Origin: Bacteroidota bacterium | GTDB lineage: Bacteria > Bacteroidota > Ignavibacteria > Ignavibacteriales > SURF-24 | Reading direction: 5' to 3' | NCBI GenBank assembly: GCA_030706145.1 | Contig: JAUZPB010000013.1 | Location: 1-64,000 of the forward strand | Length of the DNA: 64,000 nt | Shown here: one piece after another, positions 1 to 64,000 of the stretch | Numbering within the stretch: position 1 is the stretch's first letter | Layout: every line of letters begins with the position of its first letter | Program-made: the position numbers and the translations under genes | Notes under the pieces: model-generated | Told to the model about the DNA's origin: nothing | The model's database searches: none | What the model saw: only the letters and a program-made list of their open reading frames with translations

Positions 1-625
1 CTTCGCTTTTTGCCTCGCTGTCTTTTGCGCTGTCTTTTATGAACTCAACATTGCAGATAAGATTGACATCTTTGCCAACAACAGCTCCTCCTCCGCTTTC
101 AAGTAGTTTGTTCCATTTTAAGTTGTAATCAAATCGGTTTATTGTCCCTGATACCTTAAATCCAGACCTTGTGTTTCCACTCATGTCTTTTACTGTGCCA
201 CCATAAACAACATCAAGTGTAATTGGTCTTGTAACATCACGTATAGTAAAGTCGCCATACAATTTGTATTTATTGTTGGACAGTTTTTTTAAGGATTTCC
301 CCTTAAAAAGAATTTTGGGAAACTTTGCAGCATTAAAGAAGTCGTCTGACTTTAAATGATTATCTCGATTCTGATTATCCGTATCAATGCTGTTTACATC
401 AATTGCAAATTCAATATTAGCATCGGAAAGGTCATCTTTATTACTAGCTACATTAGCATCGAACTTCCTGAACGAACCAGTAACTTCGGAAATTACCATG
501 TGCGAAACTGTAAACTGTACTTTACTGTGTGCTGGGTCAAGTCTCCAGCTATACTTCTGCTGCTGCGCAAAAGTCAAACTAACAATTAGTAAAAGTGCTA
601 AAATGGCTGATTTTATCGTTTTCAT
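1..625 (-). CDS. Exported YceI-family protein (3' end outside window)
   Basis: The reading frame opens at the ATG on 625-623 and runs off the left edge after about 208 codons, so the C-terminus is missing. It starts with a signal peptide (basic MKTIK, then a hydrophobic stretch, cleavage near FAQQ), which points to the periplasm. The mature part has YceI landmarks: W-x-LDPAHSKVQF near the start, the DNHLKSDDFF segment and a GDFTIRDVTRPI segment. YceI proteins are lipocalin-like barrels that bind isoprenoid or other apolar molecules; the ligand here is unknown. It is similar throughout to the YceI gene just downstream on the same strand, so the two look like tandem duplicates that have diverged in location. 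There is only a weak Shine-Dalgarno (AGGGAT). Confidence 0.85.
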   Translation of the reverse strand, partial: MKTIKSAILALLLIVSLTFAQQQKYSWRLDPAHSKVQFTVSHMVISEVTGSFRKFDANVASNKDDLSDANIEFAIDVNSIDTDNQNRDNHLKSDDFFNAAKFPKILFKGKSLKKLSNNKYKLYGDFTIRDVTRPITLDVVYGGTVKDMSGNTRSGFKVSGTINRFDYNLKWNKLLESGGGAVVGKDVNLICNVEFIKDSAKDSEAKSE

Positions 626-678
626 AAAATATATCCCTATGTTTTAACTATTAAGCAAGATTTGTTTTGATATTTATT

Positions 679-706
679 TGAGCCAAACACTTTGAGCAAA
701 ACACTT
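679..706. repeat. Tandem 14-bp duplication (one mismatch)
   Basis: TGAGCCAAACACTT (679-692) is followed directly by TGAGCAAAACACTT (693-706). It ends right at the stop codon of the minus-strand YceI gene at 707. It is one of several short tandem duplications in intergenic DNA of this window. Confidence 0.8.
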
Positions 707-1276
707 TTACTTTTGTTTGATCAATTCAATGTCAGCTGAAAGTTTTATTGTTTTTCCAACAACAGCTCCGCCTGTTTCAATCAGCGCATTCCACTTAAGC
801 CCATATTCGAAACGATCTAAACTTCCATTAACACTAAAGCCTACCCTTGTATTTCCCCATGGATCAATTACAGTTCCTCCATATTCGACTTCTAGCTCTA
901 TAGGTTTCGTAATGTCTCTTATTGTTAGATCACCATAGAGCTTATAACTTTCATCGTCAAGTTTCTCTAATTTTGTGCTCTTAAATTTCATTTGCGGGTA
1001 TTTTTCGGCGTTAAAGAAATCATCCGATCTTAGGTGATTATCTCTGTCAGGTGCTCCTGTATCTATACTACTTGTGTCAATTATGACTTCAATATCAGCC
1101 GTTTCGAAATTATCACCTTCTGTATGGACATTAACCCCATATGAGTTAAAATTTCCCTTTACAGTTGAAATGATCATATGTTTTGCTGAGAACTGTACTC
1201 TTGAATGAGCTGGATCTAGTGCCCATGTAGCTGTTTTAGTTTCATCTGCTATAGAACTATTTACGCTGTTTAACAT
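707..1276 (-). CDS. Cytoplasmic YceI-family protein
   Basis: A 189-residue protein, the usual length for a YceI lipocalin-like barrel without a leader. Typical family segments are LDPAHSRVQFSAKHM (about residues 20-35), a DNHLRSDDFF stretch in the middle, GDLTIRDITKPIELEVEYGG and the C-terminal strand ending IELIKQK. It has no signal peptide, so it probably acts in the cytoplasm, unlike its neighbour at 1-625. The start is supported by AAGGAG just upstream of the ATG. YceI proteins bind long apolar ligands and are often stress-induced; no ligand can be named from sequence. Confidence 0.88.
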   Translation of the reverse strand: MLNSVNSSIADETKTATWALDPAHSRVQFSAKHMIISTVKGNFNSYGVNVHTEGDNFETADIEVIIDTSSIDTGAPDRDNHLRSDDFFNAEKYPQMKFKSTKLEKLDDESYKLYGDLTIRDITKPIELEVEYGGTVIDPWGNTRVGFSVNGSLDRFEYGLKWNALIETGGAVVGKTIKLSADIELIKQK

Positions 1277-1579
1277 CTTATTACTCCTTATTATTAATTG
1301 TTGTTACTTCGTTATTTATAATCTAAACATGTGTTATAACATTAAAAGTTCCCACATATATTTTTTTTTTCAATAAATATATTTTTCTTACTTTTTGTTA
1401 TATTTTTGTGGATTTATTGGAAAGGGAAAAAGAATATTTTGTATGTGAAAATTATGACTAAATATCAAAAAAATGAGTTTTAATTTCCCATCTAACATTA
1501 AGTGTAAGTAAATGTGACCAAAATTAGGTGAAATTTACTCTTATTTTCCCAATAAAATATATATTATACAGGAGTACAA
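1277..1579. other. Divergent intergenic region
   Basis: Very AT-rich 303-bp spacer between the minus-strand YceI pair and the plus-strand peptidase. It contains T-runs near 1360-1400 and no ORF of note. It must hold promoters for both directions, but I cannot assign -35/-10 boxes with confidence. Confidence 0.5.
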
Positions 1580-3055
1580 ATGAGATACTTTTATTTTCTT
1601 ATTGTTCTTTTTCCCTTTATTCCAATGCTTTTAAAGGCTCAGGATAAAGTCAAATTTGATGACTTTTTCATAGATAAAACTATGAGAATAGACTACTTCC
1701 ACATAGGAGACAATTCAAGTGAATTAATAACACTTGATAAGATCTACTGTTATGGTATCTGGGCTGGGAGCAGGAAGAATCTCCTGGATGATTTTAATAA
1801 TGGGAAATATTATGTGAAGATCTATGATTTGGCAACTGGCCAGCTTATTTTCTCAAAAGGCTTTGATAGTTATTTCGGAGAATATAAAACAAGTGATGAA
1901 GCTTCAAAGGGCATAAAGAGAACTTACCATGAATCTGCTTTAATTCCTTATCCTAAAAATAAAATTAAATTTACTCTGGAACTTAGAGATCGAAAAAATA
2001 TTCTAAGTCCAATCTTTTCAAGTGAAATAGATCCCTCTGAATTAACTGTTATTCGTGAAGAACCAAAGGATAAAGATGTGAAGGTATTTGAAGCTATTAA
2101 AAGCGGTGATCCACATAATAAGGTCGACATTGTGATTCTCGGGGAAGGTTATACTAAAGAGGAAGAAAGTAAATTTAGTTCTGACTTGAAGAAATTTACA
2201 AATATAATGCTTAATAAAGAACCTTATAAGACTTATAAAGATAACTTTAATATATATGGCGTTTTTAAGGCTTCTGTTGAAAGTGGAACTGATGAGCCTG
2301 ACCATGCTTCCTTTAAAAACACAGTCTTAAATACAACATTTTATTCTCTGGGCTCCGAAAGATACCTCCTAACTGAAGATAATAAGTCAATGCGTGATCT
2401 TGCAGCACATGTTCCTTATGATGCTATCTATATCATGGTAAATCACAAAAGATATGGCGGCGGAGGTATTTATAACCTTTTCTGTACCTTTACAACTGAT
2501 AATCAGTGGCACGAATACCTTTTCCTTCACGAATTCGGTCATTCCTTTGCAGGCCTAGCTGATGAATACTATACTTCAGATGTGGCCTATAATGAGTTTT
2601 ATCCCCAGGGCGTTGAACCCGTTGAACCAAACATAACTGCTTTGCTTAACCCAGGCCAATTAAAATGGAAAGAACAGATAACAAAAGGCATTGAGATACC
2701 AACTCCCTGGGAAAAAGCTGGTTATGATTCATTATCACTCGAATATCAAAAAGTACGCAGGGATCTAAACAATAAGATTGCTAAAATGAAGCGCGAACAT
2801 ATGCCGGAAAATGAAGTATCAAAGGTTGAAGATGAAGCAGAAAACCTTTCCAGATCAAGTGCAGAGCAAACTGATAAATATTTAGAAAATAGTAGATTCT
2901 GGGGAAAAGTTGGCGCTTATGAGGGGGCTGGATATGCTTCAAAAGGACTTTACCGTTCAATGTTAGATTGCCTGATGTTTAGTAAGGGCAATAAACCTTT
3001 TTGCAAGGTTTGTGAACAAGCCGTAATTAGAGTTATTAAACATTATACAGAGTAA
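1580..3055 (+). CDS. Secreted M64-family metallopeptidase
   Basis: A 491-residue protein with an N-terminal signal peptide (cleavage near LLKAQD). Residues about 20-150 fit the M64 N-terminal beta domain. The catalytic domain begins near VDIVILGEGYTKEEE, a phrase typical of the M64 (IgA-peptidase-like) family. The zinc site is HEFGHSFAGLADEY: H317, E318 and H321 form HExxH and D328 is the likely third ligand. A charged, helical insertion (about residues 385-440) precedes the conserved Cys-containing C-terminus (DCLMF, CKVCEQAV). M64 enzymes act outside the cytoplasm on proteins; the substrate is unknown. A good AGGAG sits about 5 bp before the ATG. It is transcribed alone. Confidence 0.9.
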   Translation: MRYFYFLIVLFPFIPMLLKAQDKVKFDDFFIDKTMRIDYFHIGDNSSELITLDKIYCYGIWAGSRKNLLDDFNNGKYYVKIYDLATGQLIFSKGFDSYFGEYKTSDEASKGIKRTYHESALIPYPKNKIKFTLELRDRKNILSPIFSSEIDPSELTVIREEPKDKDVKVFEAIKSGDPHNKVDIVILGEGYTKEEESKFSSDLKKFTNIMLNKEPYKTYKDNFNIYGVFKASVESGTDEPDHASFKNTVLNTTFYSLGSERYLLTEDNKSMRDLAAHVPYDAIYIMVNHKRYGGGGIYNLFCTFTTDNQWHEYLFLHEFGHSFAGLADEYYTSDVAYNEFYPQGVEPVEPNITALLNPGQLKWKEQITKGIEIPTPWEKAGYDSLSLEYQKVRRDLNNKIAKMKREHMPENEVSKVEDEAENLSRSSAEQTDKYLENSRFWGKVGAYEGAGYASKGLYRSMLDCLMFSKGNKPFCKVCEQAVIRVIKHYTE

Positions 3056-3476
3056 ATTTCTTGGTTTTTGAACTCCTTTTGAGTAGGTGAAATTCTATTC
3101 CTATTTTTTAACTGGCAGAAATCACAATGTAGTTTTGGACTCCTATAAAATTAGCAGTGTCTGCCGATAATAGACCTTGTAATGAAAATTCTGAGGAATA
3201 TACTAAAGGGAAGATAAAAAATTAGCATTTTTACCTATTCTTAAGGAGTTCATATGTTTGGGAGTCTTATTTGCAAGTCTATTGTATATCTGCCCATTAG
3301 AACTAATAAACATTGGTTAAATATTTCCAAATTAGTTAGGATAGCCGATTAATATTTCCTGCACAATGGATTAATGCTTGCTTATTATTCACATCCTAAG
3401 AACTCATTTACCTGGCCTTATAAGAATAGTCTCTTAGTTTAATTATTAAATCTGCAATTTTAACTGGATATTAACT
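3056..3476. other. 421-bp intergenic region
   Basis: Spacer between the M64 peptidase and the chemoreceptor. The first half is occupied by an imperfect inverted-repeat element (3069-3252, listed separately). The second half is AT-rich with no supported ORF and presumably carries the promoter of the chemoreceptor gene. Confidence 0.5.
3069..3252. repeat. Fold-back element with imperfect terminal inverted repeats
   Basis: The arm at 3069-3092 (TGAACTCCTT, then GAGTAGGTGAAA) matches the reverse complement of 3229-3252 at 20 of 24 positions, including the first 10 bp perfectly. Inside, GGCAGA (3114-3119) can pair with TCTGCC (3160-3165). The size (184 bp), lack of coding capacity and terminal symmetry resemble a MITE or an intergenic structured repeat. 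No convincing target-site duplication flanks it, and no second copy is present in this window. Confidence 0.45.
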
Positions 3477-5429
3477 ATGCTACTGAAATCAATTAGTAAT
3501 AAATTCAGCCGTATTATGATAAAAAGAAAAATTCTTCTTCTCGTATCATTATTTGGTCTGATAATGGTGGGTTTCTATACTATATACTCATACCTAAATG
3601 AGAAATCATTAATTCAAAGATCCATAGATGAAAAACTTCTTTCGGGTATTTATGGCGCTTATTATGTTATTGGCGATCAGTTGCATGATAGAATTAATGA
3701 TTCTACTTCTATTAGTCAGGAAGAAAATCTTGAGAATATTAAAAAGTTGAATGTCTTGACCAAGAAACTTGGTCTTAAATATATCTATTCTATGGTCGAG
3801 GTAAATGGTCATTTATATTTTACTTCTTCAAGTGCAACAGATGAAGACCTTGAAAAGAAAACATACTCACCTTTTTTTCAGGAATATACAGAAGCTTCTG
3901 AAACATTAAAAGAAGCATTTCTGGGAAAAGATGCAAAATTTGAGGAGGCTACGGACAGATGGGGAACCTTAAGATCGGGATTTGCTCCATTTACTACACC
4001 AGCAGGAAAGACTTATCTTATTGGCGCTGATTATTCTATGACAGATATTTATCATGAACTTTTTATGTCACTGCTTAAGAACATTTTTGCAGGAATATTG
4101 ATTTATATACCATTCTTTATTATTACTCAAATTGTTTTACGCAGAATTGTAAAACCTATTCATCAATTGGCTGAAACTGCACAAAAGATCTCAGATGGTG
4201 ACTATTCCTTAAGGATCAAAGTAAATTCAAATGATGAGACGAAAATTCTTGCCGATACATTAAACAAGATGGTTGAAAATGTCAATGAAAGCTTGGAAAA
4301 ATTATCCGCTGAAAAATTCGGAGTTGAAAAGAAGGTTGAAGAAGCCGTAAGGTTATCTGAATCTCAAACACAATATCTTTCTCATTCGGTTGAATCAATG
4401 CTGATGGCAATGGACAGGTTCGCTGGTGGGGATCTGACAGTTAGATTAAATATTGATAGGGACGATCTGATTGGCAAAATGTTTAGAGGCTTTAATGAGA
4501 CTGTAGAAAGTTTTAGTAAAATGGTTATTAATGTAACTGAAGCTATTCAGGAAACAGCAAGTGCAAGTAATCAGATCTCGGCTAGTACTGAAGAAATGGC
4601 ACTTGGTAGTTCGCAACAAGCAAGTGAAATCTCCAGAATCGCATCTTCCATTGAGCAGATGATAGAAACAATCCTTAATAATACTAAAGATTCGGAAACA
4701 GCCGCGAAGACTGCAAGCTCAGCCGGTGATAAAGCAAAACAAGGTGGAGTGACAGTAAGTGATACAATGAATGGAATGAACCGAATAGCAGAGGTTGTCT
4801 TAAGATCAGCTTCTCAGGTAGAAGAATTGGGAAAAAGCAGCAATAAGATTGGTGAGATAATTCAAGTAATTGATGATATTGCAGACCAGACTAACCTTCT
4901 GGCACTAAATGCTGCAATAGAGGCAGCAAGGGCAGGTGAGCAGGGACGTGGCTTTGCTGTTGTTGCAGATGAGGTGAGAAAACTTGCAGAGAAAACTTCA
5001 AAAGCTACAAAAGAAATTGCACTAATGATTAAACAGATTCAAAGTGATACTATTGTTGCCGTAGAATCTATTAGCAAGGGTACAAAAGAAGTTGAACACG
5101 GAAAGTCTCTTGCTGGGAATGCAAGTCAGGCACTAAGTGAAATAATTTCAGGCACAGAAATCGTAAGTGAAGTAATTAGCCGCGTTGCGCTGGCAAGTGA
5201 AATGCAGGCTTCTTCTAGTGAAGAAATAAGTAGAAACATTGAGGCAATTACAAAAGTAACAAACAAATCTACCACTGAAATTCAGCAAATAGCCAGTGCT
5301 GCAAGTGATTTGGATAAATTAACATTAAACCTGCAGCAGTTAATTGGCAAATTCAATACTGGTATTTTTCAAAGGCCAGATATAAAATTAAAAAATGCCC
5401 CTTCAAACATTAGAAAAATTCATCAGTAA
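3477..5429 (+). CDS. Methyl-accepting chemotaxis protein
   Basis: A 650-residue transmembrane chemoreceptor. A membrane helix at about 18-40 is followed by an extracytoplasmic sensor of about 150 residues (Cache-like by size and position), a second helix at about 197-218, a HAMP region (about 219-272) and a long cytoplasmic coiled-coil. The signalling tip around residues 460-490 carries [19 protein letters not shown], the CheA/CheW contact hairpin shared by all MCPs. A second HAMP-like stretch ([14 protein letters not shown]) lies near residue 310. The ligand is unknown. With the flagellar operon in the same window, the simplest reading is control of swimming. No che genes are nearby. Confidence 0.93.
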
Positions 5430-5440
5430 AATTGAAATTG

Positions 5441-5473
5441 TATGTCTCTAATGGAAAAATCATTAGAGACATA
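5441..5473. terminator. Perfect 13-bp hairpin after the chemoreceptor gene
   Basis: TATGTCTCTAATG (5441-5453) and its exact reverse complement (5461-5473) flank a 7-nt loop, 12 nt after the chemoreceptor stop codon. The position suggests transcript termination or 3' end protection, but no U-tract follows, so intrinsic termination is uncertain. Confidence 0.5.
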
Positions 5474-5496
5474 CACACTTAGAGACATGCACACTT
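5465..5496. repeat. Tandem 16-bp duplication (one mismatch)
   Basis: AGAGACATACACACTT (5465-5480) is followed by AGAGACATGCACACTT (5481-5496). The first copy overlaps the right arm of the hairpin at 5441-5473. Confidence 0.85.
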
Positions 5497-5558
5497 TCTC
5501 TCTTGGCTAAAATATTTCTCTTCATCGCTTTAGATTACCTGCTTTTAGTTAACTAGCA

Positions 5559-5580
5559 AAACCCAGTATAAACCCAGTAA
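5559..5580. repeat. Tandem 11-bp duplication
   Basis: AAACCCAGTAT (5559-5569) is followed by AAACCCAGTAA (5570-5580), differing only in the last base. Confidence 0.75.
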
Positions 5581-5775
5581 CCTGCCATTTTCTCATAAAA
5601 TTTTTGCGCTATAATATTATTGTTCCATGTGACAATATTACTTTATGAAAAATATTTAGGCAATTTTCCGGCAAAGCAAAAATTTCTACTATTATAAGTG
5701 TAATAATCTTAAGTATAACAATTCAAACTGTAGGCAATGGCTTAATAATTTCTAACATAAATTGAGGACTGGGTA

Positions 5776-7197
5776 ATGGCTCCTGTTATTGCTAGAATTC
5801 TGGTATTTTCTAATGATCCGGCTAATTTTTGCTTAATTAATCAACTAATTGATAAAGATAATAATCCGGAAATAATTATTGAATCTTCTACTAATTTGAG
5901 TGAAACTCTTGAAATATTAAAAAAGATGAAAACAGATGTAGTCTTGCTTGATATTGATAAAGATTTATCTCATGGGCTAGACTCACTAGAAGCTATAATG
6001 AAACTATATCCCTTTATTCCTGTAATTGTTATGGCTTTGCCTGAAAATGAGAGTGAGGCTATAAATGCCCTTAGAGCTGGAGCTCAGGACTGTTTGATTA
6101 AGGGGGAAGTAAATAAAAGACAGTTTTTTAGATCAGTCCGATATTCTATTGAAAGAAAATGTTCCGAAGAACTTGCAAAGATATCTTCTGAAAGATATAG
6201 GAAAATATTTAGAAGAATGGTTCAGGGCGTATTATATTATAGGTCTAATGGAAAGCTAATTGCCGCAAATTCCTCAGCTCTGAAAATTCTAGGCGTGACA
6301 AAGGAAAAACTAGTTGAAAGTATTTTCTTGCCCCTGAACCAGAAGATACTTCAGGAAAATGGAAATGAATTTCCATACGAAGATTTTCCCTTTATTGCTG
6401 CTTTGAAAACAGGTCACATTGTAAATAATAGGGTAATGGGAATTTATAATAATCTATCTAATGATTATGTGTGGCTTAATGTTTCAGCTATACCGGTATC
6501 TTTGTCCGGTGAAAATGAAATTACCAGGGTGTTTATGATTTTTGAGGATTTAACTGAAAGGAAAAAAACAGAAAGGGTTTTTAGGACCTCATTAAAAGAA
6601 AAAGAAACCTTAATTAAAGAAGTACATCACCGGGTAAAAAATAATTTTCAGATTATTTCGAGCCTGCTTAGCCTGCAATCAGATATGATCGAAGATAAGA
6701 AAAACTATGAACTCTTCAACGAAAGTAACAACAGGATTCGTGCAATGGCAATGATTCATGAAAGATTATATCAATCCAGTAATCTTTCAGAAATTGACTT
6801 TGAGGACTACACCAACTGTATATGCAGCCATCTTTATAAAGTGTATAAAAAAGAACAAAATGAGGTGACTATTCGCATAGAAGTACAAAATATTCATCTG
6901 CCAGTCGACCTTGCTGTACCCTGCGGCTTAATATTGAATGAACTGGTTTCTAATGCTCTTAAATATGCTTTTACTGACCAGGAAAAAGGTGAAGTTTTCA
7001 TTAGCTTTGATCGAGATGAGAAAAACATTTGTCAACTAATAATTGAAGATGATGGAATTGGACTTCCTCCAAAGGTTTTCGAAAACGCTAATACTTTAGG
7101 ACTGTTTTTAGTAGATAGCCTGGTTAGGCAAATAAAGGGTGAATTAAATATTTCTTCATCCAATGGTACAAGATTTCAAATTAGCTTCCCTGTATAA
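5776..7197 (+). CDS. REC-PAS-HisKA_2 sensor histidine kinase
   Basis: A 473-residue soluble kinase. An N-terminal receiver domain (about 1-125) has its acceptor in LLDID (D59) and the downstream lysine in CLIKGE. A PAS domain follows (about 145-265, ending in the ERKKTE linker). The dimerisation/phosphoacceptor region is of the HisKA_2 type, EVHHRVKNNFQ, with H285 the likely site. The ATPase domain has the N-box NELVSNALKYAF and the G-box DDGIGLPP. There is no membrane segment, so it senses a cytoplasmic signal through PAS and is itself controlled by phosphorylation of its receiver. The start is supported by GAGGAC upstream. No cognate regulator is adjacent; the single-domain receiver at 35686-36105 is one possible partner, but only by guess. 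Confidence 0.9.
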   Translation: MAPVIARILVFSNDPANFCLINQLIDKDNNPEIIIESSTNLSETLEILKKMKTDVVLLDIDKDLSHGLDSLEAIMKLYPFIPVIVMALPENESEAINALRAGAQDCLIKGEVNKRQFFRSVRYSIERKCSEELAKISSERYRKIFRRMVQGVLYYRSNGKLIAANSSALKILGVTKEKLVESIFLPLNQKILQENGNEFPYEDFPFIAALKTGHIVNNRVMGIYNNLSNDYVWLNVSAIPVSLSGENEITRVFMIFEDLTERKKTERVFRTSLKEKETLIKEVHHRVKNNFQIISSLLSLQSDMIEDKKNYELFNESNNRIRAMAMIHERLYQSSNLSEIDFEDYTNCICSHLYKVYKKEQNEVTIRIEVQNIHLPVDLAVPCGLILNELVSNALKYAFTDQEKGEVFISFDRDEKNICQLIIEDDGIGLPPKVFENANTLGLFLVDSLVRQIKGELNISSSNGTRFQISFPV

Positions 7198-7310
7198 AAT
7201 GGGGAAATAGCATTTAGTTATAAACCATATTATAAATTTTCTTAATATTTCTGCGTAGTTGTATTAAATTTCATATCTTTCAATAAACCTTTTTTTATGG
7301 AAGAAATTAT

Positions 7311-9788
7311 ATGAAAAACACAAAAGCTCCTAGGCATGAGGAACTTCAACCAGCTGAGTTAAAACTGAGGGTTGACCCGGATTTCTTTGAGTTTGAATCT
7401 ACTAGAAATATTACTCCTATTCATGAGATCATTGGGCAGGAGAGAGCCCTAAAGGCCTTAAAGGTTGGTGTAGAACTTTGGGCTCCAGGTTATAATATAT
7501 TTATTACTGGTCTGTCTGGCACTGGAAAGGCAACTACTGTAAAACAGATGCTGGAGGTTATTCGACCTAAGTGCCCGGTTTTAAAAGACTATGCATACGT
7601 AAATAATTTTGAGGATAATGACAGACCATGTTTGCTCGTTTTTCCAGCCGGTGAGGCCTCAAAATTTAAACATGATATGAACGGTATCATTCAATACCTT
7701 CAGAGTAAAATACCTCAGGCCTTAGAGGCAGAAACTTATAAAAATAAAAGGAAAAAACTTCTTGCTGAATTCAGCGAAAAAGAACAGAAGCTGATGAATA
7801 ACTTCGAGGAAAAATTAAAAAAGGAAAATTTTTCCCTCGGTCAGATTAAGGTCGGAGAATCATCTCGACCGGAAGTCTTTCCCTTAGTAGATAATCAGCC
7901 AATTATCATTCAGCAGCTCGATGAACAGGTCAAACAGGGAAAAATCAATAAGGAAAAGGCAATTGAGATTTCTACTAAATATGCTTTGTATCAGGAAGAA
8001 CTTCAGAGTGTATTTAAAAAGGGATTAAAACTAAGCCAGGATTACCAGGAAAAACTCCAGTCTCTGGAAAAAAATGCAGTTAATGTGATTGTCAAAGGAG
8101 CTATTAGTGGCTTAAAAGATAAATATAAACTCGAGGCTGTAGCAAAGTTTCTGGATCATGCTGAGGAACATATACTTAATACGCTTGACCTGTTTAAAGG
8201 TATAAGACCTAAGACTGATGAGGATGGGGAAACATTAAATGCAGACTACTTTAAAGAATATGAAGTTAATATTGTCCTGGATAATTCCAGCACTAAAGAA
8301 TGTCCTATAATAATTGAAACTACCCCATCTTATAATAATATCTTTGGCACAATCGAAAAATTCAGTGACGGACACGGCGGTTGGTATGCGGATTTTACGA
8401 AGATCAAGGCTGGAGCTCTCTTAAAAGCTAACGGAGGATACCTTGTCCTTAATGCTATGGATGCTTTTCAGGAACCAGGCGTTTGGAAAGCCTTAAAAAG
8501 AGTGCTTATGTATGGCAAACTAGAGATTCAGGACTTCGTTAGCTATTATCAGTTTTCCCCAACTATTCTTAAACCAGAACCAATTGATTGTAGGACAAAA
8601 ATTATCTTCATTGGAAGTCAGTACCTCTATTCACTTTTATCAGGGTATGAGGATGACTTTAAGAAAATTTTTAAGGTTAAAGCGGATTTCGATTACGAGA
8701 TGAATAGAAGTGAGACATCACTGATTGAATATGCAGGGGTAATTAAAAAGCTGGTCGAAAATGAAAAACTTATGGAGTTTGATAAATCCGCTATTGCTGC
8801 AATAATCGAGTATGCTTCTCGTTATGCCGGTCAAAAGGGAAAGTTGACTACAAGGTTTTCGTTTGTAGCTGATCTTATGAGAGAGGCAAATTTTTGGGCT
8901 AAAGATAATGGCGAGAATTGCGTCTGTGCCTATCATGTACACCAGGCATATAATAATGGAAAAGAAAGACATGGACTGTTTGAATCGAAAATTAGTGAGA
9001 TGATAAGCGAAGGCAGTATAATGATCGATACTCAGGGAGAAAGGGTCGGTCAGGTAAACGGCTTGGCAGTCTATGGCTCGGATTATTTTTCCTTTGGAAA
9101 ACCGACAAGAATTACTGCAACAGTTTCACTCGGAAATGGAAATATTATTAATGTTGAAAGAGAATCTGGCTTAAGCGGAAATACACACAATAAAGGTGTA
9201 CTTATTATTGGTGGATACTTCCGTGATACATTTGGACAAAAATTCCCATTGTCCTTTACTGCAAGTTTGGTGTTTGAACAAGGATATGGTTTAATTGATG
9301 GCGATAGCGCCTCTACAGCTGAAATATGTACTCTTCTGTCGACTTTATCGGGGGTCCCAATTAAGCAGTCACTTGCTGTTACTGGTTCTGTAAATCAAAA
9401 AGGGGATATTCAACCAATTGGCGGCGTGAATGAAAAAATCGAGGGGTTCTTTGATGCTTGCCGGATATTTGGCTTAAATAAAAAACAGGGAGTAATAATT
9501 CCTGAACAGAATGTAAAAGATCTAATGCTTAGAGATGATGTAATTGAAGCTGTTCAAAATAATGAGTTCCATATCTATCCTGTTACTAGAATAGAAGAGG
9601 CAATTGAGATTTTAACAGGAATGAAAGCTGGAAAACTAATGAAAAATGGACACTATGAAACAGAAACTGTTTTTGGAAAGGTTGAGAAGAAATTGAAAGA
9701 AATGTATCTTAAGCTGCGTCCCTTCCCTAAAAAGAATAATGGATTGGCTAACAACAATGCTGGCGGAAAAACCTTAAAAAGAAAGTGA
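7311..9788 (+). CDS. Lon-like ATP-dependent protease (LonB/COG1067 type)
   Basis: An 825-residue AAA+ protease. Its Walker A lies in GLSGTGKATT (about residues 64-73), followed by a long coiled-coil insertion (about 135-260) typical of this group, and the rest of the AAA module. The C-terminal Lon protease domain has the Ser-Lys dyad: S666 in GDSASTAE and K709 in GGVNEKIEGF, 43 residues apart as in E. coli Lon. It lacks the Lon N-terminal substrate domain and has no membrane anchor, so it is the soluble bacterial Lon-like type rather than classical Lon. It should degrade cytoplasmic proteins with ATP. It is preceded by the short AT-rich spacer 7198-7310. Confidence 0.92.
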   Translation: MKNTKAPRHEELQPAELKLRVDPDFFEFESTRNITPIHEIIGQERALKALKVGVELWAPGYNIFITGLSGTGKATTVKQMLEVIRPKCPVLKDYAYVNNFEDNDRPCLLVFPAGEASKFKHDMNGIIQYLQSKIPQALEAETYKNKRKKLLAEFSEKEQKLMNNFEEKLKKENFSLGQIKVGESSRPEVFPLVDNQPIIIQQLDEQVKQGKINKEKAIEISTKYALYQEELQSVFKKGLKLSQDYQEKLQSLEKNAVNVIVKGAISGLKDKYKLEAVAKFLDHAEEHILNTLDLFKGIRPKTDEDGETLNADYFKEYEVNIVLDNSSTKECPIIIETTPSYNNIFGTIEKFSDGHGGWYADFTKIKAGALLKANGGYLVLNAMDAFQEPGVWKALKRVLMYGKLEIQDFVSYYQFSPTILKPEPIDCRTKIIFIGSQYLYSLLSGYEDDFKKIFKVKADFDYEMNRSETSLIEYAGVIKKLVENEKLMEFDKSAIAAIIEYASRYAGQKGKLTTRFSFVADLMREANFWAKDNGENCVCAYHVHQAYNNGKERHGLFESKISEMISEGSIMIDTQGERVGQVNGLAVYGSDYFSFGKPTRITATVSLGNGNIINVERESGLSGNTHNKGVLIIGGYFRDTFGQKFPLSFTASLVFEQGYGLIDGDSASTAEICTLLSTLSGVPIKQSLAVTGSVNQKGDIQPIGGVNEKIEGFFDACRIFGLNKKQGVIIPEQNVKDLMLRDDVIEAVQNNEFHIYPVTRIEEAIEILTGMKAGKLMKNGHYETETVFGKVEKKLKEMYLKLRPFPKKNNGLANNNAGGKTLKRK

Positions 9789-9842
9789 TAAGTTTTTATC
9801 CCTACAAAATCTGGCCGTAAAATTATGTTGAATTATTGAAAC

Positions 9843-9912
9843 TAACTTATGAACTTTGCCTTTGGATTAGTGGGAACCTCCTGCTAATCCGGGCTGTTTA
9901 GTAGTTAAGTTA
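9843..9912 (+). promoter_or_regulatory. Structured 5' leader of amrS
   Basis: A closing helix TAACTTA (9843-9849)/TAAGTTA (9906-9912) encloses a strong hairpin at 9864-9890, in which GGATTAG pairs with CTAATCC and extends inward through two G-U pairs and two G-C pairs to a 5-nt loop. It ends 17 nt before the amrS start. No T-tract follows, so it is not a simple terminator of the upstream protease gene. It does not match a riboswitch family I know. Confidence 0.45.
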
Positions 9913-9929
9913 TTGCAGGGAAAGCTGTT

Positions 9930-10952
9930 ATGATAAAAGAAGAATTAAAGATAGCTCAATGGTGGGAAAAAACTGACAACAATAAAATACTTTGCACTCT
10001 TTGCCCCAGATATTGTACTTTAGGTGTAGGACAGGCAGGATTTTGTTTTATTAGACAAAACATAGGAGGAACACTTTATTCTATCGGTTATGGCAGGCCA
10101 ACTGGTTTTGCTGTTGATCCTATTGAAAAGAAACCATTGAACCATTTTTATCCTGGAACATCAATTTTAAGCTTTGGTACGGCTGGCTGTAATTTAGGAT
10201 GCAAATTCTGCCAAAATTGGTCAATTAGTAAAGCAAAACTTGATGATGAAAACTCCTTTCATGCTTCTCCTGAGGATGTAATTGCACTCGCGAAAAAATA
10301 TCGTACACCATCAATTGCATATACCTATAATGATCCGACTATATTTGGTGAATATGTAATAGACATATCTCAGCTTGCTAGACAAGAGGGGATTAAGTCT
10401 GTAATGGTAACTGCAGGTTATATTGATAGACATGCACGAAAGGATGTCTATAAGTATATAGATGCTGCAAACGTTGACCTGAAGGCATTCAGTGAAGAAT
10501 TTTATCATAAAGTTACTTATTCTCACCTGGATCCTGTTCTTGATACACTGATCTGGTTGAAAAATGAGACCGGGATATGGTTTGAACTGACAACTTTACT
10601 TATTCCTGGGGAAAATGACTCGGCCGAAGAGCTCCAGAGAATGTGTGATTGGATCCTTAAGAACCTTGGCGATTCGGTTCCACTGCATTTTACTGCATTT
10701 CATCCTGACTTCAAGATGATTGATAAAGAACGTACACCTGCTTCAACTTTGAATATAGCCCGTAGCATTGCAATGACCACTGGAATTAAATTCTGCTATG
10801 TTGGAAATGTACATAATATGGAAGGGCAAGCAACATATTGCCCTACATGCAATCGCCGCCTAATAAGTAGAGATTGGCATAGCGTTGAGTCTTATGATTT
10901 AGTCGATGGAAACTGCTCGCACTGTGGGACAAAGATAGCTGGCGTTTTTTAA
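9930..10952 (+). CDS. amrS: AmmeMemoRadiSam system radical SAM enzyme
   Basis: A 340-residue radical SAM protein. The [4Fe-4S]-SAM motif is C87-x3-C91-x2-C94 in AGCNLGCKFCQNW. An N-terminal cysteine cluster (CTLCPRYCTLG...GFC, residues about 28-48) and a C-terminal cluster (YCPTCNR, CSHCG) are characteristic of AmrS and separate it from pyruvate-formate-lyase activases, the other close family. AmrS is named for its frequent neighbours AMMECR1 and MEMO1; neither is in this window. The reaction catalysed is not established well enough to name. The gene appears to have its own leader and ends at a bidirectional terminator shared with ahcY. Confidence 0.88.
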   Translation: MIKEELKIAQWWEKTDNNKILCTLCPRYCTLGVGQAGFCFIRQNIGGTLYSIGYGRPTGFAVDPIEKKPLNHFYPGTSILSFGTAGCNLGCKFCQNWSISKAKLDDENSFHASPEDVIALAKKYRTPSIAYTYNDPTIFGEYVIDISQLARQEGIKSVMVTAGYIDRHARKDVYKYIDAANVDLKAFSEEFYHKVTYSHLDPVLDTLIWLKNETGIWFELTTLLIPGENDSAEELQRMCDWILKNLGDSVPLHFTAFHPDFKMIDKERTPASTLNIARSIAMTTGIKFCYVGNVHNMEGQATYCPTCNRRLISRDWHSVESYDLVDGNCSHCGTKIAGVF

Positions 10953-10970
10953 TTAAAGTGCTTTTCTAAT

Positions 10971-11007
10971 AAAAAAGGCTCAGTACTAAGTAACCTGAGC
11001 CTTTTTT
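10971..11007. terminator. Bidirectional intrinsic terminator between amrS and ahcY
   Basis: AAAAAAGGCTCAG and CTGAGCCTTTTTT form a perfect 13-bp stem with an 11-nt loop. A/T runs on both sides let it serve both convergent genes. Confidence 0.92.
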
Positions 11008-11055
11008 CGTAATCTATTTTAAGGACAGAAGACCTTAAACTTTTACATTTTGCTT

Positions 11056-12396
11056 TTAATAGCGGTAATAATCAGGTTTATAAGGACCTTCAACCTTTAC
11101 ACCTATGTATTGTGCCTGAACTTCACTTAAAGTGTCAAGTTCAACTCCAATTTGTTCTAAATGAAGTCTTGCAACTTTTTCATCTAAGTGTTTTGGAAGC
11201 ATATAGACCTTATTTTCATATTTCTCGGAATTCTGCCAGAGCTCAAGCTGTGCTAAGACCTGATTTGTAAATGAGTTTGACATTACAAATGATGGATGCC
11301 CTGTGGCACATCCAAGATTTACTAATCTGCCCTCGGCTAGAACTATGATCTCTTTTCCGTCAATTGTATACTTATCAACCTGTGGCTTTATTGTATCTTT
11401 TGTATGCCCATAGTTTTTATTTAACCATGCCATATCGATTTCTGTATCAAAGTGTCCTATGTTGCAGACAACCGTTTTATCCTTCATAAGGTGGAAATGT
11501 TCACCTCTGACAATATCCCTGTTGCCAGTACATGTAACAATTATATTAGCCCTTGGAATTGCATTTTCCATCTTCTTTACTTCGTAGCCATCCATTGCAG
11601 CCTGAAGAGCGCAGATCGGATCAATCTCCGTTACAATTACTCTTACACCTGAACTTCTTAAGGACTGTGCACTTCCTTTTCCTACATCACCATAGCCTGC
11701 AACAACAGCAACTTTACCAGCCATCATCAGATCCGTAGCACGCCTGATAGCATCTACAAGAGACTCTCTGCAGCCATACTTATTGTCAAACTTGCTCTTT
11801 GTAACTGAATCATTGACATTAAAAGCTGGAATTGGCAGTGTGCCCTTTACTACTCTTTCATATAACCTGTGTACACCTGTTGTTGTCTCTTCTGACAGGC
11901 CCCTTATATCTTTTACAAGCTCTGGATATTTGTCCAATACCATATTTGTAAGATCACCACCGTCATCTAAGATCATGTTCAAAGGCTTTCTGCCTTCACC
12001 AAAGAATAAGGTCTGTTCTATGCACCAGTCGAATTCTTCAGCATTCATACCTTTCCAGGCAAAGACTGGAATACCATTTGCCGCAATGGCTGCTGCAGCA
12101 TGATCCTGTGTTGAGAATATATTGCATGAGGACCACTGAACCTCTGCTCCAAGTTCAACTAATGTCTCAATGAGTACTGCTGTCTGGATTGTCATATGAA
12201 GACATCCTGCTATTCTTGCACCTTTTAAGGGCTTCGAATCTTTGTATTCTTTACGTATTGACATCAATCCTGGCATTTCAGCTTCAGCCAGTTTTATTTC
12301 TTTTCTGCCCCATTCGGCAAGAGAAATATCTTTTACCTTATATCTGATCTGCTCTTTTGTAGTAGTAGCAGCATTGTTTTCTAATACTTGACTCAT
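11056..12396 (-). CDS. ahcY: Adenosylhomocysteinase
   Basis: A 446-residue enzyme that hydrolyses S-adenosylhomocysteine to adenosine and homocysteine in the cytoplasm and so relieves inhibition of methyltransferases. It shows the substrate-domain phrases [16 protein letters not shown] and [15 protein letters not shown], the NAD-binding glycine-rich loop [12 protein letters not shown], and the expected C-terminus KPDYYRY. Length and all conserved blocks fit the SahH family of this size class. It lies 43 bp after metK on the same strand, so the enzymes that make SAM and remove its by-product are probably co-transcribed. Confidence 0.97.
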
Positions 12397-12439
12397 TTTT
12401 TCTAATACCTTTCCTTAAAAAAAGAAAAATTTCTTGAAT

Positions 12440-13597
12440 TTAATTCTTACTTACTTTAGCATATTTCTTAAATACAGGAACCAGATCAAGTTTTTCCCAT
12501 GTGAAATCCTTATCATTCCTACCGAAATGACCATAGGCTGAGGTCTTCTGGTATATAGGTCTTCTAAGCTTTAATCTGTTAATAATTCCCTTAGGAGTCA
12601 AGTCAACTTCCTTCATTATCATTTTTGCAATATCTTTATCTGGTATTACACCCGTTCCTTTTGTGTCAACATAGATTGATACAGGCTGAGCTACTCCAAT
12701 AGCATAGGCTATCTGTACTAAACATTCCTTTGCAAGCTTTGCTCCTACGACATTCTTTGCTATATGACGGGCTGCATATGTAGCACTTCTATCAACCTTT
12801 GATGGATCCTTTCCTGAGAAAGCGCCGCCACCATGAGGTGCCCAGCCACCATATGAATCAACTATGATCTTTCTGCCTGTAAGTCCGCTGTCTCCATGTG
12901 GACCACCAATTTCAAAGCGGCCTGTTGGATTAACAAAATACTTGGTCTTCTTATCTAAAAACTTTGCAGGTATTACAGCCTTTATTACATGTTCAATAAC
13001 ATCTTCTTTTATCTTTTTCTGCTTTACATCACCATCGTGCTGAGTTGAAATTACTACAGTATCAACCCTTATTGGATTATGATCATCATCGTATTCAATT
13101 GTAACCTGGCTCTTTGCATCAGGTCTAAGGTAAGGCATCAGGTCATGATTCTTTTTCCTGATATCGGCTAACTTCTGAACCAGCTTATGTGCATACATTA
13201 TAGGCATTGGCATAAGTTCTTCTGTCTGGTCACAAGCATATCCAAACATAATTCCCTGATCTCCAGCTCCTCCTTTATCAACTCCCATTGCTATATCTGG
13301 AGACTGAGAATGAATTGCATTTAAAACTGAACAGCTTTCTGAATCAAATTTATAGTCAGCACTTGTATAGCCAATCTTTTCAACCGTCTTTCTTACTACA
13401 TCCTGAATATCTACATAAGCTTTTGTAGTAATTTCTCCGCCTACTAAAACAAGTCCTGTAGTAACAAAGGTTTCGCAAGCAACTCTTGCATTTGGATCTT
13501 TTGAATAAATTGCATCTAAAACGCCATCGGAAATAGCGTCGGCTACTTTATCCGGATGCCCTTCCGATACTGATTCAGATGTAAAGAAATATGACAT
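12440..13597 (-). CDS. metK: S-adenosylmethionine synthase
   Basis: A 385-residue enzyme forming S-adenosylmethionine from methionine and ATP. Conserved blocks include [20 protein letters not shown] near the N-terminus, [12 protein letters not shown] (about residue 120) and the glycine-rich [16 protein letters not shown] with its lysine and arginine. It is full length without gaps. It is the first gene of the metK-ahcY pair. The upstream 140 bp contain a 14-bp inverted repeat (13651-13692) but nothing resembling a known SAM riboswitch. Confidence 0.97.
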
Positions 13598-13650
13598 TGT
13601 CTTCTACCTTATATTGTTTTGAATTAATTGTTAACAACAAATTATTTTTG

Positions 13651-13692
13651 TAAATCATGAATTACAAACAATCCTTTTTAATTCATGATTTA
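13651..13692 (-). promoter_or_regulatory. Perfect 14-bp inverted repeat upstream of metK
   Basis: TAAATCATGAATTA (13651-13664) and TAATTCATGATTTA (13679-13692) are exact reverse complements around a 14-nt spacer, between the nucleotidyltransferase stop and the metK start. It could be an operator, an mRNA hairpin in the metK leader, or the terminator of the upstream gene. No T-run follows on the minus strand, which argues against the last. Confidence 0.55.
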
Positions 13693-13736
13693 TCCGGATA
13701 CATCTCTCTCTCTCTGGAAATAACTTGCAACATTCT

Positions 13737-14714
13737 TTAATAGAACTCAATTTCCGAGGAATCTCCGGCATTTAACCTTTTATAACTTCCCTTTATAATT
13801 GTAGAATTACCAACAAGAGAATGATCGAGCATTGCTTTTTCTACTTTAGCTCCAGTCCCTAGTATGGAATTCCTAATAATGCTGTCTTTAATAACACACC
13901 CCTCAGAAATCGTTGTAAATGGACCTATAATTGAGTTCTCAATAATTGCACTTTCAGCAATATAAACAGGATGATTGATCACAACATTCCTAAGTTCAAT
14001 ATGTGTGGCATCTTTTTCAAGAATATATCTGTTAGTTGAAAGTAACGTCTCCGGTTTCCCGCAATCATACCAGCCATCAACAGGGAAAGTGGCTATATCT
14101 TCTCCAGATTCTATCATTATCTGAAGTGCATCGGTCAACTGCAATTCACCTTTTGTCCTAATATCTTTTTCGATCAATTCGTGGAGTGCTCTTACAAGCT
14201 TTGAACTGTCGGAAATATAATATAGCCCAACTAGCGCGAGTCTGGATATTGGAGTTTTAGGCTTTTCAATCAATTGTATAATCCGATTGTTCTCACAAAC
14301 AGCAACGCCAAACCGGCTTGGGTCCTCGACTGTTTTTACTCCAAGTGAAGTACGTTTGTTTTTGAAAACTTCTTTGAGATTTACATCAAATATCGTATCT
14401 CCTAATATTATGAAAATCTCTTTTTCATCAAATGTCGGAATCGCTGTAAAAATTGCATGGCCCAAACCGTGCATTTCCTTCTGTTCAACAAAATCGGCTT
14501 TTAGCTCTGGATATGTCGTGGTTATGTATTCCTTGATCATATCACCTAAATGACCAATTACAAATGTTGCTTTGTGAATGCCTTCACCTAGAAGTTTCTC
14601 AACGATGTGACCGATGATCGGCTTCCCTCCTACGTTCAATAGAACCTTAGGAATTGAATACGTATGAGGTTTCAGTCTGCTGCCGAAGCCTGCTACAGGA
14701 ATAATTGCCCTCAT
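13737..14714 (-). CDS. Sugar-1-phosphate nucleotidyltransferase with beta-helix tail
   Basis: A 325-residue protein starting MRAIIPVAGFGSRLKP, the nucleotide-binding loop of the RmlA/GalU/GlmU fold, with an AGGGAG before this ATG. An in-frame extension 21 codons upstream is unlikely because it would place hydrophobic residues before the conserved start. The transferase domain spans about 1-235. A C-terminal left-handed beta-helix follows, with hexapeptide repeats such as ESAIIENSIIGPFTTISEGCVI. It should activate a sugar phosphate with an NTP; the long form with a helix tail resembles archaeal-type glucose-1-phosphate thymidylyltransferases, but the specificity cannot be read from sequence. 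It lies upstream of metK on the same strand. Confidence 0.85.
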   Translation of the reverse strand: MRAIIPVAGFGSRLKPHTYSIPKVLLNVGGKPIIGHIVEKLLGEGIHKATFVIGHLGDMIKEYITTTYPELKADFVEQKEMHGLGHAIFTAIPTFDEKEIFIILGDTIFDVNLKEVFKNKRTSLGVKTVEDPSRFGVAVCENNRIIQLIEKPKTPISRLALVGLYYISDSSKLVRALHELIEKDIRTKGELQLTDALQIMIESGEDIATFPVDGWYDCGKPETLLSTNRYILEKDATHIELRNVVINHPVYIAESAIIENSIIGPFTTISEGCVIKDSIIRNSILGTGAKVEKAMLDHSLVGNSTIIKGSYKRLNAGDSSEIEFY

Positions 14715-14976
14715 AGACTCCCTAATTCTTTTACAAAAATCAAATGTAAAGCTAATAAAATTGGTTATGAATATCAAACTAAGATAAAGGTGAAAACTCT
14801 GGTACTATTGAGGTCCCATTTTTTAGATGTAACTTATTCAGTTAAAAATACTTACCAACAGTCCTATCTTACTTAATATCGGGGAACTAGTTCGCAAATT
14901 ATGTGAGTTATTTAACACTTACAAACATTATGATAGAAGTGTCTCTCTAATAATGACATTATTTTTGACACCTTAA

Positions 14977-15000
14977 CAAAACTCTATGCAAAACTCTATG
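14977..15000. repeat. Perfect tandem 12-bp duplication
   Basis: CAAAACTCTATG occurs twice without a gap (14977-14988 and 14989-15000). Confidence 0.9.
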
Positions 15001-15129
15001 CAGACAATAATATCTTGCAAATGGGAAGTTATTTGGTTATGTTTTATACTAATTAAAATTCATCTTGCAAAGAACCTTTCACATTCCTTGCCTTTTAATT
15101 TTAATCTACAGTAAACATTATACAATTAC

Positions 15130-15149
15130 GGAACCATTTTCCCGGTTCC
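15130..15149 (+). promoter_or_regulatory. Leader hairpin before the RRM gene
   Basis: GGAACC (15130-15135) and GGTTCC (15144-15149) form a 6-bp stem with an 8-nt loop, ending about 10 nt before the AAGGAG ribosome-binding site. It could modulate translation, for example by temperature or by autoregulation, but this is inference from position. Confidence 0.4.
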
Positions 15150-15172
15150 TACAATCCTCAAAGGAGAAAAAA

Positions 15173-15496
15173 ATGAACATATTTGTTGGCAATCTCGCTA
15201 AAGAAGTGGCAGATCAAGACTTAATGCAGGCTTTTTCTGAATTCGGACAGGTAAAGAGTGTAAAAATAATTAGAGATTTATTTAGCGGAGAATCAAAGGG
15301 ATTTGGATTTGTCGAGATGCCTGGAAATGCAGAAGCCCTAAAAGCAATGATGGCTTTAAATACAAAAGATATAAAAGGCAAGAAAATTTCTATAAGCGAA
15401 GCTCGCCCAAAAGGGAATGACAGGCGTGGCGGTTCAGGTAACGATAGAAGGGGAGGAAATAACAGAAATTTTAATTCCGGTGGAAAACGCTGGTAA
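15173..15496 (+). CDS. RRM-domain RNA-binding protein
   Basis: A 107-residue protein: a single RNA recognition motif (residues about 1-80) with RNP2 IFVGNL and RNP1 SKGFGFVEM, followed by a short Gly/Arg/Asn-rich tail (RRGGSGNDRRGGNNRN). This is the layout of bacterial glycine-rich RRM proteins, which bind single-stranded RNA and are often cold-induced. The start at 15173 is chosen because AAAGGAG lies 7-13 bp upstream and the RRM begins exactly there; a longer in-frame opening from 15065 has no such support. It is monocistronic, with a hairpin after the stop. Confidence 0.92.
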   Translation: MNIFVGNLAKEVADQDLMQAFSEFGQVKSVKIIRDLFSGESKGFGFVEMPGNAEALKAMMALNTKDIKGKKISISEARPKGNDRRGGSGNDRRGGNNRNFNSGGKRW

Positions 15497-15568
15497 TAAA
15501 TAATTGCTGATATGAATTGCTAAGCTTAAAAGATGTGATTCGTAGTAGTAATTTCCCTCTATTACATC

Positions 15569-15598
15569 AAATGTCCCCGATTCTCCTTCGGGGCATTT
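15569..15598 (+). terminator. GC-rich hairpin after the RRM gene
   Basis: AAATG-T-CCCCGA pairs with TCGGGGCATTT, one bulged T and a 7-nt loop. The stem is strong but the following T-run is weak. Confidence 0.65.
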
Positions 15599-15698
15599 GT
15601 GCTTTATCTGCAAAATGAAATAGTTATTTTTTTGTTTTGGAAATCTTCTGCCTAGTTTGTTTTGCCCCCGGTTTATTAATTCCTGGAACAGATTCCCC

Positions 15699-18071
15699 TT
15701 ATTTTAATAACACGAGTTTTTTCGAGTCGTAAAACTTTCCAGATTCAATCCTGTATATATATACTCCTCCAGCTAGTGCTTTGCCATCAAATTTAATGTT
15801 GTAATTTCCTGCCTGTAGATCATTATCTACAAGTACTGCTACTTTATTGCCCAGAATATCGTAGACACTTAGACTTACGTGCCCTGCTTGTGAAATCGAA
15901 AAATTTATGCTTGTAGTAATATTAAATGGATTAGGATAATTCTGTGATAAATTATATCCTGCGATGTTGCCTTCATTAGTATAAGTGCTAGTACTTGTAT
16001 CTGCTTTTCTTAGAATAAAACTCTGCGTATATTCATCGCCATGCATATCTTTTACTGAAATACTTATGCTGTCTGCTGAACTATCTGGAATTCCCTCTAT
16101 TGAATGTGTTATCGTATTAAATTTTGCCCATTGTGGAAGATGATTTATGATAAAGCTGATCTGATCGTTAAATTTTGAGTAATAGCTAATTCTATATTTA
16201 TATGGAATACCTATTTTAATTACAGTATCAGGTATGCTATCTATGGCTAATGTGCCAGGCATTGTGTTTATTATCCAACTGATACTTGATGTGTCTTTTA
16301 GGTTATATGCAAAAGCAGTAACTTTATTTTTCCCATAAGTATGCTTTACTGACTGAAAAATAAAAGAATTCTCTGCTGCATCACTAAGGACTGTATCGTT
16401 TACAGCCCATTTGTAGAATATTTTTCCTGAATCATAATCCTTTGCTTTTACTCTAAGTGTAAGGTTGTTTCCATATTGGAGCTCTTCAATTCGGGAATTG
16501 AACTGTACATTATGACTAAAACGAATTTCAGACTTTACAGAATACGGACTCCAATATGTAAATTCAGGGGGGATTTTATCCTGAAGAAAATGTTGCAAAA
16601 TGTTTTTTGTGATAGTTGAAACTTTACTTCTCCCAGAGGATAATCCCCAAATCCAACGGATTGCAGCTGCATTAAAAACAAATCCAGATCCGGCTCCACC
16701 GTATCTAAAAATTCCCATTGTTGCCCATTCTTTCGGTATGTTTTGAGATTGCTTGTTTACTGGAGAGATTCCAAGTATTTGGAAATCTTTTGGAGTCTGA
16801 TCTACTCCCGTTACTACAGGAAGTCCTTTCTGAAAATAAAACAAAGCTGCATCGGCTTCAAATCCAACAATCGAAGAGTCTCTATTCCATCCTAAAGTAT
16901 CTCCATCTTTTAATCCAGTGTTATTAAAGGCCCAGTGCTGAGTGTTATAGACCATATAACCACCATATCCAAAATCACTATTAAGGCAATTTCCATAATT
17001 TGCTTGTCCTCCATTTTGATAACTCGTTCCCAGAAGCGTATTTTCTCGCCTAATGCTGAACCATTCGCTTGTGGTTAACTGCGGATTTGGATTTGGATCT
17101 TTTAAGTTTTTATAACATACTAAAGTTCTGTAGTTGTCTTCATATCTAATCTGCCACCAGCAGGTATTTCCACTCAAAGAAATTAAATGACCTCCCGTAT
17201 TTATGAAGTTCTCTACATTAAGGCGCATTCCCTGGCTCCAGTACTCGCTATGCCCACCAATAAAAAGGACTTTATGAGAGTTTAGATATTCTGGATCTGA
17301 ATCTAAATCACTGTCACCTACAACATCGACCTGACTCCCATAACCAGTATCCTCAAGCCACCTTATGAGTTTTGATTCATATGAGTAAAAACTAGCGTGA
17401 TTTGTTCCTTCGTGATTATTCCTGTTTACTGGTCTGTTAAAGGATAGCTTTACTGAATAGTTAAAACCATGTGCTCCTCCTTCTCCTCCACTGCTATATG
17501 CTGAGTAAGAACTTTTGCCACCAAACATATTGTAAGCCTGATATGTGTTTGTTGCACAAGCAAGAATGACTTTACTTCTTTTGGATGGGTCTTTCTCTTT
17601 TACAAAAAACAAAATTGGATTTATTGTATCACTTTTAACAGGAAATTCTGCAATGTATGCACCTGCTTTCCAGGTGTTGGGTACTGTGAAATCCTTAAGT
17701 GTTACTTCCCAATTACAGCCATTTACATAAGCTAAATCAGACTGCATTACTTCCTGAATGCCACCAGGAAGATTTTTGATTTCGGCTACAAGATTCTTTT
17801 CTTTCCCATAACGGTATATCTTTAGTGTAAAAGTATCGGCTTTCGTGGAAATATAGAAACTTAATTTCTCTCCTTGATAGACGCTCAACTTTGAGGCATA
17901 ACCTCCCTCTAGAGGTCCGCATCCAAATGCTGAAGTCGTACTTTTTACTGGCTGACCTGAAGTTTGTGCTATAGTATTATGGAAGGGCAGAATAATTAAA
18001 ATAAAATAGAAAAATATTGCTCTAATTGTTAATATGTCTTTCCCTGTTATGTCTTTTATACAACAGTCCAT
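15699..18071 (-). CDS. T9SS-targeted secreted protein with DMFase-like domain
   Basis: A 790-residue exported protein. It has an N-terminal hydrophobic leader (about 14-35, ending NTIAQ). The central region (about 60-500) resembles the large C-terminal domain of the N,N-dimethylformamidase beta subunit family: CATNTYQAYNMFGGKS, a NHEGTNH segment, HKVLFIGGHSEYWS and NTGGHLISLSGNTCWWQ. Ig-like beta regions follow (about 510-690). The end is a type IX secretion sorting domain, with NYPNPFN, a GNKVAVLVDN stretch and the terminal GGVYIYRIESGKFYDSKKL-type strands. It is therefore probably placed on the cell surface or released. The family contains amidohydrolases, but activity on any amide is unproven here. 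No clear Shine-Dalgarno. Transcribed after the ROK-like gene on the same strand, 219 bp away. Confidence 0.85.
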   Translation of the reverse strand: MDCCIKDITGKDILTIRAIFFYFILIILPFHNTIAQTSGQPVKSTTSAFGCGPLEGGYASKLSVYQGEKLSFYISTKADTFTLKIYRYGKEKNLVAEIKNLPGGIQEVMQSDLAYVNGCNWEVTLKDFTVPNTWKAGAYIAEFPVKSDTINPILFFVKEKDPSKRSKVILACATNTYQAYNMFGGKSSYSAYSSGGEGGAHGFNYSVKLSFNRPVNRNNHEGTNHASFYSYESKLIRWLEDTGYGSQVDVVGDSDLDSDPEYLNSHKVLFIGGHSEYWSQGMRLNVENFINTGGHLISLSGNTCWWQIRYEDNYRTLVCYKNLKDPNPNPQLTTSEWFSIRRENTLLGTSYQNGGQANYGNCLNSDFGYGGYMVYNTQHWAFNNTGLKDGDTLGWNRDSSIVGFEADAALFYFQKGLPVVTGVDQTPKDFQILGISPVNKQSQNIPKEWATMGIFRYGGAGSGFVFNAAAIRWIWGLSSGRSKVSTITKNILQHFLQDKIPPEFTYWSPYSVKSEIRFSHNVQFNSRIEELQYGNNLTLRVKAKDYDSGKIFYKWAVNDTVLSDAAENSFIFQSVKHTYGKNKVTAFAYNLKDTSSISWIINTMPGTLAIDSIPDTVIKIGIPYKYRISYYSKFNDQISFIINHLPQWAKFNTITHSIEGIPDSSADSISISVKDMHGDEYTQSFILRKADTSTSTYTNEGNIAGYNLSQNYPNPFNITTSINFSISQAGHVSLSVYDILGNKVAVLVDNDLQAGNYNIKFDGKALAGGVYIYRIESGKFYDSKKLVLLK

Positions 18072-18243
18072 TTTTTTAGACTCTAAAATCTGTTTGTTCC
18101 AATAAAAGTAGTATCGGGGTAAATAGGAATTAGATCCAGAGCAAAATTATTGCATGCAAAAGAAAGTGGCTGTGCGTATCTAACTTAATAAATAATAAAA
18201 TCTGGAAGGAAAGTAAAAATATTTGCTTTGAAATATCATACGA

Positions 18244-18271
18244 AAAAGATTTTTGAGAAAAGATTTATGAG
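18244..18271. repeat. Tandem 14-bp duplication (one mismatch)
   Basis: AAAAGATTTTTGAG (18244-18257) is followed by AAAAGATTTATGAG (18258-18271), downstream of the ROK-like gene. Confidence 0.8.
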
Positions 18272-18290
18272 TAAAGACTTCTTAAAATTT

Positions 18291-19241
18291 TCAGAGTTTT
18301 CTCATTGCCAGGTGACCTGCTCCTATTAATCCAACATTTGTTCCAAGCTGCGATCCAACAATTTTGACATTTTCAGAAAACAAAGGCTGCGCCCATTTTG
18401 AAGCTTCTTCAGAAATAGCTCCAATGAACTGCTGCGCTGGTCCGAAAAGTGACCCCCCTAGAATAATTAACTCAGGATTAAACAGGCTAATTAAATTGGC
18501 TACTACTATTCCCCAATACTTCTGAGTTTGTAATAAAACCTTACGGGCTATTGGGTCTTTTGCCTTATATGCCTCAAAAATATCAAGAATGGTAAGTCGT
18601 GAAATATCCTTCTGTTTTAATTTCCCCTTGTAGCCCGGTTTTTTTATCGCCTCTTCGACTGATTTTATTATTCCGGAGCTTGAGGCTAGATATTCAAAAC
18701 AACCTTTTGATTTGTAGACTGGATCGAATTTTGTAGAAAGTGATAGCCATCCTACAGCTCCAACACCATCATTCAACCCATGCAGAATATTCCCATCTAT
18801 CATTATCCCTGCACCAATACCTTTACCAATTGAAAGATAGATGGCATTTTTCGTGTTTTGAGCAGCACCAAGCCACATTTCGCCTAGAATATAGCAGGTC
18901 CGTTTATTGGCTATTTTTACATGCAGGTTTTGTTCAATAAGAAGGGACTTCATATCCTGTTTAAGAGGATAATTATCCCACCCCTCTATATTAGGAGCCC
19001 ACACGCAACCTGTGCGGGAATAATATATCCCTGGAACAGAAATGCCGGCAGATTTGATTTGAATAGGTCTATTCTTAAACAGATGAAGTATCTTTGTTAT
19101 TTGATTCTTGATAAGGTTACTAACTTCATTACCTTTCAAACCATCAATGCTTTTGGTCTCCTTAAATAAAACTTTACCTGAATTACCTAATGCAGCGCTT
19201 GTTAGACTTGCACTTAATAGGTCAATTGCAATAACTGCCAA
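18291..19241 (-). CDS. ROK-fold protein lacking kinase motifs
   Basis: A 316-residue protein with the ROK (glucokinase/NagC) fold but no DNA-binding N-terminus. Recognisable parts: the start MAVIAIDLL, the phosphate-2 loop SIGKGIGAGIMIDG and the adenosine loop PELIILGGSLFG. Key residues are gone. The phosphate-1 motif DxGGT reads DLLSA (D7 onward). The catalytic Asp of the END motif is lysine (ANKRT, K113). GExGH reads GAVGW (W165). The CxCGxxGC zinc site retains only its last Cys (KSKGCFE). It is full length with no frameshift, so it appears maintained as a non-kinase, perhaps a sugar sensor or structural subunit. The role is unknown. Confidence 0.82.
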   Translation of the reverse strand: MAVIAIDLLSASLTSAALGNSGKVLFKETKSIDGLKGNEVSNLIKNQITKILHLFKNRPIQIKSAGISVPGIYYSRTGCVWAPNIEGWDNYPLKQDMKSLLIEQNLHVKIANKRTCYILGEMWLGAAQNTKNAIYLSIGKGIGAGIMIDGNILHGLNDGVGAVGWLSLSTKFDPVYKSKGCFEYLASSSGIIKSVEEAIKKPGYKGKLKQKDISRLTILDIFEAYKAKDPIARKVLLQTQKYWGIVVANLISLFNPELIILGGSLFGPAQQFIGAISEEASKWAQPLFSENVKIVGSQLGTNVGLIGAGHLAMRKL

Positions 19242-19537
19242 TATTACCTCTTTTTCTTTACAAAGAACCTGATAACAAATAGTAGTGATGTTAACAAATT
19301 ATTTTAAAACTCGCAAGAGAAATTTTAAATAATAAAGAATATAGCACTCCTTGACTTTAATAAATAATTTTTCTAAAGAAAAATAGAATGTGTGAAGCAA
19401 AATAGATAAATGTAGAAAACCCCTTGTCTGAAATTCATAATGAAAATAAAACAATGTGTCTTTAGGATCTGAAAATTTCCTTTTGTTAGGTGTAGCTCTA
19501 AGAAAAATTGAATCAAAATACTAAATAAAGGTAAAAC
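19242..19537. other. Divergent intergenic region before the TonB receptor
   Basis: 296-bp AT-rich spacer between the ROK-like gene and the receptor. A small ATTTTTC/GAAAAAT hairpin lies near 19368. Nothing else is recognised. Confidence 0.4.
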
Positions 19538-22500
19538 ATGAAATATCTAGACAAAGCAAGATCATTTATTTCCAGGACAATGCTGATAATTATCAGCCTC
19601 GTGATTTGTTCTGATCTGGTTATGGCTGGAAACGGAAAGATTACCGGTCGCGTAACGGACGGGCAAACTCATGAACCGCTTCCTGCTGTAAATGTTGTAA
19701 TTACTCATTCTGTCGTAAAAGATGGCGTCGAAGTCCCCTTAAGCAGAACTCTTGGCGCTGCAACAGATATCGACGGATACTATTTTATTATGGATGTCCC
19801 ACCTGGAGTTTATACAATAAGCGCTAGTTTGATTGGTTATGGGACAACTATACAAAAACTTGTAAAAGTTGATCTCGATAGGACAATCACTCTGAATTTT
19901 GACCTCTCATCTGCTTCAATCCAAACCGAACAGGTCGTCGTAACTGCAAAAAGAGAGATAATTAAGGCCGATGTTGCCGCTACTCAGGAAGTTATCTCCA
20001 CAGCAAGGATCGAACAGATGCCTGTTACAAGGGTCGATGAATTCCTTGGTAAAATAAAAGGAGTTGAACTGGTAAGCAATTCTGAAGGTAACGGCCTTAG
20101 CGTGCGCGGTGGGGCAATCCGTGAAACAGATGTAAGACTTGATGGTATGTCGCTTCAGGATCCAAGATCTGGTAACTCATATCTTGCATTTAACTCAACT
20201 ACTATTCAGGAAATGCAGGTCCTAACAGGCGGCTTTGAAGCTAAATATGGTGGCGTCCAATCCGGCCTTTTGAATGTAGTTACAAAAGAAGGACAAAGAG
20301 ATCGTTATACTGCATCGGTAAGGGTCGATGTGGCCCCTGCAAATCAAAAAAGGTACTTTGGCACAAATCCTTGGAGCGAAGATTCCTGGATATATAAGAT
20401 CCATACAGGAGAATATGCTTTTAATGGAATTCAGACCCATGCTGATTCTATGGCTGTACCTAGTGACTTCTGGAGCTGGAAAGGCTGGAATAGCTATAAA
20501 AAAGCTAAAAAACCAATCGAAATTGCGGCTTTAAGTGATTCTCAGATAATTGACCTGTGGAAAAAGCAGCATCCAATGTACTCTTATGGAACAAAACCTG
20601 ACTATTTTATTGAAGGAAGTATTACTGGCCCGGTTCCAGGATCTTTTATACCTCTTTGGGGTGATTATGCTGAAAAGTCTACTTTCCTTTTAGGATTTAA
20701 ATATGAAAACTCTCAATTTGCTTTTCCCCTTGGTGGACGTGATAGCTATAAGGACTGGAATAGTCAGTTAAAGCTGACTACTGTCTTCCCAGATGGTATG
20801 AAACTTTCAGTTAATGGTTTGTATGCAAAAACCTCAACCTTAAGCGGCGGTAGCGCTACTAGCTACGGGGGAGCTTTGTCTGATGTTGCCTCCAGCTTTG
20901 GTTTCTTGAATTCAACCGAGAGCTCAGTTATTTCCCAGGCTAAACTTATTAATGGAGATAACTTATCTCAGATCTTTAATAAAAGCCGCCTGCAATTTTT
21001 TGACCAGAAATATATTGTAGCTGGTTCCAAATTTACTCATACACTCTCGAGTAAAGCTTTCTATACTCTTGAATTCAATTTGGGATATACTGACCAGATG
21101 CTTCAACCCTTTAGAATGGACACTACCGGTGGTGCCAACACAATTTCTTTCTATAGTACTAAGGCAAAAAGAACCTTCACTTATTTGGTGCCTGACTATG
21201 GTAGCTTAAATGCATCTACTAATTATGCTTATGATCCACTTCTTGAATATAGAATTTTTGGTGGTACACAAAGAGTTGACTCATCATATACCTACACATA
21301 TCAATTAAAGGGTGATATTACTGCGCAGCTCGGTAGGCACAATCAGCTTGAAGCTGGATTTTTAGCTAAGCTTGAAGATTTCTTCATGTATTCAGGAACA
21401 TGGTATCAGTCCCAGCTCTCTTATACACCTGATACATGGCAGTATGTTAAATCACACCCTCTTCAGATGGGCTTATATGTTCAAGATAAAATGGAATTTG
21501 AAGGACTGATATTGAATGCAGGTTTGCGCCTTGATTACTTAAATCCTTTTAAGAAAGGCTACCAGGTCGAATTCCCATTGGCAGATGCTTACGCACAGCT
21601 GATCAATGATATTTATAATAACCTCCCTGGAGCATCAGGCAGTTATGAAAGATGGAGTAACTTCCGCGACTTGCTCGAAAATCCTCCGGGATGGCCGCAG
21701 ACAGAAAATAAGGTACAGGCTTATATTTCTCCAAGACTCGGCGTTTCATTCCCAATTACTGAAGCTAGCAAACTGTACTTTAATTATGGACATTTCTACC
21801 AGCGTGCACAAACTCAGTTCCTATATGACCTCTACGCTGTTCAGGGATCTGTAACTGTTCCAACACCTGGCCTTAAAATGGAAAAAACTGTTTCTTATGA
21901 ATTCGGGTATGAACAAATGTTCCTCTCAGATTTCGTCTTAAACGTTACGGCTTATTATAAGGACATTTCTAATCGCCCAATGGCCCGAACCTATAAGAAT
22001 TATTATGGCGACAATATTGTAACTGAATATTTCCCTGATGGATATAAAGACGTCAGAGGTGTCGAGTTAAGACTAGAAAAACCTGTAGGTAGATTTGTCT
22101 CTTTTAACGCTATGTATGATTATATGGTTACAAGCTCAGGTCAATCTGGTTTAGCAAAAATTTATGAAAATAAACTCGAAGCTCAGGACGAAATGCGCTC
22201 GGCTACTCAGGATAATCCAATACCTAAACCACGCGCAAATGTTAACTTAAATATCCATACTCCTTCTGACTTTGGCCCTGAATTCTTAGGAATAAACTGG
22301 CTTGGTAGTATTTATACAAACTTCTTCTTTGAATGGCGTGCTGGTGATAGGTTCGTTATCAATTCCGGTGAACCTGATATGAAGAACTGGATATGGGTTG
22401 ATGAAGTAAATACATGGAATATTGATTTCAGAGCCTCCAAAGCTTTCAATACTGATTTCGGTAGCATCGAATTTGTAGTGACTATAAAGAATCTTACAAA

Positions 22501-22696
22501 CAATAAATGGCTTAATACAGATAATATGACCCCCGCTCAGTTAAGTGAATATAAAAACTCACTCCATACTCCTGATAAAGGAGGCTCCGACAAATGGGGC
22601 GAATACGATAAAGACTATATTAAAACGGGGTGGTATGAGGCTCCTATATTCCTAAATCCAAGAAGAATTATACTTGGACTTCGTCTGAACCTCTAA
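19538..22696 (+). CDS. TonB-dependent outer-membrane receptor
   Basis: A 1052-residue outer-membrane protein. A signal peptide (cleavage near VMAGNGK) is followed by a carboxypeptidase-regulatory-like beta domain (GKITGRVTDGQTHEPLPAVNVVI, about 30-125), a plug domain (about 135-240, with SVRGGAIRETDVRLDGMS and YGGVQSGLLNVVTKEG) and a large beta-barrel ending in GLRLNL with a terminal aromatic-poor strand. The layout is that of SusC/RagA-like receptors that import oligosaccharides or other large nutrients with TonB energy. No SusD-like lipoprotein follows; instead there is a secreted beta protein and a PorV-like protein, so the receptor may serve surface display rather than uptake. First gene of a three-gene operon. 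Confidence 0.9.
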   Translation: MKYLDKARSFISRTMLIIISLVICSDLVMAGNGKITGRVTDGQTHEPLPAVNVVITHSVVKDGVEVPLSRTLGAATDIDGYYFIMDVPPGVYTISASLIGYGTTIQKLVKVDLDRTITLNFDLSSASIQTEQVVVTAKREIIKADVAATQEVISTARIEQMPVTRVDEFLGKIKGVELVSNSEGNGLSVRGGAIRETDVRLDGMSLQDPRSGNSYLAFNSTTIQEMQVLTGGFEAKYGGVQSGLLNVVTKEGQRDRYTASVRVDVAPANQKRYFGTNPWSEDSWIYKIHTGEYAFNGIQTHADSMAVPSDFWSWKGWNSYKKAKKPIEIAALSDSQIIDLWKKQHPMYSYGTKPDYFIEGSITGPVPGSFIPLWGDYAEKSTFLLGFKYENSQFAFPLGGRDSYKDWNSQLKLTTVFPDGMKLSVNGLYAKTSTLSGGSATSYGGALSDVASSFGFLNSTESSVISQAKLINGDNLSQIFNKSRLQFFDQKYIVAGSKFTHTLSSKAFYTLEFNLGYTDQMLQPFRMDTTGGANTISFYSTKAKRTFTYLVPDYGSLNASTNYAYDPLLEYRIFGGTQRVDSSYTYTYQLKGDITAQLGRHNQLEAGFLAKLEDFFMYSGTWYQSQLSYTPDTWQYVKSHPLQMGLYVQDKMEFEGLILNAGLRLDYLNPFKKGYQVEFPLADAYAQLINDIYNNLPGASGSYERWSNFRDLLENPPGWPQTENKVQAYISPRLGVSFPITEASKLYFNYGHFYQRAQTQFLYDLYAVQGSVTVPTPGLKMEKTVSYEFGYEQMFLSDFVLNVTAYYKDISNRPMARTYKNYYGDNIVTEYFPDGYKDVRGVELRLEKPVGRFVSFNAMYDYMVTSSGQSGLAKIYENKLEAQDEMRSATQDNPIPKPRANVNLNIHTPSDFGPEFLGINWLGSIYTNFFFEWRAGDRFVINSGEPDMKNWIWVDEVNTWNIDFRASKAFNTDFGSIEFVVTIKNLTNNKWLNTDNMTPAQLSEYKNSLHTPDKGGSDKWGEYDKDYIKTGWYEAPIFLNPRRIILGLRLNL

Positions 22697-22766
22697 ACTT
22701 TGAAATGAAATTTGAAGAGACTTTATAAAGTGTCTATAAAAAGATAAAAATTGTTAAGGAATAAAT

Positions 22767-24863
22767 ATGAAAAATAAAATAACTAGTGCTGTTGCAATAA
22801 TGCTGATGGTGCCATTTTCATTTGTGCTTTCACAGCGTAAATTTAATCCACCGCCAATGACACTTGATGTTGGTAATTTTAAAGTGATGATGAATAAACT
22901 CATGGGAGATGGCGGGCTACAGTCGCAATTTAGCTGGAATTTGGCAGGTGATTCACCTGAAAAAACTACTACATTTTTCTGGCCGCGCGATGAATATCAG
23001 TCAAATATGTTGTATCAGATCTTTAATCCTCTCTCATTAGATGACAATGGTATTAAAGACCAGGATGGAAAAACACAATCTATGATCATTAATGGTGAGA
23101 CTCTTACTAATCCGGGTAAAACCGATTGGGGATTAGAAACCAGACGCTACCGCCCACCTCACTTAACAGTCGATGGTGTCTCTCTGGATGCTCCTTATTT
23201 GTGGAAGGTTGATCCTAAACTGAAATCTGATATAAAAATCGAATTCGAAGATGTATTAGGCCAGTTCGGTATTAGAAGTCATGTCGAAATCTATGGCTTT
23301 AGCAACCAAACCGATGCAAATTACTTTATCTGGAAAGCTACTCATAAGTTTACAGGTGAACTAAAAGTCCCTCGTGACGCTATGAATTCAAAGGATACAA
23401 TCCCTGACCAAACAATAAACTTTTGGTGGCCTATTGCGTTTAGCTTTGGCCCTTCAAAAGCTGGCGCAAAAGCTGTTACAGGTTCATGGGGCTTTGAAGG
23501 TGAAGATGACCTTGATAGCTGGATGAAAGTTAAATCACAGCACAGTAACGTTAGCCGTGATTCATTATACATTGGCTATTATTATGATTCAAAAAATAAA
23601 GGTACTATTGCTTCATATCAAAATGGTTCGACTGATGATATGGGTGACCCAGATAGAATAAATGGTTACCTGTATTCTACACAAATTCCTGGCTATACAC
23701 TCTTATATGCTGATAAATCTTATGCCGAAAAAGTTGACGACAAATCACAACCTTATTCAATACCTCACGCTGGAATTGATGCTGACCTTTGGGGACGCAG
23801 AGGCTCTAGCCTGAAAGCTACTTACAAAGGTGACGATGGACGCGGTAGGTGGCCATTGGCCGCAGCGGAGCCTGAAAAAGGACCAATGAGATTTATTACT
23901 GTTGGACCATATTCACTTACAAAAGATTCAAAAATTGGCCGCTATGACTCAGTGACTTTTGTTTATGCTGTTGGCGCTGGCGGCATTGGCTGGAAGATGG
24001 CCGACTCGATTGGCCGTATGTGGTTCAACAAACAAATCTCTGACCAGGAAAAAGATGATTGGATCCTTAAAGGAAAAGATTCACTGGCAGTCACTTTAGA
24101 CAGGGCTAACTGGGCATGGAATAGATTAAGTAAAGGTTTATATGTACCTGCTGCGCCTCCCTCTCCTGATATGGTTGTCACTTCCGGACCTAACATTATT
24201 ACTGTAAACTGGTCTTACCCTGACCAATCTTATTTTAATGATGCTGAGACAGGTGTTGATGACTGGTATGCTTGGAGAGTATATCGTAAAAGAGGTGCAT
24301 TATATGTTAATGATCCACTCGATCAGAAAAGTAGATCCAGATGGGAATTGGTTTATGAAACAAAAGATAGAAATGTAACTTCATTTATTGATTCATCTGT
24401 GCAAAGAGGAGTCGACTATTACTATGCTGTAACAGCTGTAGATAATGGAACTCAGAATGGATATGATTATATCCCTAATCAGAAACTTGAAAGCTCAAGA
24501 TTTGTGACAAGTTCATTTGTCCCTGCAGTTGCATTCAAACCTGGTTTAGAGGAATCCGACAAAGTTAGAGTAGTCCCAAATCCAGCAACTAGAGCAGCCG
24601 GTAGCGTTTTATCTGCCGGTACACCCGATAAAATATCTTTCTTTAACCTTCCATATAAATGTACTCTAAGGATATTTACTGAAACAGGTGATCTGGTAAA
24701 GGTAATAGAACACAATGGTACAGCTGATGAAGAATGGAACCAACGCACTGATGGCAATCAGTATGTAAGCAGCGGTATTTACATTCTTGCAATTACTGAC
24801 GCACAGGGCCAATTTGGTAAGTCCTTAGATAACCAATTCGTAAAATTTATTATTGTCAGATAA
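22767..24863 (+). CDS. Secreted beta-rich protein, function unknown
   Basis: A 698-residue exported protein with a signal peptide (cleavage near VLSQRK). No enzyme motif is recognised. The N-terminal 450 residues are Trp- and Asp-rich, with phrases such as NFWWPIAFSFGPSKAG and WGRRGSSLKATYKGDDGRG. A fibronectin-III-like region (about 470-575: PDMVVTSGPNIITVNWSYPDQ and RGVDYYYAVTAVDNG) follows. The end (about 600-698: VRVVPNPATRAAG, CTLRIFTETGDLVKVIEH, VSSGIYILAITD) resembles a T9SS-type C-terminal beta domain although the last strands are atypical. It sits 70 bp after the TonB receptor and 37 bp before the PorV-like gene, which suggests a surface complex with both. Confidence 0.72.
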   Translation: MKNKITSAVAIMLMVPFSFVLSQRKFNPPPMTLDVGNFKVMMNKLMGDGGLQSQFSWNLAGDSPEKTTTFFWPRDEYQSNMLYQIFNPLSLDDNGIKDQDGKTQSMIINGETLTNPGKTDWGLETRRYRPPHLTVDGVSLDAPYLWKVDPKLKSDIKIEFEDVLGQFGIRSHVEIYGFSNQTDANYFIWKATHKFTGELKVPRDAMNSKDTIPDQTINFWWPIAFSFGPSKAGAKAVTGSWGFEGEDDLDSWMKVKSQHSNVSRDSLYIGYYYDSKNKGTIASYQNGSTDDMGDPDRINGYLYSTQIPGYTLLYADKSYAEKVDDKSQPYSIPHAGIDADLWGRRGSSLKATYKGDDGRGRWPLAAAEPEKGPMRFITVGPYSLTKDSKIGRYDSVTFVYAVGAGGIGWKMADSIGRMWFNKQISDQEKDDWILKGKDSLAVTLDRANWAWNRLSKGLYVPAAPPSPDMVVTSGPNIITVNWSYPDQSYFNDAETGVDDWYAWRVYRKRGALYVNDPLDQKSRSRWELVYETKDRNVTSFIDSSVQRGVDYYYAVTAVDNGTQNGYDYIPNQKLESSRFVTSSFVPAVAFKPGLEESDKVRVVPNPATRAAGSVLSAGTPDKISFFNLPYKCTLRIFTETGDLVKVIEHNGTADEEWNQRTDGNQYVSSGIYILAITDAQGQFGKSLDNQFVKFIIVR

Positions 24864-24900
24864 GTAAGTTAAATACTTGCCTGATACAATGGAGGTTATG

Positions 24901-25938
24901 ATGTTAAATATAAAATATATAAAATTAGTGCCGATATTTATAGCACTATTTTGCTTTCAGAGCAGTAATGCTCAAATTACAAAAAAAGCGCAGGTTGGCT
25001 TTCGCTTTCTTGAAAATCCTGTCTCTGCTGAGGTGGTAGGTAAAGGAGGCGTTGGTATCATTTCAACTCTCAACGCTAATGGTATTTTCTGGAACCCCGC
25101 TCTGATAGGTGAGATCCAGAGTGACGTCGATGTTACTTTGAACCATACAAAATTCATCGCCGATATCAACTATAATGCAGCAGCTGCTGCAGTCAAGGTC
25201 GGCAACTTCGGAGTCATAGGCGTTAGCTTGCTGGCCATGGATTATGGAACATTCTATCGAACCTATAGATCCAATAATTCACAAGGGTATGTTGATGCGG
25301 GTACTTTCTCACCAACTGCCTTTGCAGTTGGCCTTGCTTTCTCGCAAAAGGTCACCGATAGGTTCTCCTATGGTGTTCACCTAAAATATGTTAAGCAGGA
25401 CCTTGGAGATGCTATGGTTTCAACTGCAGGAGATAGCTGGGATGATCCTAAACTTGCTCTGCAATCCAGAAATTATTCTTCAAGTAAATTCAGTATGCCT
25501 CTTGCAATTGATGTAGGTGCTATATATGATTTTAAGTATAATGGAATTCGTTTTGCAGCTTCAATGCAGAATATATCAAAAGAATTTCAATATGAAAGCG
25601 AAGCTTTCCCAATGCCTTTTGCTGTAAGCTTTGGCGCTACTGTTGAACCTCTTGGATTCTTTGACCTTCAGGATAACTCATCAAAACTTGTCCTTAGTAT
25701 TGAATCCCGCCATCCTAGAGATTATGGCGAAAAGACAAAGTACGGCGCTGAATATACTTACCTTAATGCCTTTACTGCACGCGTAGGTTATATGAGTAAT
25801 TATGATGAACGTGGCTGGACAATGGGGGCAGGTGTAATGCAGGAATTCTCAGGTATTCCAATTAGGATCGATTATGCTTATCAGGCCTTTGGAATATTTG
25901 GTGGTGTACATCACGTATCTTTTGGTGTTAGTTACTAA
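24901..25938 (+). CDS. PorV/PorQ-family outer-membrane protein
   Basis: A 345-residue outer-membrane beta-barrel with a signal peptide (cleavage near SSNAQITKK). Features of the PorV/PorQ family (FadL-like barrels of type IX secretion): GFRFLENPVSAEVVGKGGVG, the early NANGIFWNPALIGEI segment, and the repeated barrel strands ending FGVSY. PorV recruits T9SS cargo to the attachment complex in Bacteroidetes. The start at 24901 is chosen for GGAGG at 24891-24895; the ATG at 24898 and a TTG at 24877 are in frame but are worse spaced. Last gene of the receptor operon, closed by a strong terminator at 26014. Confidence 0.82.
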   Translation: MLNIKYIKLVPIFIALFCFQSSNAQITKKAQVGFRFLENPVSAEVVGKGGVGIISTLNANGIFWNPALIGEIQSDVDVTLNHTKFIADINYNAAAAAVKVGNFGVIGVSLLAMDYGTFYRTYRSNNSQGYVDAGTFSPTAFAVGLAFSQKVTDRFSYGVHLKYVKQDLGDAMVSTAGDSWDDPKLALQSRNYSSSKFSMPLAIDVGAIYDFKYNGIRFAASMQNISKEFQYESEAFPMPFAVSFGATVEPLGFFDLQDNSSKLVLSIESRHPRDYGEKTKYGAEYTYLNAFTARVGYMSNYDERGWTMGAGVMQEFSGIPIRIDYAYQAFGIFGGVHHVSFGVSY

Positions 25939-26013
25939 TTACTTTTTTCAATTTCAACCATGAAATCTCCCTTGAATGGTTGGCAAAAATAAAGTAATTT
26001 CTCCCGTTAAATT

Positions 26014-26060
26014 ATCCCCCTTATCTTTATATAAGAAAGAAAGGGGGATGATTTTTTTTT
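26014..26060 (+). terminator. Strong intrinsic terminator of the receptor operon
   Basis: ATCCCCCTT (26014-26022) pairs perfectly with AAGGGGGAT (26041-26049), followed by GA and nine Ts. Confidence 0.93.
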
Positions 26061-26106
26061 GTAAAACTCAACCGGTATTATATCCGCAAAATAATCAGGG
26101 TATTCT

Positions 26107-27939
26107 ATGAAAAATTTTATTACCTTTTGTCTGGCCTTAACCGTTTCTTTATCTGCAAAGATCTTTGCTGCTGAGGGCTGGATTAGAATCAATCAGCTGG
26201 GATATCTGGAAAAATCAATTAAGGCTGCCGTTTTGATTACTGATGATATTACTCAGCTTAAATCTTTTGAAGTCTATGATGCAAAAACAAATAAACCTGT
26301 TTGGAAAGGGAAACAAATTAAGAGTTTTGGAAAATTCGGTAACTTTAAGAATTCCTTCAGACTCATCTTTACTGATTTTGAAAAAAATGGTACGTTCTAT
26401 ATTAAAGCCCATAATATACAATCACCTTCATTCCCAATTTCTAACAATGTTTATAATGGTACGGCTGACTTTTTGCTGAAGTATATGAGGCAGCAGCAGT
26501 GTGGATATAATCCTTTCTTAAAAGATTCTTGTCATACTCATGATGGATTTATCGTCGATAATCCCGAACTTAACCTTAAACATATTGACGTAAAAGGTGG
26601 ATGGCATGATGCTACTGATTATCTTCAGTATGTTACAACATCTGCAAATGCAACTTACCAAATGCTCTTTGCTTATATGCAGAATCCTTCGGCCTTTAAA
26701 GATGAATATGATAAAGATGGAAACCCTGGGAAAAATGGTGTCCCTGATATTTTGGATGAGGCCAAATGGGGCTTGGATTGGTTAGATAAGATGAACCCTT
26801 CAGATGAGATCATGTTCAATCAGATTGCTGATGATCGTGACCATGCTGGTTTCAGACTTCCTACAGTTGACTCGGTAAACTATGGTAAAGGACTTGAGCG
26901 CCCTGTATATTTCGTAACTGGAAAAGTCCAAGGCTTAGGAAAACCAAAAAATAGAACGACCGGCGTTGCCTCCACTGCTGGAAAATATGCCTCTGCTTTT
27001 TCATTAGGATCAGTACTTCTTAAAGATTATTATCCCGAGTTTGCACAAAAAATTGCTGATAAAGCAGTAGCAGCTTATAAGTTTGGGAAAAAATATCCTG
27101 GCGTCTGTCAGACTGCATGCTTTGTTTCTCCATATTTTTATGAGGAGGAAAACTATACTGATGATTTGGAACTTGCAGCCGTACAGCTTTATAATGTTAC
27201 AGGTGATAAACAATACTTAAAAGATGCTGTGCAGTATGGTTGCCTTGAACCTGTTACTCCATGGATGGGTGCCGATACAGCAAGCCATTATGAGTGGTAT
27301 CCTTTTATTAACCTTGGCCATTTCCTTCTTGCTAAATTGGATAACCCAAAGGTTGCCGGAAAATTCCTTCCGTTTATGAAAAAGGGACTTGAAAATGTTT
27401 TTCAACGCGGTAAAGATAATCCTTTCCTTATAGGAATTCCATTTATATGGTGCTCAAATAATCTTGTAAGCGCACTTATTTCACAATCAAAATTGTATTC
27501 ACAGCTCTCTAAAGATACAAAATACCTTGAGATGGAAGCTGCACTTCGCGATTGGTTATTTGGATGCAACCCATGGGGAACAAGTATGATAATTGATCTA
27601 CCTGAAAATGGCGATTCACCTCAGGATCCACATTCTTCTCTTTGGGTAAAAAATCATTATAAAATTTCCGGTGGCTTGGTAGATGGTCCAATTTATGGAT
27701 CTATATTTAAGTATCTTGAAGGACTTAAAATAGTTAATGGCGATGAGTATGAAAAGTTCCAGTCTGACTTTGCTGTTTACCATGATGACTATGGAGACTA
27801 TTCAACAAATGAACCTACTATGGACGGAACTGCAAGTCTTTCTTTCTACCTGTCTGCCATGCAGGTTGATGGTGAAAAAGCTGAGCAGATGAAAAATAAG
27901 CAGACTAGTACCCAGTTACCTGAAAAGAAAAATAACTGA
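26107..27939 (+). CDS. Glycoside hydrolase family 9 protein (endoglucanase-like)
   Basis: A 610-residue exported enzyme. A signal peptide (cleavage near KIFAAEG) is followed by an N-terminal Ig-like domain of the cellulase type (about 22-115: WIRINQLGYLEKS) and the (alpha/alpha)6 GH9 catalytic domain. Predicted catalytic residues are the aspartates in GGWHDATDY (D168, D171) and the acid E569 in STNEPTMDGTASL. GNPGKNGVPDILDEAKWGLDWL is another family hallmark region. GH9 enzymes invert beta-1,4-glucan or related linkages; cellulose is only one possible substrate. No T9SS sorting domain and no binding module is visible, so it may stay periplasmic or on the membrane. It has its own promoter after the upstream terminator and its own terminator. 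Confidence 0.92.
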   Translation: MKNFITFCLALTVSLSAKIFAAEGWIRINQLGYLEKSIKAAVLITDDITQLKSFEVYDAKTNKPVWKGKQIKSFGKFGNFKNSFRLIFTDFEKNGTFYIKAHNIQSPSFPISNNVYNGTADFLLKYMRQQQCGYNPFLKDSCHTHDGFIVDNPELNLKHIDVKGGWHDATDYLQYVTTSANATYQMLFAYMQNPSAFKDEYDKDGNPGKNGVPDILDEAKWGLDWLDKMNPSDEIMFNQIADDRDHAGFRLPTVDSVNYGKGLERPVYFVTGKVQGLGKPKNRTTGVASTAGKYASAFSLGSVLLKDYYPEFAQKIADKAVAAYKFGKKYPGVCQTACFVSPYFYEEENYTDDLELAAVQLYNVTGDKQYLKDAVQYGCLEPVTPWMGADTASHYEWYPFINLGHFLLAKLDNPKVAGKFLPFMKKGLENVFQRGKDNPFLIGIPFIWCSNNLVSALISQSKLYSQLSKDTKYLEMEAALRDWLFGCNPWGTSMIIDLPENGDSPQDPHSSLWVKNHYKISGGLVDGPIYGSIFKYLEGLKIVNGDEYEKFQSDFAVYHDDYGDYSTNEPTMDGTASLSFYLSAMQVDGEKAEQMKNKQTSTQLPEKKNN

Positions 27940-27979
27940 AAATCTATAGTTCTCTAAAAAGATAAATCTTTTATTTTTG

Positions 27980-28014
27980 GGCTCCAATTGTTTTTTACGG
28001 TCGGAGCCTTTTTT
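27980..28014 (+). terminator. Intrinsic terminator of the GH9 gene
   Basis: GGCTCC (27980-27985) pairs with GGAGCC (28003-28008), followed by a T-run to 28014. Confidence 0.88.
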
Positions 28015-28053
28015 GTGCGTATTTAATCAAAATTGGCCTTCTAGCACCGAAAG

Positions 28054-28092
28054 TTAACATTAACTTAACAATAAAATAATACTGAGTTAATA
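28054..28092 (+). promoter_or_regulatory. Putative Pho box before the lipid-remodelling pair
   Basis: TTAACA at 28054-28059 and again at 28065-28070, followed at the same 11-bp step by ATAATA (28076) and TTAATA (28087). Direct TT(A/T)ACA-like repeats every 11 bp are the recognition pattern of PhoB/PhoP-type regulators, as in the Bacillus PhoP box. On the minus strand the two strong units read TGTTAAG-N4-TGTTAAC, matching the pst repeats at 30502 in opposite orientation. Located about 125 bp before the metallophosphoesterase start. Confidence 0.62.
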
Positions 28093-28217
28093 ATGATCTG
28101 CTATATTTCTTTGTAAGCTTTACTTACTTTTATTTCGTTAGCTTTCTTTAAGAAATAATGAAAATATATGATAATTTAAGTCTTTGGTAAACAAAGTTAA
28201 ATAAAGAAAGTATATAA

Positions 28218-29141
28218 ATGAAAATTGCTCATATTTCAGATCTCCATATTTGTTCGAAACTTAGACATTCCAATATTAAAAGAACTCGTTTTCTACTTAA
28301 CTATATTGTGGAAAATAATTATGACCATATAGTAATTTCAGGCGATATTACAGATAATGCCGAAACAAAAGATTTTAAGATATTTAGAGAGATTCTAGAG
28401 CAGTTTGACTTGCTCGATTCACATAAGGTGTCTCTTGTAATTGGGAACCATGATATTTTTGGAGGTATTCAAACTGTTGATGATATATTAGATTTTCCTT
28501 CTAGGTGTCAGAAAGTCTCTTACAAAAGTAAAATTAATCAATTTGGTGAATACTTCCTTGAAACATTCTCTCACGCCTTCCATCCTAATGACTCAGATTT
28601 ATTTCCTTATGTCAAAAACCTGGGGGACGCTGCCCTTATAGGTATTAACTCAATTGCAGAATATTCACACCTTAAAAATACTTTTGCTGCTAAAGGAAAA
28701 GTTTCTAAAGAGGAAATCGCTGGGATTCAAAGAATTTTTAGCTCAAAAGAATATTTAGGTAAAATTAAAATTGTGCTTATTCACCACCACTTCTTTAAAT
28801 ATCCAGATGAATTCTCCTCTTCAGAACCGAACCTTTGGAGAAAAATCGAAGGCAATATGATGAAATTGACTAAAAAAAAGAGAATTCTTAAACTCTTTGC
28901 AAATAATAATGTAAAGCTTATACTTCATGGCCATATACATGGGAATTGTGAATATACCAGAAACAATATAAAAATAATTAATGCGGGGTTAACTTTTAAC
29001 GATATAAATGCAAATCTTGTTCAATTTAACTCTATCACTATTGAAAAAGGTGAGATCTTTAATGAGACTGTTACTTTAGATCGAAGTTGGAAAAGCATCG
29101 GAAAACTAAGTATATTAGGCAATAGGGCTGCAAATTTCTGA
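28218..29141 (+). CDS. Calcineurin-like metallophosphoesterase (PlcP-like candidate)
   Basis: A 307-residue cytoplasmic phosphoesterase with all metal-binding motifs: HISDLH (D8, H10), SGDITDN, GNHD (about residue 77), LIHHH and LHGHIHG (H237, H239). It has no signal peptide. Its size, its direct neighbour (an MGDG-synthase-like glycosyltransferase), the Pho-box repeats upstream and the pst operon downstream fit a PlcP-type enzyme, which in proteobacteria removes phosphate head groups from phospholipids during phosphate starvation to give diacylglycerol. Family membership is clear; this specific substrate is inference. Other members act on cyclic nucleotides or nucleic acids. Confidence 0.85.
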   Translation: MKIAHISDLHICSKLRHSNIKRTRFLLNYIVENNYDHIVISGDITDNAETKDFKIFREILEQFDLLDSHKVSLVIGNHDIFGGIQTVDDILDFPSRCQKVSYKSKINQFGEYFLETFSHAFHPNDSDLFPYVKNLGDAALIGINSIAEYSHLKNTFAAKGKVSKEEIAGIQRIFSSKEYLGKIKIVLIHHHFFKYPDEFSSSEPNLWRKIEGNMMKLTKKKRILKLFANNNVKLILHGHIHGNCEYTRNNIKIINAGLTFNDINANLVQFNSITIEKGEIFNETVTLDRSWKSIGKLSILGNRAANF

Positions 29142-29258
29142 GAAAACCTGCTATTTTTTATATATCTGAAAAATACCTCCACCATATAAACTGGTCTTAT
29201 CAGAAAATGTATCTTTTTATGGATAAAACCTGTTCAAATAATTTTTAAATATTATATA

Positions 29259-30398
29259 ATGAGAAAAGAAAAATACTTCCTTATGTTTTTGAGAACGGGT
29301 GGTGGCCATTTAGCTCCAGCTAGATCAGTTGAAGAATATCTTAAAAAGAACTACTCTGAAAAAATTGAACCAGTATTAATCGATGGATTGCATTCAAGTC
29401 CTTCTTATCTAAAGTTTATTGTTGAGGATGGTTATAGAATACTGCAGAACAGGGCAAAATGGTATTATGAATTACTTTATGCTATAAATAAGATCATTCC
29501 TTTTGCAAAATTAAGTGATTTACTTGTCTCGAATCGTATTAAGCCTGTAATTAAAAAGAGGATTATAGAGGAAAAGCCGGATAAAATTGTAATATTTCAT
29601 TTCTTTTTAATCAGACCTGTCTTTGAAATTCTAAAGGAACTAGGCGTAAATATTCCGGTCATAACTGTTGTTACAGATCCCTTTATTGCTCATCCAATTT
29701 GGTTTCTAAATCGCAAACAAACTTTTATTGTCTTTAGCGAACGCTTGAAGAACTATGCTCTTAGAAGAAAAGTATCTTCTGAGAACCTTCATGTTTTTCC
29801 TTTTATACTGAATGAAAAATTTTCAAACCCAATTCCTAAAGATCAGATTCCACAGCTGAAGAAGTCCTTGGGATTTCAGGAAGATAAAAAAATTGTTTTA
29901 ATTGTAGGTGGTGGAGACGGAATTCCAAAGGGGGAGAGAATAGTTCGAAATCTGATAGAAGGTGTGGACTCTGCACAAATTGCAGTAGTATGCGGAAAAA
30001 ATAAAAAATTCTTTCAGTCTGTCCAAAAAATGAAAGAAAATTATGAACTCTCTACTCTTAAGGTCTTTCAATATGTGGATTTTATTTATGAGCTTTTAAA
30101 TATTTCTGATATTGTAATTACAAAATGTGGCGCCTCTACGTTTATGGAAATCCTGATGATAAAGAAAATTCCTGTCGTGAACAACTATATATGGGAGCAG
30201 GAAAAGGGAAACGTTGAGTTTCTTGTTATGAATAACCTTGGAATTTATGAAAGGAATATAAAAAAACTTCCTTTACTTATTAGACGCCTTTTATGCGAAC
30301 CAGACGTGTATAATTTATTCCTCAATAATATTGAAAAAGCACATCTTAGAAATGGAACCCCTGATGTTTCAGAATTTATTGTAAATTTTTCACTCTAG
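29259..30398 (+). CDS. MGDG-synthase-like (GT28) glycosyltransferase
   Basis: A 379-residue glycosyltransferase. The N-terminal half begins LRTGGGHLAPARSV (G14-H17), the signature of the monogalactosyldiacylglycerol synthase/UgtP group, with a hydrophobic membrane-contact region (YELLYAINKIIP) and ITVVTDPF. The C-terminal half is of the Glyco_tran_28 type, with VGGGDGIPKGERIVRNLI and the donor-binding segment ITKCGASTFMEILMIKKIPVV. Such enzymes move galactose or glucose from the UDP-sugar to diacylglycerol at the inner face of the membrane. It lies 117 bp after the metallophosphoesterase on the same strand and probably shares its promoter. The sugar and acceptor are not proven by sequence; MurG-like function is unlikely because the GGGH loop differs. 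Confidence 0.83.
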   Translation: MRKEKYFLMFLRTGGGHLAPARSVEEYLKKNYSEKIEPVLIDGLHSSPSYLKFIVEDGYRILQNRAKWYYELLYAINKIIPFAKLSDLLVSNRIKPVIKKRIIEEKPDKIVIFHFFLIRPVFEILKELGVNIPVITVVTDPFIAHPIWFLNRKQTFIVFSERLKNYALRRKVSSENLHVFPFILNEKFSNPIPKDQIPQLKKSLGFQEDKKIVLIVGGGDGIPKGERIVRNLIEGVDSAQIAVVCGKNKKFFQSVQKMKENYELSTLKVFQYVDFIYELLNISDIVITKCGASTFMEILMIKKIPVVNNYIWEQEKGNVEFLVMNNLGIYERNIKKLPLLIRRLLCEPDVYNLFLNNIEKAHLRNGTPDVSEFIVNFSL

Positions 30399-30458
30399 GG
30401 CATCAGTAATTTATTCTCGTAATTGTGTTATCAGGAAAATATTTTTATTGAATATGCA

Positions 30459-30482
30459 ATTATTTAATAGTTATTAAATAAT
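30459..30482. terminator. AT-only 10-bp inverted repeat before the pst Pho box
   Basis: ATTATTTAAT (30459-30468) and ATTAAATAAT (30473-30482) pair perfectly around a 4-nt loop, 60 bp after the glycosyltransferase stop. It may be a weak terminator or an operator. With no G-C pairs its stability is low. Confidence 0.35.
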
Positions 30483-30501
30483 CCCGCCTAGCACTCTTCA
30501 A

Positions 30502-30530
30502 TGTTAAGAAATTGTTAAGTTTATGTTAAG
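30502..30530 (+). promoter_or_regulatory. Putative Pho box of the pst operon
   Basis: TGTTAAG occurs three times at an exact 11-bp step (30502, 30513, 30524), with a degenerate fourth unit TTTTAAC at 30534. This is the direct-repeat geometry of PhoB/PhoP boxes and lies about 90-120 bp before pstS, the expected target. A PhoB/PhoR pair is not in the window. Confidence 0.75.
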
Positions 30531-30620
30531 CTATTTTAACCAACCTTCTTTTTAATTATTTTTTTTTAGCTGATTTTATAAAAATGACGAATAAATAATA
30601 TTAACATAATGGAGTAAATC

Positions 30621-31418
30621 ATGTTCAAGAAGTATTTCTTCCTCTCTGCAATGCTTTTAACTCTCCTTACAATGTTCTTTGGGTGTGGGAAGGCTAAAGT
30701 TCCAATTACAATGGCAGGCTCTACAGCTTTTCAACCCTTTGCTGAGAAACTTGCTGACCAATATATGCAGTCTCATAATAACGTTACTATTACGGTCCAG
30801 GGTGGAGGTTCTGCTGTTGGCATTCAGTCGGCGAATTCTGGCGCTGCACAGATTGGTATGGCCGACCTTGTAACTCTGCCACAGGAAGCCAAATCACTCG
30901 ATGCTATTGTTGTGGCTAAAGACGGTATTGCAGTTGTCGTTAATCCTAAAAATACAGTTACTAATCTTACTACTGATCAGGTCCGTGATATTTTTAATGG
31001 GAAAATTACTAATTGGAAAGAACTTGGAGGCTTAGATGCTCCAATTACTGTGGTCTCTCGTGAGGCAGGCTCCGGCACAAGATCTTCATTTGAACAGATT
31101 ATAAAAGATATTAATCTTAAAAGAGATGCTTTAATTCAGGATTCAAACGGTACAATAAGAGAAACAGTGGCAAATGATGCAAATGCTGTGGGATATATTT
31201 CTCACGGACTCATAAATGAAAAAGTTAAAGCTCTTAAGATCGATGGACAAGAAAGCACTGCTGAATCTATAACAAGTGGTAAATATAAGCTGGTAAGACC
31301 AATTTTCTTGCTCGTTAAAGGTCAACCCCAAGGTGAGATCAAAAACTTTATCGATTATATCCTTTCCTCTGAAGGGCAGCAGACAATTAAATCAAATGGA
31401 CTGCTCCCAGCTAAATAA
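30621..31418 (+). CDS. pstS: Phosphate ABC transporter substrate-binding lipoprotein
   Basis: A 265-residue lipoprotein: leader of about 21 residues with a lipobox ending FFGC (C22), so it is probably anchored to the periplasmic face of the inner membrane or to the outer membrane. The mature protein has PstS/SphX features: ITMAGSTAFQPFAEKL, the IGMADL and ITNWKELGG segments, and the phosphate-loop motif SREAGSGTRSSFEQ. It delivers phosphate to PstC/PstA. First gene of pstS-C-A-B-B, preceded by 11-bp-periodic Pho-box repeats. Confidence 0.95.
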   Translation: MFKKYFFLSAMLLTLLTMFFGCGKAKVPITMAGSTAFQPFAEKLADQYMQSHNNVTITVQGGGSAVGIQSANSGAAQIGMADLVTLPQEAKSLDAIVVAKDGIAVVVNPKNTVTNLTTDQVRDIFNGKITNWKELGGLDAPITVVSREAGSGTRSSFEQIIKDINLKRDALIQDSNGTIRETVANDANAVGYISHGLINEKVKALKIDGQESTAESITSGKYKLVRPIFLLVKGQPQGEIKNFIDYILSSEGQQTIKSNGLLPAK

Positions 31419-31470
31419 AATAGTACTAAAGAAAATCTTATAGAGAAGATGTTAATTACAAGGTATAATA

Positions 31471-32328
31471 ATGAAGTCGCTTAGTGAAAAAGGAGTTCGC
31501 AGAATATTAATGGCAGTTGCATTCTCAGCTATTTCGGCGCTACTGCTAATAACTTTATTTATCATAAATGAGGGGGTGCCTTTCATTTTCAAATATGGAG
31601 TAGGGAATTTTTTATTCTCATCTGACTGGCACCCGCAGCAGATGAAGTTTGGCATATTTCCTATGATTACAGCTTCACTATGGGTAACCTTTGGAGCTAT
31701 GCTCCTCGGGGCTCCTTTAGGTGTGGCCGTCGCTCTTTTTTTGAGTGAATATGTTCCAAGACCTATAATGAGAATTATTAAACCAACTATTGAGCTCTTA
31801 GCTGCTATCCCTTCGGTCGTTTATGGATTTATTGGTGTAATAGTCCTTGCTCCTTTAATTAGAAATTATCTGGGTGGCCCGGGACTGTCGCTTTTATCTG
31901 GCTCAATTATTCTTGGAATTATGATACTTCCTACTGTTATTAGTATCTCAATTGATTCAATCCTCGCCGTACCTCAGTCTTACAGGGAAGGCTCTCTGGC
32001 TTTAGGTGCTACTACTTGGCAGACAATCAATATGGTTACAGTAAAGGCCTCAAAATCAGGAATTATTGCTAGTATTATTCTAGGACTTGGACGTGCAATA
32101 GGAGAGACTATGGCCGTCATTATGGTTGCCGGAAATTCCGTAAACATGCCTCATTCGGCTTTGGATTCCGTAAGAACCTTAACTGCAAATATTGCTCTTG
32201 AAATGAGCTATGCCACTGGCCTTCATCGACAGGCTCTTTTTGCAACTGGCGTCGTCTTGTTTGTAGGTATTATTATTCTGAATTCAATTGCTAGCATTGC
32301 ATTAAGAAAAAGGATGGTGAAAGGATGA
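31471..32328 (+). CDS. pstC: Phosphate ABC transporter permease PstC
   Basis: A 285-residue inner-membrane permease with about six helices. It has the MetI-like permease fold with the coupling loop EGSLALGATTWQTINMV (about residues 172-188) that contacts the ATPase. An ATG preceded by AAGGTATAA follows pstS by 52 bp. It overlaps pstA by 4 bp, which indicates translational coupling and a PstC-PstA heterodimer. Confidence 0.94.
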   Translation: MKSLSEKGVRRILMAVAFSAISALLLITLFIINEGVPFIFKYGVGNFLFSSDWHPQQMKFGIFPMITASLWVTFGAMLLGAPLGVAVALFLSEYVPRPIMRIIKPTIELLAAIPSVVYGFIGVIVLAPLIRNYLGGPGLSLLSGSIILGIMILPTVISISIDSILAVPQSYREGSLALGATTWQTINMVTVKASKSGIIASIILGLGRAIGETMAVIMVAGNSVNMPHSALDSVRTLTANIALEMSYATGLHRQALFATGVVLFVGIIILNSIASIALRKRMVKG

Positions 32329-33167
32329 TGAGACTTAATCCTAGGTATGTTCAACGTGGAGCTGTTTTTGTTTTAGGTGGCGCTACAGTTTTAACACTGC
32401 TTATATTAATTTTTATTATATTTTTTATTCTAGAAAAAGGCCTGCCTGTTCTGACTCTAAACTTTCTTACTGGCAATCCTGAAGATCTGGGCCGTAAAGG
32501 TGGAATATTTCCTGCAATAATTGGTTCAATTATTCTTCCTCTTCTTGCAATTCTGATTGCAACACCTTTGGGAATATTTACTTCTGTTTATCTTTCCGAA
32601 TATACAAGGGAATCAAAGTTAACTAGACTTATAAGATTCGGTACTGATTGTCTTGCTGGTATTCCTTCGATCATCTTTGGTCTCTTTGGCTATATCTTCT
32701 TTGTTATTACTCTTGAGATGGGCTGGTCAATCCTTTCCGGTGCCCTTACGCTTGCTGTAATGATCCTCCCTACAATCATTAGAACCTCTGAAGAAGCCAT
32801 TAGAGCAGTACCAAAGACATACCGCGAAGTTAGCTTTTCATTGGGCGCAACAGGCTGGCAAACTGTAAAAAAAGTCATTTTGCCAAATGCACTTCCAGGA
32901 ATTGTTACAGGTATTATGCTTAGCATTGGTCGCTCAATCGGTGAAACAGCAGCCGTTATATTTACTGCTGGCTCTTCTTTGAGACTGCCTACTTCAATTT
33001 TTGATTCTACAAGGACTATGGCTGTACACTTTTATATTCTGGCAAGAGAGGGAATTTCTCAGGAAAATGCTTACGGAACTGCAGCGACACTTATTATTGC
33101 TGTCCTTTTAGTTAACCTGACTGCTTACTGGCTCATGAACAGATTCATTGCTAAAAGAAGAAGCTGA
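32325..33167 (+). CDS. pstA: Phosphate ABC transporter permease PstA
   Basis: A 280-residue permease, about six transmembrane helices, with the coupling segment EVSFSLGATGWQTVKKVILP (about residues 168-187) and IGETAAVIFTAG, typical of PstA. It pairs with PstC to form the phosphate channel. The stop codon lies inside a 15-bp tandem duplication (33156-33185). Confidence 0.94.
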   Translation: MMRLNPRYVQRGAVFVLGGATVLTLLILIFIIFFILEKGLPVLTLNFLTGNPEDLGRKGGIFPAIIGSIILPLLAILIATPLGIFTSVYLSEYTRESKLTRLIRFGTDCLAGIPSIIFGLFGYIFFVITLEMGWSILSGALTLAVMILPTIIRTSEEAIRAVPKTYREVSFSLGATGWQTVKKVILPNALPGIVTGIMLSIGRSIGETAAVIFTAGSSLRLPTSIFDSTRTMAVHFYILAREGISQENAYGTAATLIIAVLLVNLTAYWLMNRFIAKRRS

Positions 33168-33185
33168 TTAAGAAGAAGCTGATTA
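33156..33185. repeat. Perfect tandem 15-bp duplication across the pstA stop
   Basis: AGAAGAAGCTGATTA is present twice without a gap (33156-33170 and 33171-33185), with a degenerate third unit to about 33200. The first copy includes the last codons and the stop of pstA, the second supplies another in-frame TGA. Confidence 0.9.
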
Positions 33186-33251
33186 AGAAAAAGCTTATAT
33201 AAGTAATAACCGGATACAAAAGGCAGATATTGTAATTTTTTAAGGCATTAA

Positions 33252-34007
33252 ATGACTACAAAATTTCAAATACATAACTTTAGTTTTTTCTTCAAAGATC
33301 AACAGATCCTGAAGAATTTAGAATTCCAGATCCCTTCAAATGAAATATTTGGCATTATTGGACCTGCTGGATCAGGAAAAACAACTTTCCTCAGGGCTCT
33401 GAACCGGATGAATGACCTGGAAACTGAGATCAGCCATAAAGGCAATATACTTATGGATCAAAATGATATTTATACAGATGATTTCGATGTGGTTTCTCAT
33501 AGAAAGAAAGTCGGAATGGTCTTTGCAATGCCTGTTCCTCTTCCAATGAGTATATATGAAAATGTTGTATATGGACCAAGACTCTCAGGTATAAAAGATA
33601 GAAGAGCTCTGGATGGATTGGTAGAAAATAGCCTTAAGGCTGCATTTCTCTGGGATGAGGTCAAAGACCGCCTTAAAACTTCCGGTATGCGGCTCTCTGG
33701 TGGACAACAGCAGAGACTTTGTCTGGCAAGGGTCCTGGCAATGCAACCTGAAGTAATTCTACTTGATGAACCCTGCTCCGGACTTGATCCAATATCAACT
33801 GCAAAAATTGAAGATGCTCTTACAGAACTAAAAAAACAATATACAATTGTACTTGTAACTAACAATACAAAACAGGCTGCAAGAGTAGCCGATAAGACTG
33901 CTTTTTTTCTGATGGGTGAGTTAGTTGAACTTGGCCTTACAAAACAAATTTTTACTTCACCTGTAAAAAAACAAACAAACGATTACATAACCGGTAGATT
34001 TGGATAA
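33252..34007 (+). CDS. PstB-like ATPase with degenerate Q- and H-loops
   Basis: A 251-residue ABC ATPase of the PstB family. Walker A GPAGSGKTT (about residues 37-45), signature LSGGQ (148-152), Walker B VILLDEP and D-loop SGLDP are intact. Two catalytic positions are changed: the Q-loop Gln is alanine (VFAMP, A92) and the switch histidine is asparagine (VTNN, N204). Both losses are exact substitutions in an otherwise uninterrupted protein, so it is not a decaying pseudogene by appearance. Its partner at 34020 keeps Q and H but has lost the signature. The pair is therefore predicted to form an obligate heterodimer under the PstC-PstA channel. It lies 84 bp after pstA and 12 bp before the second ATPase. 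Confidence 0.88.
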   Translation: MTTKFQIHNFSFFFKDQQILKNLEFQIPSNEIFGIIGPAGSGKTTFLRALNRMNDLETEISHKGNILMDQNDIYTDDFDVVSHRKKVGMVFAMPVPLPMSIYENVVYGPRLSGIKDRRALDGLVENSLKAAFLWDEVKDRLKTSGMRLSGGQQQRLCLARVLAMQPEVILLDEPCSGLDPISTAKIEDALTELKKQYTIVLVTNNTKQAARVADKTAFFLMGELVELGLTKQIFTSPVKKQTNDYITGRFG

Positions 34008-34019
34008 GAATTTATTAAA

Positions 34020-34784
34020 ATGACTACAGAAAAAAATAAAATTGAAATTTCTGGGCTCGACCTATATTACGGAAAGTTCCACGCTCTGCAATCAGTAAGT
34101 ATGCCAGTTCAAAAAAATTTGATTACGGCTCTTATTGGACCTTCAGGCTGCGGAAAATCTACTCTTCTTAGATGCCTTAATCGTATGAACGACCTGATAA
34201 GTGGAGTTAAAGTAACAGGAAAAGTGCTCCTTGATCAGAGCGACATTTATAGCCCCACATTTGAAGTAACAGAACTTAGAAAACGTGTTGGTATGGTCTT
34301 TCAAAGACCAAATCCTTTCCCTCTTTCTATATATGATAATGTGGTTTATGGCCTTAAGGTTGCTGGTATGAATAACCGAAAGAAAATGGAAGAGATCGCT
34401 GAAAAGAGCCTTATGGGCGCTTGGTTGTGGGATAATGTAAAAGATAAACTTCATCACTCGGCTCTTGAGCTTCCACTAGACCAGCAGCAGAGACTATGTG
34501 TAGCCCGTTTGCTTGCAATTGAGCCCGAAGTGATACTTATGGATGAACCTTGTTCAGCCTTAGATCCTATTGCTACAATGAAAATTGAAGAACTAATGTT
34601 GGAATTAAAGAAAAATTATACAATCGTCATTGTTACACACAATATGCAACAGGCTGCCCGAGTTTCTGACTTTACAGGATATATGCTCTTGGGCAAAATG
34701 ATCGAATTTAATGTGACAAAAGATATCTTTACCCGGCCAAAGGAAAAACTGACAGAAGAGTATATCTCGGGAAAATACGGATGA
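34020..34784 (+). CDS. pstB: PstB-like ATPase with degenerate signature motif
   Basis: A 254-residue ABC ATPase very similar to PstB. Walker [11 protein letters not shown]-loop VFQRPNPFP (Q95), Walker B VILMDEP and switch VTHN (H207) are all intact. The ABC signature LSGGQ is replaced by LPLDQ (151-155), so this subunit cannot complete an ATP site in a homodimer. Combined with the upstream ATPase, its Walker motifs would face that partner's intact LSGGQ and form one consensus site. Terminal gene of the pst operon, ending inside a perfect hairpin shared with the convergent phoU. Confidence 0.9.
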
Positions 34785-34803
34785 TCACACTTATGTGATC
34801 ATC
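34780..34803. terminator. Bidirectional hairpin between pstB and phoU
   Basis: GATGATCACA (34780-34789) and TGTGATCATC (34794-34803) form a perfect 10-bp stem with a CTTA loop. It overlaps the pstB stop codon. T-runs are weak on both sides. Confidence 0.65.
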
Positions 34804-34816
34804 TCTTGTATCTTAG

Positions 34817-35500
34817 TTAATTTACATCCTCACTTTTCTTTCTGAGCTTCTTTTGATGTGAAATAAATTCAGCATCAACATAAAATACCAGATTTTCTGC
34901 TATGTTAGTAGCATGGTCTGCCATGCGTTCAATTTGCCTGGTTAAGAGGATCAAATGCGAGCAAGGCTCGATCATCGCTTGGTCAGTTTGCATCTTTGAA
35001 ACCAGAAATTTGAAATTTTCCTTATTCATCTTATCTACTGTCTCATCTGAATCAAGTACTTTTTGGGCAAGTTCGGTATTTGAGTTAATAAAAGAATCTA
35101 TGGCATCTTTTACCATCTGCTGCGACTGTTTCCCCATTTCAAGTAATTTTGATTCAACGATCAGATTATGATTTTCACTGGTCTTTTTTACACGCTGCGC
35201 TATATTGACGGCAATATCACCACATCTTTCTAGCTCATTATTTATAAGTAATGCAGACATAACAAATCTGAGGTCGGTCGCAACTGGTTGAAATAATGCA
35301 AGAATGTTTTCACATTGGGTTTTTATTAGATTTTCATATGCATCAATCTCATGGTCCCTTGCTTTTATTCCCCTGAGAAGTTCAATGTCCCCATTTTCTA
35401 ATGCCATAGTGGCCCTGCCTACCTGTTCATCAACAATTGACGCCATTTTTATAAGGTTTACTTTGAGGTTCTCAATTTCCTTTACGAAATTATCTTGCAT
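34817..35500 (-). CDS. phoU: Phosphate signalling regulator PhoU
   Basis: A 227-residue all-helical protein made of two three-helix PhoU repeats. The metal-binding motifs are ExxxD-like in each half: NNELERCGDIAVNIAQ (about 85-100) and TRQIERMADHATNIAEN (about 190-206). It represses the Pho response when phosphate is ample by linking Pst to the PhoR kinase. It is encoded opposite to the pst genes and convergent with them, so unlike the usual pst-phoU arrangement it is not co-transcribed. No PhoR or PhoB gene is present here. Confidence 0.95.
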   Translation of the reverse strand: MQDNFVKEIENLKVNLIKMASIVDEQVGRATMALENGDIELLRGIKARDHEIDAYENLIKTQCENILALFQPVATDLRFVMSALLINNELERCGDIAVNIAQRVKKTSENHNLIVESKLLEMGKQSQQMVKDAIDSFINSNTELAQKVLDSDETVDKMNKENFKFLVSKMQTDQAMIEPCSHLILLTRQIERMADHATNIAENLVFYVDAEFISHQKKLRKKSEDVN

Positions 35501-35537
35501 GACTATACTCTTAAATACAATAATAATGATTTATTAA

Positions 35538-35558
35538 AGGGCACATAAAATGTGCCTT
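35538..35558 (-). terminator. Short hairpin upstream of phoU
   Basis: GGCACAT-type arms (GCACAT 35541-35546, ATGTGC 35550-35555, extended by G-C and G-U pairs) with a 3-nt loop. It could end the minus-strand receiver gene transcript or lie in the phoU leader. Confidence 0.4.
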
Positions 35559-35685
35559 ATTTATGATTAAAATAAGCGAATTTCGGCTTTATGTAAACAC
35601 ATTTATGCAAAATAAAGATGATTTATTGAAGTAATATCTAAAAAATTTAAGCGCAGATACATGGAGCTTTTCAGAAGAAATTCTC

Positions 35686-36105
35686 TTATACAACTGCCCT
35701 ATGCGTGTTATAACCCATATAACATATTAGTCTTACAGCTTCTTCATATTCAGAAATATCAATTGGTTTTGTAAAAAAATCGTATGCACCCAGCTGTTTT
35801 GCACGTAATTTATCTCCGTCTTCACTTGAAGATGTGAACATTATAATTTTTGTTTCGTTAAAAAGATGCTGGTTATCTCTTATTTGGGAAAGTATTTCAA
35901 ATCCACTTTGATCAGGCAGGTTAACATCTAACACAATGAGCCCTGGTATTTCTTCATCTTTTTTTAATCTTGATTCTGACAGATACTCCAGTGCAGAAGC
36001 CCCATCTTTTAAGACTGTAAGCTTAGCACCGATTCCAAGTTTGTTAAAAAACATATTGAATAAAAATATATCACCCTGATTATCTTCGATCAATAAGATT
36101 TCCAT
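35686..36105 (-). CDS. Single-domain response regulator (Rcp1-like)
   Basis: A 139-residue receiver domain without output domain: acidic pair in LIEDNQGD, phosphoacceptor in LIVLDVNLPD (about D56), Thr/Ser in MFTSSSED and Lys in FFTKPIDI. The N-terminal EDNQGDIFLF and long beta3-alpha3 loop resemble Rcp1-type regulators that relay phosphate between kinases. Divergent from the flagellar operon across a 439-bp spacer. The partner kinase is unknown. GAGGCG precedes the start. Confidence 0.88.
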   Translation of the reverse strand: MEILLIEDNQGDIFLFNMFFNKLGIGAKLTVLKDGASALEYLSESRLKKDEEIPGLIVLDVNLPDQSGFEILSQIRDNQHLFNETKIIMFTSSSEDGDKLRAKQLGAYDFFTKPIDISEYEEAVRLICYMGYNTHRAVV

Positions 36106-36544
36106 TATGTTCGCCTCATATCGGTGTGAATTATTTCTTAACCGGCAATTTATAATCGTTAAAATATTTTACTTATATAAATTATTTTATTTTAATCAGG
36201 ACTTTCCGAAAAAGAACTAAATATTTAGGCAGGCAAGTGGGACTTAAGTCCCTTTGTTTATTGGTGGTTAACTTAAGGTATTTAAACTTATTTGTCAAGA
36301 AATATTAAAAATTTTTATGACTTAATTTTACTCTTAGAAATCCCCTTGGCTACCTGAAGCTAATTTTGCCCATCTTTCTTCACTGGTGAATGTTTTTTGC
36401 CCTTAACTGAATAATAATTTGCATATGTACAAATTTAGCCATAAAAAAATGCCCTAAATTCATTTTTGCCTATAATATAAATGTAAGTTCCTTGGCACTA
36501 CTTTTGCCCTTATATCTCCAAAATTCCATAAAAGAAGAAAATTT
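36106..36544. other. Divergent control region of the flagellar operon
   Basis: 439 bp between the receiver gene and flgB. It contains a sigma-54 promoter (36493-36507) and four TTTTGCC(C/T) words, at 36364, 36395, 36464 and 36502, the last being part of the promoter itself. No ORF is supported. Confidence 0.6.
36493..36507 (+). promoter_or_regulatory. Sigma-54 promoter of the flagellar operon
   Basis: TGGCAC-N5-TTGC, a perfect match to the -24/-12 consensus with GG (36494-36495) and GC (36506-36507) 12 bp apart. Transcription would begin near 36519, about 25 bp before the flgB start. An RpoN-dependent activator should bind further upstream. One RpoN activator is encoded at 59973-61076, but whether it controls this promoter is unknown. 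Confidence 0.85.
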
Positions 36545-36940
36545 ATGCCTGAGCCAGTAGAAAAATCACTTGTCAGAATGCTTGAGTTTTGTACACAGAA
36601 ACAAAAGGTTCTTAGTAAGAATATTGCAAATATTGGGACTGAAAATTACAACAGGGAAGACGTAAAGTTTAAGGATATTCTCGATGAGAATATGGGTGGA
36701 GAACTCAAGACTACTAATGCAAAGCATTTTGCTTCGGCAGAAGGTCATGGCCCAGAGAATCCTATTGAAATTGTTGAGGATAATACTAAGGATAGAATTT
36801 CGGGCATAAATAATGTAGATATTGATACAGAAATGGCTGAAATGGCTGAAAACACACTTAAATTCAAGTTCGCCGCGAAAAAAATGGGAGACTACTACAG
36901 AAATATTCAGAACGTAATCAAGAATGGGGCTGGAAGATGA
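36545..36940 (+). CDS. flgB: Flagellar basal-body rod protein FlgB
   Basis: A 131-residue proximal rod subunit. The N-terminal rod motif (LSKNIANIGTENYNREDVKF) and C-terminal helix (VDIDTEMAEMAENTLKFKFAAK) are those of FlgB. It is exported by the flagellar type III apparatus and assembles on the MS ring. First gene of the operon, right after the sigma-54 promoter. It overlaps flgC by 4 bp (ATGA). Confidence 0.94.
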   Translation: MPEPVEKSLVRMLEFCTQKQKVLSKNIANIGTENYNREDVKFKDILDENMGGELKTTNAKHFASAEGHGPENPIEIVEDNTKDRISGINNVDIDTEMAEMAENTLKFKFAAKKMGDYYRNIQNVIKNGAGR

Positions 36941-37446
36941 AAATAAGCAATAATTTCTTTGGAATTAAAATGAGCGCTAAAGGTTTAGGTATTCAAAGAA
37001 AGAAGATGAACCTTATCTCAGAAAACCTTGCCAATTCTGGTACTACACGAACTGAAGAGGGGGGACCTTATAAAAGGAAATTCCTGGTCGTAAAACAGGA
37101 GAATATCCCATTTTCTAAGAATCTTGAATTACAGAATCAGAGCTTAGAGATGAATACTACTGAGCCTGCACATTTTGCAACAACACCAGCGACTATGACT
37201 GGCTCAAACAGTAGTGCTGACTCACCTATAGGGCTGAGCGAAACTGAGCTAAAAGATAATAAGGAAGGCGAAACGGTTTATATGCCCGAGCATCCAGATG
37301 CTGATAAAGACGGTTATGTGCATATGCCTAATGTCAATGTTATTAATGAAATGGTTGATATGATTGCTGCAACTAGAAGCTATGAATCAAATCTTACAGC
37401 TCTGAATTCTTCGAAACAAATGGCAAAAGATGCACTGGAGATATAA
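36937..37446 (+). CDS. flgC: Flagellar basal-body rod protein FlgC
   Basis: A 169-residue rod protein with N-terminal SAKGLGIQRKKMNLISENLANSGTTRTEEGGPYKRK and C-terminal VNVINEMVDMIAATRSYESNLTALNSSKQMAKDAL motifs of FlgC. Translationally coupled to flgB. The next gene begins at the base after its stop codon. Confidence 0.94.
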   Translation: MKISNNFFGIKMSAKGLGIQRKKMNLISENLANSGTTRTEEGGPYKRKFLVVKQENIPFSKNLELQNQSLEMNTTEPAHFATTPATMTGSNSSADSPIGLSETELKDNKEGETVYMPEHPDADKDGYVHMPNVNVINEMVDMIAATRSYESNLTALNSSKQMAKDALEI

Positions 37447-37767
37447 ATGAAGATAACTTCTAATACAATTGGCAACTATGGCCCTGGTTATCTAAATCAG
37501 GTTAGACAGAGCTCTCAGACTACCTCAAAGTCTGCTGCAACTACTGTTACAACCAGAGCTTCAGAAATAAATACCAAAACTAATAACATCCCACAGGTCC
37601 AACAGTCTGGTTCTGCTAAAACTGAGGGAATAACAAATGATGAAAAGATGTTTTTTATGGGACTTTATCCGGAAAATCAAAGCGAAATAGTTGATTATCA
37701 TTTTTATCAGAAGTCCGGAAAAATGTCAGGCGTCTCAGTTGGTACGTTATTCGATAGAAGAGGTTGA
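37447..37767 (+). CDS. Unknown small protein of the flagellar operon
   Basis: A 106-residue protein that I cannot assign to a family. Residues 1-60 are Ser/Thr/Gln-rich and probably disordered. Residues about 62-106 look folded (TNDEKMFFMGLYPENQSEIVDYHFYQKSG, ending GTLFDRRG). It has no signal peptide or membrane helix. It abuts flgC with no gap and precedes fliE by 2 bp, so it is certainly co-translated with rod genes. A role in rod/MS-ring assembly, as a chaperone or as an exported rod-associated part, is inference. Confidence 0.75.
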   Translation: MKITSNTIGNYGPGYLNQVRQSSQTTSKSAATTVTTRASEINTKTNNIPQVQQSGSAKTEGITNDEKMFFMGLYPENQSEIVDYHFYQKSGKMSGVSVGTLFDRRG

Positions 37768-37769
37768 TA

Positions 37770-38060
37770 ATGCAAATAGGTTCTATACAAAACATATTTA
37801 AAGAAATACCACGTCTAAAGGAAGTTGACAAAAAGGATGACTCACAATTTGGCGAGGTATTAGGATCTCTTATTGATCAAGTTAATCAGGATCAAAACAC
37901 TGCTAATAAAATGGTCAAGGACTTTGCCGAAGGTAAAGAAGTTGAGTTACATGAGGTTATGATCGCTGGTGAAAAAGCAAAGACTAGTCTAGAACTATTA
38001 ATGGAAATTAGAAATAAAACAATCGACATGTATAAAGAATTAACTAGGATCCAGATCTAG
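37770..38060 (+). CDS. fliE: Flagellar hook-basal body protein FliE
   Basis: A 96-residue protein with the FliE pattern: N-terminal FGEVLGSLIDQVNQDQNTANKM and C-terminal EVMIAGEKAKTSLELLMEIRNKTIDMYKELTRIQI. FliE links the rod to the MS ring. The ATG at 37770 is preferred over an in-frame TTG at 37764 because GAAGAGG lies about 6 bp before the ATG. The stop overlaps the GTG start of fliF by one base. Confidence 0.93.
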   Translation: MQIGSIQNIFKEIPRLKEVDKKDDSQFGEVLGSLIDQVNQDQNTANKMVKDFAEGKEVELHEVMIAGEKAKTSLELLMEIRNKTIDMYKELTRIQI

Positions 38061-39682
38061 TGGATACAAAGAAGAATCCTTTTGATGCCATAATGGGCAT
38101 CTTCAACAAACTTTCTCTCCAACAACGCCTTGTAATTGGAGTCGTTCTTGTCCTGACAATGGTCCTTCTGGGATTTATTGTCTTTGTTTTTAATGAACCT
38201 AGTTATTCTGCTCTTTATACAAACCTTGCACCTGAAGATGCTTCAAAGGTTGTTGATCACCTTACAAGTCAAAAAGTACCTTACAAATTAGAGGATAATG
38301 GACAAACAATCCGCGTCCCTAAAGACAAAGTCTATGAGATAAGATTACAGCTCGCAAGTAAAGGAATTCCGAGTTCCGGAATTATTGGCTATGAGATCTT
38401 TGATAAGACTACTATGGGTATGTCTGAATTCATGCAGAAGTTAAACTACAAAAGAGCACTAGAAGGTGAACTCTCCCGTACTATTATGCAAGAAGAAGGT
38501 GTAGCTGGTGTAAGAGTTCATATCGTGTTTCCTGAGAAATCTGTATTTAGAGATGAGGAAAAACAGCCTACAGCTTCGGTTGTCCTAAAACTCAAAAGTA
38601 ATGAAATTTCTAAAAATAACATTATAGCTATTTCAAATTTAGTCTCTAGCAGCGTCGAAGGTCTCCATCCCGACAAAGTTACTATTTTGGATACAAAGGG
38701 TAGATTGCTTTCAAAAGAAATCGATGAAAACCCACTTGCAGCTTCTAGTTCAAAACAATATGAAATTAAACAAAATGTTGAGAACTACCTTGCTCAGAAG
38801 GCTCAAAATATGCTGGACAATATTTTAGGCTATGGAAATGCTATTGTTACTGTAAATGCAGATCTGGACTTTAACCAGGTTGAAAAAACAATGGAACTCT
38901 ATGATCCTGAGACACAGGTAGCTGTAAGCGAGCAGTCAATAAAAGCCTTGAATAACGGAAAGACCTCGGGCGATTCAACATCACAATCCAATGAAAACAA
39001 TACCACTAATTATGAAATAAGTAAAACAATACAAAGGGTTGTCGAAGGAACTGGATATATTAAAAGGCTTAGCCTGGCTGCTGTTGTAAATGGTAATCCA
39101 AAACAAGTGAAAAAAGGCGATAAGATGGAAACCGTTTACGAGCCCCGTTCTGAAGAACAGATGAAGAAACTCGAAGAATTAGTTAAAAATGCAATAGGTA
39201 TTGATTCGACAAGAAAAGACCAGTTCTCAATTGTAAGTATACCTTTTGAAACAAAACTTGAAGATGAAACTAAAGGCGACGGGACTTCGGCTTTAGATAA
39301 TATTGAAAAATATTCAAATCTCCTTTTGATTTTTGTTGCTGTTGGTGCTTCAATGTTCATCCTTAAAGGACTGCTCAACCGCGTAAAAAACGAAAAGATT
39401 ATTATTGGAACTCTTAATCTTCCTGGCGAAGAAACCGAAGGCTTCGAAAACCCTTCTGCTCCAATGCTTGAGAGTGGGGAGGCAGGTACTAACAAAATGC
39501 AAGCTATTGCAGCTCCTAAAAAGAAAAAAGGCGCTCTCTCAATTGGAGATATAGAAGATGAAATAACTGACGATGCAGCTCAAAAACTTGTTCGTCAGGA
39601 AAAAATAACAAATTACGTAGCAAAGAATCCTGCTGAAGCAGCTAAACTAATAAACACATGGTTGCACGAAGATGAGTACTAA
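38060..39682 (+). CDS. fliF: Flagellar MS-ring protein FliF
   Basis: A 540-residue inner-membrane protein beginning with GTG. A transmembrane helix at about 25-47, ring-building motifs (FNEPSYSALYTNLAPEDASKVVDHL, about 50-75; RALEGELSRTIMQEEGVAGVRVHIVFPEKSVF, about 133-165), a second helix near 415-435 and a cytoplasmic tail whose last residues (KITNYVAKNPAEAAKLINTWL) bind FliG. Standard length. It overlaps fliG by 11 bp. Confidence 0.95.
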   Translation: MDTKKNPFDAIMGIFNKLSLQQRLVIGVVLVLTMVLLGFIVFVFNEPSYSALYTNLAPEDASKVVDHLTSQKVPYKLEDNGQTIRVPKDKVYEIRLQLASKGIPSSGIIGYEIFDKTTMGMSEFMQKLNYKRALEGELSRTIMQEEGVAGVRVHIVFPEKSVFRDEEKQPTASVVLKLKSNEISKNNIIAISNLVSSSVEGLHPDKVTILDTKGRLLSKEIDENPLAASSSKQYEIKQNVENYLAQKAQNMLDNILGYGNAIVTVNADLDFNQVEKTMELYDPETQVAVSEQSIKALNNGKTSGDSTSQSNENNTTNYEISKTIQRVVEGTGYIKRLSLAAVVNGNPKQVKKGDKMETVYEPRSEEQMKKLEELVKNAIGIDSTRKDQFSIVSIPFETKLEDETKGDGTSALDNIEKYSNLLLIFVAVGASMFILKGLLNRVKNEKIIIGTLNLPGEETEGFENPSAPMLESGEAGTNKMQAIAAPKKKKGALSIGDIEDEITDDAAQKLVRQEKITNYVAKNPAEAAKLINTWLHEDEY

Positions 39683-40718
39683 CGAGACAAAAGCAATATC
39701 AAAGGAATTAAGAAGAGAGGATATTTCTGGTGCACAGAAAGCTGCCTTACTTATGATTGCACTAAATGTCGATACAGCTGCAAGTGTTTTTAAGTATTTG
39801 GATCCTGCAGAGGTCGAACAAATTTCTGCTGAGATTACAAAAGTCAAGAATATTCCTTCTAACATTGTCGATAATGTTATGGAAGAATATTATGCTATGA
39901 TAACTGCAAGAGAATATGTGCTTGAAGGTGGAATTGATTATGCACAAGCTATTCTTGAAAAGTCCTTTGGACTTGCTAAAGCTGTTGAAATTATTGAAAA
40001 GGTCAGAAATCTGACAACATTGAAAGGCTTCGACGTCTTAAAAAAAGCCGATTCGGCTCAACTTGTGAACTTTCTTAATAAAGAGCACCCACAGACAATT
40101 GCACTGATTCTTTCTCATTTGAACCCCGATCAGACAGCAAATGCTCTTAAAGAATTACCTGATAATCTTAGGGCAGATGTTGCCTATAGAATTGCTACTC
40201 TTGGAAAAATATCTCCACAAACTCTAAAACAAATTGAAAGAGTAGTTGATGAACTTGCTGGCTTTACTATGAATCAGTCAATGAGTAAAACCGGTGGCCC
40301 TAAGAGTCTTGCTAAGATCCTTAACAGAACAAGTGTAAGTGTTAGTAAGGAAATAATAAATTCAATTCAGGAAAAAGATGAAGAGGTCGCTCATGAAATT
40401 AAAAGACTCATGTTCCTCTTTGATGATATTATAAATATTCAGGATAAAGATATTCAACGCATTCTTCGCGAAGTTGACCGCAAAGACCTGGCTTTAGCTC
40501 TCAAAGTTACTGATGAAAGATTAAAACAGAAAATATTTTCTAATATGTCTGAACGCGCTGCAGATCTCTTGAAAGAAGAATTGCAATATATGGGCCCGGT
40601 AAGATTAAAAGAGGTCGAGGCTGCACAGGCTAAAATTGTTGATATCGTTAAGACACTTGAGGAAAATGAGGAAATTTCCTTGAACCTCAGGGGAGGCGCA
40701 GAAGAAGTATATGTCTGA
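39672..40718 (+). CDS. fliG: Flagellar motor switch protein FliG
   Basis: A 348-residue switch protein with the three armadillo-like domains. N-terminal GAQKAALLMIALNVDTAASVFKYL binds FliF; middle motif EHPQTIALILSHLNP; C-terminal MFLFDDIINIQDKDIQRILREVD with the charged torque helix (KIFSNMSERAADLLKEELQYMGPVRLKEVE). It forms the rotor face contacting the stator and FliM. It overlaps both neighbours (11 bp with fliF, 8 bp with fliH). Confidence 0.96.
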   Translation: MSTNETKAISKELRREDISGAQKAALLMIALNVDTAASVFKYLDPAEVEQISAEITKVKNIPSNIVDNVMEEYYAMITAREYVLEGGIDYAQAILEKSFGLAKAVEIIEKVRNLTTLKGFDVLKKADSAQLVNFLNKEHPQTIALILSHLNPDQTANALKELPDNLRADVAYRIATLGKISPQTLKQIERVVDELAGFTMNQSMSKTGGPKSLAKILNRTSVSVSKEIINSIQEKDEEVAHEIKRLMFLFDDIINIQDKDIQRILREVDRKDLALALKVTDERLKQKIFSNMSERAADLLKEELQYMGPVRLKEVEAAQAKIVDIVKTLEENEEISLNLRGGAEEVYV

Positions 40719-41334
40719 TGTTGTCAGGCTTAACCTTAAATCGGGTAATGTAAAACTAAAATTTACAAATGAACCTGAAGAAATTCCTGATGAGAATAAA
40801 GAAGAAGATTATTTTACTCATCAACTTCAGGATAGCTATGAGAGAGGCTTTAAAGATGGTCAGAATCAGTTAAGAGATGAACTCGAGCAAAACTATATTG
40901 CACAATTATCTGAAAAAACTCAGGAGTTTAATAAAATATTAGCTATGCTTGAAGCAAACCTTTCTGAATATGACCAGGCTTTTGACAAGGTTGTACTTGA
41001 AACAGCTTTAATGATCGCTGAAAAAATTGTTAGGCGTGAGATTAATAGAGAATCTATTATTACAAATACGCTTAGAGATTCAGTGAAGAAGATAATTGGG
41101 GCTAATGATATTTTAATTAAAATTAATCCTGTGGACCATAATCAGGTCCAATCAGTACAGAATAGCCCTTTACTTGAAGGAACCTTCTCGAAGATCAAAT
41201 TTGAATTAGATGAAAATCTCGAACCTGGAGGCTGCTTAGTGGAAACAGAAATTGGAAATGTTGATTCCAGGATCACAACACAAATAAATGAAATTAAAAA
41301 GCAGCTTGAAGCTAGCTTCATAAATCAGGCCTAA
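40711..41334 (+). CDS. fliH: Flagellar assembly protein FliH
   Basis: A 207-residue coiled-coil protein between fliG and fliI. The N-terminal half is charged and helical (YERGFKDGQNQLRDELEQNY), the C-terminal half (about 110-200) resembles the FliH/YscL/V-ATPase E-subunit domain (KIVRREINRESIITNTLRDSVKKI, LEPGGCLVETEIGNVDSRI). It regulates and anchors the FliI ATPase at the export gate. Assignment rests on position and these weak motifs. Confidence 0.88.
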   Translation: MSDVVRLNLKSGNVKLKFTNEPEEIPDENKEEDYFTHQLQDSYERGFKDGQNQLRDELEQNYIAQLSEKTQEFNKILAMLEANLSEYDQAFDKVVLETALMIAEKIVRREINRESIITNTLRDSVKKIIGANDILIKINPVDHNQVQSVQNSPLLEGTFSKIKFELDENLEPGGCLVETEIGNVDSRITTQINEIKKQLEASFINQA

Positions 41335-41350
41335 AATTTAATCTGAAATA

Positions 41351-42682
41351 ATGCAGATCGAAGACATTTTCATCGACAAATATAAAAGAGTAATTGACAG
41401 AGTTGATACAATTAAACTCAATGGAAAAGTTACAGATGTAATAGGACTGATAATTGTATCACTTGGACCAAATGTATCGGTTGGCGAGGTTTGTACAATT
41501 GTTAACAGAAGTGGAAGAGAGGTCTGCAAGGCTGAAGTAGTTGGTTTTAAAGAGGGGAAAGTACTCTCGATTGCTTTGGGCGAGGTTGATAAGATATCTC
41601 CTTCATGTGAAATAATTGCCTCTGGAAAAAATTTTACAATTGGAGTCGGAGAGAACCTCCTCGGAAGAGTTATCGATGGCCTCGGAAATCCGATCGATGG
41701 TAAAGGGGAAATTGTCTGTTCATCATTTAAAAGTATATATTGTGAACCACCAAACCCTCTGACTAGAACAAGAATTTCAGTTCCGCTTCAGACTGGGGTT
41801 AGATCAATTGATGGACTGCTAACAATAGGTAAAGGTCAAAGAGTTGGCATTTTTGCTGGTAGCGGTGTTGGAAAAAGCGTTACTCTTGGAATGATTGCAA
41901 GAAATACTAATGCAGATGTTAACGTTATTTCTCTTGTCGGAGAACGTGGCAGAGAGGTAAGGGAATTCCTCGAAAAAGAACTGGGTGAGGAAGGTATTAA
42001 ACGTTCAGTCGTTGTTGTTGCTACAAGTGATAAACCAGCTCTTATTAGAATGAAAGGTGCTTATATAGCTACAACTATAGCAGAGTACTTCCGTGATCAG
42101 GGCCTTGATGTTGTTTTAATGATGGACTCGGTTACAAGGTTTGCACAAGCACAAAGAGAAATTGGCCTTACTATTGGAGAACCTCCTGCAACTAAAGGCT
42201 ATACTCCATCTGTATTTGCTATGCTGCCTAAGTTACTTGAGAGAACTGGAACTGGAGCAGTCGGTTCAATTACTGGTCTATATACTGTTCTTGTTGATGG
42301 CGATGATATGACTGAACCAATAGCTGATGCAGTAAGATCTATTCTGGATGGCCATATTGTTCTTTCAAGAAAACTTGCAAATAAAGGTCAGTTCCCGGCT
42401 GTTGACCCACTGCAAAGTGTAAGCCGTGTAATGCCCGATATCGTTACAACGGACCATAGACATCGCGCAATTGCTTTTAATGATATACTCGCAACTTACA
42501 AAGAAGCTGAGGATTTGATTAATATTGGTGCATATGTAAAAGGAAGCAACCCACAGATTGATCATGCACTATCGAAAATTCACCTTTTAAGAAAATTCTT
42601 GAAGCAGGATATGTTCGATAAGGCTCTATTTACAGATACAGTACAAAGATTAAAAGAAATTATTGAAAAACCAATAGCATAA
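41351..42682 (+). CDS. fliI: Flagellum-specific ATPase FliI
   Basis: A 443-residue ATPase related to the F1 beta subunit. Walker A GIFAGSGVGKSVTLG (about 169-183), Walker B VVLMMDSVTRFAQAQREIG (about 256-274) and the type III ATPase phrase GYTPSVFAMLPKLLERTG (about 283-300) are intact. It energises unfolding and entry of flagellar export substrates. It lies 16 bp after fliH. Confidence 0.96.
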   Translation: MQIEDIFIDKYKRVIDRVDTIKLNGKVTDVIGLIIVSLGPNVSVGEVCTIVNRSGREVCKAEVVGFKEGKVLSIALGEVDKISPSCEIIASGKNFTIGVGENLLGRVIDGLGNPIDGKGEIVCSSFKSIYCEPPNPLTRTRISVPLQTGVRSIDGLLTIGKGQRVGIFAGSGVGKSVTLGMIARNTNADVNVISLVGERGREVREFLEKELGEEGIKRSVVVVATSDKPALIRMKGAYIATTIAEYFRDQGLDVVLMMDSVTRFAQAQREIGLTIGEPPATKGYTPSVFAMLPKLLERTGTGAVGSITGLYTVLVDGDDMTEPIADAVRSILDGHIVLSRKLANKGQFPAVDPLQSVSRVMPDIVTTDHRHRAIAFNDILATYKEAEDLINIGAYVKGSNPQIDHALSKIHLLRKFLKQDMFDKALFTDTVQRLKEIIEKPIA

Positions 42683-42686
42683 TTAT

Positions 42687-43124
42687 ATGGCAAAGTTTAA
42701 GTATAAGTTTGAATCAGTAAAAAAAATTAAAGAGACTATTGAAAAAAAGGTCCAAAAAGAAATTTCTCTTATCGATTTGGAAATTGAAGAGGTTAATAAT
42801 TCCTTCAGAGAAATTCTTGCTGAAAAAGAAGCTTATCGCAAAAGTATTGAAGTAAGAACTTGTCTCAAGGCTTCTGAACTTCAGTTTCATGACGATGCTG
42901 AATATTTACTCGATTTACAACTTGAAAAACTTCTTGATGAGCTTAACCAGTTAAGACTTAAAAGAGAAAACAAAATACTTGAACTTGCTCAGAAAACAAA
43001 AGAACATAAGATATTTGAATACCTTGAAGAAAGGCATTATGAAGAATTTCTCATTGACCAAAATCAGATTGAACAAAAAGAGATTGATGAGATTGCAACA
43101 AAGAAATTTGCTAGAGAGGCTTAA
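42687..43124 (+). CDS. fliJ: Flagellar export protein FliJ
   Basis: A 145-residue, highly charged, almost entirely helical protein (KFKYKFESVKKIKETIEKKVQKE at the N-terminus), as expected for FliJ, the coiled-coil stalk that couples the FliI hexamer to the export gate. Sequence is poorly conserved in this family, so the call leans on its place 4 bp after fliI and its length. Confidence 0.82.
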   Translation: MAKFKYKFESVKKIKETIEKKVQKEISLIDLEIEEVNNSFREILAEKEAYRKSIEVRTCLKASELQFHDDAEYLLDLQLEKLLDELNQLRLKRENKILELAQKTKEHKIFEYLEERHYEEFLIDQNQIEQKEIDEIATKKFAREA

Positions 43125-43126
43125 AA

Positions 43127-43753
43127 TTGCAAGCTAAAATAATATATACTGTTGTCTTTCTCCTTGCTTTTGCACTTACAACTGGCGCAATGATGTTTTT
43201 AAATAATAAATATGAGAATATATTTAAATTCAATTTTGCACCAGCTTCACAAAATAGAAGCATACTCTCACAAACAAAAAAGGATGACTCTAAACAATCG
43301 GATAATAGGCAACAACCCTCTGATAATAATGGGAATGAAAATAAAAATATCTTGTCTAAAGGTGCAAATGCAGATGCTGCCAACAAGGATTCTAAAGCTG
43401 CCAACAACTCTTCTGCTGTTTTAAATCCAAACAGTTCTGCAAGTGGTAAGCAATCACCTGATAATGGCAAGCAGAGTTCTGCAGCAAAAAATAATGACTC
43501 AAAGAATAGCAATAACAATGCTGCCTTTGAAAAGAAAAAAATGGAGCCAGCTTACATTAAGTGGAAAAAAGATATGGTTAAAACATATGATAAGATGGAT
43601 CCTAAATCAGTTGCTAAAATTTTAATTAAAATGAACGATAATTATGCAAGAGATATTCTCTTTTCATTTAAAGATAAAAAGAGAGCAGAAATAATCGAAA
43701 CGATCTTAACTTTAAGCCCGGAAGCGGCTACCAGATTAACCAGGACACCATAA
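43127..43753 (+). CDS. MotE/FlbB-like flagellar protein
   Basis: A 208-residue protein starting with TTG 2 bp after the fliJ stop. One N-terminal membrane helix (about 5-25), a long Asn/Ser/Lys-rich linker (about 45-135) and a C-terminal helical domain (about 140-208: YDKMDPKSVAKILIKMNDNYARDILFSFKDKKRAEIIETILTLSPEAA) resembling the MgtE-N-like domain of MotE/FlbB. Family members sit in the periplasm around the motor and help stators or PflA-type rings assemble, or act in FliK-region secretion. Its position between fliJ and fliK is typical. Confidence 0.75.
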   Translation: MQAKIIYTVVFLLAFALTTGAMMFLNNKYENIFKFNFAPASQNRSILSQTKKDDSKQSDNRQQPSDNNGNENKNILSKGANADAANKDSKAANNSSAVLNPNSSASGKQSPDNGKQSSAAKNNDSKNSNNNAAFEKKKMEPAYIKWKKDMVKTYDKMDPKSVAKILIKMNDNYARDILFSFKDKKRAEIIETILTLSPEAATRLTRTP

Positions 43754-46410
43754 TGTTTTTTAATCCATTGTTTTTACAAGTAATTAATAGCCCGGAGTCA
43801 TTAAGTACAGCAAAATCTCAAAAGCTTAATGGATCTTCTTACCTGTTTTCAGATATTATTAAGGTATGTCTGGATAAAAATGACACGGAAGGCCTAAATA
43901 TGGTTGGTAGTTCTGCTCTTAGCAGCTCAACTAGTAACTTTGCCTCCGGCATGAATAACATCGATCTGGTAGGCAACAGTAAAGATGTTGAACAAATAGA
44001 TTCGGCAGAGATGACATTATTTAAGCTTTTGGGGCAAATATTTCCTCAGAAATTTGACTTGGGTGCATCTAAAATTTCTGGCACTAGTTTACAGAATATG
44101 GGAAACACTTCAACTACAAATTCTGGCGATCTTTCAAATTCGATGCTTCTTAATGAAAATGAAGTCACAGCTTTGATCTCTAGACTTCTTAGTAATAATT
44201 TTAACGGGAAAATTAACATACTCTCAGAGAAAACCGATTCCAATAATTCTAGTTCTGATGAAGTAAAAAAACTCGATGCAAGTAGCCTTACTTCAAATGA
44301 TCTATTAGATCTCCTTAAAGAAGGAAAGACAATTTCTCTGGAAAGTGAAACTGATAGGGATAACCCAGGTTTGTTGATTTCTCTTGTCGAAGTTAATAAA
44401 GCTGCAGGTCTTAATAACCCTTTTCTTACACCTACTCTTGCTGGTGCTAACAGTATTATTGATGAAACTAAATCATATAGTGATGGCAACTCTACTGTTG
44501 CAGCAACTAGCAACAAAGCAGGAATAATTCAGGGAAATACTACATCTGGTAATAATTCTATAGATCAACTCTCTGGAATAAATCCGGCAGTCAGCAATAA
44601 TAAACAACCACAGTATCAGATTGAATTATCTTTTGTTAATAACCAGGAAAGTAATAGTGCTCCTAGTGTTTTCAATATGTTTTCTGAATCTACTAGTACT
44701 ACTGAACTTCAGGATGTGATAAACAGTAAGAGTATTAAATTACCCGATGGATCAAGCCTGAACTTTAATAAAACGGTAAATGGAAATGCCATATTTCAGA
44801 AAAACGCGGGAATGAGTTCAGACACCGGCGCTCAGAATGCTAATGGTCTAAATCTTAGCCAAAATGTGAACCCCGAGCAAGGGTCCGATAGTGTTTTGAC
44901 AAAGAATATAAATACTCAGAGTGTTGCGGCAAATACTTCTGAACCTGTACCCTTGGCTGAATCTTCATCAATAAAAGCTGATGCTGATAAAATTAATAAT
45001 AACAATACTAAGACAGCTATCCCAAACCTTGCAAATACTGGAAGTGAGAAGGGGGCTATTGATTTGACTTACGTAAAGACGGGTAGTAGTCAGCAGCAAA
45101 GCAAAGTAGAAATTTTTGGTAATAATTCAAATCTGAATACTGAACAAAGCTCATCGTCTACAACTGCAAATGCTGCAGAAAATAACTCATCTACAAATGC
45201 TTCAATTACTGGTGAGAAAATCGATGAACCCTTGACTGCAAATGTCTTAAGCAGTAGTGGTGAGACATCAGATAATAGTGAGATTAAAGCTTCTGCAGAT
45301 CCTTTAACAGAAAATGAACAGGAAGTTCCTTTAACTAGTAAAGAAATACCTGCTAGTGAGAAAACTATAATAGAGACAAGTGTAGACAAAAATATTACTA
45401 AAAATAATATCGATATAAACAATCTACAGAATAAAAAGTCTAGAATAATAAAAGATATTAATCTATCTATCAGTTCTTCCAGAGCTCAGAAAGATGCTGC
45501 TGATAAAGAAGGTATTGTTGCTACAGATAAAGATGATACACTAGGCGCTAAAGGAAAAGGATTAAACATAAATAATTTATCTGAGCCTGCAAGTAAAGGC
45601 ATATCAAATAATTCAACCAAGTTAGCTGGAAAAGACGTAGATACTTCAGAGGACAAATCTAAAACTATTGCAGAGAAGCCAGCAGATCAGAAGAGTATTG
45701 TTAAGGAGACTGCCCAACAGAAAGGGCCTTCAGAACAGCAGAATATTAAACAGGATTCTAAATCCGAACAGGAATCCATCTCTTTGAATTCGGAAAAGAA
45801 CGATTCAATGAAGGAAGGAAATGACTTAGGTGATAAAGCCAAAAATAATATGCAGCAAGAGCAGCAACAGACTGCTTCTTCTGATAAACAGGATTTCAAA
45901 GTAAAATTTCAGGAAAGCCACATTAACAGTAATGAGCAAATCAAATTATCAGGTAATGAAGTTAAAGGAAAAACAATAGCTGAAAATGTTGTCAATAATA
46001 CACCTGTAAAAACTGTTAAAGCAGCAGAGGTAATGAAGGAGATATCCGGATTTATTCAAAAGAATGATAGTCATAGTATTACACTCAAAATTGACCCTGA
46101 AAGTCTTGGATCTGTTAAAATTGCTTTAGATGTGGTCGATAAGATTGTACATGCCAACATTGAAGTCGAGAATGAAGCCGCAAAAAAAATGGTTGAGAAC
46201 AATCTTAACCAACTATATAATTCGCTAAATCAAAATGGCGTTCAGTTCAGTTCAATAAATATATCACTTGCAAATCATGAGCAAAAACAACAGAAAAGTT
46301 TTAATCCAAAACGTAAAATGTTTCAATCAGAGCAGGATGGGGATTATGATGATAAAAGCGTAAGTGATGGAAGAAAAATGGGCTATAATACCTATGAATA
46401 TTTAATATAG
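43753..46410 (+). CDS. fliK: Flagellar hook-length control protein FliK
   Basis: An 885-residue protein, long for FliK (usually 400-650). Residues 1 to about 750 are low-complexity, rich in Ser, Asn, Lys, Thr and Asp, with no repeats I can define. The conserved C-terminal Flg_hook domain is at about 765-845: NDSHSITLKIDPESLGSVKI and ENEAAKKMVENNLNQLYNSL. FliK acts as a molecular ruler that switches export from hook to filament subunits, so the long linker might correspond to a long hook. It overlaps the upstream gene by one base. Confidence 0.9.
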   Translation: MFFNPLFLQVINSPESLSTAKSQKLNGSSYLFSDIIKVCLDKNDTEGLNMVGSSALSSSTSNFASGMNNIDLVGNSKDVEQIDSAEMTLFKLLGQIFPQKFDLGASKISGTSLQNMGNTSTTNSGDLSNSMLLNENEVTALISRLLSNNFNGKINILSEKTDSNNSSSDEVKKLDASSLTSNDLLDLLKEGKTISLESETDRDNPGLLISLVEVNKAAGLNNPFLTPTLAGANSIIDETKSYSDGNSTVAATSNKAGIIQGNTTSGNNSIDQLSGINPAVSNNKQPQYQIELSFVNNQESNSAPSVFNMFSESTSTTELQDVINSKSIKLPDGSSLNFNKTVNGNAIFQKNAGMSSDTGAQNANGLNLSQNVNPEQGSDSVLTKNINTQSVAANTSEPVPLAESSSIKADADKINNNNTKTAIPNLANTGSEKGAIDLTYVKTGSSQQQSKVEIFGNNSNLNTEQSSSSTTANAAENNSSTNASITGEKIDEPLTANVLSSSGETSDNSEIKASADPLTENEQEVPLTSKEIPASEKTIIETSVDKNITKNNIDINNLQNKKSRIIKDINLSISSSRAQKDAADKEGIVATDKDDTLGAKGKGLNINNLSEPASKGISNNSTKLAGKDVDTSEDKSKTIAEKPADQKSIVKETAQQKGPSEQQNIKQDSKSEQESISLNSEKNDSMKEGNDLGDKAKNNMQQEQQQTASSDKQDFKVKFQESHINSNEQIKLSGNEVKGKTIAENVVNNTPVKTVKAAEVMKEISGFIQKNDSHSITLKIDPESLGSVKIALDVVDKIVHANIEVENEAAKKMVENNLNQLYNSLNQNGVQFSSINISLANHEQKQQKSFNPKRKMFQSEQDGDYDDKSVSDGRKMGYNTYEYLI

Positions 46411-46420
46411 GAGAATAACA

Positions 46421-47104
46421 ATGGTAGATGGAGTAAGTAATACTACTAGTACAAAAACATCTAATACTGATTCAACAACGAGTAAAACTTCTTTGGGAAA
46501 AGATGATTTCCTGAAACTAATGATGGCTCAGCTAAAATATCAGGATCCGCTTAACCCAATGGATGGTACAGAGTATGCAACGCAGCTGGCTCAGTTTTCA
46601 TCTTTAGAGCAGCTGACTAATATGAACACATCTCTTAATAATAGTATAAACGCAAATTATTTGCTGGCTCAATCAGTCAACAATACAATGGCCGTTTCAC
46701 TCATTGGGAAAGAGATAAAGCTTAGTGGTTCAACAATTAACTATAATGGCGAATCAAATATTAACTTAGGATATACTCTGCCTTCAGATGCAAAAAATGT
46801 TACTGTTAATATTTATGATTCGAGTGGAAAACTTGTAAAATCTGTAGAAGAATCAAATACTTCAAGCGGAACCCATAAACTTTCTTGGGATTTTACCGAT
46901 AATAATGGTAATAAATTGAGCAAAGGTAGCTATAAATATGAAGTTAAAGCTACTGATTATAGCAATGGTTCACTGACAACAGAAATATTTAAGTTTGGTG
47001 TAATAAGCTCGGTAAAATATGAAGAAAGCGGAACAAAGATAATTGTCGGTAATTCTGCTTACAGCCTTTCAGATGTTGCCGAGGTATTCTCAGGGACAAA
47101 TTAA
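46421..47104 (+). CDS. flgD: Flagellar hook capping protein FlgD
   Basis: A 227-residue hook scaffold. The N-terminal motif SLGKDDFLKLMMAQLKYQDPLNPMDGTEYATQLAQFSSLEQLTNM (about 24-68) is diagnostic. The C-terminal part folds as the FlgD FnIII/tudor hybrid (VNIYDSSGKLVKSVEESNTSSGTHKLSWDF). It caps the growing hook and is shed later. Start preceded by AGGAG. Confidence 0.95.
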   Translation: MVDGVSNTTSTKTSNTDSTTSKTSLGKDDFLKLMMAQLKYQDPLNPMDGTEYATQLAQFSSLEQLTNMNTSLNNSINANYLLAQSVNNTMAVSLIGKEIKLSGSTINYNGESNINLGYTLPSDAKNVTVNIYDSSGKLVKSVEESNTSSGTHKLSWDFTDNNGNKLSKGSYKYEVKATDYSNGSLTTEIFKFGVISSVKYEESGTKIIVGNSAYSLSDVAEVFSGTN

Positions 47105-47116
47105 CGGAGGAAAATA

Positions 47117-47494
47117 ATGGCGGAAATTAACGGTGTAAGGGTTCCTTTTATACCGATAGTTTCTAATGATGAGGTTCAAAAAAGCAGGGTTAAGACTGGA
47201 CCCAGTGGTTTTGATTCGATCTTTAAGGAAGAACTTGATAAAGTTAAGTTCTCCAGTCATGCAACTAAAAGACTTGAAGCCAGAAACATTCATCTGACAG
47301 AAACTGAACTTGGAAAATTGCAAAATGCAGTTGAAAGGGCAGAACAAAAAGGAGCTAAAGATTCTCTTGTTATGATGGATAAAACAGCATTTATTGTAAA
47401 CGTTCCTAATAAAACTGTAGTAACTGCAATGCAGGTAGAAGAAGGTAGTGAAAATATATTTACAAACATAGATAGTGTAGTCTTTACATTATAA
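47117..47494 (+). CDS. Flagellar operon protein, TIGR02530 family
   Basis: A 125-residue protein with the family pattern of the conserved flagellar operon protein found between flgD and flgE in many bacteria: FSSHATKRLEARNIHLTETELGKLQNAVERAEQKGAKDSLVMMDKTAFIVNVPNKTVVTAM. The function is not settled; its fixed place beside the hook genes suggests a hook-assembly role. Start preceded by GGAGG, 12 bp after flgD. Confidence 0.85.
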   Translation: MAEINGVRVPFIPIVSNDEVQKSRVKTGPSGFDSIFKEELDKVKFSSHATKRLEARNIHLTETELGKLQNAVERAEQKGAKDSLVMMDKTAFIVNVPNKTVVTAMQVEEGSENIFTNIDSVVFTL

Positions 47495-47523
47495 GAAATT
47501 AAAAATATTAATAAACAATAAAC

Positions 47524-47579
47524 AGAGCGGGACCTATAAGGGCGCTCTCAAGATTCGGCTGACTGACTGATGCTGAATC
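47524..47579 (+). promoter_or_regulatory. Two-hairpin leader before flgE
   Basis: AGAGCG (47524-47529) pairs with CGCTCT (47543-47548). GATTCGGC (47552-47559) pairs with GCTGAATC (47572-47579) including one G-U pair, and its 12-nt loop holds TGACTGACTGA. The strong AGGAGG site and flgE start follow within 22 nt. It is the only long spacer (107 bp) within the operon, which suggests local control of hook synthesis or mRNA processing. It does not match c-di-GMP riboswitch consensus. Confidence 0.5.
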
Positions 47580-47601
47580 AGAAAACCTTAGGAGGCAAAT
47601 T

Positions 47602-49218
47602 ATGTCACTTATTAATTCTCTTTTTGCTGGCGTATCAGGTTTACGTAATCACCAATCAATGATGGACGTTATCGGTAATAATATCGCAAACGTCAATTCC
47701 ATAGGCTTTAAAGGCTCACGTGTTACTTTCGCAGATACCTTCAATACTTTTGTTAAAGCTGGTACAAATCCAACTGATACTAGTGGCGGTACAAATACTT
47801 TCCAGATTGGCTTGGGTTCAAAAATTAATTCAATCGACAGAAACTGGTCACAAGGAACTTTCGATAGAACTGGTGTAGTAACTGACCTGGCATTGCAGGG
47901 GAATGGAATGTTTGTGCTTAAAAGCCAGGGCGTAAATTATTATTCAAGAGCTGGCGCATTTACTTTTGATGCAAATGGTAATCTTGTAGATCCACAAAAT
48001 GGTGCTATTGTCCAGGGAAAAATGGCAAATAATGGTGTGCTTCCTTCAGGTAATTCATTGACCGATATAAAAGTTGATAATAACCTTCGACTTCCGGCTA
48101 TTCAAACCTCTGAAACTAATTGGACTGGAAACCTTAATAGTAACGCTAATTTAACCAGAAGTGAAAATGTTATTCAGTCTGGTGATGTTGGCAGCAGCTT
48201 TCCAAAATCATTTACTACAACTGTTTATGATGAAAGCGGAACTGCCTTTAATTTAATTACAAATTATACAAGTGCTACTGCCTTTACTGTAGATGTTCAG
48301 GATTCTAAGGGCGTTTCACAGTATTCTGGAGCGCTTCCTTCCTATACGCTTGGTTACGATGCTAATAACAAAGTTAATTCTGTTACAGGTACTGGTGCTA
48401 CTGGAACTGATATCGCTGTAAAACCTGATAACTCTTCTGTTCACTTTAACCTTCACATGGGCAGTGTCACAAATACTGGTAGTACATCTGCAACTATAGT
48501 TAGTTCTGCTGATAACAATAGACAGCCAAATGTTGTCTCTGGCTCTGTTACTATATTTGACTCTCTAGGAAATTCTCATACTCTTACTCTTAAGTTTACA
48601 AAGCTAGCTGATAATACTTGGAACTGGGATGCTTCTATCCCTTCTGCTGATGGAACTTTAGCTCCTATTGCAAATCATACTCTTTCATTTAATTCAGATG
48701 GATCTTTGGTCGCACAAAATCCTCCTGTACTTAATTTTACACCGACTGGTGGTGCTAAACCACAAAGCTTTACACTGGATTTTGGCTCTGGTGTAACAGG
48801 AATAACACAGACCTCTGGAAATTCATCGATTTCTTTATTAAGCCAGGATGGTGCTGCTGCTGCAACTTTGTCTAACCTTAATATTGATCAGTATGGAAAC
48901 GTAGTTGGCGTTTTCTCTAATGGAAAAACTCAGACTCTTGCTCAAGTTATGGTTGCTACATTTAAGAACCGTGAGGGCCTTGTAAGCATTGGTGATAATA
49001 TGTATAACATCTCTGCTAACTCTGGCGATCCTTTTATCGGCGCTTTAGGTTCAGAAACTGGAACAACTTTGCAGTCTGGAGCTCTTGAACAATCTAATGT
49101 CGACCTATCAGAAGAGTTTACAAAAATGATCGTTTCACAAAGAGGCTTTCAGGCAAATGCTAGAGTAGTTACTACAGCTGACAATCTTTTGCAGGAAATT
49201 ACTAACCTGGTTAGATAA
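47602..49218 (+). CDS. flgE: Flagellar hook protein FlgE
   Basis: A 538-residue hook subunit. N-terminal SLFAGVSGLRNHQSMMDVIGNNIANVNSIGFKGSRVTFAD and C-terminal SGALEQSNVDLSEEFTKMIVSQRGFQANARVVTTADNLLQEITNLVR are the paired rod/hook motifs. The Ser/Thr/Asn-rich centre forms the outer hook domains. Last gene of the operon as far as visible; a strong terminator follows. Confidence 0.96.
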   Translation: MSLINSLFAGVSGLRNHQSMMDVIGNNIANVNSIGFKGSRVTFADTFNTFVKAGTNPTDTSGGTNTFQIGLGSKINSIDRNWSQGTFDRTGVVTDLALQGNGMFVLKSQGVNYYSRAGAFTFDANGNLVDPQNGAIVQGKMANNGVLPSGNSLTDIKVDNNLRLPAIQTSETNWTGNLNSNANLTRSENVIQSGDVGSSFPKSFTTTVYDESGTAFNLITNYTSATAFTVDVQDSKGVSQYSGALPSYTLGYDANNKVNSVTGTGATGTDIAVKPDNSSVHFNLHMGSVTNTGSTSATIVSSADNNRQPNVVSGSVTIFDSLGNSHTLTLKFTKLADNTWNWDASIPSADGTLAPIANHTLSFNSDGSLVAQNPPVLNFTPTGGAKPQSFTLDFGSGVTGITQTSGNSSISLLSQDGAAAATLSNLNIDQYGNVVGVFSNGKTQTLAQVMVATFKNREGLVSIGDNMYNISANSGDPFIGALGSETGTTLQSGALEQSNVDLSEEFTKMIVSQRGFQANARVVTTADNLLQEITNLVR

Positions 49219-49234
49219 AATGGCTAGGTAAAAT
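49209..49234. repeat. Imperfect tandem 13-bp duplication across the flgE stop
   Basis: GGTTAGATAAAAT (49209-49221) followed by GGCTAGGTAAAAT (49222-49234), two mismatches; the first unit includes the flgE stop codon. Confidence 0.5.
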
Positions 49235-49270
49235 AGGTGATAAATAAATTAAAATAGTAATTGAAAGAAC

Positions 49271-49309
49271 AACAGGGACAAGGATATTCTTTGTCCCTGT
49301 TCATTTTTT
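49271..49309. terminator. Intrinsic terminator between flgE and the acetyltransferase gene
   Basis: AACAGGGACAA (49271-49281) pairs perfectly with TTGTCCCTGTT (49291-49301), 9-nt loop, then six Ts (49304-49309). It can serve both convergent genes. Confidence 0.92.
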
Positions 49310-49817
49310 ATTGCTTTGCTAAATCTTCTAGTGCCTTACCTCTTAATCTGAAAATTGTCCAATCTTCAAGTGGTTTTGCCCCTAAGCTCTTGTAAAATTT
49401 TATTGCAGGTTCATTCCAGTCAAGTACCGACCATTCAAATCTGCCGCATTTCTTATCTATAGCTATTTTTGCTAATTTTTTTAAGAGGGCCTTCCCGATT
49501 CCTTTCCCTCTTAAGTGCGGTTTTACAAATAAATCTTCAAGGTACACACCTGGCTTTCCCACAAATGTGGAAAAATTTAAAAAGTAAATTGCCATTGCTG
49601 CAGGCTCATCATTATAATATGCAATGATCGCTTCAGCTGCTGGATGCTCTCCAAAGAGCGATTCACTTAAAATATCTTCTGTCGCTGTAACTTCATCTGA
49701 GAGTCTTTCGTATTCAGCTAATTCCTTAATTAAGGTCAATAAAATTGGCACTTCTGCCTTTGTCGCTGACCTTAAAACTAGCTTGTTATTACTACCAGAA
49801 ACATGATCTTCTGCCAA
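49308..49817 (-). CDS. GNAT-family N-acetyltransferase
   Basis: A 169-residue acetyltransferase. The N-terminal block RSATKAEVPILLTLIKELAEYERLSDEV and the middle GVYLEDLFVKPHLRGKGIGKALL with the acetyl-CoA loop (RGKGIG) match the diamine (spermidine/thialysine) acetyltransferase-like subgroup, as does the C-terminal WNEPAIKFYKSLGAKPLEDW. The substrate is probably a small amine, but not certain. Last gene of a three-gene minus-strand group. Confidence 0.87.
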   Translation of the reverse strand: MAEDHVSGSNNKLVLRSATKAEVPILLTLIKELAEYERLSDEVTATEDILSESLFGEHPAAEAIIAYYNDEPAAMAIYFLNFSTFVGKPGVYLEDLFVKPHLRGKGIGKALLKKLAKIAIDKKCGRFEWSVLDWNEPAIKFYKSLGAKPLEDWTIFRLRGKALEDLAKQ

Positions 49818-49850
49818 TGTGTTTTCTCCAAATTAAGTGTAAAATATTTC

Positions 49851-51134
49851 TTAGAGCTTAACTTTTAGGCTTATGATGACTATTAGTTTATTGTTAATAT
49901 CCTTTGTAAAGAATAGATAATACTGACCACCGTCTTTAAGCTTAAGATTTTTCCTTATTATTTCTGGAGCATCCGGAAAATCTCTTCTTGCAATGTTAGC
50001 TTTATCAATTGATAGACTATTCAGATATTCTTTTAAGGTCTGCTTTTTATATGGCATTACCTTTACTATCTGAAAAATTCTCCCTGGAAAATCAGTTATT
50101 AGTTCATCCGATGTTAAATAATCAACATTTGCATTTATAAATAATAGTGGGCGCTCTCTAAGAAGGGTTTCAGTTAAACGCGATTTGATTATTGCAGCAT
50201 CGGGCTCATAAAAATATTTCTGTGGTACCTTTGCAACTGCGTTCCTTTGAACTCTTTTGGGGCTATAGGGGAGTGAGTATTGCTTTGTTTCTCCTGAATT
50301 ACTATTTATTAGTACTGCACGCACAATTAGCTTAGCATCTTTATCATGAGAATCATCATCTATCTGATCATTTATCATGACATCATTTGCTGCTAGTTCA
50401 TCTATTCCTTTATTACTTATCAAAAGGAGTATTTCCTTGCATTCATTATCTACACTAACAACAATAAATTCTTTTAGAAACTTAATTTGCTTTCTTACTT
50501 CTTCTAACTCTAGTGCAGGGGATGCTTTTATAAGAATGTTTTCGGCCTTTTTTAAGAGTATATCTATATTACTTATTATATCTGGAGAACAATTCTGCAG
50601 GCCTACAAGTCTTTTGCTCCCATCACGCCTGGATGGATCTGCATAAATCCAGCTAAAATATTTGTCCGAAAAGGATGATAAAATACATACTGAATCACCA
50701 CATATGACCTTAATATTTGAAATTCCCAGATGTTTTATATTGTACTCAAAAAGCTTCACCCTTAGGGCATCTTGTTCACAGTATAAAAGCTGCTTGAAGT
50801 TTTGTGAGATGAAAATATCATCTATACCAAGTCCACCCGTGAGGTCTATAATTGATTCACCTTGCAAAAGGGAACTCTTGTATTTCGCTGCACTTTCACA
50901 TGAGGATTGTTCAAGAGCAACTCTTTCGAATAAAATTCCTCTCTTTGAAAGCAAAGGAATTTTATTTACTGCTTTTTTGTAACAGTAGATCTGTTCTGAA
51001 ATTGCGCGGATAGGCAGTGATTCTTTATAATATTTTAAGGAGATTTTTTCGGGATCATCTGTTAAATGATCTGCTAAAAAATCTAATGAGTCAGGTCTTA
51101 TTAGTTCTTCAAATTCTTCTTCACTCATATACAC
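49851..51134 (-). CDS. PG1098-like SAM-dependent methyltransferase
   Basis: A 427-residue protein with a central Rossmann methyltransferase domain: motif I IDLTGGLGIDDIFIS (about 95-110), the acidic turn YCEQD and the family-specific motif YADPSRRD (about 166-173). N-terminal helices and a C-terminal ferredoxin-like/THUMP-like part (about 300-427) match the PG1098 family of Bacteroidetes. It probably methylates RNA; the target is unknown. It lies 6 bp after the acyl-activating fusion gene and 33 bp before the acetyltransferase. Confidence 0.85.
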   Translation of the reverse strand: MYMSEEEFEELIRPDSLDFLADHLTDDPEKISLKYYKESLPIRAISEQIYCYKKAVNKIPLLSKRGILFERVALEQSSCESAAKYKSSLLQGESIIDLTGGLGIDDIFISQNFKQLLYCEQDALRVKLFEYNIKHLGISNIKVICGDSVCILSSFSDKYFSWIYADPSRRDGSKRLVGLQNCSPDIISNIDILLKKAENILIKASPALELEEVRKQIKFLKEFIVVSVDNECKEILLLISNKGIDELAANDVMINDQIDDDSHDKDAKLIVRAVLINSNSGETKQYSLPYSPKRVQRNAVAKVPQKYFYEPDAAIIKSRLTETLLRERPLLFINANVDYLTSDELITDFPGRIFQIVKVMPYKKQTLKEYLNSLSIDKANIARRDFPDAPEIIRKNLKLKDGGQYYLFFTKDINNKLIVIISLKVKL

Positions 51135-51140
51135 TTAATT

Positions 51141-53612
51141 TCAGGGATTTATTCCTTCAATTGGCATAAACTGGCTTATTATCTTTTCTTTTGCAAGCGT
51201 TGCAATTGAATCATAATCCATATCACCTGGATAAATTGGTTTCAGGAATTTTAATTTTATTTTACCTGGCTTTGGAAATTTACTCCCAATAGAAAATTTG
51301 TCGAATGCCCCATCTATTACTACGGGAACAACTGGAACGTTGAGCTCTTTACTAATTATTGCAAATGATTTCTTGAAGTTCATTATCTGCCCGTCTCTGC
51401 TTCTAGCCCCTTCAGGGAAAATAACCATGTTATTACCCTTTTTAAGTATTGTCGCAATTTTTTGAAGTGTTAGTTTGAGATCTTTATTTATGTTCAGGAT
51501 CAGGACATTACTATTTCTTGCAAAGAATTTTGCTATCCACGATTTTATATTTTTATCTTTTGCAAAAAAATAAGTGCGGTTTAGAGTCTTGTTCTTTAGC
51601 ACATTGGCAATTAAAAGTCCATCCATAAAACTTTGATGATTAGGGGCAATTATAACTGGCTCTTGTGGTATGTTTTCAAGTCCTTCATCTTCCAGACGTA
51701 TATAAAATTTGAAAAATGGCTTCGTAAGGAGTTTCAAAAACTTAAGCATATAATTGCTCTTGGGGATCTGAAAATCTATTTCTTCCTTAAGTACTTTCCC
51801 CCAGTGCATAACTCCTGTCTCAATTTTTGTCTTTTTTTCTTTTATATAGGCTGCAAGTTTGCGGACAGTTGAATGTGAAGACAGGTCTTCATTTGACATC
51901 GAAATCCCAAATGTCTTTTCTATCTGCACCTGAAGTTCAACTTTATCTAAAGAATCTAGTCCAAGATCAAGCTCAACATGTTCATCAGGTAAAATATCTT
52001 TCTTTACAATGGTTTGTAGATATTCCTCCAGAAACTTATATTCCTGGTCCTCGGGTATATCTACCGAAATCTTTTCTTTTACTTGCTTTTGAATTAACTG
52101 TGAAAGTGTATAGCGTTTTAACTTGCCAAGTCTCGTCTTTGGTAAGTCGCTATGGACAATCGTAAAATTAAATATTTTTTTATATGGGGCAGCTGAAAGA
52201 TTATATTTATCAATAACAGTCCACTTAATAGTCTCTTGTATATTAACTATTCCTTCTTTTTGTAGCTGCTGAAAATCTGGATAAATAATAGCAAAGAGCT
52301 GTCCATCCTTTTGGAATACTCCTATTTCTTTAATAATAGAATGCTCTTTTAATATTTTCCCCTCAATTTCTTCCGGATTGAGATTTTTCCCATTTGGCAA
52401 AACAATGATCTCTTTGCTTCGGCCTGTTATATATATATATCCTTCATCATCCTGGTATCCAAGATCCCCGGAATAGATCCAACCGTCTCTAAGTACCAAC
52501 TTCGTCTCTTCTGGGCGGTTATAATATCCTTTCATTACATTTCTTCCGGAGATAGCAAGCTCACCATCGACTATCTTTAATTTTACAGCACTAAATGGCT
52601 TCCCGACTGACCCAATTTTCACTTTCTCCGGTGGATTAAATGAGATCAATGGAGAGGTCTCAGTCATTCCATAACCTTCAAGTATCTTGAATCCCAGTGC
52701 CTTGAAATCTTTATTTATCTGCGGCTCAAGTCTTGCACCACCTGAAATCATGTATTTAATATGGCCGCCAAAAGTATCTTGCACTTTTTTGAAAACCTTT
52801 TTCCCGAAAACGTAGCTCTCAGTACTGCGGGATATTTTTAGCAGTATTTTAGCTATTGGATTTGCTTCAATTTTGCTTACTATTCCTCCATGAAATAGGT
52901 TATATAACCTTGGAACGCCAAGTAATATGGTAATCTTATGTTTTTGTAGCGTCTTTATGATCTCATCTGAGGAAATTTGATTCGGTATGATTACAGTTCC
53001 ACCAATGTAAAGGGGCATCAAAATTGTTCCCTGAAGTGGAAATGCATGGTGGAAAGGTAATATCGCAATTACTCTATCGTCAAAACCTATTATTCCAAGT
53101 CCCGTAATGCACTCAACATTTGAATATAGATTATCAAATGAAAGCATTACCCCTTTGGGACTCCCTGTAGTCCCGGATGTATAAATAATTACACCAATAT
53201 CATCTTTATCATTTACCTGTAGTTTGGCCTGGACTGAAGAAAGTTCTGTTGTCTTTATATCTTCAAAGACAATGATTTTAGGGCTATAATCCAAAGTCTC
53301 TAATGCTTTTTGCAGCACTGGAAGGTTGTTTTTTGAGGTAAATACACATGCAGGCTTGCAGTCATTAAAAATAAAATTAACTTCCTCGGCCGTAGATAAA
53401 AAATCGATCGGTACGTTAATTCCCCCAGAATTCCATGTGGCAAAGAAACTGAAGATCCATTCTGGCCTGTTTTCAGCAAAAAGCGCTACTCTTTGCCCCT
53501 GCGATATATTAAGCAGTGAGGAAAAACTTTGAATTTCTGATAAAAAATCGGCATATGAAAAGCTTTTATCATTATATATTATAGCTGTTTTATTAAAGTC
53601 CTGTGTAAACAT
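51141..53612 (-). CDS. AMP-binding/acyl carrier/acyltransferase fusion
   Basis: An 823-residue three-domain protein. Residues about 1-500: acyl-CoA/acyl-ACP synthetase with IIYTSGTTGSPKGVML (about 145-160), EGYGMTETSP and YSGDLGYQDDEGYIYITGRSKE. Residues about 525-600: acyl carrier domain with the phosphopantetheine site GLDSLDKVE (serine near 553). Residues about 630-820: PlsC-type 1-acylglycerol-phosphate acyltransferase with NHQSFMD (about 657) and FPEGARSRDG. It can be expected to activate a fatty acid, hold it on its own carrier and transfer it to a lysophospholipid at the membrane. E. coli Aas has acyltransferase and synthetase in the opposite order and no carrier. First gene of the minus-strand operon. 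Confidence 0.9.
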   Translation of the reverse strand: MFTQDFNKTAIIYNDKSFSYADFLSEIQSFSSLLNISQGQRVALFAENRPEWIFSFFATWNSGGINVPIDFLSTAEEVNFIFNDCKPACVFTSKNNLPVLQKALETLDYSPKIIVFEDIKTTELSSVQAKLQVNDKDDIGVIIYTSGTTGSPKGVMLSFDNLYSNVECITGLGIIGFDDRVIAILPFHHAFPLQGTILMPLYIGGTVIIPNQISSDEIIKTLQKHKITILLGVPRLYNLFHGGIVSKIEANPIAKILLKISRSTESYVFGKKVFKKVQDTFGGHIKYMISGGARLEPQINKDFKALGFKILEGYGMTETSPLISFNPPEKVKIGSVGKPFSAVKLKIVDGELAISGRNVMKGYYNRPEETKLVLRDGWIYSGDLGYQDDEGYIYITGRSKEIIVLPNGKNLNPEEIEGKILKEHSIIKEIGVFQKDGQLFAIIYPDFQQLQKEGIVNIQETIKWTVIDKYNLSAAPYKKIFNFTIVHSDLPKTRLGKLKRYTLSQLIQKQVKEKISVDIPEDQEYKFLEEYLQTIVKKDILPDEHVELDLGLDSLDKVELQVQIEKTFGISMSNEDLSSHSTVRKLAAYIKEKKTKIETGVMHWGKVLKEEIDFQIPKSNYMLKFLKLLTKPFFKFYIRLEDEGLENIPQEPVIIAPNHQSFMDGLLIANVLKNKTLNRTYFFAKDKNIKSWIAKFFARNSNVLILNINKDLKLTLQKIATILKKGNNMVIFPEGARSRDGQIMNFKKSFAIISKELNVPVVPVVIDGAFDKFSIGSKFPKPGKIKLKFLKPIYPGDMDYDSIATLAKEKIISQFMPIEGINP

Positions 53613-53777
53613 TTTCCTAATTTAACATCCTTTCAAATGAAGGAGAGATAATCCAAGTTACAAATTTTTAATTAAATGCCCGGTAAAGATAACGTTCTAA
53701 ATTAAATTAGCAAAATAGAATTATAATATTCAAATTCTTTCAGCATATACACATACCAATCTATAATGATGAAAAAT

Positions 53778-53819
53778 AAAAAAGCCGCCTTTAATTTTAC
53801 TTAAAAGGCGGCTTTTTTT
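53778..53819. terminator. Bidirectional intrinsic terminator
   Basis: AAAAAAGCCGCCTTT pairs with AAAGGCGGCTTTTTT (one unpaired A at the loop side), with A- and T-runs on either strand. It ends the DMT-like gene transcript on the minus strand. Confidence 0.9.
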
Positions 53820-53865
53820 GCGAGTTTCTTTATTTTTTTAGTGCTGAAAGTACAAACTAAATTTT

Positions 53866-55110
53866 CTATTTCAGCGATTCAGTGTATTCGGCTTTCCCCT
53901 CCTGAGCATCACTTTCTTTGTATGTCTTTTCTATTTCGTCAACTTTATGGCGTTTATAATCAGAAACACCAACCATCAGACCTATGGTTGTAACAGCGGC
54001 TCCAATTATCTGATAAGTCGTTACATGCTGACCGAATAAGAACATAATAAAAGGAATTATAGCAAGATATACATTAGTATAAGGAACCCAAAAGTGCGCA
54101 GCGAATTTTGCTAGCTTAAAAAATCCAAAACTGTAGATATAACCCGAAAGACCAGCAAGAACAACAAATAGTATCGGCCACCAGTTCTTAGGGAATATAT
54201 TTCCATCAAAAAGTGCAAAGAACCTGTTGTATTCAGCTGACTTAAAAATCGATTTTATATTAGTCTCAACATCCTGAGATAAACCTTTTTTCAGTATATA
54301 CTGCTCATTTGACTTTTCATAATAGTTAGAAAGAAAAGCTCTCTTACTATCATCCAGCTTTGGGTAAACTTGAGTCTCTAGTACAGTTGCAGGTACTGTA
54401 TCTGGAATATTTACACGCATCATGTTTCCAACTAAAGGAAAAATAAACAGAGCTATTGAAATAAAAAGCATTTTCCAGATCTCGCGCCAAACCACTAGTG
54501 CATTTGCCCCAACATTAGGCAAAACTGTCTGCACTGTCTTATTATTTAGGACCTGCTGTGAACATAAGCACATGTTTATTATTATTATCCATATTACTGC
54601 AGTCGTGTCTAAAATTGCTTTTGGATCGGTCTGAGCTCCTATTATTCTTGGAAAGTACGGCACTGAAAGTCCAATAACTACCAAAATTACTCCGATCCAA
54701 TGTTCCTTTCTTATAGTAGCATTAAAGAGGAATTTGCCCAAGAAAGGTAAAAACACTAGATAGACATTAACATAAGGAACAAATATGTGTGGAGAATAAT
54801 ATCTTGGTAAATAGAAAAATCCAATATTCTCTATAACTCCTGTAAAAGCACAAATAATAATTGTACTTAAGGATAATAAACCGGGCCAGAGATATTTCAT
54901 TTTCTTACCACGGCTGATTTCAATAATTACTGCGATCACAGCCCATAAAAGCTTTGAAAGCTCTCTCCACCAGGTCATAACTCCAGGGGAGACACCAACT
55001 TCTTTATTTCCTACAAATTTCGGCTGGTTTCCCATCCAGTTTAAAATATACTGGCCGCCTAAAGCTCCATTAATGATGGACAACCATACAATAAGTAATA
55101 CCCATTCCAT
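53866..55110 (-). CDS. DMT/EamA-like membrane protein with soluble insertion
   Basis: A 414-residue inner-membrane protein with about ten helices in two homologous halves: FVPYVNVYLVFLPFLGKFLF (about 110-129) recurs as WVPYTNVYLAIIPFIMFLFG near 345-364, as expected for the inverted repeat of drug/metabolite transporters. Between the halves lies an insertion of about 80 soluble, mainly helical residues (about 230-310: TVPATVLETQVYPKLDD to KSAEYNRFFALFDG), unusual for the superfamily. The C-terminus is acidic and cytoplasmic. The substrate is unknown. It follows the HAD phosphatase gene by 39 bp on the same strand. Confidence 0.72.
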   Translation of the reverse strand: MEWVLLIVWLSIINGALGGQYILNWMGNQPKFVGNKEVGVSPGVMTWWRELSKLLWAVIAVIIEISRGKKMKYLWPGLLSLSTIIICAFTGVIENIGFFYLPRYYSPHIFVPYVNVYLVFLPFLGKFLFNATIRKEHWIGVILVVIGLSVPYFPRIIGAQTDPKAILDTTAVIWIIIINMCLCSQQVLNNKTVQTVLPNVGANALVVWREIWKMLFISIALFIFPLVGNMMRVNIPDTVPATVLETQVYPKLDDSKRAFLSNYYEKSNEQYILKKGLSQDVETNIKSIFKSAEYNRFFALFDGNIFPKNWWPILFVVLAGLSGYIYSFGFFKLAKFAAHFWVPYTNVYLAIIPFIMFLFGQHVTTYQIIGAAVTTIGLMVGVSDYKRHKVDEIEKTYKESDAQEGKAEYTESLK

Positions 55111-55149
55111 AAAACGTGCATCCCACTTCTTGTTTTATAAATTATGTTG

Positions 55150-55818
55150 TTAGTCTGGAATTATTATCCTGGAAAATAATTTATTTACTGAAGGAATAAT
55201 TTTTACTCCTTCTGTCTGTGCACAATAACTTTTGAACTTCTCTTCACTCTGGTGTCCGCTCGTTAAAAGAACACAATCAGCTTTTATCTCCTTTGCTACC
55301 TCAAGATCATGAAGAGTATCACCTATTAAGAGTACTTCTCCTTTTTTATAACCCAAACGTCTTATTAGATCTCTTCCTTGTTGAATCTTACTTGCGGCAT
55401 AAATATTATCTAATCCAACTACGTATGGAAAATAATCCTGAAGCCCGAAGTGTTTTACCATCTCTTCAAGTGTATTCTGTGAATATGCTGAAAGTATTGA
55501 CTGCCCAATTTTTAACTCGGAGATTTTGCGGAAAACCTCACGAATCCCTTCATAAAGTCGACATTCAAACTTCCGCTTTTCATATTCGTCCATCCACTTC
55601 TTACCAATTACTTCAAAGGAGTCCTTTGAAAAATCAAAGCCAAGGCTTTCATAGTAATCACGAACCGGGATAGTGAAGAAATTCTTATATTCAGATAAGG
55701 AAATTGTCTTTAAACCATAATCTGTAAGTAGTTCATTTATTAAACTTACACTAAGGTCAACATCATTGAGAATTGTACCGTTCCAGTCCCAAATTATATG
55801 TTTATATTTTTCAATCAT
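55150..55818 (-). CDS. HAD-family phosphatase
   Basis: A 222-residue HAD-superfamily hydrolase of the phosphoglycolate phosphatase type: motif I WDWNGTILND (D11 nucleophile), motif II LSAYS, motif III lysine in AASKIQQG and motif IV LLIGDTLHDLEVAKE (about 163-177). A cap domain lies between motifs I and II. The start at 55818 puts motif I at the usual distance from the N-terminus; an in-frame ATG at 55908 would add a hydrophobic 30-residue extension without family support. No good Shine-Dalgarno before either. The substrate cannot be deduced. Confidence 0.85.
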   Translation of the reverse strand: MIEKYKHIIWDWNGTILNDVDLSVSLINELLTDYGLKTISLSEYKNFFTIPVRDYYESLGFDFSKDSFEVIGKKWMDEYEKRKFECRLYEGIREVFRKISELKIGQSILSAYSQNTLEEMVKHFGLQDYFPYVVGLDNIYAASKIQQGRDLIRRLGYKKGEVLLIGDTLHDLEVAKEIKADCVLLTSGHQSEEKFKSYCAQTEGVKIIPSVNKLFSRIIIPD

Positions 55819-56300
55819 GGGGGCAAATATATTATAAATTATTATTATTACAAAATTTATGGACCCTATGATTTGCTGTCTGATTTGTAGTCTTGCCTCT
55901 TTGGACATTGACCAAATTTGCGCACAATAAAACCTTCACTAAATGCTTTCAATGTCTAAGTGTATTCTTGGCTTATATGAATGATTGACTAATTTTATGG
56001 CAATTTGTTTATAATTAGAACATTTTCTATTAATAAATCTTTTGTTACTGTTGCAGGGATAAATAAATACCCACAAATAGGTATTTATTTTTCATTTATT
56101 TGATGTATTTTTGTGTGCACGTTTTGAGATCATAACAATTGAAGTTAGATTTTCAAAACTTTAAACTATTTGCCGCTAATTTATATCTAAATCATGGCAA
56201 AATTGAAAAATTGTTAGGCTTGGTCTCTGAATTTTTCAGAAGATCATTATTATAATTTGTTGAATAGTTTTTATAAAATAAGTTAGGATATTATATAAAA
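55819..56300. other. 482-bp intergenic region
   Basis: Divergent spacer between the HAD gene and a possible small plus-strand gene. It contains one terminator-like hairpin (56061-56092) that does not follow any recognised gene, so an unannotated short transcript may end there. A 23-codon frame at 55860 is not convincing. Confidence 0.45.
56061..56092 (+). terminator. Orphan terminator-like hairpin
   Basis: AAATAAATACC (56061-56071) and GGTATTTATTT (56080-56090) pair perfectly around an 8-nt loop, and the T-run continues to 56092. No coding gene lies immediately upstream on this strand, so it might end a small RNA starting in the spacer. Confidence 0.5.
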
Positions 56301-56456
56301 ATGTTAGGATTTGTGAATTCAAACGAGGAAAGAAGGCAAATTGGAGGGGAGATTTACAGAGAAACCCGCAGAAGAAGAAGAATTACAATGAGTATATTGG
56401 GGGTTATTGCTTTTGCCGTTTTTAATATAATTCTGTATTACTTGACAAGTATTTAA
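56301..56456 (+). CDS. Possible 51-residue single-pass membrane protein
   Basis: An ATG-TAA frame of 51 codons. The N-terminal half is charged with five consecutive arginines (RETRRRRRITM, about 20-30) and the rest is one hydrophobic helix (ILGVIAFAVFNIILYYL, about 32-48), an arrangement expected for a small inner-membrane protein with a cytoplasmic basic N-terminus. No Shine-Dalgarno is visible. A hairpin follows at 56571. The frame is too small to be sure; no family is recognised. Confidence 0.5.
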   Translation: MLGFVNSNEERRQIGGEIYRETRRRRRITMSILGVIAFAVFNIILYYLTSI

Positions 56457-56570
56457 GAAAAGCGTAGGACTTTAACTGAAAATACTTAATCATTGCCATT
56501 TATATAAATAATAAGTGCATCTTGACCAATTGTTAAAGTAATTAGGACTTTTTTACTTCAAATTTTGTAA

Positions 56571-56591
56571 ACCAGGCTAGAAAAGCCTGGT
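56571..56591 (+). terminator. Hairpin downstream of the small ORF
   Basis: ACCAGGCT (56571-56578) and AGCCTGGT (56584-56591) form a perfect 8-bp stem with a 5-nt loop. The following CTTCC is a poor T-tract. Confidence 0.5.
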
Positions 56592-56688
56592 CTTCCATAC
56601 TTACTCTGCATTAGAAGTATCTCTTCTTCTTTTCCCTTTTTATAAAAAACCATAGCCTGCTTTTAATTCTTAAACGGAAAATAACACA

Positions 56689-56712
56689 ATTGTATTCTAC
56701 ATTGTATTCTAC
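56689..56712. repeat. Perfect tandem 12-bp duplication
   Basis: ATTGTATTCTAC twice without a gap (56689-56700, 56701-56712), about 85 bp before miaB. Confidence 0.9.
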
Positions 56713-56797
56713 GACCTCAATTAAGGCAGTTTAATTCAATTGCATTGTGCAGATGAGATTAAATATTTATATTTGCTTACTAAATTAAAAGGGAATA

Positions 56798-58147
56798 ATG
56801 AACAATAACAATATATATATAGAGACTTATGGCTGTCAGATGAATCTGGCTGATACTGAGATAGTTATGGGGATTTTGAAGAATTATGGCTATCAGATAA
56901 CTAAAGAGCTTGAACTGGCCGATGTTGTACTGTTGAATACTTGCTCTGTTCGTGAAAATGCAGAACAAAGAATTTATGGTCGTCTCGGGAATTTCAAAAA
57001 ACTTAAATCTTCAAAACCAAACCTTATTGTTGGTATTCTTGGCTGCATGGCCGAAAGATTGAAAAAGGATCTGATAGAAGAAAAGAAAATCGTTGATGTT
57101 GTCGTAGGTCCAGATGAGTATAGACGGTTGCCTGAATTTATAGACATGGCTTTTACAGGTGATAAAGGAATAGGTGTAAAACTTTCTCGTACGGAAACTT
57201 ATGATGATATTACGCCTTATAGAGAAGATGGACTTCAGGCTTGGATTTCTGTGATGAGAGGGTGCGATAAGTTTTGTACCTATTGTGTTGTCCCTTTTAC
57301 TCGTGGACGTGAGCGTTCAAGAGCCATAAATTCCATTGTTGAAGAAGTTAAAGGACTATCACAGCGTGGCTTTAGGGAAGTGACTTTGCTGGGTCAGAAT
57401 GTTAATTCCTATAATGATTCAGGAAATGATTTCTCTGACCTTTTAGCTGCATGTGCCGATGTCGATCCGATGCTCAGGATCCGCTTTACTACATCTCATC
57501 CGCAGGACCTTTCTGATAAACTATTATATACAATTGCAGCTAATCAGAATATCTGCAAGTATATCCATTTGCCAGTTCAGTCCGGTTCAAACCGAATTCT
57601 AAAACTAATGAACCGAACATATACTATTGAACATTATATGGAAATTATTGACAAGGCAAAGAGTATTATCCCAGGTGTTAGTTTTTCTACAGATGTTATT
57701 GCTGGCTTCCCTACAGAAACATATGAAGATCATTTAATGACACTTGAAGTTATGAGGAATGTTCGTTATGATGGTGCTTATATGTTCAAATATTCACCAC
57801 GTGAAGGTACAAAAGCCTTTAAAATGGAAGATGATATAGCTGAGGAGAGCAAAATTAAGCGCCTTACTGAAATAATTGATCTTCAACAGAGGATCTCCTA
57901 TGAGATCAATCAGGCTTTGATTGGAACTGAAGAAACTGTTTTAGTCGAAGGATTCAGTAAAAAATCTGAAAAGTTTATGTCAGGGAGAACTGATTCAAAT
58001 AAAGTGGCCGTTTTCCCATGCTCTGAGTCTATTAAAGAAGGTAGTTATATTAAAGTCAAAATAAACCGGGCAACTTCAGGAACTTTGTTTGGTGATGTAA
58101 TCTCGACATCTTTGCCCTCTGAAAAGGATTTGTATAAGACAGCCTAA
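56798..58147 (+). CDS. miaB: tRNA-2-methylthio-N6-dimethylallyladenosine synthase
   Basis: A 449-residue radical SAM methylthiotransferase acting on i6A37 of tRNAs. UPF0004 domain with cluster cysteines in ETYGCQMN, NTCSVRENAE and GCMAER (auxiliary [4Fe-4S]); radical SAM motif CDKFCTYC (C-x3-C-x2-C, about residue 153); C-terminal TRAM domain (about 385-445) for tRNA binding. NTCSVRENAEQR favours MiaB over RimO or MtaB. It opens a cluster whose order (miaB, sigma-54 activator, lptE) is common in Bacteroidetes. AAGGG precedes the start. Confidence 0.95.
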   Translation: MNNNNIYIETYGCQMNLADTEIVMGILKNYGYQITKELELADVVLLNTCSVRENAEQRIYGRLGNFKKLKSSKPNLIVGILGCMAERLKKDLIEEKKIVDVVVGPDEYRRLPEFIDMAFTGDKGIGVKLSRTETYDDITPYREDGLQAWISVMRGCDKFCTYCVVPFTRGRERSRAINSIVEEVKGLSQRGFREVTLLGQNVNSYNDSGNDFSDLLAACADVDPMLRIRFTTSHPQDLSDKLLYTIAANQNICKYIHLPVQSGSNRILKLMNRTYTIEHYMEIIDKAKSIIPGVSFSTDVIAGFPTETYEDHLMTLEVMRNVRYDGAYMFKYSPREGTKAFKMEDDIAEESKIKRLTEIIDLQQRISYEINQALIGTEETVLVEGFSKKSEKFMSGRTDSNKVAVFPCSESIKEGSYIKVKINRATSGTLFGDVISTSLPSEKDLYKTA

Positions 58148-58288
58148 AAAAGCATAATTGAAACCTCGTTTTTGGTATAAATATTTTGCTGAAAGCTGGC
58201 TGTCTTAATAATTGACTGTCTGTATATTCAGATAACTGTGTATAATGTGGCTCACTTTGATTAAGCCGAAAATATTGAGAATGTTTAT

Positions 58289-59020
58289 ATGAATATTTTT
58301 TTACGGGAAGCTATTTTAATAACTTTTACAGTTGCTTTCTTCACCTGTAGTTCTAGTTTTGCTCAGGATACTAATATCTCACCTCAATTAAAGCTTATCG
58401 AGTCTGGTCAAATTGATAAAGCTAGAGAAGAGTTAAATAGGTTAAAAGTAAAGAACTCCAAAGATCCCTCTATTCTCTATCTTGAGGCTTTGCTAACAAG
58501 CGATGCAAAAAGCGCAATTTCAATATACTCTACTATTGCCGAGAAATATCCAAAGTCTACCTATGCTGACGCAGCCTTATATAGATCCTATTCTTATTAT
58601 TACTCTCTTGGACTATATAGCACAGCTAAGAATATAATTGCTAAGTTAAAGAAATCTTACCCTAAATCGCCTTACATAAAATTAGCTGAAAAAAAGAAGG
58701 ACGTTGAACCTTTCTCTGAGCAGATAAATCCTTCGCTTGAAAATAACTCTCAAGCTGCTGAAGAAGTTGCAGACGATGTGACAAAAAACTATACTATTCA
58801 GGCTGGTGCTTTCCTTAACATTGAAAATGCAAAGAAACTTAAAGAGTCGTTTCAGACCGATGGGTATATTGCTGAAATTAAGGCTAAAGAGGTCGCAGGT
58901 AGTATATTAAATGTAGTTGATGTGGGTGCTTTTGCTACAGAAGATGAAGCGAAGTCTGTCCTTTTATTAATTAATGACAGATATAAATTGAACGGGCGGG
59001 TTATTTCCTTAGAAAAGTAG
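58289..59020 (+). CDS. Exported TPR/SPOR-domain protein
   Basis: A 243-residue protein with a signal peptide (cleavage near SFAQDTN), TPR-like helices (about 32-135: ESGQIDKAREELNRLK, STYADAALYRSYSYYYSLG) and a C-terminal SPOR domain (about 168-243: NYTIQAGAFLNIENAKKLKESFQTDGY, VDVGAFATEDEAKSVLLLIND). SPOR domains bind denuded peptidoglycan, so this is a periplasmic wall-associated protein, perhaps at the division site. It lies 141 bp after miaB and 44 bp before the MBL gene. Confidence 0.83.
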   Translation: MNIFLREAILITFTVAFFTCSSSFAQDTNISPQLKLIESGQIDKAREELNRLKVKNSKDPSILYLEALLTSDAKSAISIYSTIAEKYPKSTYADAALYRSYSYYYSLGLYSTAKNIIAKLKKSYPKSPYIKLAEKKKDVEPFSEQINPSLENNSQAAEEVADDVTKNYTIQAGAFLNIENAKKLKESFQTDGYIAEIKAKEVAGSILNVVDVGAFATEDEAKSVLLLINDRYKLNGRVISLEK

Positions 59021-59064
59021 CTTTCATTATAAGATAGACTTGAAGAGAAAAGGAGAAAACAAGC

Positions 59065-59832
59065 TTGAAAATAACCTTCGCTGGTACTGGCTCCGGTAAA
59101 ACCTCACTTAAGAGGTATCATACCTCAACTCTGTTTTCATCTGCAGAATTCAATCTTTTGCTAGATGCAGGTGACGGAGTATCAAGAGCCTTGATGAATT
59201 CCCAGATTGATTTTAATTCCATCGATGCTATCCTATTCTCTCACTTCCATCCCGATCATTTAAATGGTATTTCATCACTACTAATTCAGATGAAAATGAA
59301 TAAAAGGCAAAAGCCCCTTAGACTTCTTGTCCACAGTAACCTCTACAGCAGTTTTATTAAATTTCTTGAAATAGGCTATGTCTTTAAAGAAAGAATGGGC
59401 TTTGATATAAATATTCTAACTTATTCAACTGATAGCTTCTTTAGGGTTAATAAAGATATTGCCTTTATTTCCAGGGAAAATTCACACTTAATAAAATATG
59501 AAACCAGTGCAGAGGACTCCAGTTTGTTGGTCTCCTCAAGCTTTCTATTGTTTGTGGAGTCTAAGCGAATATTTTGTTCTGGAGATATTGGTAGTGAAGA
59601 GGACCTTTATTTGTTTGAGAACGAAAAATTTGATGCTTTTATAACTGAAGTTACTCATATCGATATTGCTCTTCTGAAGAAGGTACTCTTAAGAATTAAT
59701 CCTGAAAGTGTGTACATTAATCATCTGAGTGATGAATCTCAAGAAGAATTGCAACTTTGGCTTTCATCTCTTCCAGTATCTTTACGCGAAAGAATATTTG
59801 TAACCTTTGATGCTATGAGCGTGACAATATAA
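59065..59832 (+). CDS. MBL-fold metal-dependent hydrolase
   Basis: A 255-residue metallo-beta-lactamase-fold protein. It opens MKITFAGTGSGK, has the metal motif SHFHPDHLNG (about 71-80), an aspartate in FCSGDIGSEEDL and a late histidine in VYINHLSDE. The opening GTGSG and overall size resemble RNase Z/PqqB-like members. No RNA-binding exosite is recognisable, so the substrate is open. The start is TTG, supported by AAAGGAG 8-14 bp upstream. Confidence 0.82.
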   Translation: MKITFAGTGSGKTSLKRYHTSTLFSSAEFNLLLDAGDGVSRALMNSQIDFNSIDAILFSHFHPDHLNGISSLLIQMKMNKRQKPLRLLVHSNLYSSFIKFLEIGYVFKERMGFDINILTYSTDSFFRVNKDIAFISRENSHLIKYETSAEDSSLLVSSSFLLFVESKRIFCSGDIGSEEDLYLFENEKFDAFITEVTHIDIALLKKVLLRINPESVYINHLSDESQEELQLWLSSLPVSLRERIFVTFDAMSVTI

Positions 59833-59972
59833 GTGAAGGAAATTTTCTGGAAATCTATCCTATGCATTAAGAGGAAAAATTTGTTTAACTTATATATAAA
59901 AATTCCGTAAATTAGGGCGAGCAAATTTTTAGTTCTTTATTGATTTACTTTGTTTTTGATTAAAAAAAAGAA

Positions 59973-61076
59973 ATGACTGTCGAGCAATTTCAAAAGACTT
60001 ATGGTATTGTAGGTAAATCAAAAGAGATTCGTGATCTTGTTGATATTACTATGCAGGTGGCTCTTTCGGATATATCTGTACTTATTTATGGCGAAAGTGG
60101 AGTGGGTAAAGAAGTTTTTGCCCAGGCTATTCATAATCACAGTAAAAGAGCTAATAATAAAATGGTAAACGTCAACTGTGGAGCAATTCCAGAGGGAATC
60201 TTAGAAAGCGAGCTCTTCGGCCATAAGAAAGGTGCTTTTACAGGTGCTGTCGAAAGCAGAAAAGGCTATTTTGAGATTGCTGACGGCGGAACCTTATTCC
60301 TCGATGAAATAGCAGAAATGCCGCTAACTACACAGGTAAAACTGCTTCGTGTTCTTGAAACTAAAGAATTTATGAGAATAGGTAGCGAAACTGTAACAAA
60401 GGTCGATGTTAGAATAATAGCCGCAACTAATAAGGATCTGCAAAAGGAAGTTGATGCCAAAAGATTCCGCGAAGATCTTTATTTCCGCTTAAAAGCCGTT
60501 ACTTTGTATGTCCCTCCTCTTAGAAAAAGAAAAGAAGATATTAGTGAACTTACAGATAGTTTTATAGATAACTATGCTAAGGCAAACGATATTCCTACTC
60601 CTCGAATTACAAATGAGGCAAGAGAAATACTTGTTAATTATAGCTGGCCGGGCAATATTCGCGAACTTAAAAATACAATTGAAACTGCAATTGCCCTGAA
60701 CAGAACTGGTATATTGGATGTCGAATCCTTTTATTTCTTGTTGCAAAACAAATCTGATGCCTCTTCAAATAGAAATCTTCCCGTTTTTCTTCACCGCTCA
60801 CCTGAAGACGCAGATAGAGAAATTATCTATAGAGCACTTATTGAAATAAAACGTGACCTTATGGAATTAAAGCAAATCGTTATGAAGAACTATCAAGAAA
60901 TTCACAATTCTAACGATAATATTGATATACATGAGGTCGTCCCTATTGAAACAGTTGAAAAAGATGCTATTAAAAATGCCTTAAACTATGCAAAGGGGAA
61001 TAAAAAGCATGCTGCCAGACTCCTTGGCATAAGTGAAAGAACCTTATACCGGAAGATGCAGGAATATGATTTATAA
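59973..61076 (+). CDS. Sigma-54 interacting transcriptional activator
   Basis: A 367-residue RpoN activator: AAA+ domain from residue 8 with Walker A GESGVGKE (about 40-47), the sigma-54 contact loop GAFTGA (about 89-94), Walker B GGTLFLDEIAEMP and a C-terminal Fis-type helix-turn-helix (AARLLGISERTLYRKMQEY). It has no receiver or other N-terminal sensor, like PspF-type activators, so control must come from a partner protein or from its amount. Its place between miaB and lptE is conserved in Bacteroidetes and suggests an envelope-related or housekeeping role. The 3' end overlaps lptE by 11 bp. Confidence 0.92.
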   Translation: MTVEQFQKTYGIVGKSKEIRDLVDITMQVALSDISVLIYGESGVGKEVFAQAIHNHSKRANNKMVNVNCGAIPEGILESELFGHKKGAFTGAVESRKGYFEIADGGTLFLDEIAEMPLTTQVKLLRVLETKEFMRIGSETVTKVDVRIIAATNKDLQKEVDAKRFREDLYFRLKAVTLYVPPLRKRKEDISELTDSFIDNYAKANDIPTPRITNEAREILVNYSWPGNIRELKNTIETAIALNRTGILDVESFYFLLQNKSDASSNRNLPVFLHRSPEDADREIIYRALIEIKRDLMELKQIVMKNYQEIHNSNDNIDIHEVVPIETVEKDAIKNALNYAKGNKKHAARLLGISERTLYRKMQEYDL

Positions 61077-61596
61077 AAATAAACCTTATATAATGCTATT
61101 GTTTGTTGTTTGGGCAGTTGTTAACTTTAATGGCTGTTTTTATTCTTTTACGGGAGCCTCTGTCGCTCCATATCTGAAAACAGTTTTTATTACTCCAATA
61201 GATGATAAAAGTGGAAGTGGGGAGCTGAACTTAAAGGAATCTTTTAAGTCCGCTATAACTAAGAGGTTTATAGACGATAACACTCTCCAGATAGCTGAAA
61301 GATCTAATGCCGATGCACTTGTAGAATGTACAATTGTCAGTTTTACAGATGCAGCTTCTGTTATTTCTCCTGCTGGCGGATCTAATCCCTCTGTCTCTGG
61401 CAAAAGAATCACAATTGGAGTAAAAGTTTTATTTAGAGATCTTGTAAAGAAAAAAACGATTTCCGAGAAGAATTATTCAAATTTTGAGGATTATTCAACC
61501 TCCGGCAGTGTTCAAACAAACCGCAGCCAGGCTGTTGAAAATACTATTAACAAACTTGCTGATGATATTCTTATTGGTACCGTGTCAAATTGGTAG
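61066..61596 (+). CDS. lptE: LPS-assembly lipoprotein LptE
   Basis: A 176-residue outer-membrane lipoprotein (lipobox NFNGC, C24) of the LptE family: YSFTGASVAPYLKTVFITPIDD, ADALVECTIVSF and the late KRITIGVKVLFRDLVKKKTISEKNYSNFEDYS stretch. LptE plugs the LptD barrel and helps insert LPS. The start at 61066 is chosen because it puts a signal peptide at the N-terminus; an in-frame ATG 11 codons earlier lies inside the upstream gene. Co-translated with the sigma-54 activator gene. Confidence 0.88.
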   Translation: MIYKNKPYIMLLFVVWAVVNFNGCFYSFTGASVAPYLKTVFITPIDDKSGSGELNLKESFKSAITKRFIDDNTLQIAERSNADALVECTIVSFTDAASVISPAGGSNPSVSGKRITIGVKVLFRDLVKKKTISEKNYSNFEDYSTSGSVQTNRSQAVENTINKLADDILIGTVSNW

Positions 61597-61618
61597 TTTA
61601 ACATAAACAGGATTATTT

Positions 61619-63070
61619 ATGGACGATTTTGTACTTGTTTCGTATTTTATTTCTCTTTCAATTTTATTTATTTTTGCTAGCCATGGCTTTATTATGCTTT
61701 TCTATCACAACAAATATGGCCAGAAGCAGCCTCAGGAGAACAGGGAACTAAAGGAGGATAAAAAAGTTACAATTCAGCTTCCTCTCTACAATGAACTGTT
61801 CGTCGTTGAAAGATTAATAAATTGTGTCTGTGCAATTGACTATCCAAAAGAACTGCTGGAAATTCAGGTGCTCGACGACTCAACAGACGAAACAACTGCA
61901 CTTGTTGCTAAACTTGTTGCAGAAAAGCAGTCTCTTGGTTTCGATATTAAACAAATTCGTAGAAGTTCCCGCGAAGGCTTTAAGGCTGGCGCTTTACTCG
62001 AAGGATTAAAGATTGCAAAGGGTGATTATGTCGCTATCTTTGATGCCGACTTTATGCCTAAACCAAACTTCCTTAAGAAAACTCTCAAGTATTTTAATAA
62101 ACCAAATGTTGGAATGGTTCAAACTAGATGGGACCATGCAAACAGCGAAGCCTCATTGCTGACAAAGGTACAGGCTTTAGCTTTGGATGGACATTTCGTA
62201 ATTGAACAGAGTGTTAGAAATAAAGCCGGTTTCTTCATTACTTTTAATGGTACTGGTGGTATCTGGAAAAAAGCATGTATTGAAGATGCTGGCAACTGGC
62301 AGGGCGATACTTTAGCTGAAGACCTGGATTTAAGTTACCGTGCCCAAATTAAAGGTTGGAAATTCGTATATCTTAGAGATTATACTACTCCAGCTGAGCT
62401 CCCTGACGAAATTAATGCCCTGAAAGCACAGCAGTTCAGATGGACAAAAGGCCATATTGAAACTGCAAAGAAATTGCTTCCCCAGGTATGGAAGTCCGAT
62501 GTGCCATTAAGGATTAAATTACAGTGTACTTTCCACCTCTCAAGCAACCTGGCATTCCCATTTATTCTGCTTGCCGGCATTTTGAATGTACCTCTGATTT
62601 TTATTAAGAATAGCGGCCCTCATGATGCTTTCTTTAATTTGATGTCAATTTTTATTCTGGCTTTTATTAGCTCCTTTATGTTCTATCTTTATTCTCAAAA
62701 AGATATTCATACCGATTGGAGAAAAAAAATAGCTCTTTTCCCTCTGTTTATGGCTGGAAGTATGGGATTTGCTGTAAACAACTCTCGTGCAGTTGTTGAA
62801 GGATTACTAAACAGAAAAAGCGAATTTGTACGTACTCCGAAAATTAAAGCTGATTCAGAAAAAGAAAGTGTTAAGGAAAATTACAGCGTTAAGAGGAAAA
62901 TTGGTACAACTGTTTATGTCGAACTAATACTCGCTGCTTATTGTCTCGTGGGAGTTATTGCTTCTATTTACTTTATGGAAATAGCTGCTTTACCTTTCCA
63001 TTTGATGTTTTTCCTCGGCTTTACATTTGTTTCTTCAATGTCGCTCAAAAGCGCTTACGCCAGGAAATGA
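61619..63070 (+). CDS. Membrane glycosyltransferase family 2 (CESA-like)
   Basis: A 483-residue processive-type glycosyltransferase. One N-terminal helix (about 5-28), a GT-A domain (about 50-290) with VLDDSTDET, DADFMP (metal-binding DxD), the acceptor motif GDTLAEDLDLSYR and QQFRW (the QxxRW of processive beta-glycosyltransferases), then about four C-terminal helices. It resembles cellulose synthase-like and ceramide-glucosyltransferase-like enzymes. The product may be a glycolipid or a beta-linked polymer; the sequence does not decide. It lies 22 bp after lptE. Confidence 0.88.
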   Translation: MDDFVLVSYFISLSILFIFASHGFIMLFYHNKYGQKQPQENRELKEDKKVTIQLPLYNELFVVERLINCVCAIDYPKELLEIQVLDDSTDETTALVAKLVAEKQSLGFDIKQIRRSSREGFKAGALLEGLKIAKGDYVAIFDADFMPKPNFLKKTLKYFNKPNVGMVQTRWDHANSEASLLTKVQALALDGHFVIEQSVRNKAGFFITFNGTGGIWKKACIEDAGNWQGDTLAEDLDLSYRAQIKGWKFVYLRDYTTPAELPDEINALKAQQFRWTKGHIETAKKLLPQVWKSDVPLRIKLQCTFHLSSNLAFPFILLAGILNVPLIFIKNSGPHDAFFNLMSIFILAFISSFMFYLYSQKDIHTDWRKKIALFPLFMAGSMGFAVNNSRAVVEGLLNRKSEFVRTPKIKADSEKESVKENYSVKRKIGTTVYVELILAAYCLVGVIASIYFMEIAALPFHLMFFLGFTFVSSMSLKSAYARK

Positions 63071-63079
63071 GGACTTTAA

Positions 63080-63835
63080 TTGTTGCCTAAATCATCAAAG
63101 GATTTATTAGAGGAGAAATTGGCTATGGTTTATGATTATAACCATGCCACTCCTCTTTTTATTAGAGCGGCAAACAGAGAGTTATTAAAAGGCCAACCGC
63201 ATAAAGCCTTGGATATTTTGAACCAGGGCATTAAGCTTTTCCCTAAATATCCAACAGCTTTTATTCTTCTTGGTAAAGTACATCTGGTACTCGGTAATTT
63301 TGACCTGGCCGAAGATGCTTATCGAAAAGGATGTGAACTTTTTAGCTCTGAATCCACACTATCCTATTATCTAAGTGAGCTTGAAAGTGAAAAAAGCAAA
63401 CATCCCAATATTACAAGCAGCCGAAGAGTATCGTTTTTTGAAAGTAATATTATTGACGAAAAACTTTCCAAGGGCGATACAGATGAATCAAATGCTTTTG
63501 AAACAATCAATGATTCTCTAGATAAACCTGAAAACAAAAATCTAAAAAATTCTTCAATTGACGACAGACTTGAAGATGTTGCTAAGGAGATCAGTCTTGC
63601 TAGAATAGACTTATCTACCGAGGGAAATTCTGAAATTCCTTTTGAAAATGAGAAGAAATCAGAAAACCTGCCAATTATTTCTGAAACATTGGCGAAAATC
63701 TATATCTCTCAAGGCAAATTCAAAGAAGCAATTGAAGTATATTCGAAACTGCAAATTAAATCACCAGATAAAAAGGATTCTTACCAGGCTAAGATCGATG
63801 AAATTAAAAAGCAACTAGGAGAAAATGTACAATAA
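63080..63835 (+). CDS. TPR-repeat protein
   Basis: A 251-residue soluble protein with a TPR pair near the N-terminus (about 25-100: NRELLKGQPHKALDILNQGIKLFPKYPTAFILLGKVHLVLGNFDLAEDAYRKG), an acidic, Ser/Asn-rich linker (about 115-205) and a last TPR-like unit (about 208-240: ETLAKIYISQGKFKEAIEVYSKL). No enzyme motif; it presumably scaffolds proteins. The TTG start at 63080 is preceded by GAGGAC; an ATG at 63125 with GAGGAG upstream is a possible alternative. It lies 9 bp after the glycosyltransferase. Nothing recognisable follows to 64000. Confidence 0.8.
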   Translation: MLPKSSKDLLEEKLAMVYDYNHATPLFIRAANRELLKGQPHKALDILNQGIKLFPKYPTAFILLGKVHLVLGNFDLAEDAYRKGCELFSSESTLSYYLSELESEKSKHPNITSSRRVSFFESNIIDEKLSKGDTDESNAFETINDSLDKPENKNLKNSSIDDRLEDVAKEISLARIDLSTEGNSEIPFENEKKSENLPIISETLAKIYISQGKFKEAIEVYSKLQIKSPDKKDSYQAKIDEIKKQLGENVQ

Positions 63836-64000
63836 AGATTGACTTTTTGATTTACTTCACTAATACTTTCCTAAAATAGTGACTTCTTAAATACTTAACC
63901 TAAAGTTAAAAACATTCCAACCGCCAATGATTTCTTCTTTAACTGTATTATAAATCACAAAACCCACTATCCTTAACACTATTATACTTGAAAAAGAATC

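Follow-up and report, generated by a model that had tools for sequence, protein, structure and literature searches.

A metallophosphoesterase gene (its product herein referred to as MPE) and a gene for a GT28 glycosyltransferase (herein GT28) were found directly before the pst genes in an Ignavibacteria genome. As judged from sequences and predicted structures, the two proteins probably form a Pho-controlled module of membrane-lipid remodelling, in which phospholipids would be replaced by glycolipids. The window, i.e., the whole stretch of DNA analyzed, comprises 64,000 nucleotides, and its source genome has 5.34 Mb in 345 contigs. Both ORFs are intact and located on the plus strand (307 and 379 aa). 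The GT28 gene is followed by pstS, pstC, pstA, and two pstB copies, with phoU in convergent orientation. The features of the locus are:

28054-28070, plus strand: Pho box TTAACA-N5-TTAACA, TTAACAttaacTTAACA, upstream of the MPE gene; one of five exact copies in the genome
28089-28094, plus strand: possible -10 element AATAAT, 18 bp past the second TTAACA (consensus scan only)
28218-29141, plus strand: MPE, proposed phospholipid head-group phosphodiesterase (PF00149, metal-site residues, model)
29259-30398, plus strand: GT28, MGDG-synthase-type glycosyltransferase (PF06925 and PF04101 over cut-off; PDB profile, model)
30502-30529, minus strand: pstS Pho box, three TTAACA 11 bp apart (TGTTAA on the plus strand), two overlapping exact pattern matches
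30621-31418, plus strand: pstS (TIGR02136, 232 bits against a cut-off of 207)
31471-32328, plus strand: pstC (position, membrane-protein sequence, call in the earlier note, 87% identity to the sister pst cluster)
32325-33167, plus strand: pstA (position, sequence, 83% identity to the sister pst cluster)
33252-34007, plus strand: pstB1 (motif scan: LSGGQ intact, H-loop His replaced by Asn)
34020-34784, plus strand: pstB2 (motif scan: LPLDQ in place of LSGGQ, H-loop His retained)
34817-35500, minus strand: phoU (PF01895, 153.8 bits)

An earlier note, made from the sequence alone, described a same-strand phosphoesterase and a GT28 enzyme with the GGGH signature directly before pst, and the ORFs, the Pfam matches, and the TGGGH motif all agree with it. 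Its description of the phosphoesterase as cytoplasmic is a fair reading, since no signal peptide is apparent. As to the transporter itself, the tandem PstB ATPases have complementary defects (PstB1 in the H-loop, PstB2 in LSGGQ), and an identical split was found in two other loci (L047, L048). The pair resembles a heterodimeric ATPase in which one of the sites is degenerate.

The proposed pathway would proceed as follows. At low phosphate, a PhoB-type regulator would bind the TTAACA boxes and turn on pst. The box at 28054 would drive MPE, as well as GT28 by read-through if both genes form a single unit. MPE, a predicted cytoplasmic dinuclear metallophosphoesterase, would cleave the head group of a phospholipid, its presumed substrate, with PlcP-like products, namely diacylglycerol and a phosphoester. 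GT28 would then add a hexose, the presumed sugar, from a UDP-sugar to diacylglycerol, the presumed acceptor, forming a phosphorus-free glycolipid. In relatives, MPE is coupled to other makers of phosphorus-free lipids: OlsF, a GT4 enzyme, or GT28 together with a DUF6938 protein.

Pho boxes of the locus

PhoB-type direct repeats with an 11-bp period were found before the MPE gene. The repeats mentioned in the earlier note are present as TTAACA-N5-TTAACA at 28054-28070, and a second set, absent from that note, precedes pstS (30502-30529). Three of the five exact genome copies lie within these 2.5 kb (binomial P about 1e-9), so the repeat is more than a chance occurrence. The other two exact sites (C288 and C291) were rejected as Pho boxes: one is intragenic, the other precedes a DinB-like gene, and both are taken as chance because no phosphate genes are found nearby. 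A genome scan allowing one mismatch gave no enrichment (57 matches vs. 97 for the reversed control); thus, the exact form alone is informative.

The boxes are conserved in sister genomes. All four exact copies in G004 (4.8 Mb) belong to the pst cluster, being located before phoU, pstS, and two operons (pstB-MPE and porin-pst). The pst cluster of G003 contains three of the six exact copies of that genome. Among 67 distinct regions upstream of MPE genes, 55% match the box at 11 or 12 of 12 positions (Fisher 5e-20, a value inflated by relatedness). The corresponding figures are 6% for genes other than MPE, none of 12 for rnfC, and 1.1% for dinucleotide shuffles. In 38 cases the upstream region is common to MPE and a divergent gene, and the box may therefore serve either gene or both. 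One recurrent divergent cluster over such a common Pho-box region contains genes for NeuB, a KdsC-like protein, a CTP-transferase, an aminotransferase III, an SDR protein, a transketolase, and g340 (L050, L051, L054, L058, L123, L124, and many of L125-L167). At its far end, OlsF and a FA-hydroxylase-like gene were found in several genomes. The product of this cluster may be a nonulosonate lipid or a surface polymer under Pho control.

A Pho-box repeat located 18 bp from the -10 element occupies the usual place of the -35 element. The second TTAACA of the box at 28054 has this position relative to AATAAT. No Pho box was found for GT28 itself and no terminator between MPE and GT28; we infer that GT28 is probably transcribed from the MPE promoter. 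Taken on sequence, the exact boxes common to MPE and pst, together with their conservation in sister genomes, argue for the Pho control proposed earlier, and by the same criteria TTAACA-N5-TTAACA is a real Pho box in this host. In a literature search for a TTAACA Pho box in Bacteroidetes, the sequence TTAACA was absent from all papers listed. If the reading is right, the box can be used to recognize Pho control in this group.

The phosphoesterase and its genomic neighborhoods

MPE matches the Pfam family Metallophos (PF00149) with 65.6 bits (cut-off 21.5). The metal-site residues D8, H10, D43, N77, H78, H189, H237, and H239, representing the DxH, GD, GNHD, HH, and GHxH motifs of the dinuclear site in the calcineurin-like superfamily, are invariant in 19 aligned proteins. 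For the predicted model (pLDDT 84.5), the nearest folds are Rv0805 and GpdQ, i.e., cyclic-nucleotide and glycerophosphodiester phosphodiesterases. The anti-phage phosphoesterase DS9 was rejected as an identity for MPE (56 bits vs. a cut-off of 420).

A lipid A enzyme, that is, an LpxH/LpxG-like UDP-diacylglucosamine hydrolase present here by chance, is a highly improbable identity for MPE. In its favor, such an enzyme would belong to the same superfamily, and MPE matches the LpxH and LpxG models weakly (LpxH, 17.9 bits vs. a cut-off of 134). However, another gene of this genome, at C44, is itself LpxH-like (LpxH is its best model, with 111.9 bits, under the same cut-off), which makes a lipid A role of MPE unlikely, and the absence of MPE from 28 of the 59 genomes surveyed would be unexpected for an essential step.

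For comparison with PlcP, the Sinorhizobium meliloti Ak57 protein L211 was used as a reference. It was found by synteny, being encoded beside LuxR and AHL-synthase genes, in agreement with the position of plcP close to sinR/sinI. The P. aeruginosa homologue shares 47% identity with it, and a glycosyltransferase follows directly, the two matching PA3219-PA3218; the reported identity is 46% (PMC8528852). Glycosyltransferases follow the PlcP copies of Roseomonas and Sphingomonas as well. The best rhizobial match of MPE (H1/L120) was rejected as PlcP, its NUDIX, GST, and leuA neighbors being a misfit.

The earlier note had proposed a PlcP equivalent, and by descent this does not hold. L211 is LpxH-like, and its alignment with MPE covers only 83 aa at 29% identity (pairwise E=4e-5), a similarity at the level of the superfamily. 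A tblastn search with MPE (E<=1e-3) against the record containing L211 matched another phosphoesterase and not PlcP. In the phosphoesterase tree, MPE is placed apart from the PlcP clade; branches are long, and the tree is resolved only in splitting the MPE and PlcP-like rows. The context of MPE is of the PlcP type, combining a Pho box with genes for phosphorus-free lipids. The best reading of these comparisons is that MPE is analogous to PlcP in its role and stands outside the PlcP clade.

The neighborhoods of MPE were surveyed in 79 named loci and its occurrence in 59 genomes. The named relatives are mostly metagenome genomes of Ignavibacteria/Ignavibacteriales, and the host is assigned to that group on this basis. 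Among the 79 loci, the gene directly next to MPE is OlsF in 10 cases, a GT4 (always the same ortholog) in 12, and GT28 in 4 (L134, L154, L157, and L199), with GT28 nearby in one further locus. The OlsF assignment is certain (curated model). This GT4 shares 27% identity with the transferase following the P. aeruginosa plcP homologue, and its best-scoring models are lipid glycosyltransferases, all below cut-offs. In sister genomes, the pst cluster includes MPE, with pstB on one side and a phoB-like gene on the other. Other arrangements include MPE with GT28-DUF6938 and porin and/or pst genes (L134, L157, L177), behind pstCAB-phoU (L191), and beside phoB and GT4 (L186, L196, L197). MPE is often accompanied by an M28-type peptidase-like gene and by a PstS-like paralogue whose identity to the PstS of the window, in the cases measured, is about 30-33% (L057, L059, L061, L140, L166, L168, and others). 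Conservation of the pair beside pst was thus confirmed in a looser form only: an association exists in five other named loci, but the adjacent MPE and GT28 genes of relatives are convergent, and the co-directional pair was found only in this genome among those examined.

MPE co-occurs with OlsF, GT28, or GT4 (both present in 26 genomes, MPE alone in 5, a partner alone in 7, neither in 21; P=5e-6, uncorrected for kinship). The five genomes having MPE and none of these partners all belong to one family. The most informative genomes are the four that have OlsF but lack MPE. In two of them (G005, G053), genes for a PlcP-like enzyme and a GT21-type protein lie within a few kb of OlsF, as if the PlcP-like enzyme replaced MPE there; for G021 and G050, the surroundings of OlsF showed no phosphoesterase. 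Two loci from genomes without MPE (L222, 2612-8569; L223, 5408-14747) contain OlsF, a GH1 glycosidase, an HpnI-like GT21, and a PlcP-like phosphoesterase.

An alternative function for MPE is that of a Pho-controlled phosphodiesterase scavenging phosphate from soluble substrates such as glycerophosphodiesters and cyclic or other nucleotides, with GT28 making its glycolipid independently from diacylglycerol of another source. The nearest folds, Rv0805 and GpdQ, agree with this function. The match to the model for the cAMP phosphodiesterase CpdA, which argues against it, reaches no more than 27.9 bits (cut-off 225). In some loci MPE lies behind ppk-ppx (L170, L173, L192) or phoU with no lipid gene, and ppx accompanies it in L201. 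Counting against the lipid-cleaving role, no lipid or pst/pho partner from the reference genes was found in the fetched stretch at 47 of the 79 loci, 4 of which have ppk-ppx or ppx. On the other hand, direct adjacency to OlsF, GT4, and GT28 recurs, and at two OlsF loci a PlcP-like enzyme stands in for MPE. We consider the soluble-substrate function rather unlikely.

The lipid-cleaving role of MPE is preferred here. In its wider form, offered tentatively as a plausible proposal, the phospholipase C of phosphate-starved Ignavibacteria would be a separate metallophosphoesterase family with an Rv0805/GpdQ-like fold and a helical insert, recruited independently of PlcP and serving three outputs: ornithine lipid (OlsF), GT4 glycolipid, and GT28 glycolipid, with or without DUF6938.

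The glycosyltransferase and DUF6938

GT28 has both domains of its family, matching MGDG_synth (PF06925) with 54.4 bits (cut-off 25) and Glyco_tran_28_C (PF04101) with 34.1 bits (cut-off 22). All 14 GT28 proteins in an alignment share the TGGGH motif. A PDB profile search retrieved only Arabidopsis MGD1 (E=2.4e-41) and the processive diacylglycerol glucosyltransferase (1e-35). The predicted model (pLDDT 88.6) is nearest to MGD1 in Foldseek (E=2.9e-19; next structure, 3e-11), and the motifs GGGH, GGGDG, KCGAST.ME, and EQEKGN align with those of MGD1. Similarity to Agt was not detected: a BLASTP comparison with the transferase following the P. aeruginosa plcP homologue gave no meaningful match. 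A search of 59 genomes for Agt homologues gave a single positive genome, which is not that of the window. The expectation of a GT28/MGD1-type enzyme in place of Agt was therefore borne out.

In relatives, GT28 is located beside DUF6938 in 12 of 14 loci, mostly away from pst. The DUF6938 proteins (L071-L081; L122) are about 440 aa long and contain an MGYGH motif. A comparison of DUF6938 with GT28 by hhalign gave a probability of 10.5% (E=0.003), and the DUF6938 C-terminal part matches the UgtP model weakly (25 bits), which suggests that DUF6938 may be a glycosyltransferase. In the genome of the window, DUF6938 remains elsewhere (C56:7019-8338, L122) and has no Pho box; thus, GT28 alone seems to have moved into the pst locus.

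This usual partnership, mostly off pst, and the three genomes having GT28 without MPE would fit an acceptor other than diacylglycerol, such as another lipid or a polyprenyl carrier, the adjacency to MPE being incidental. We judge this improbable, as GT28 in both sequence and fold is closest to MGD1 and then to the processive diacylglycerol glucosyltransferase. Furthermore, MPE and GT28 became neighbors on more than one occasion, with the genes in opposite orientation (L134, L154, L157, L199), and in G040 an exact Pho box precedes the DUF6938-GT28 operon, although a divergent gene shares it. Diacylglycerol remains the preferred acceptor.

Implications and comparison with known systems

If the lipid-remodelling reading is right, a widespread, mostly uncultured bacterial group has to be added to those that save phosphorus by remodelling their membranes. 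Surveys based on PlcP would miss these bacteria, because their phosphoesterase is not PlcP. Phosphorus stress in sediments and groundwater could then be traced with MPE as a candidate marker gene, and one enzyme superfamily would seem to have supplied the lipid-degrading step on several occasions.

It is established that PlcP is under phosphate control and acts together with Agt, btaBA, or further transferases (PMC4796936, PMC8528852), and plcP has been reported in a flavobacterium. The PlcP-Agt systems of S. meliloti (PlcP) and P. aeruginosa (PA3219-PA3218) resemble the window in the Pho box, the combination of a metallophosphoesterase with a glycolipid-type glycosyltransferase, and the expected outcome (PMC8528852, PMC4796936). 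They differ in both enzymes: PlcP is LpxH-like and MPE is not, and Agt belongs to GT4 whereas the window transferase belongs to GT28.

The phosphate-limited anaerobe Desulfovibrio alaskensis replaces phospholipids by glycolipids and ornithine lipids using OlsF and Agt (PMC5193443). OlsF likewise adjoins MPE in many relatives, but the genome of the window has no OlsF, and D. alaskensis uses Agt. A text search of PMC5193443 for a phosphoesterase or phospholipase found no mention of one.

GT28 shares its domains, fold, and the motifs GGGH, GGG[DE]G, K.G...E, and QE.GN with plant MGD1 and with UgtP, the diglucosyl-diacylglycerol synthase of B. subtilis. It differs from UgtP in scoring 132.5 bits against the equivalog cut-off of 500 (NF010135).

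In type Ia methanotrophs, plcP is located near a B. subtilis-type DAG glycosyltransferase (PMC9239053), which, from the wording of that paper, is taken to be UgtP, a GT28 enzyme. The methanotroph pair is similar in joining a phosphoesterase with a non-Agt transferase of this type; it involves a true PlcP in Proteobacteria, whereas the phosphoesterase of the window belongs to another family and is encoded in the pst cluster of an Ignavibacteria genome. The earlier remark that the pair was not known to be described in its group stands insofar as a search of one literature collection brought up no paper on such a module in Ignavibacteria, and it is qualified by this methanotroph pairing. New here is a distinct phosphoesterase family in a likely PlcP role with interchangeable partners, together with the TTAACA Pho box of these bacteria and, for Ignavibacteria, the form of the module with GT28.
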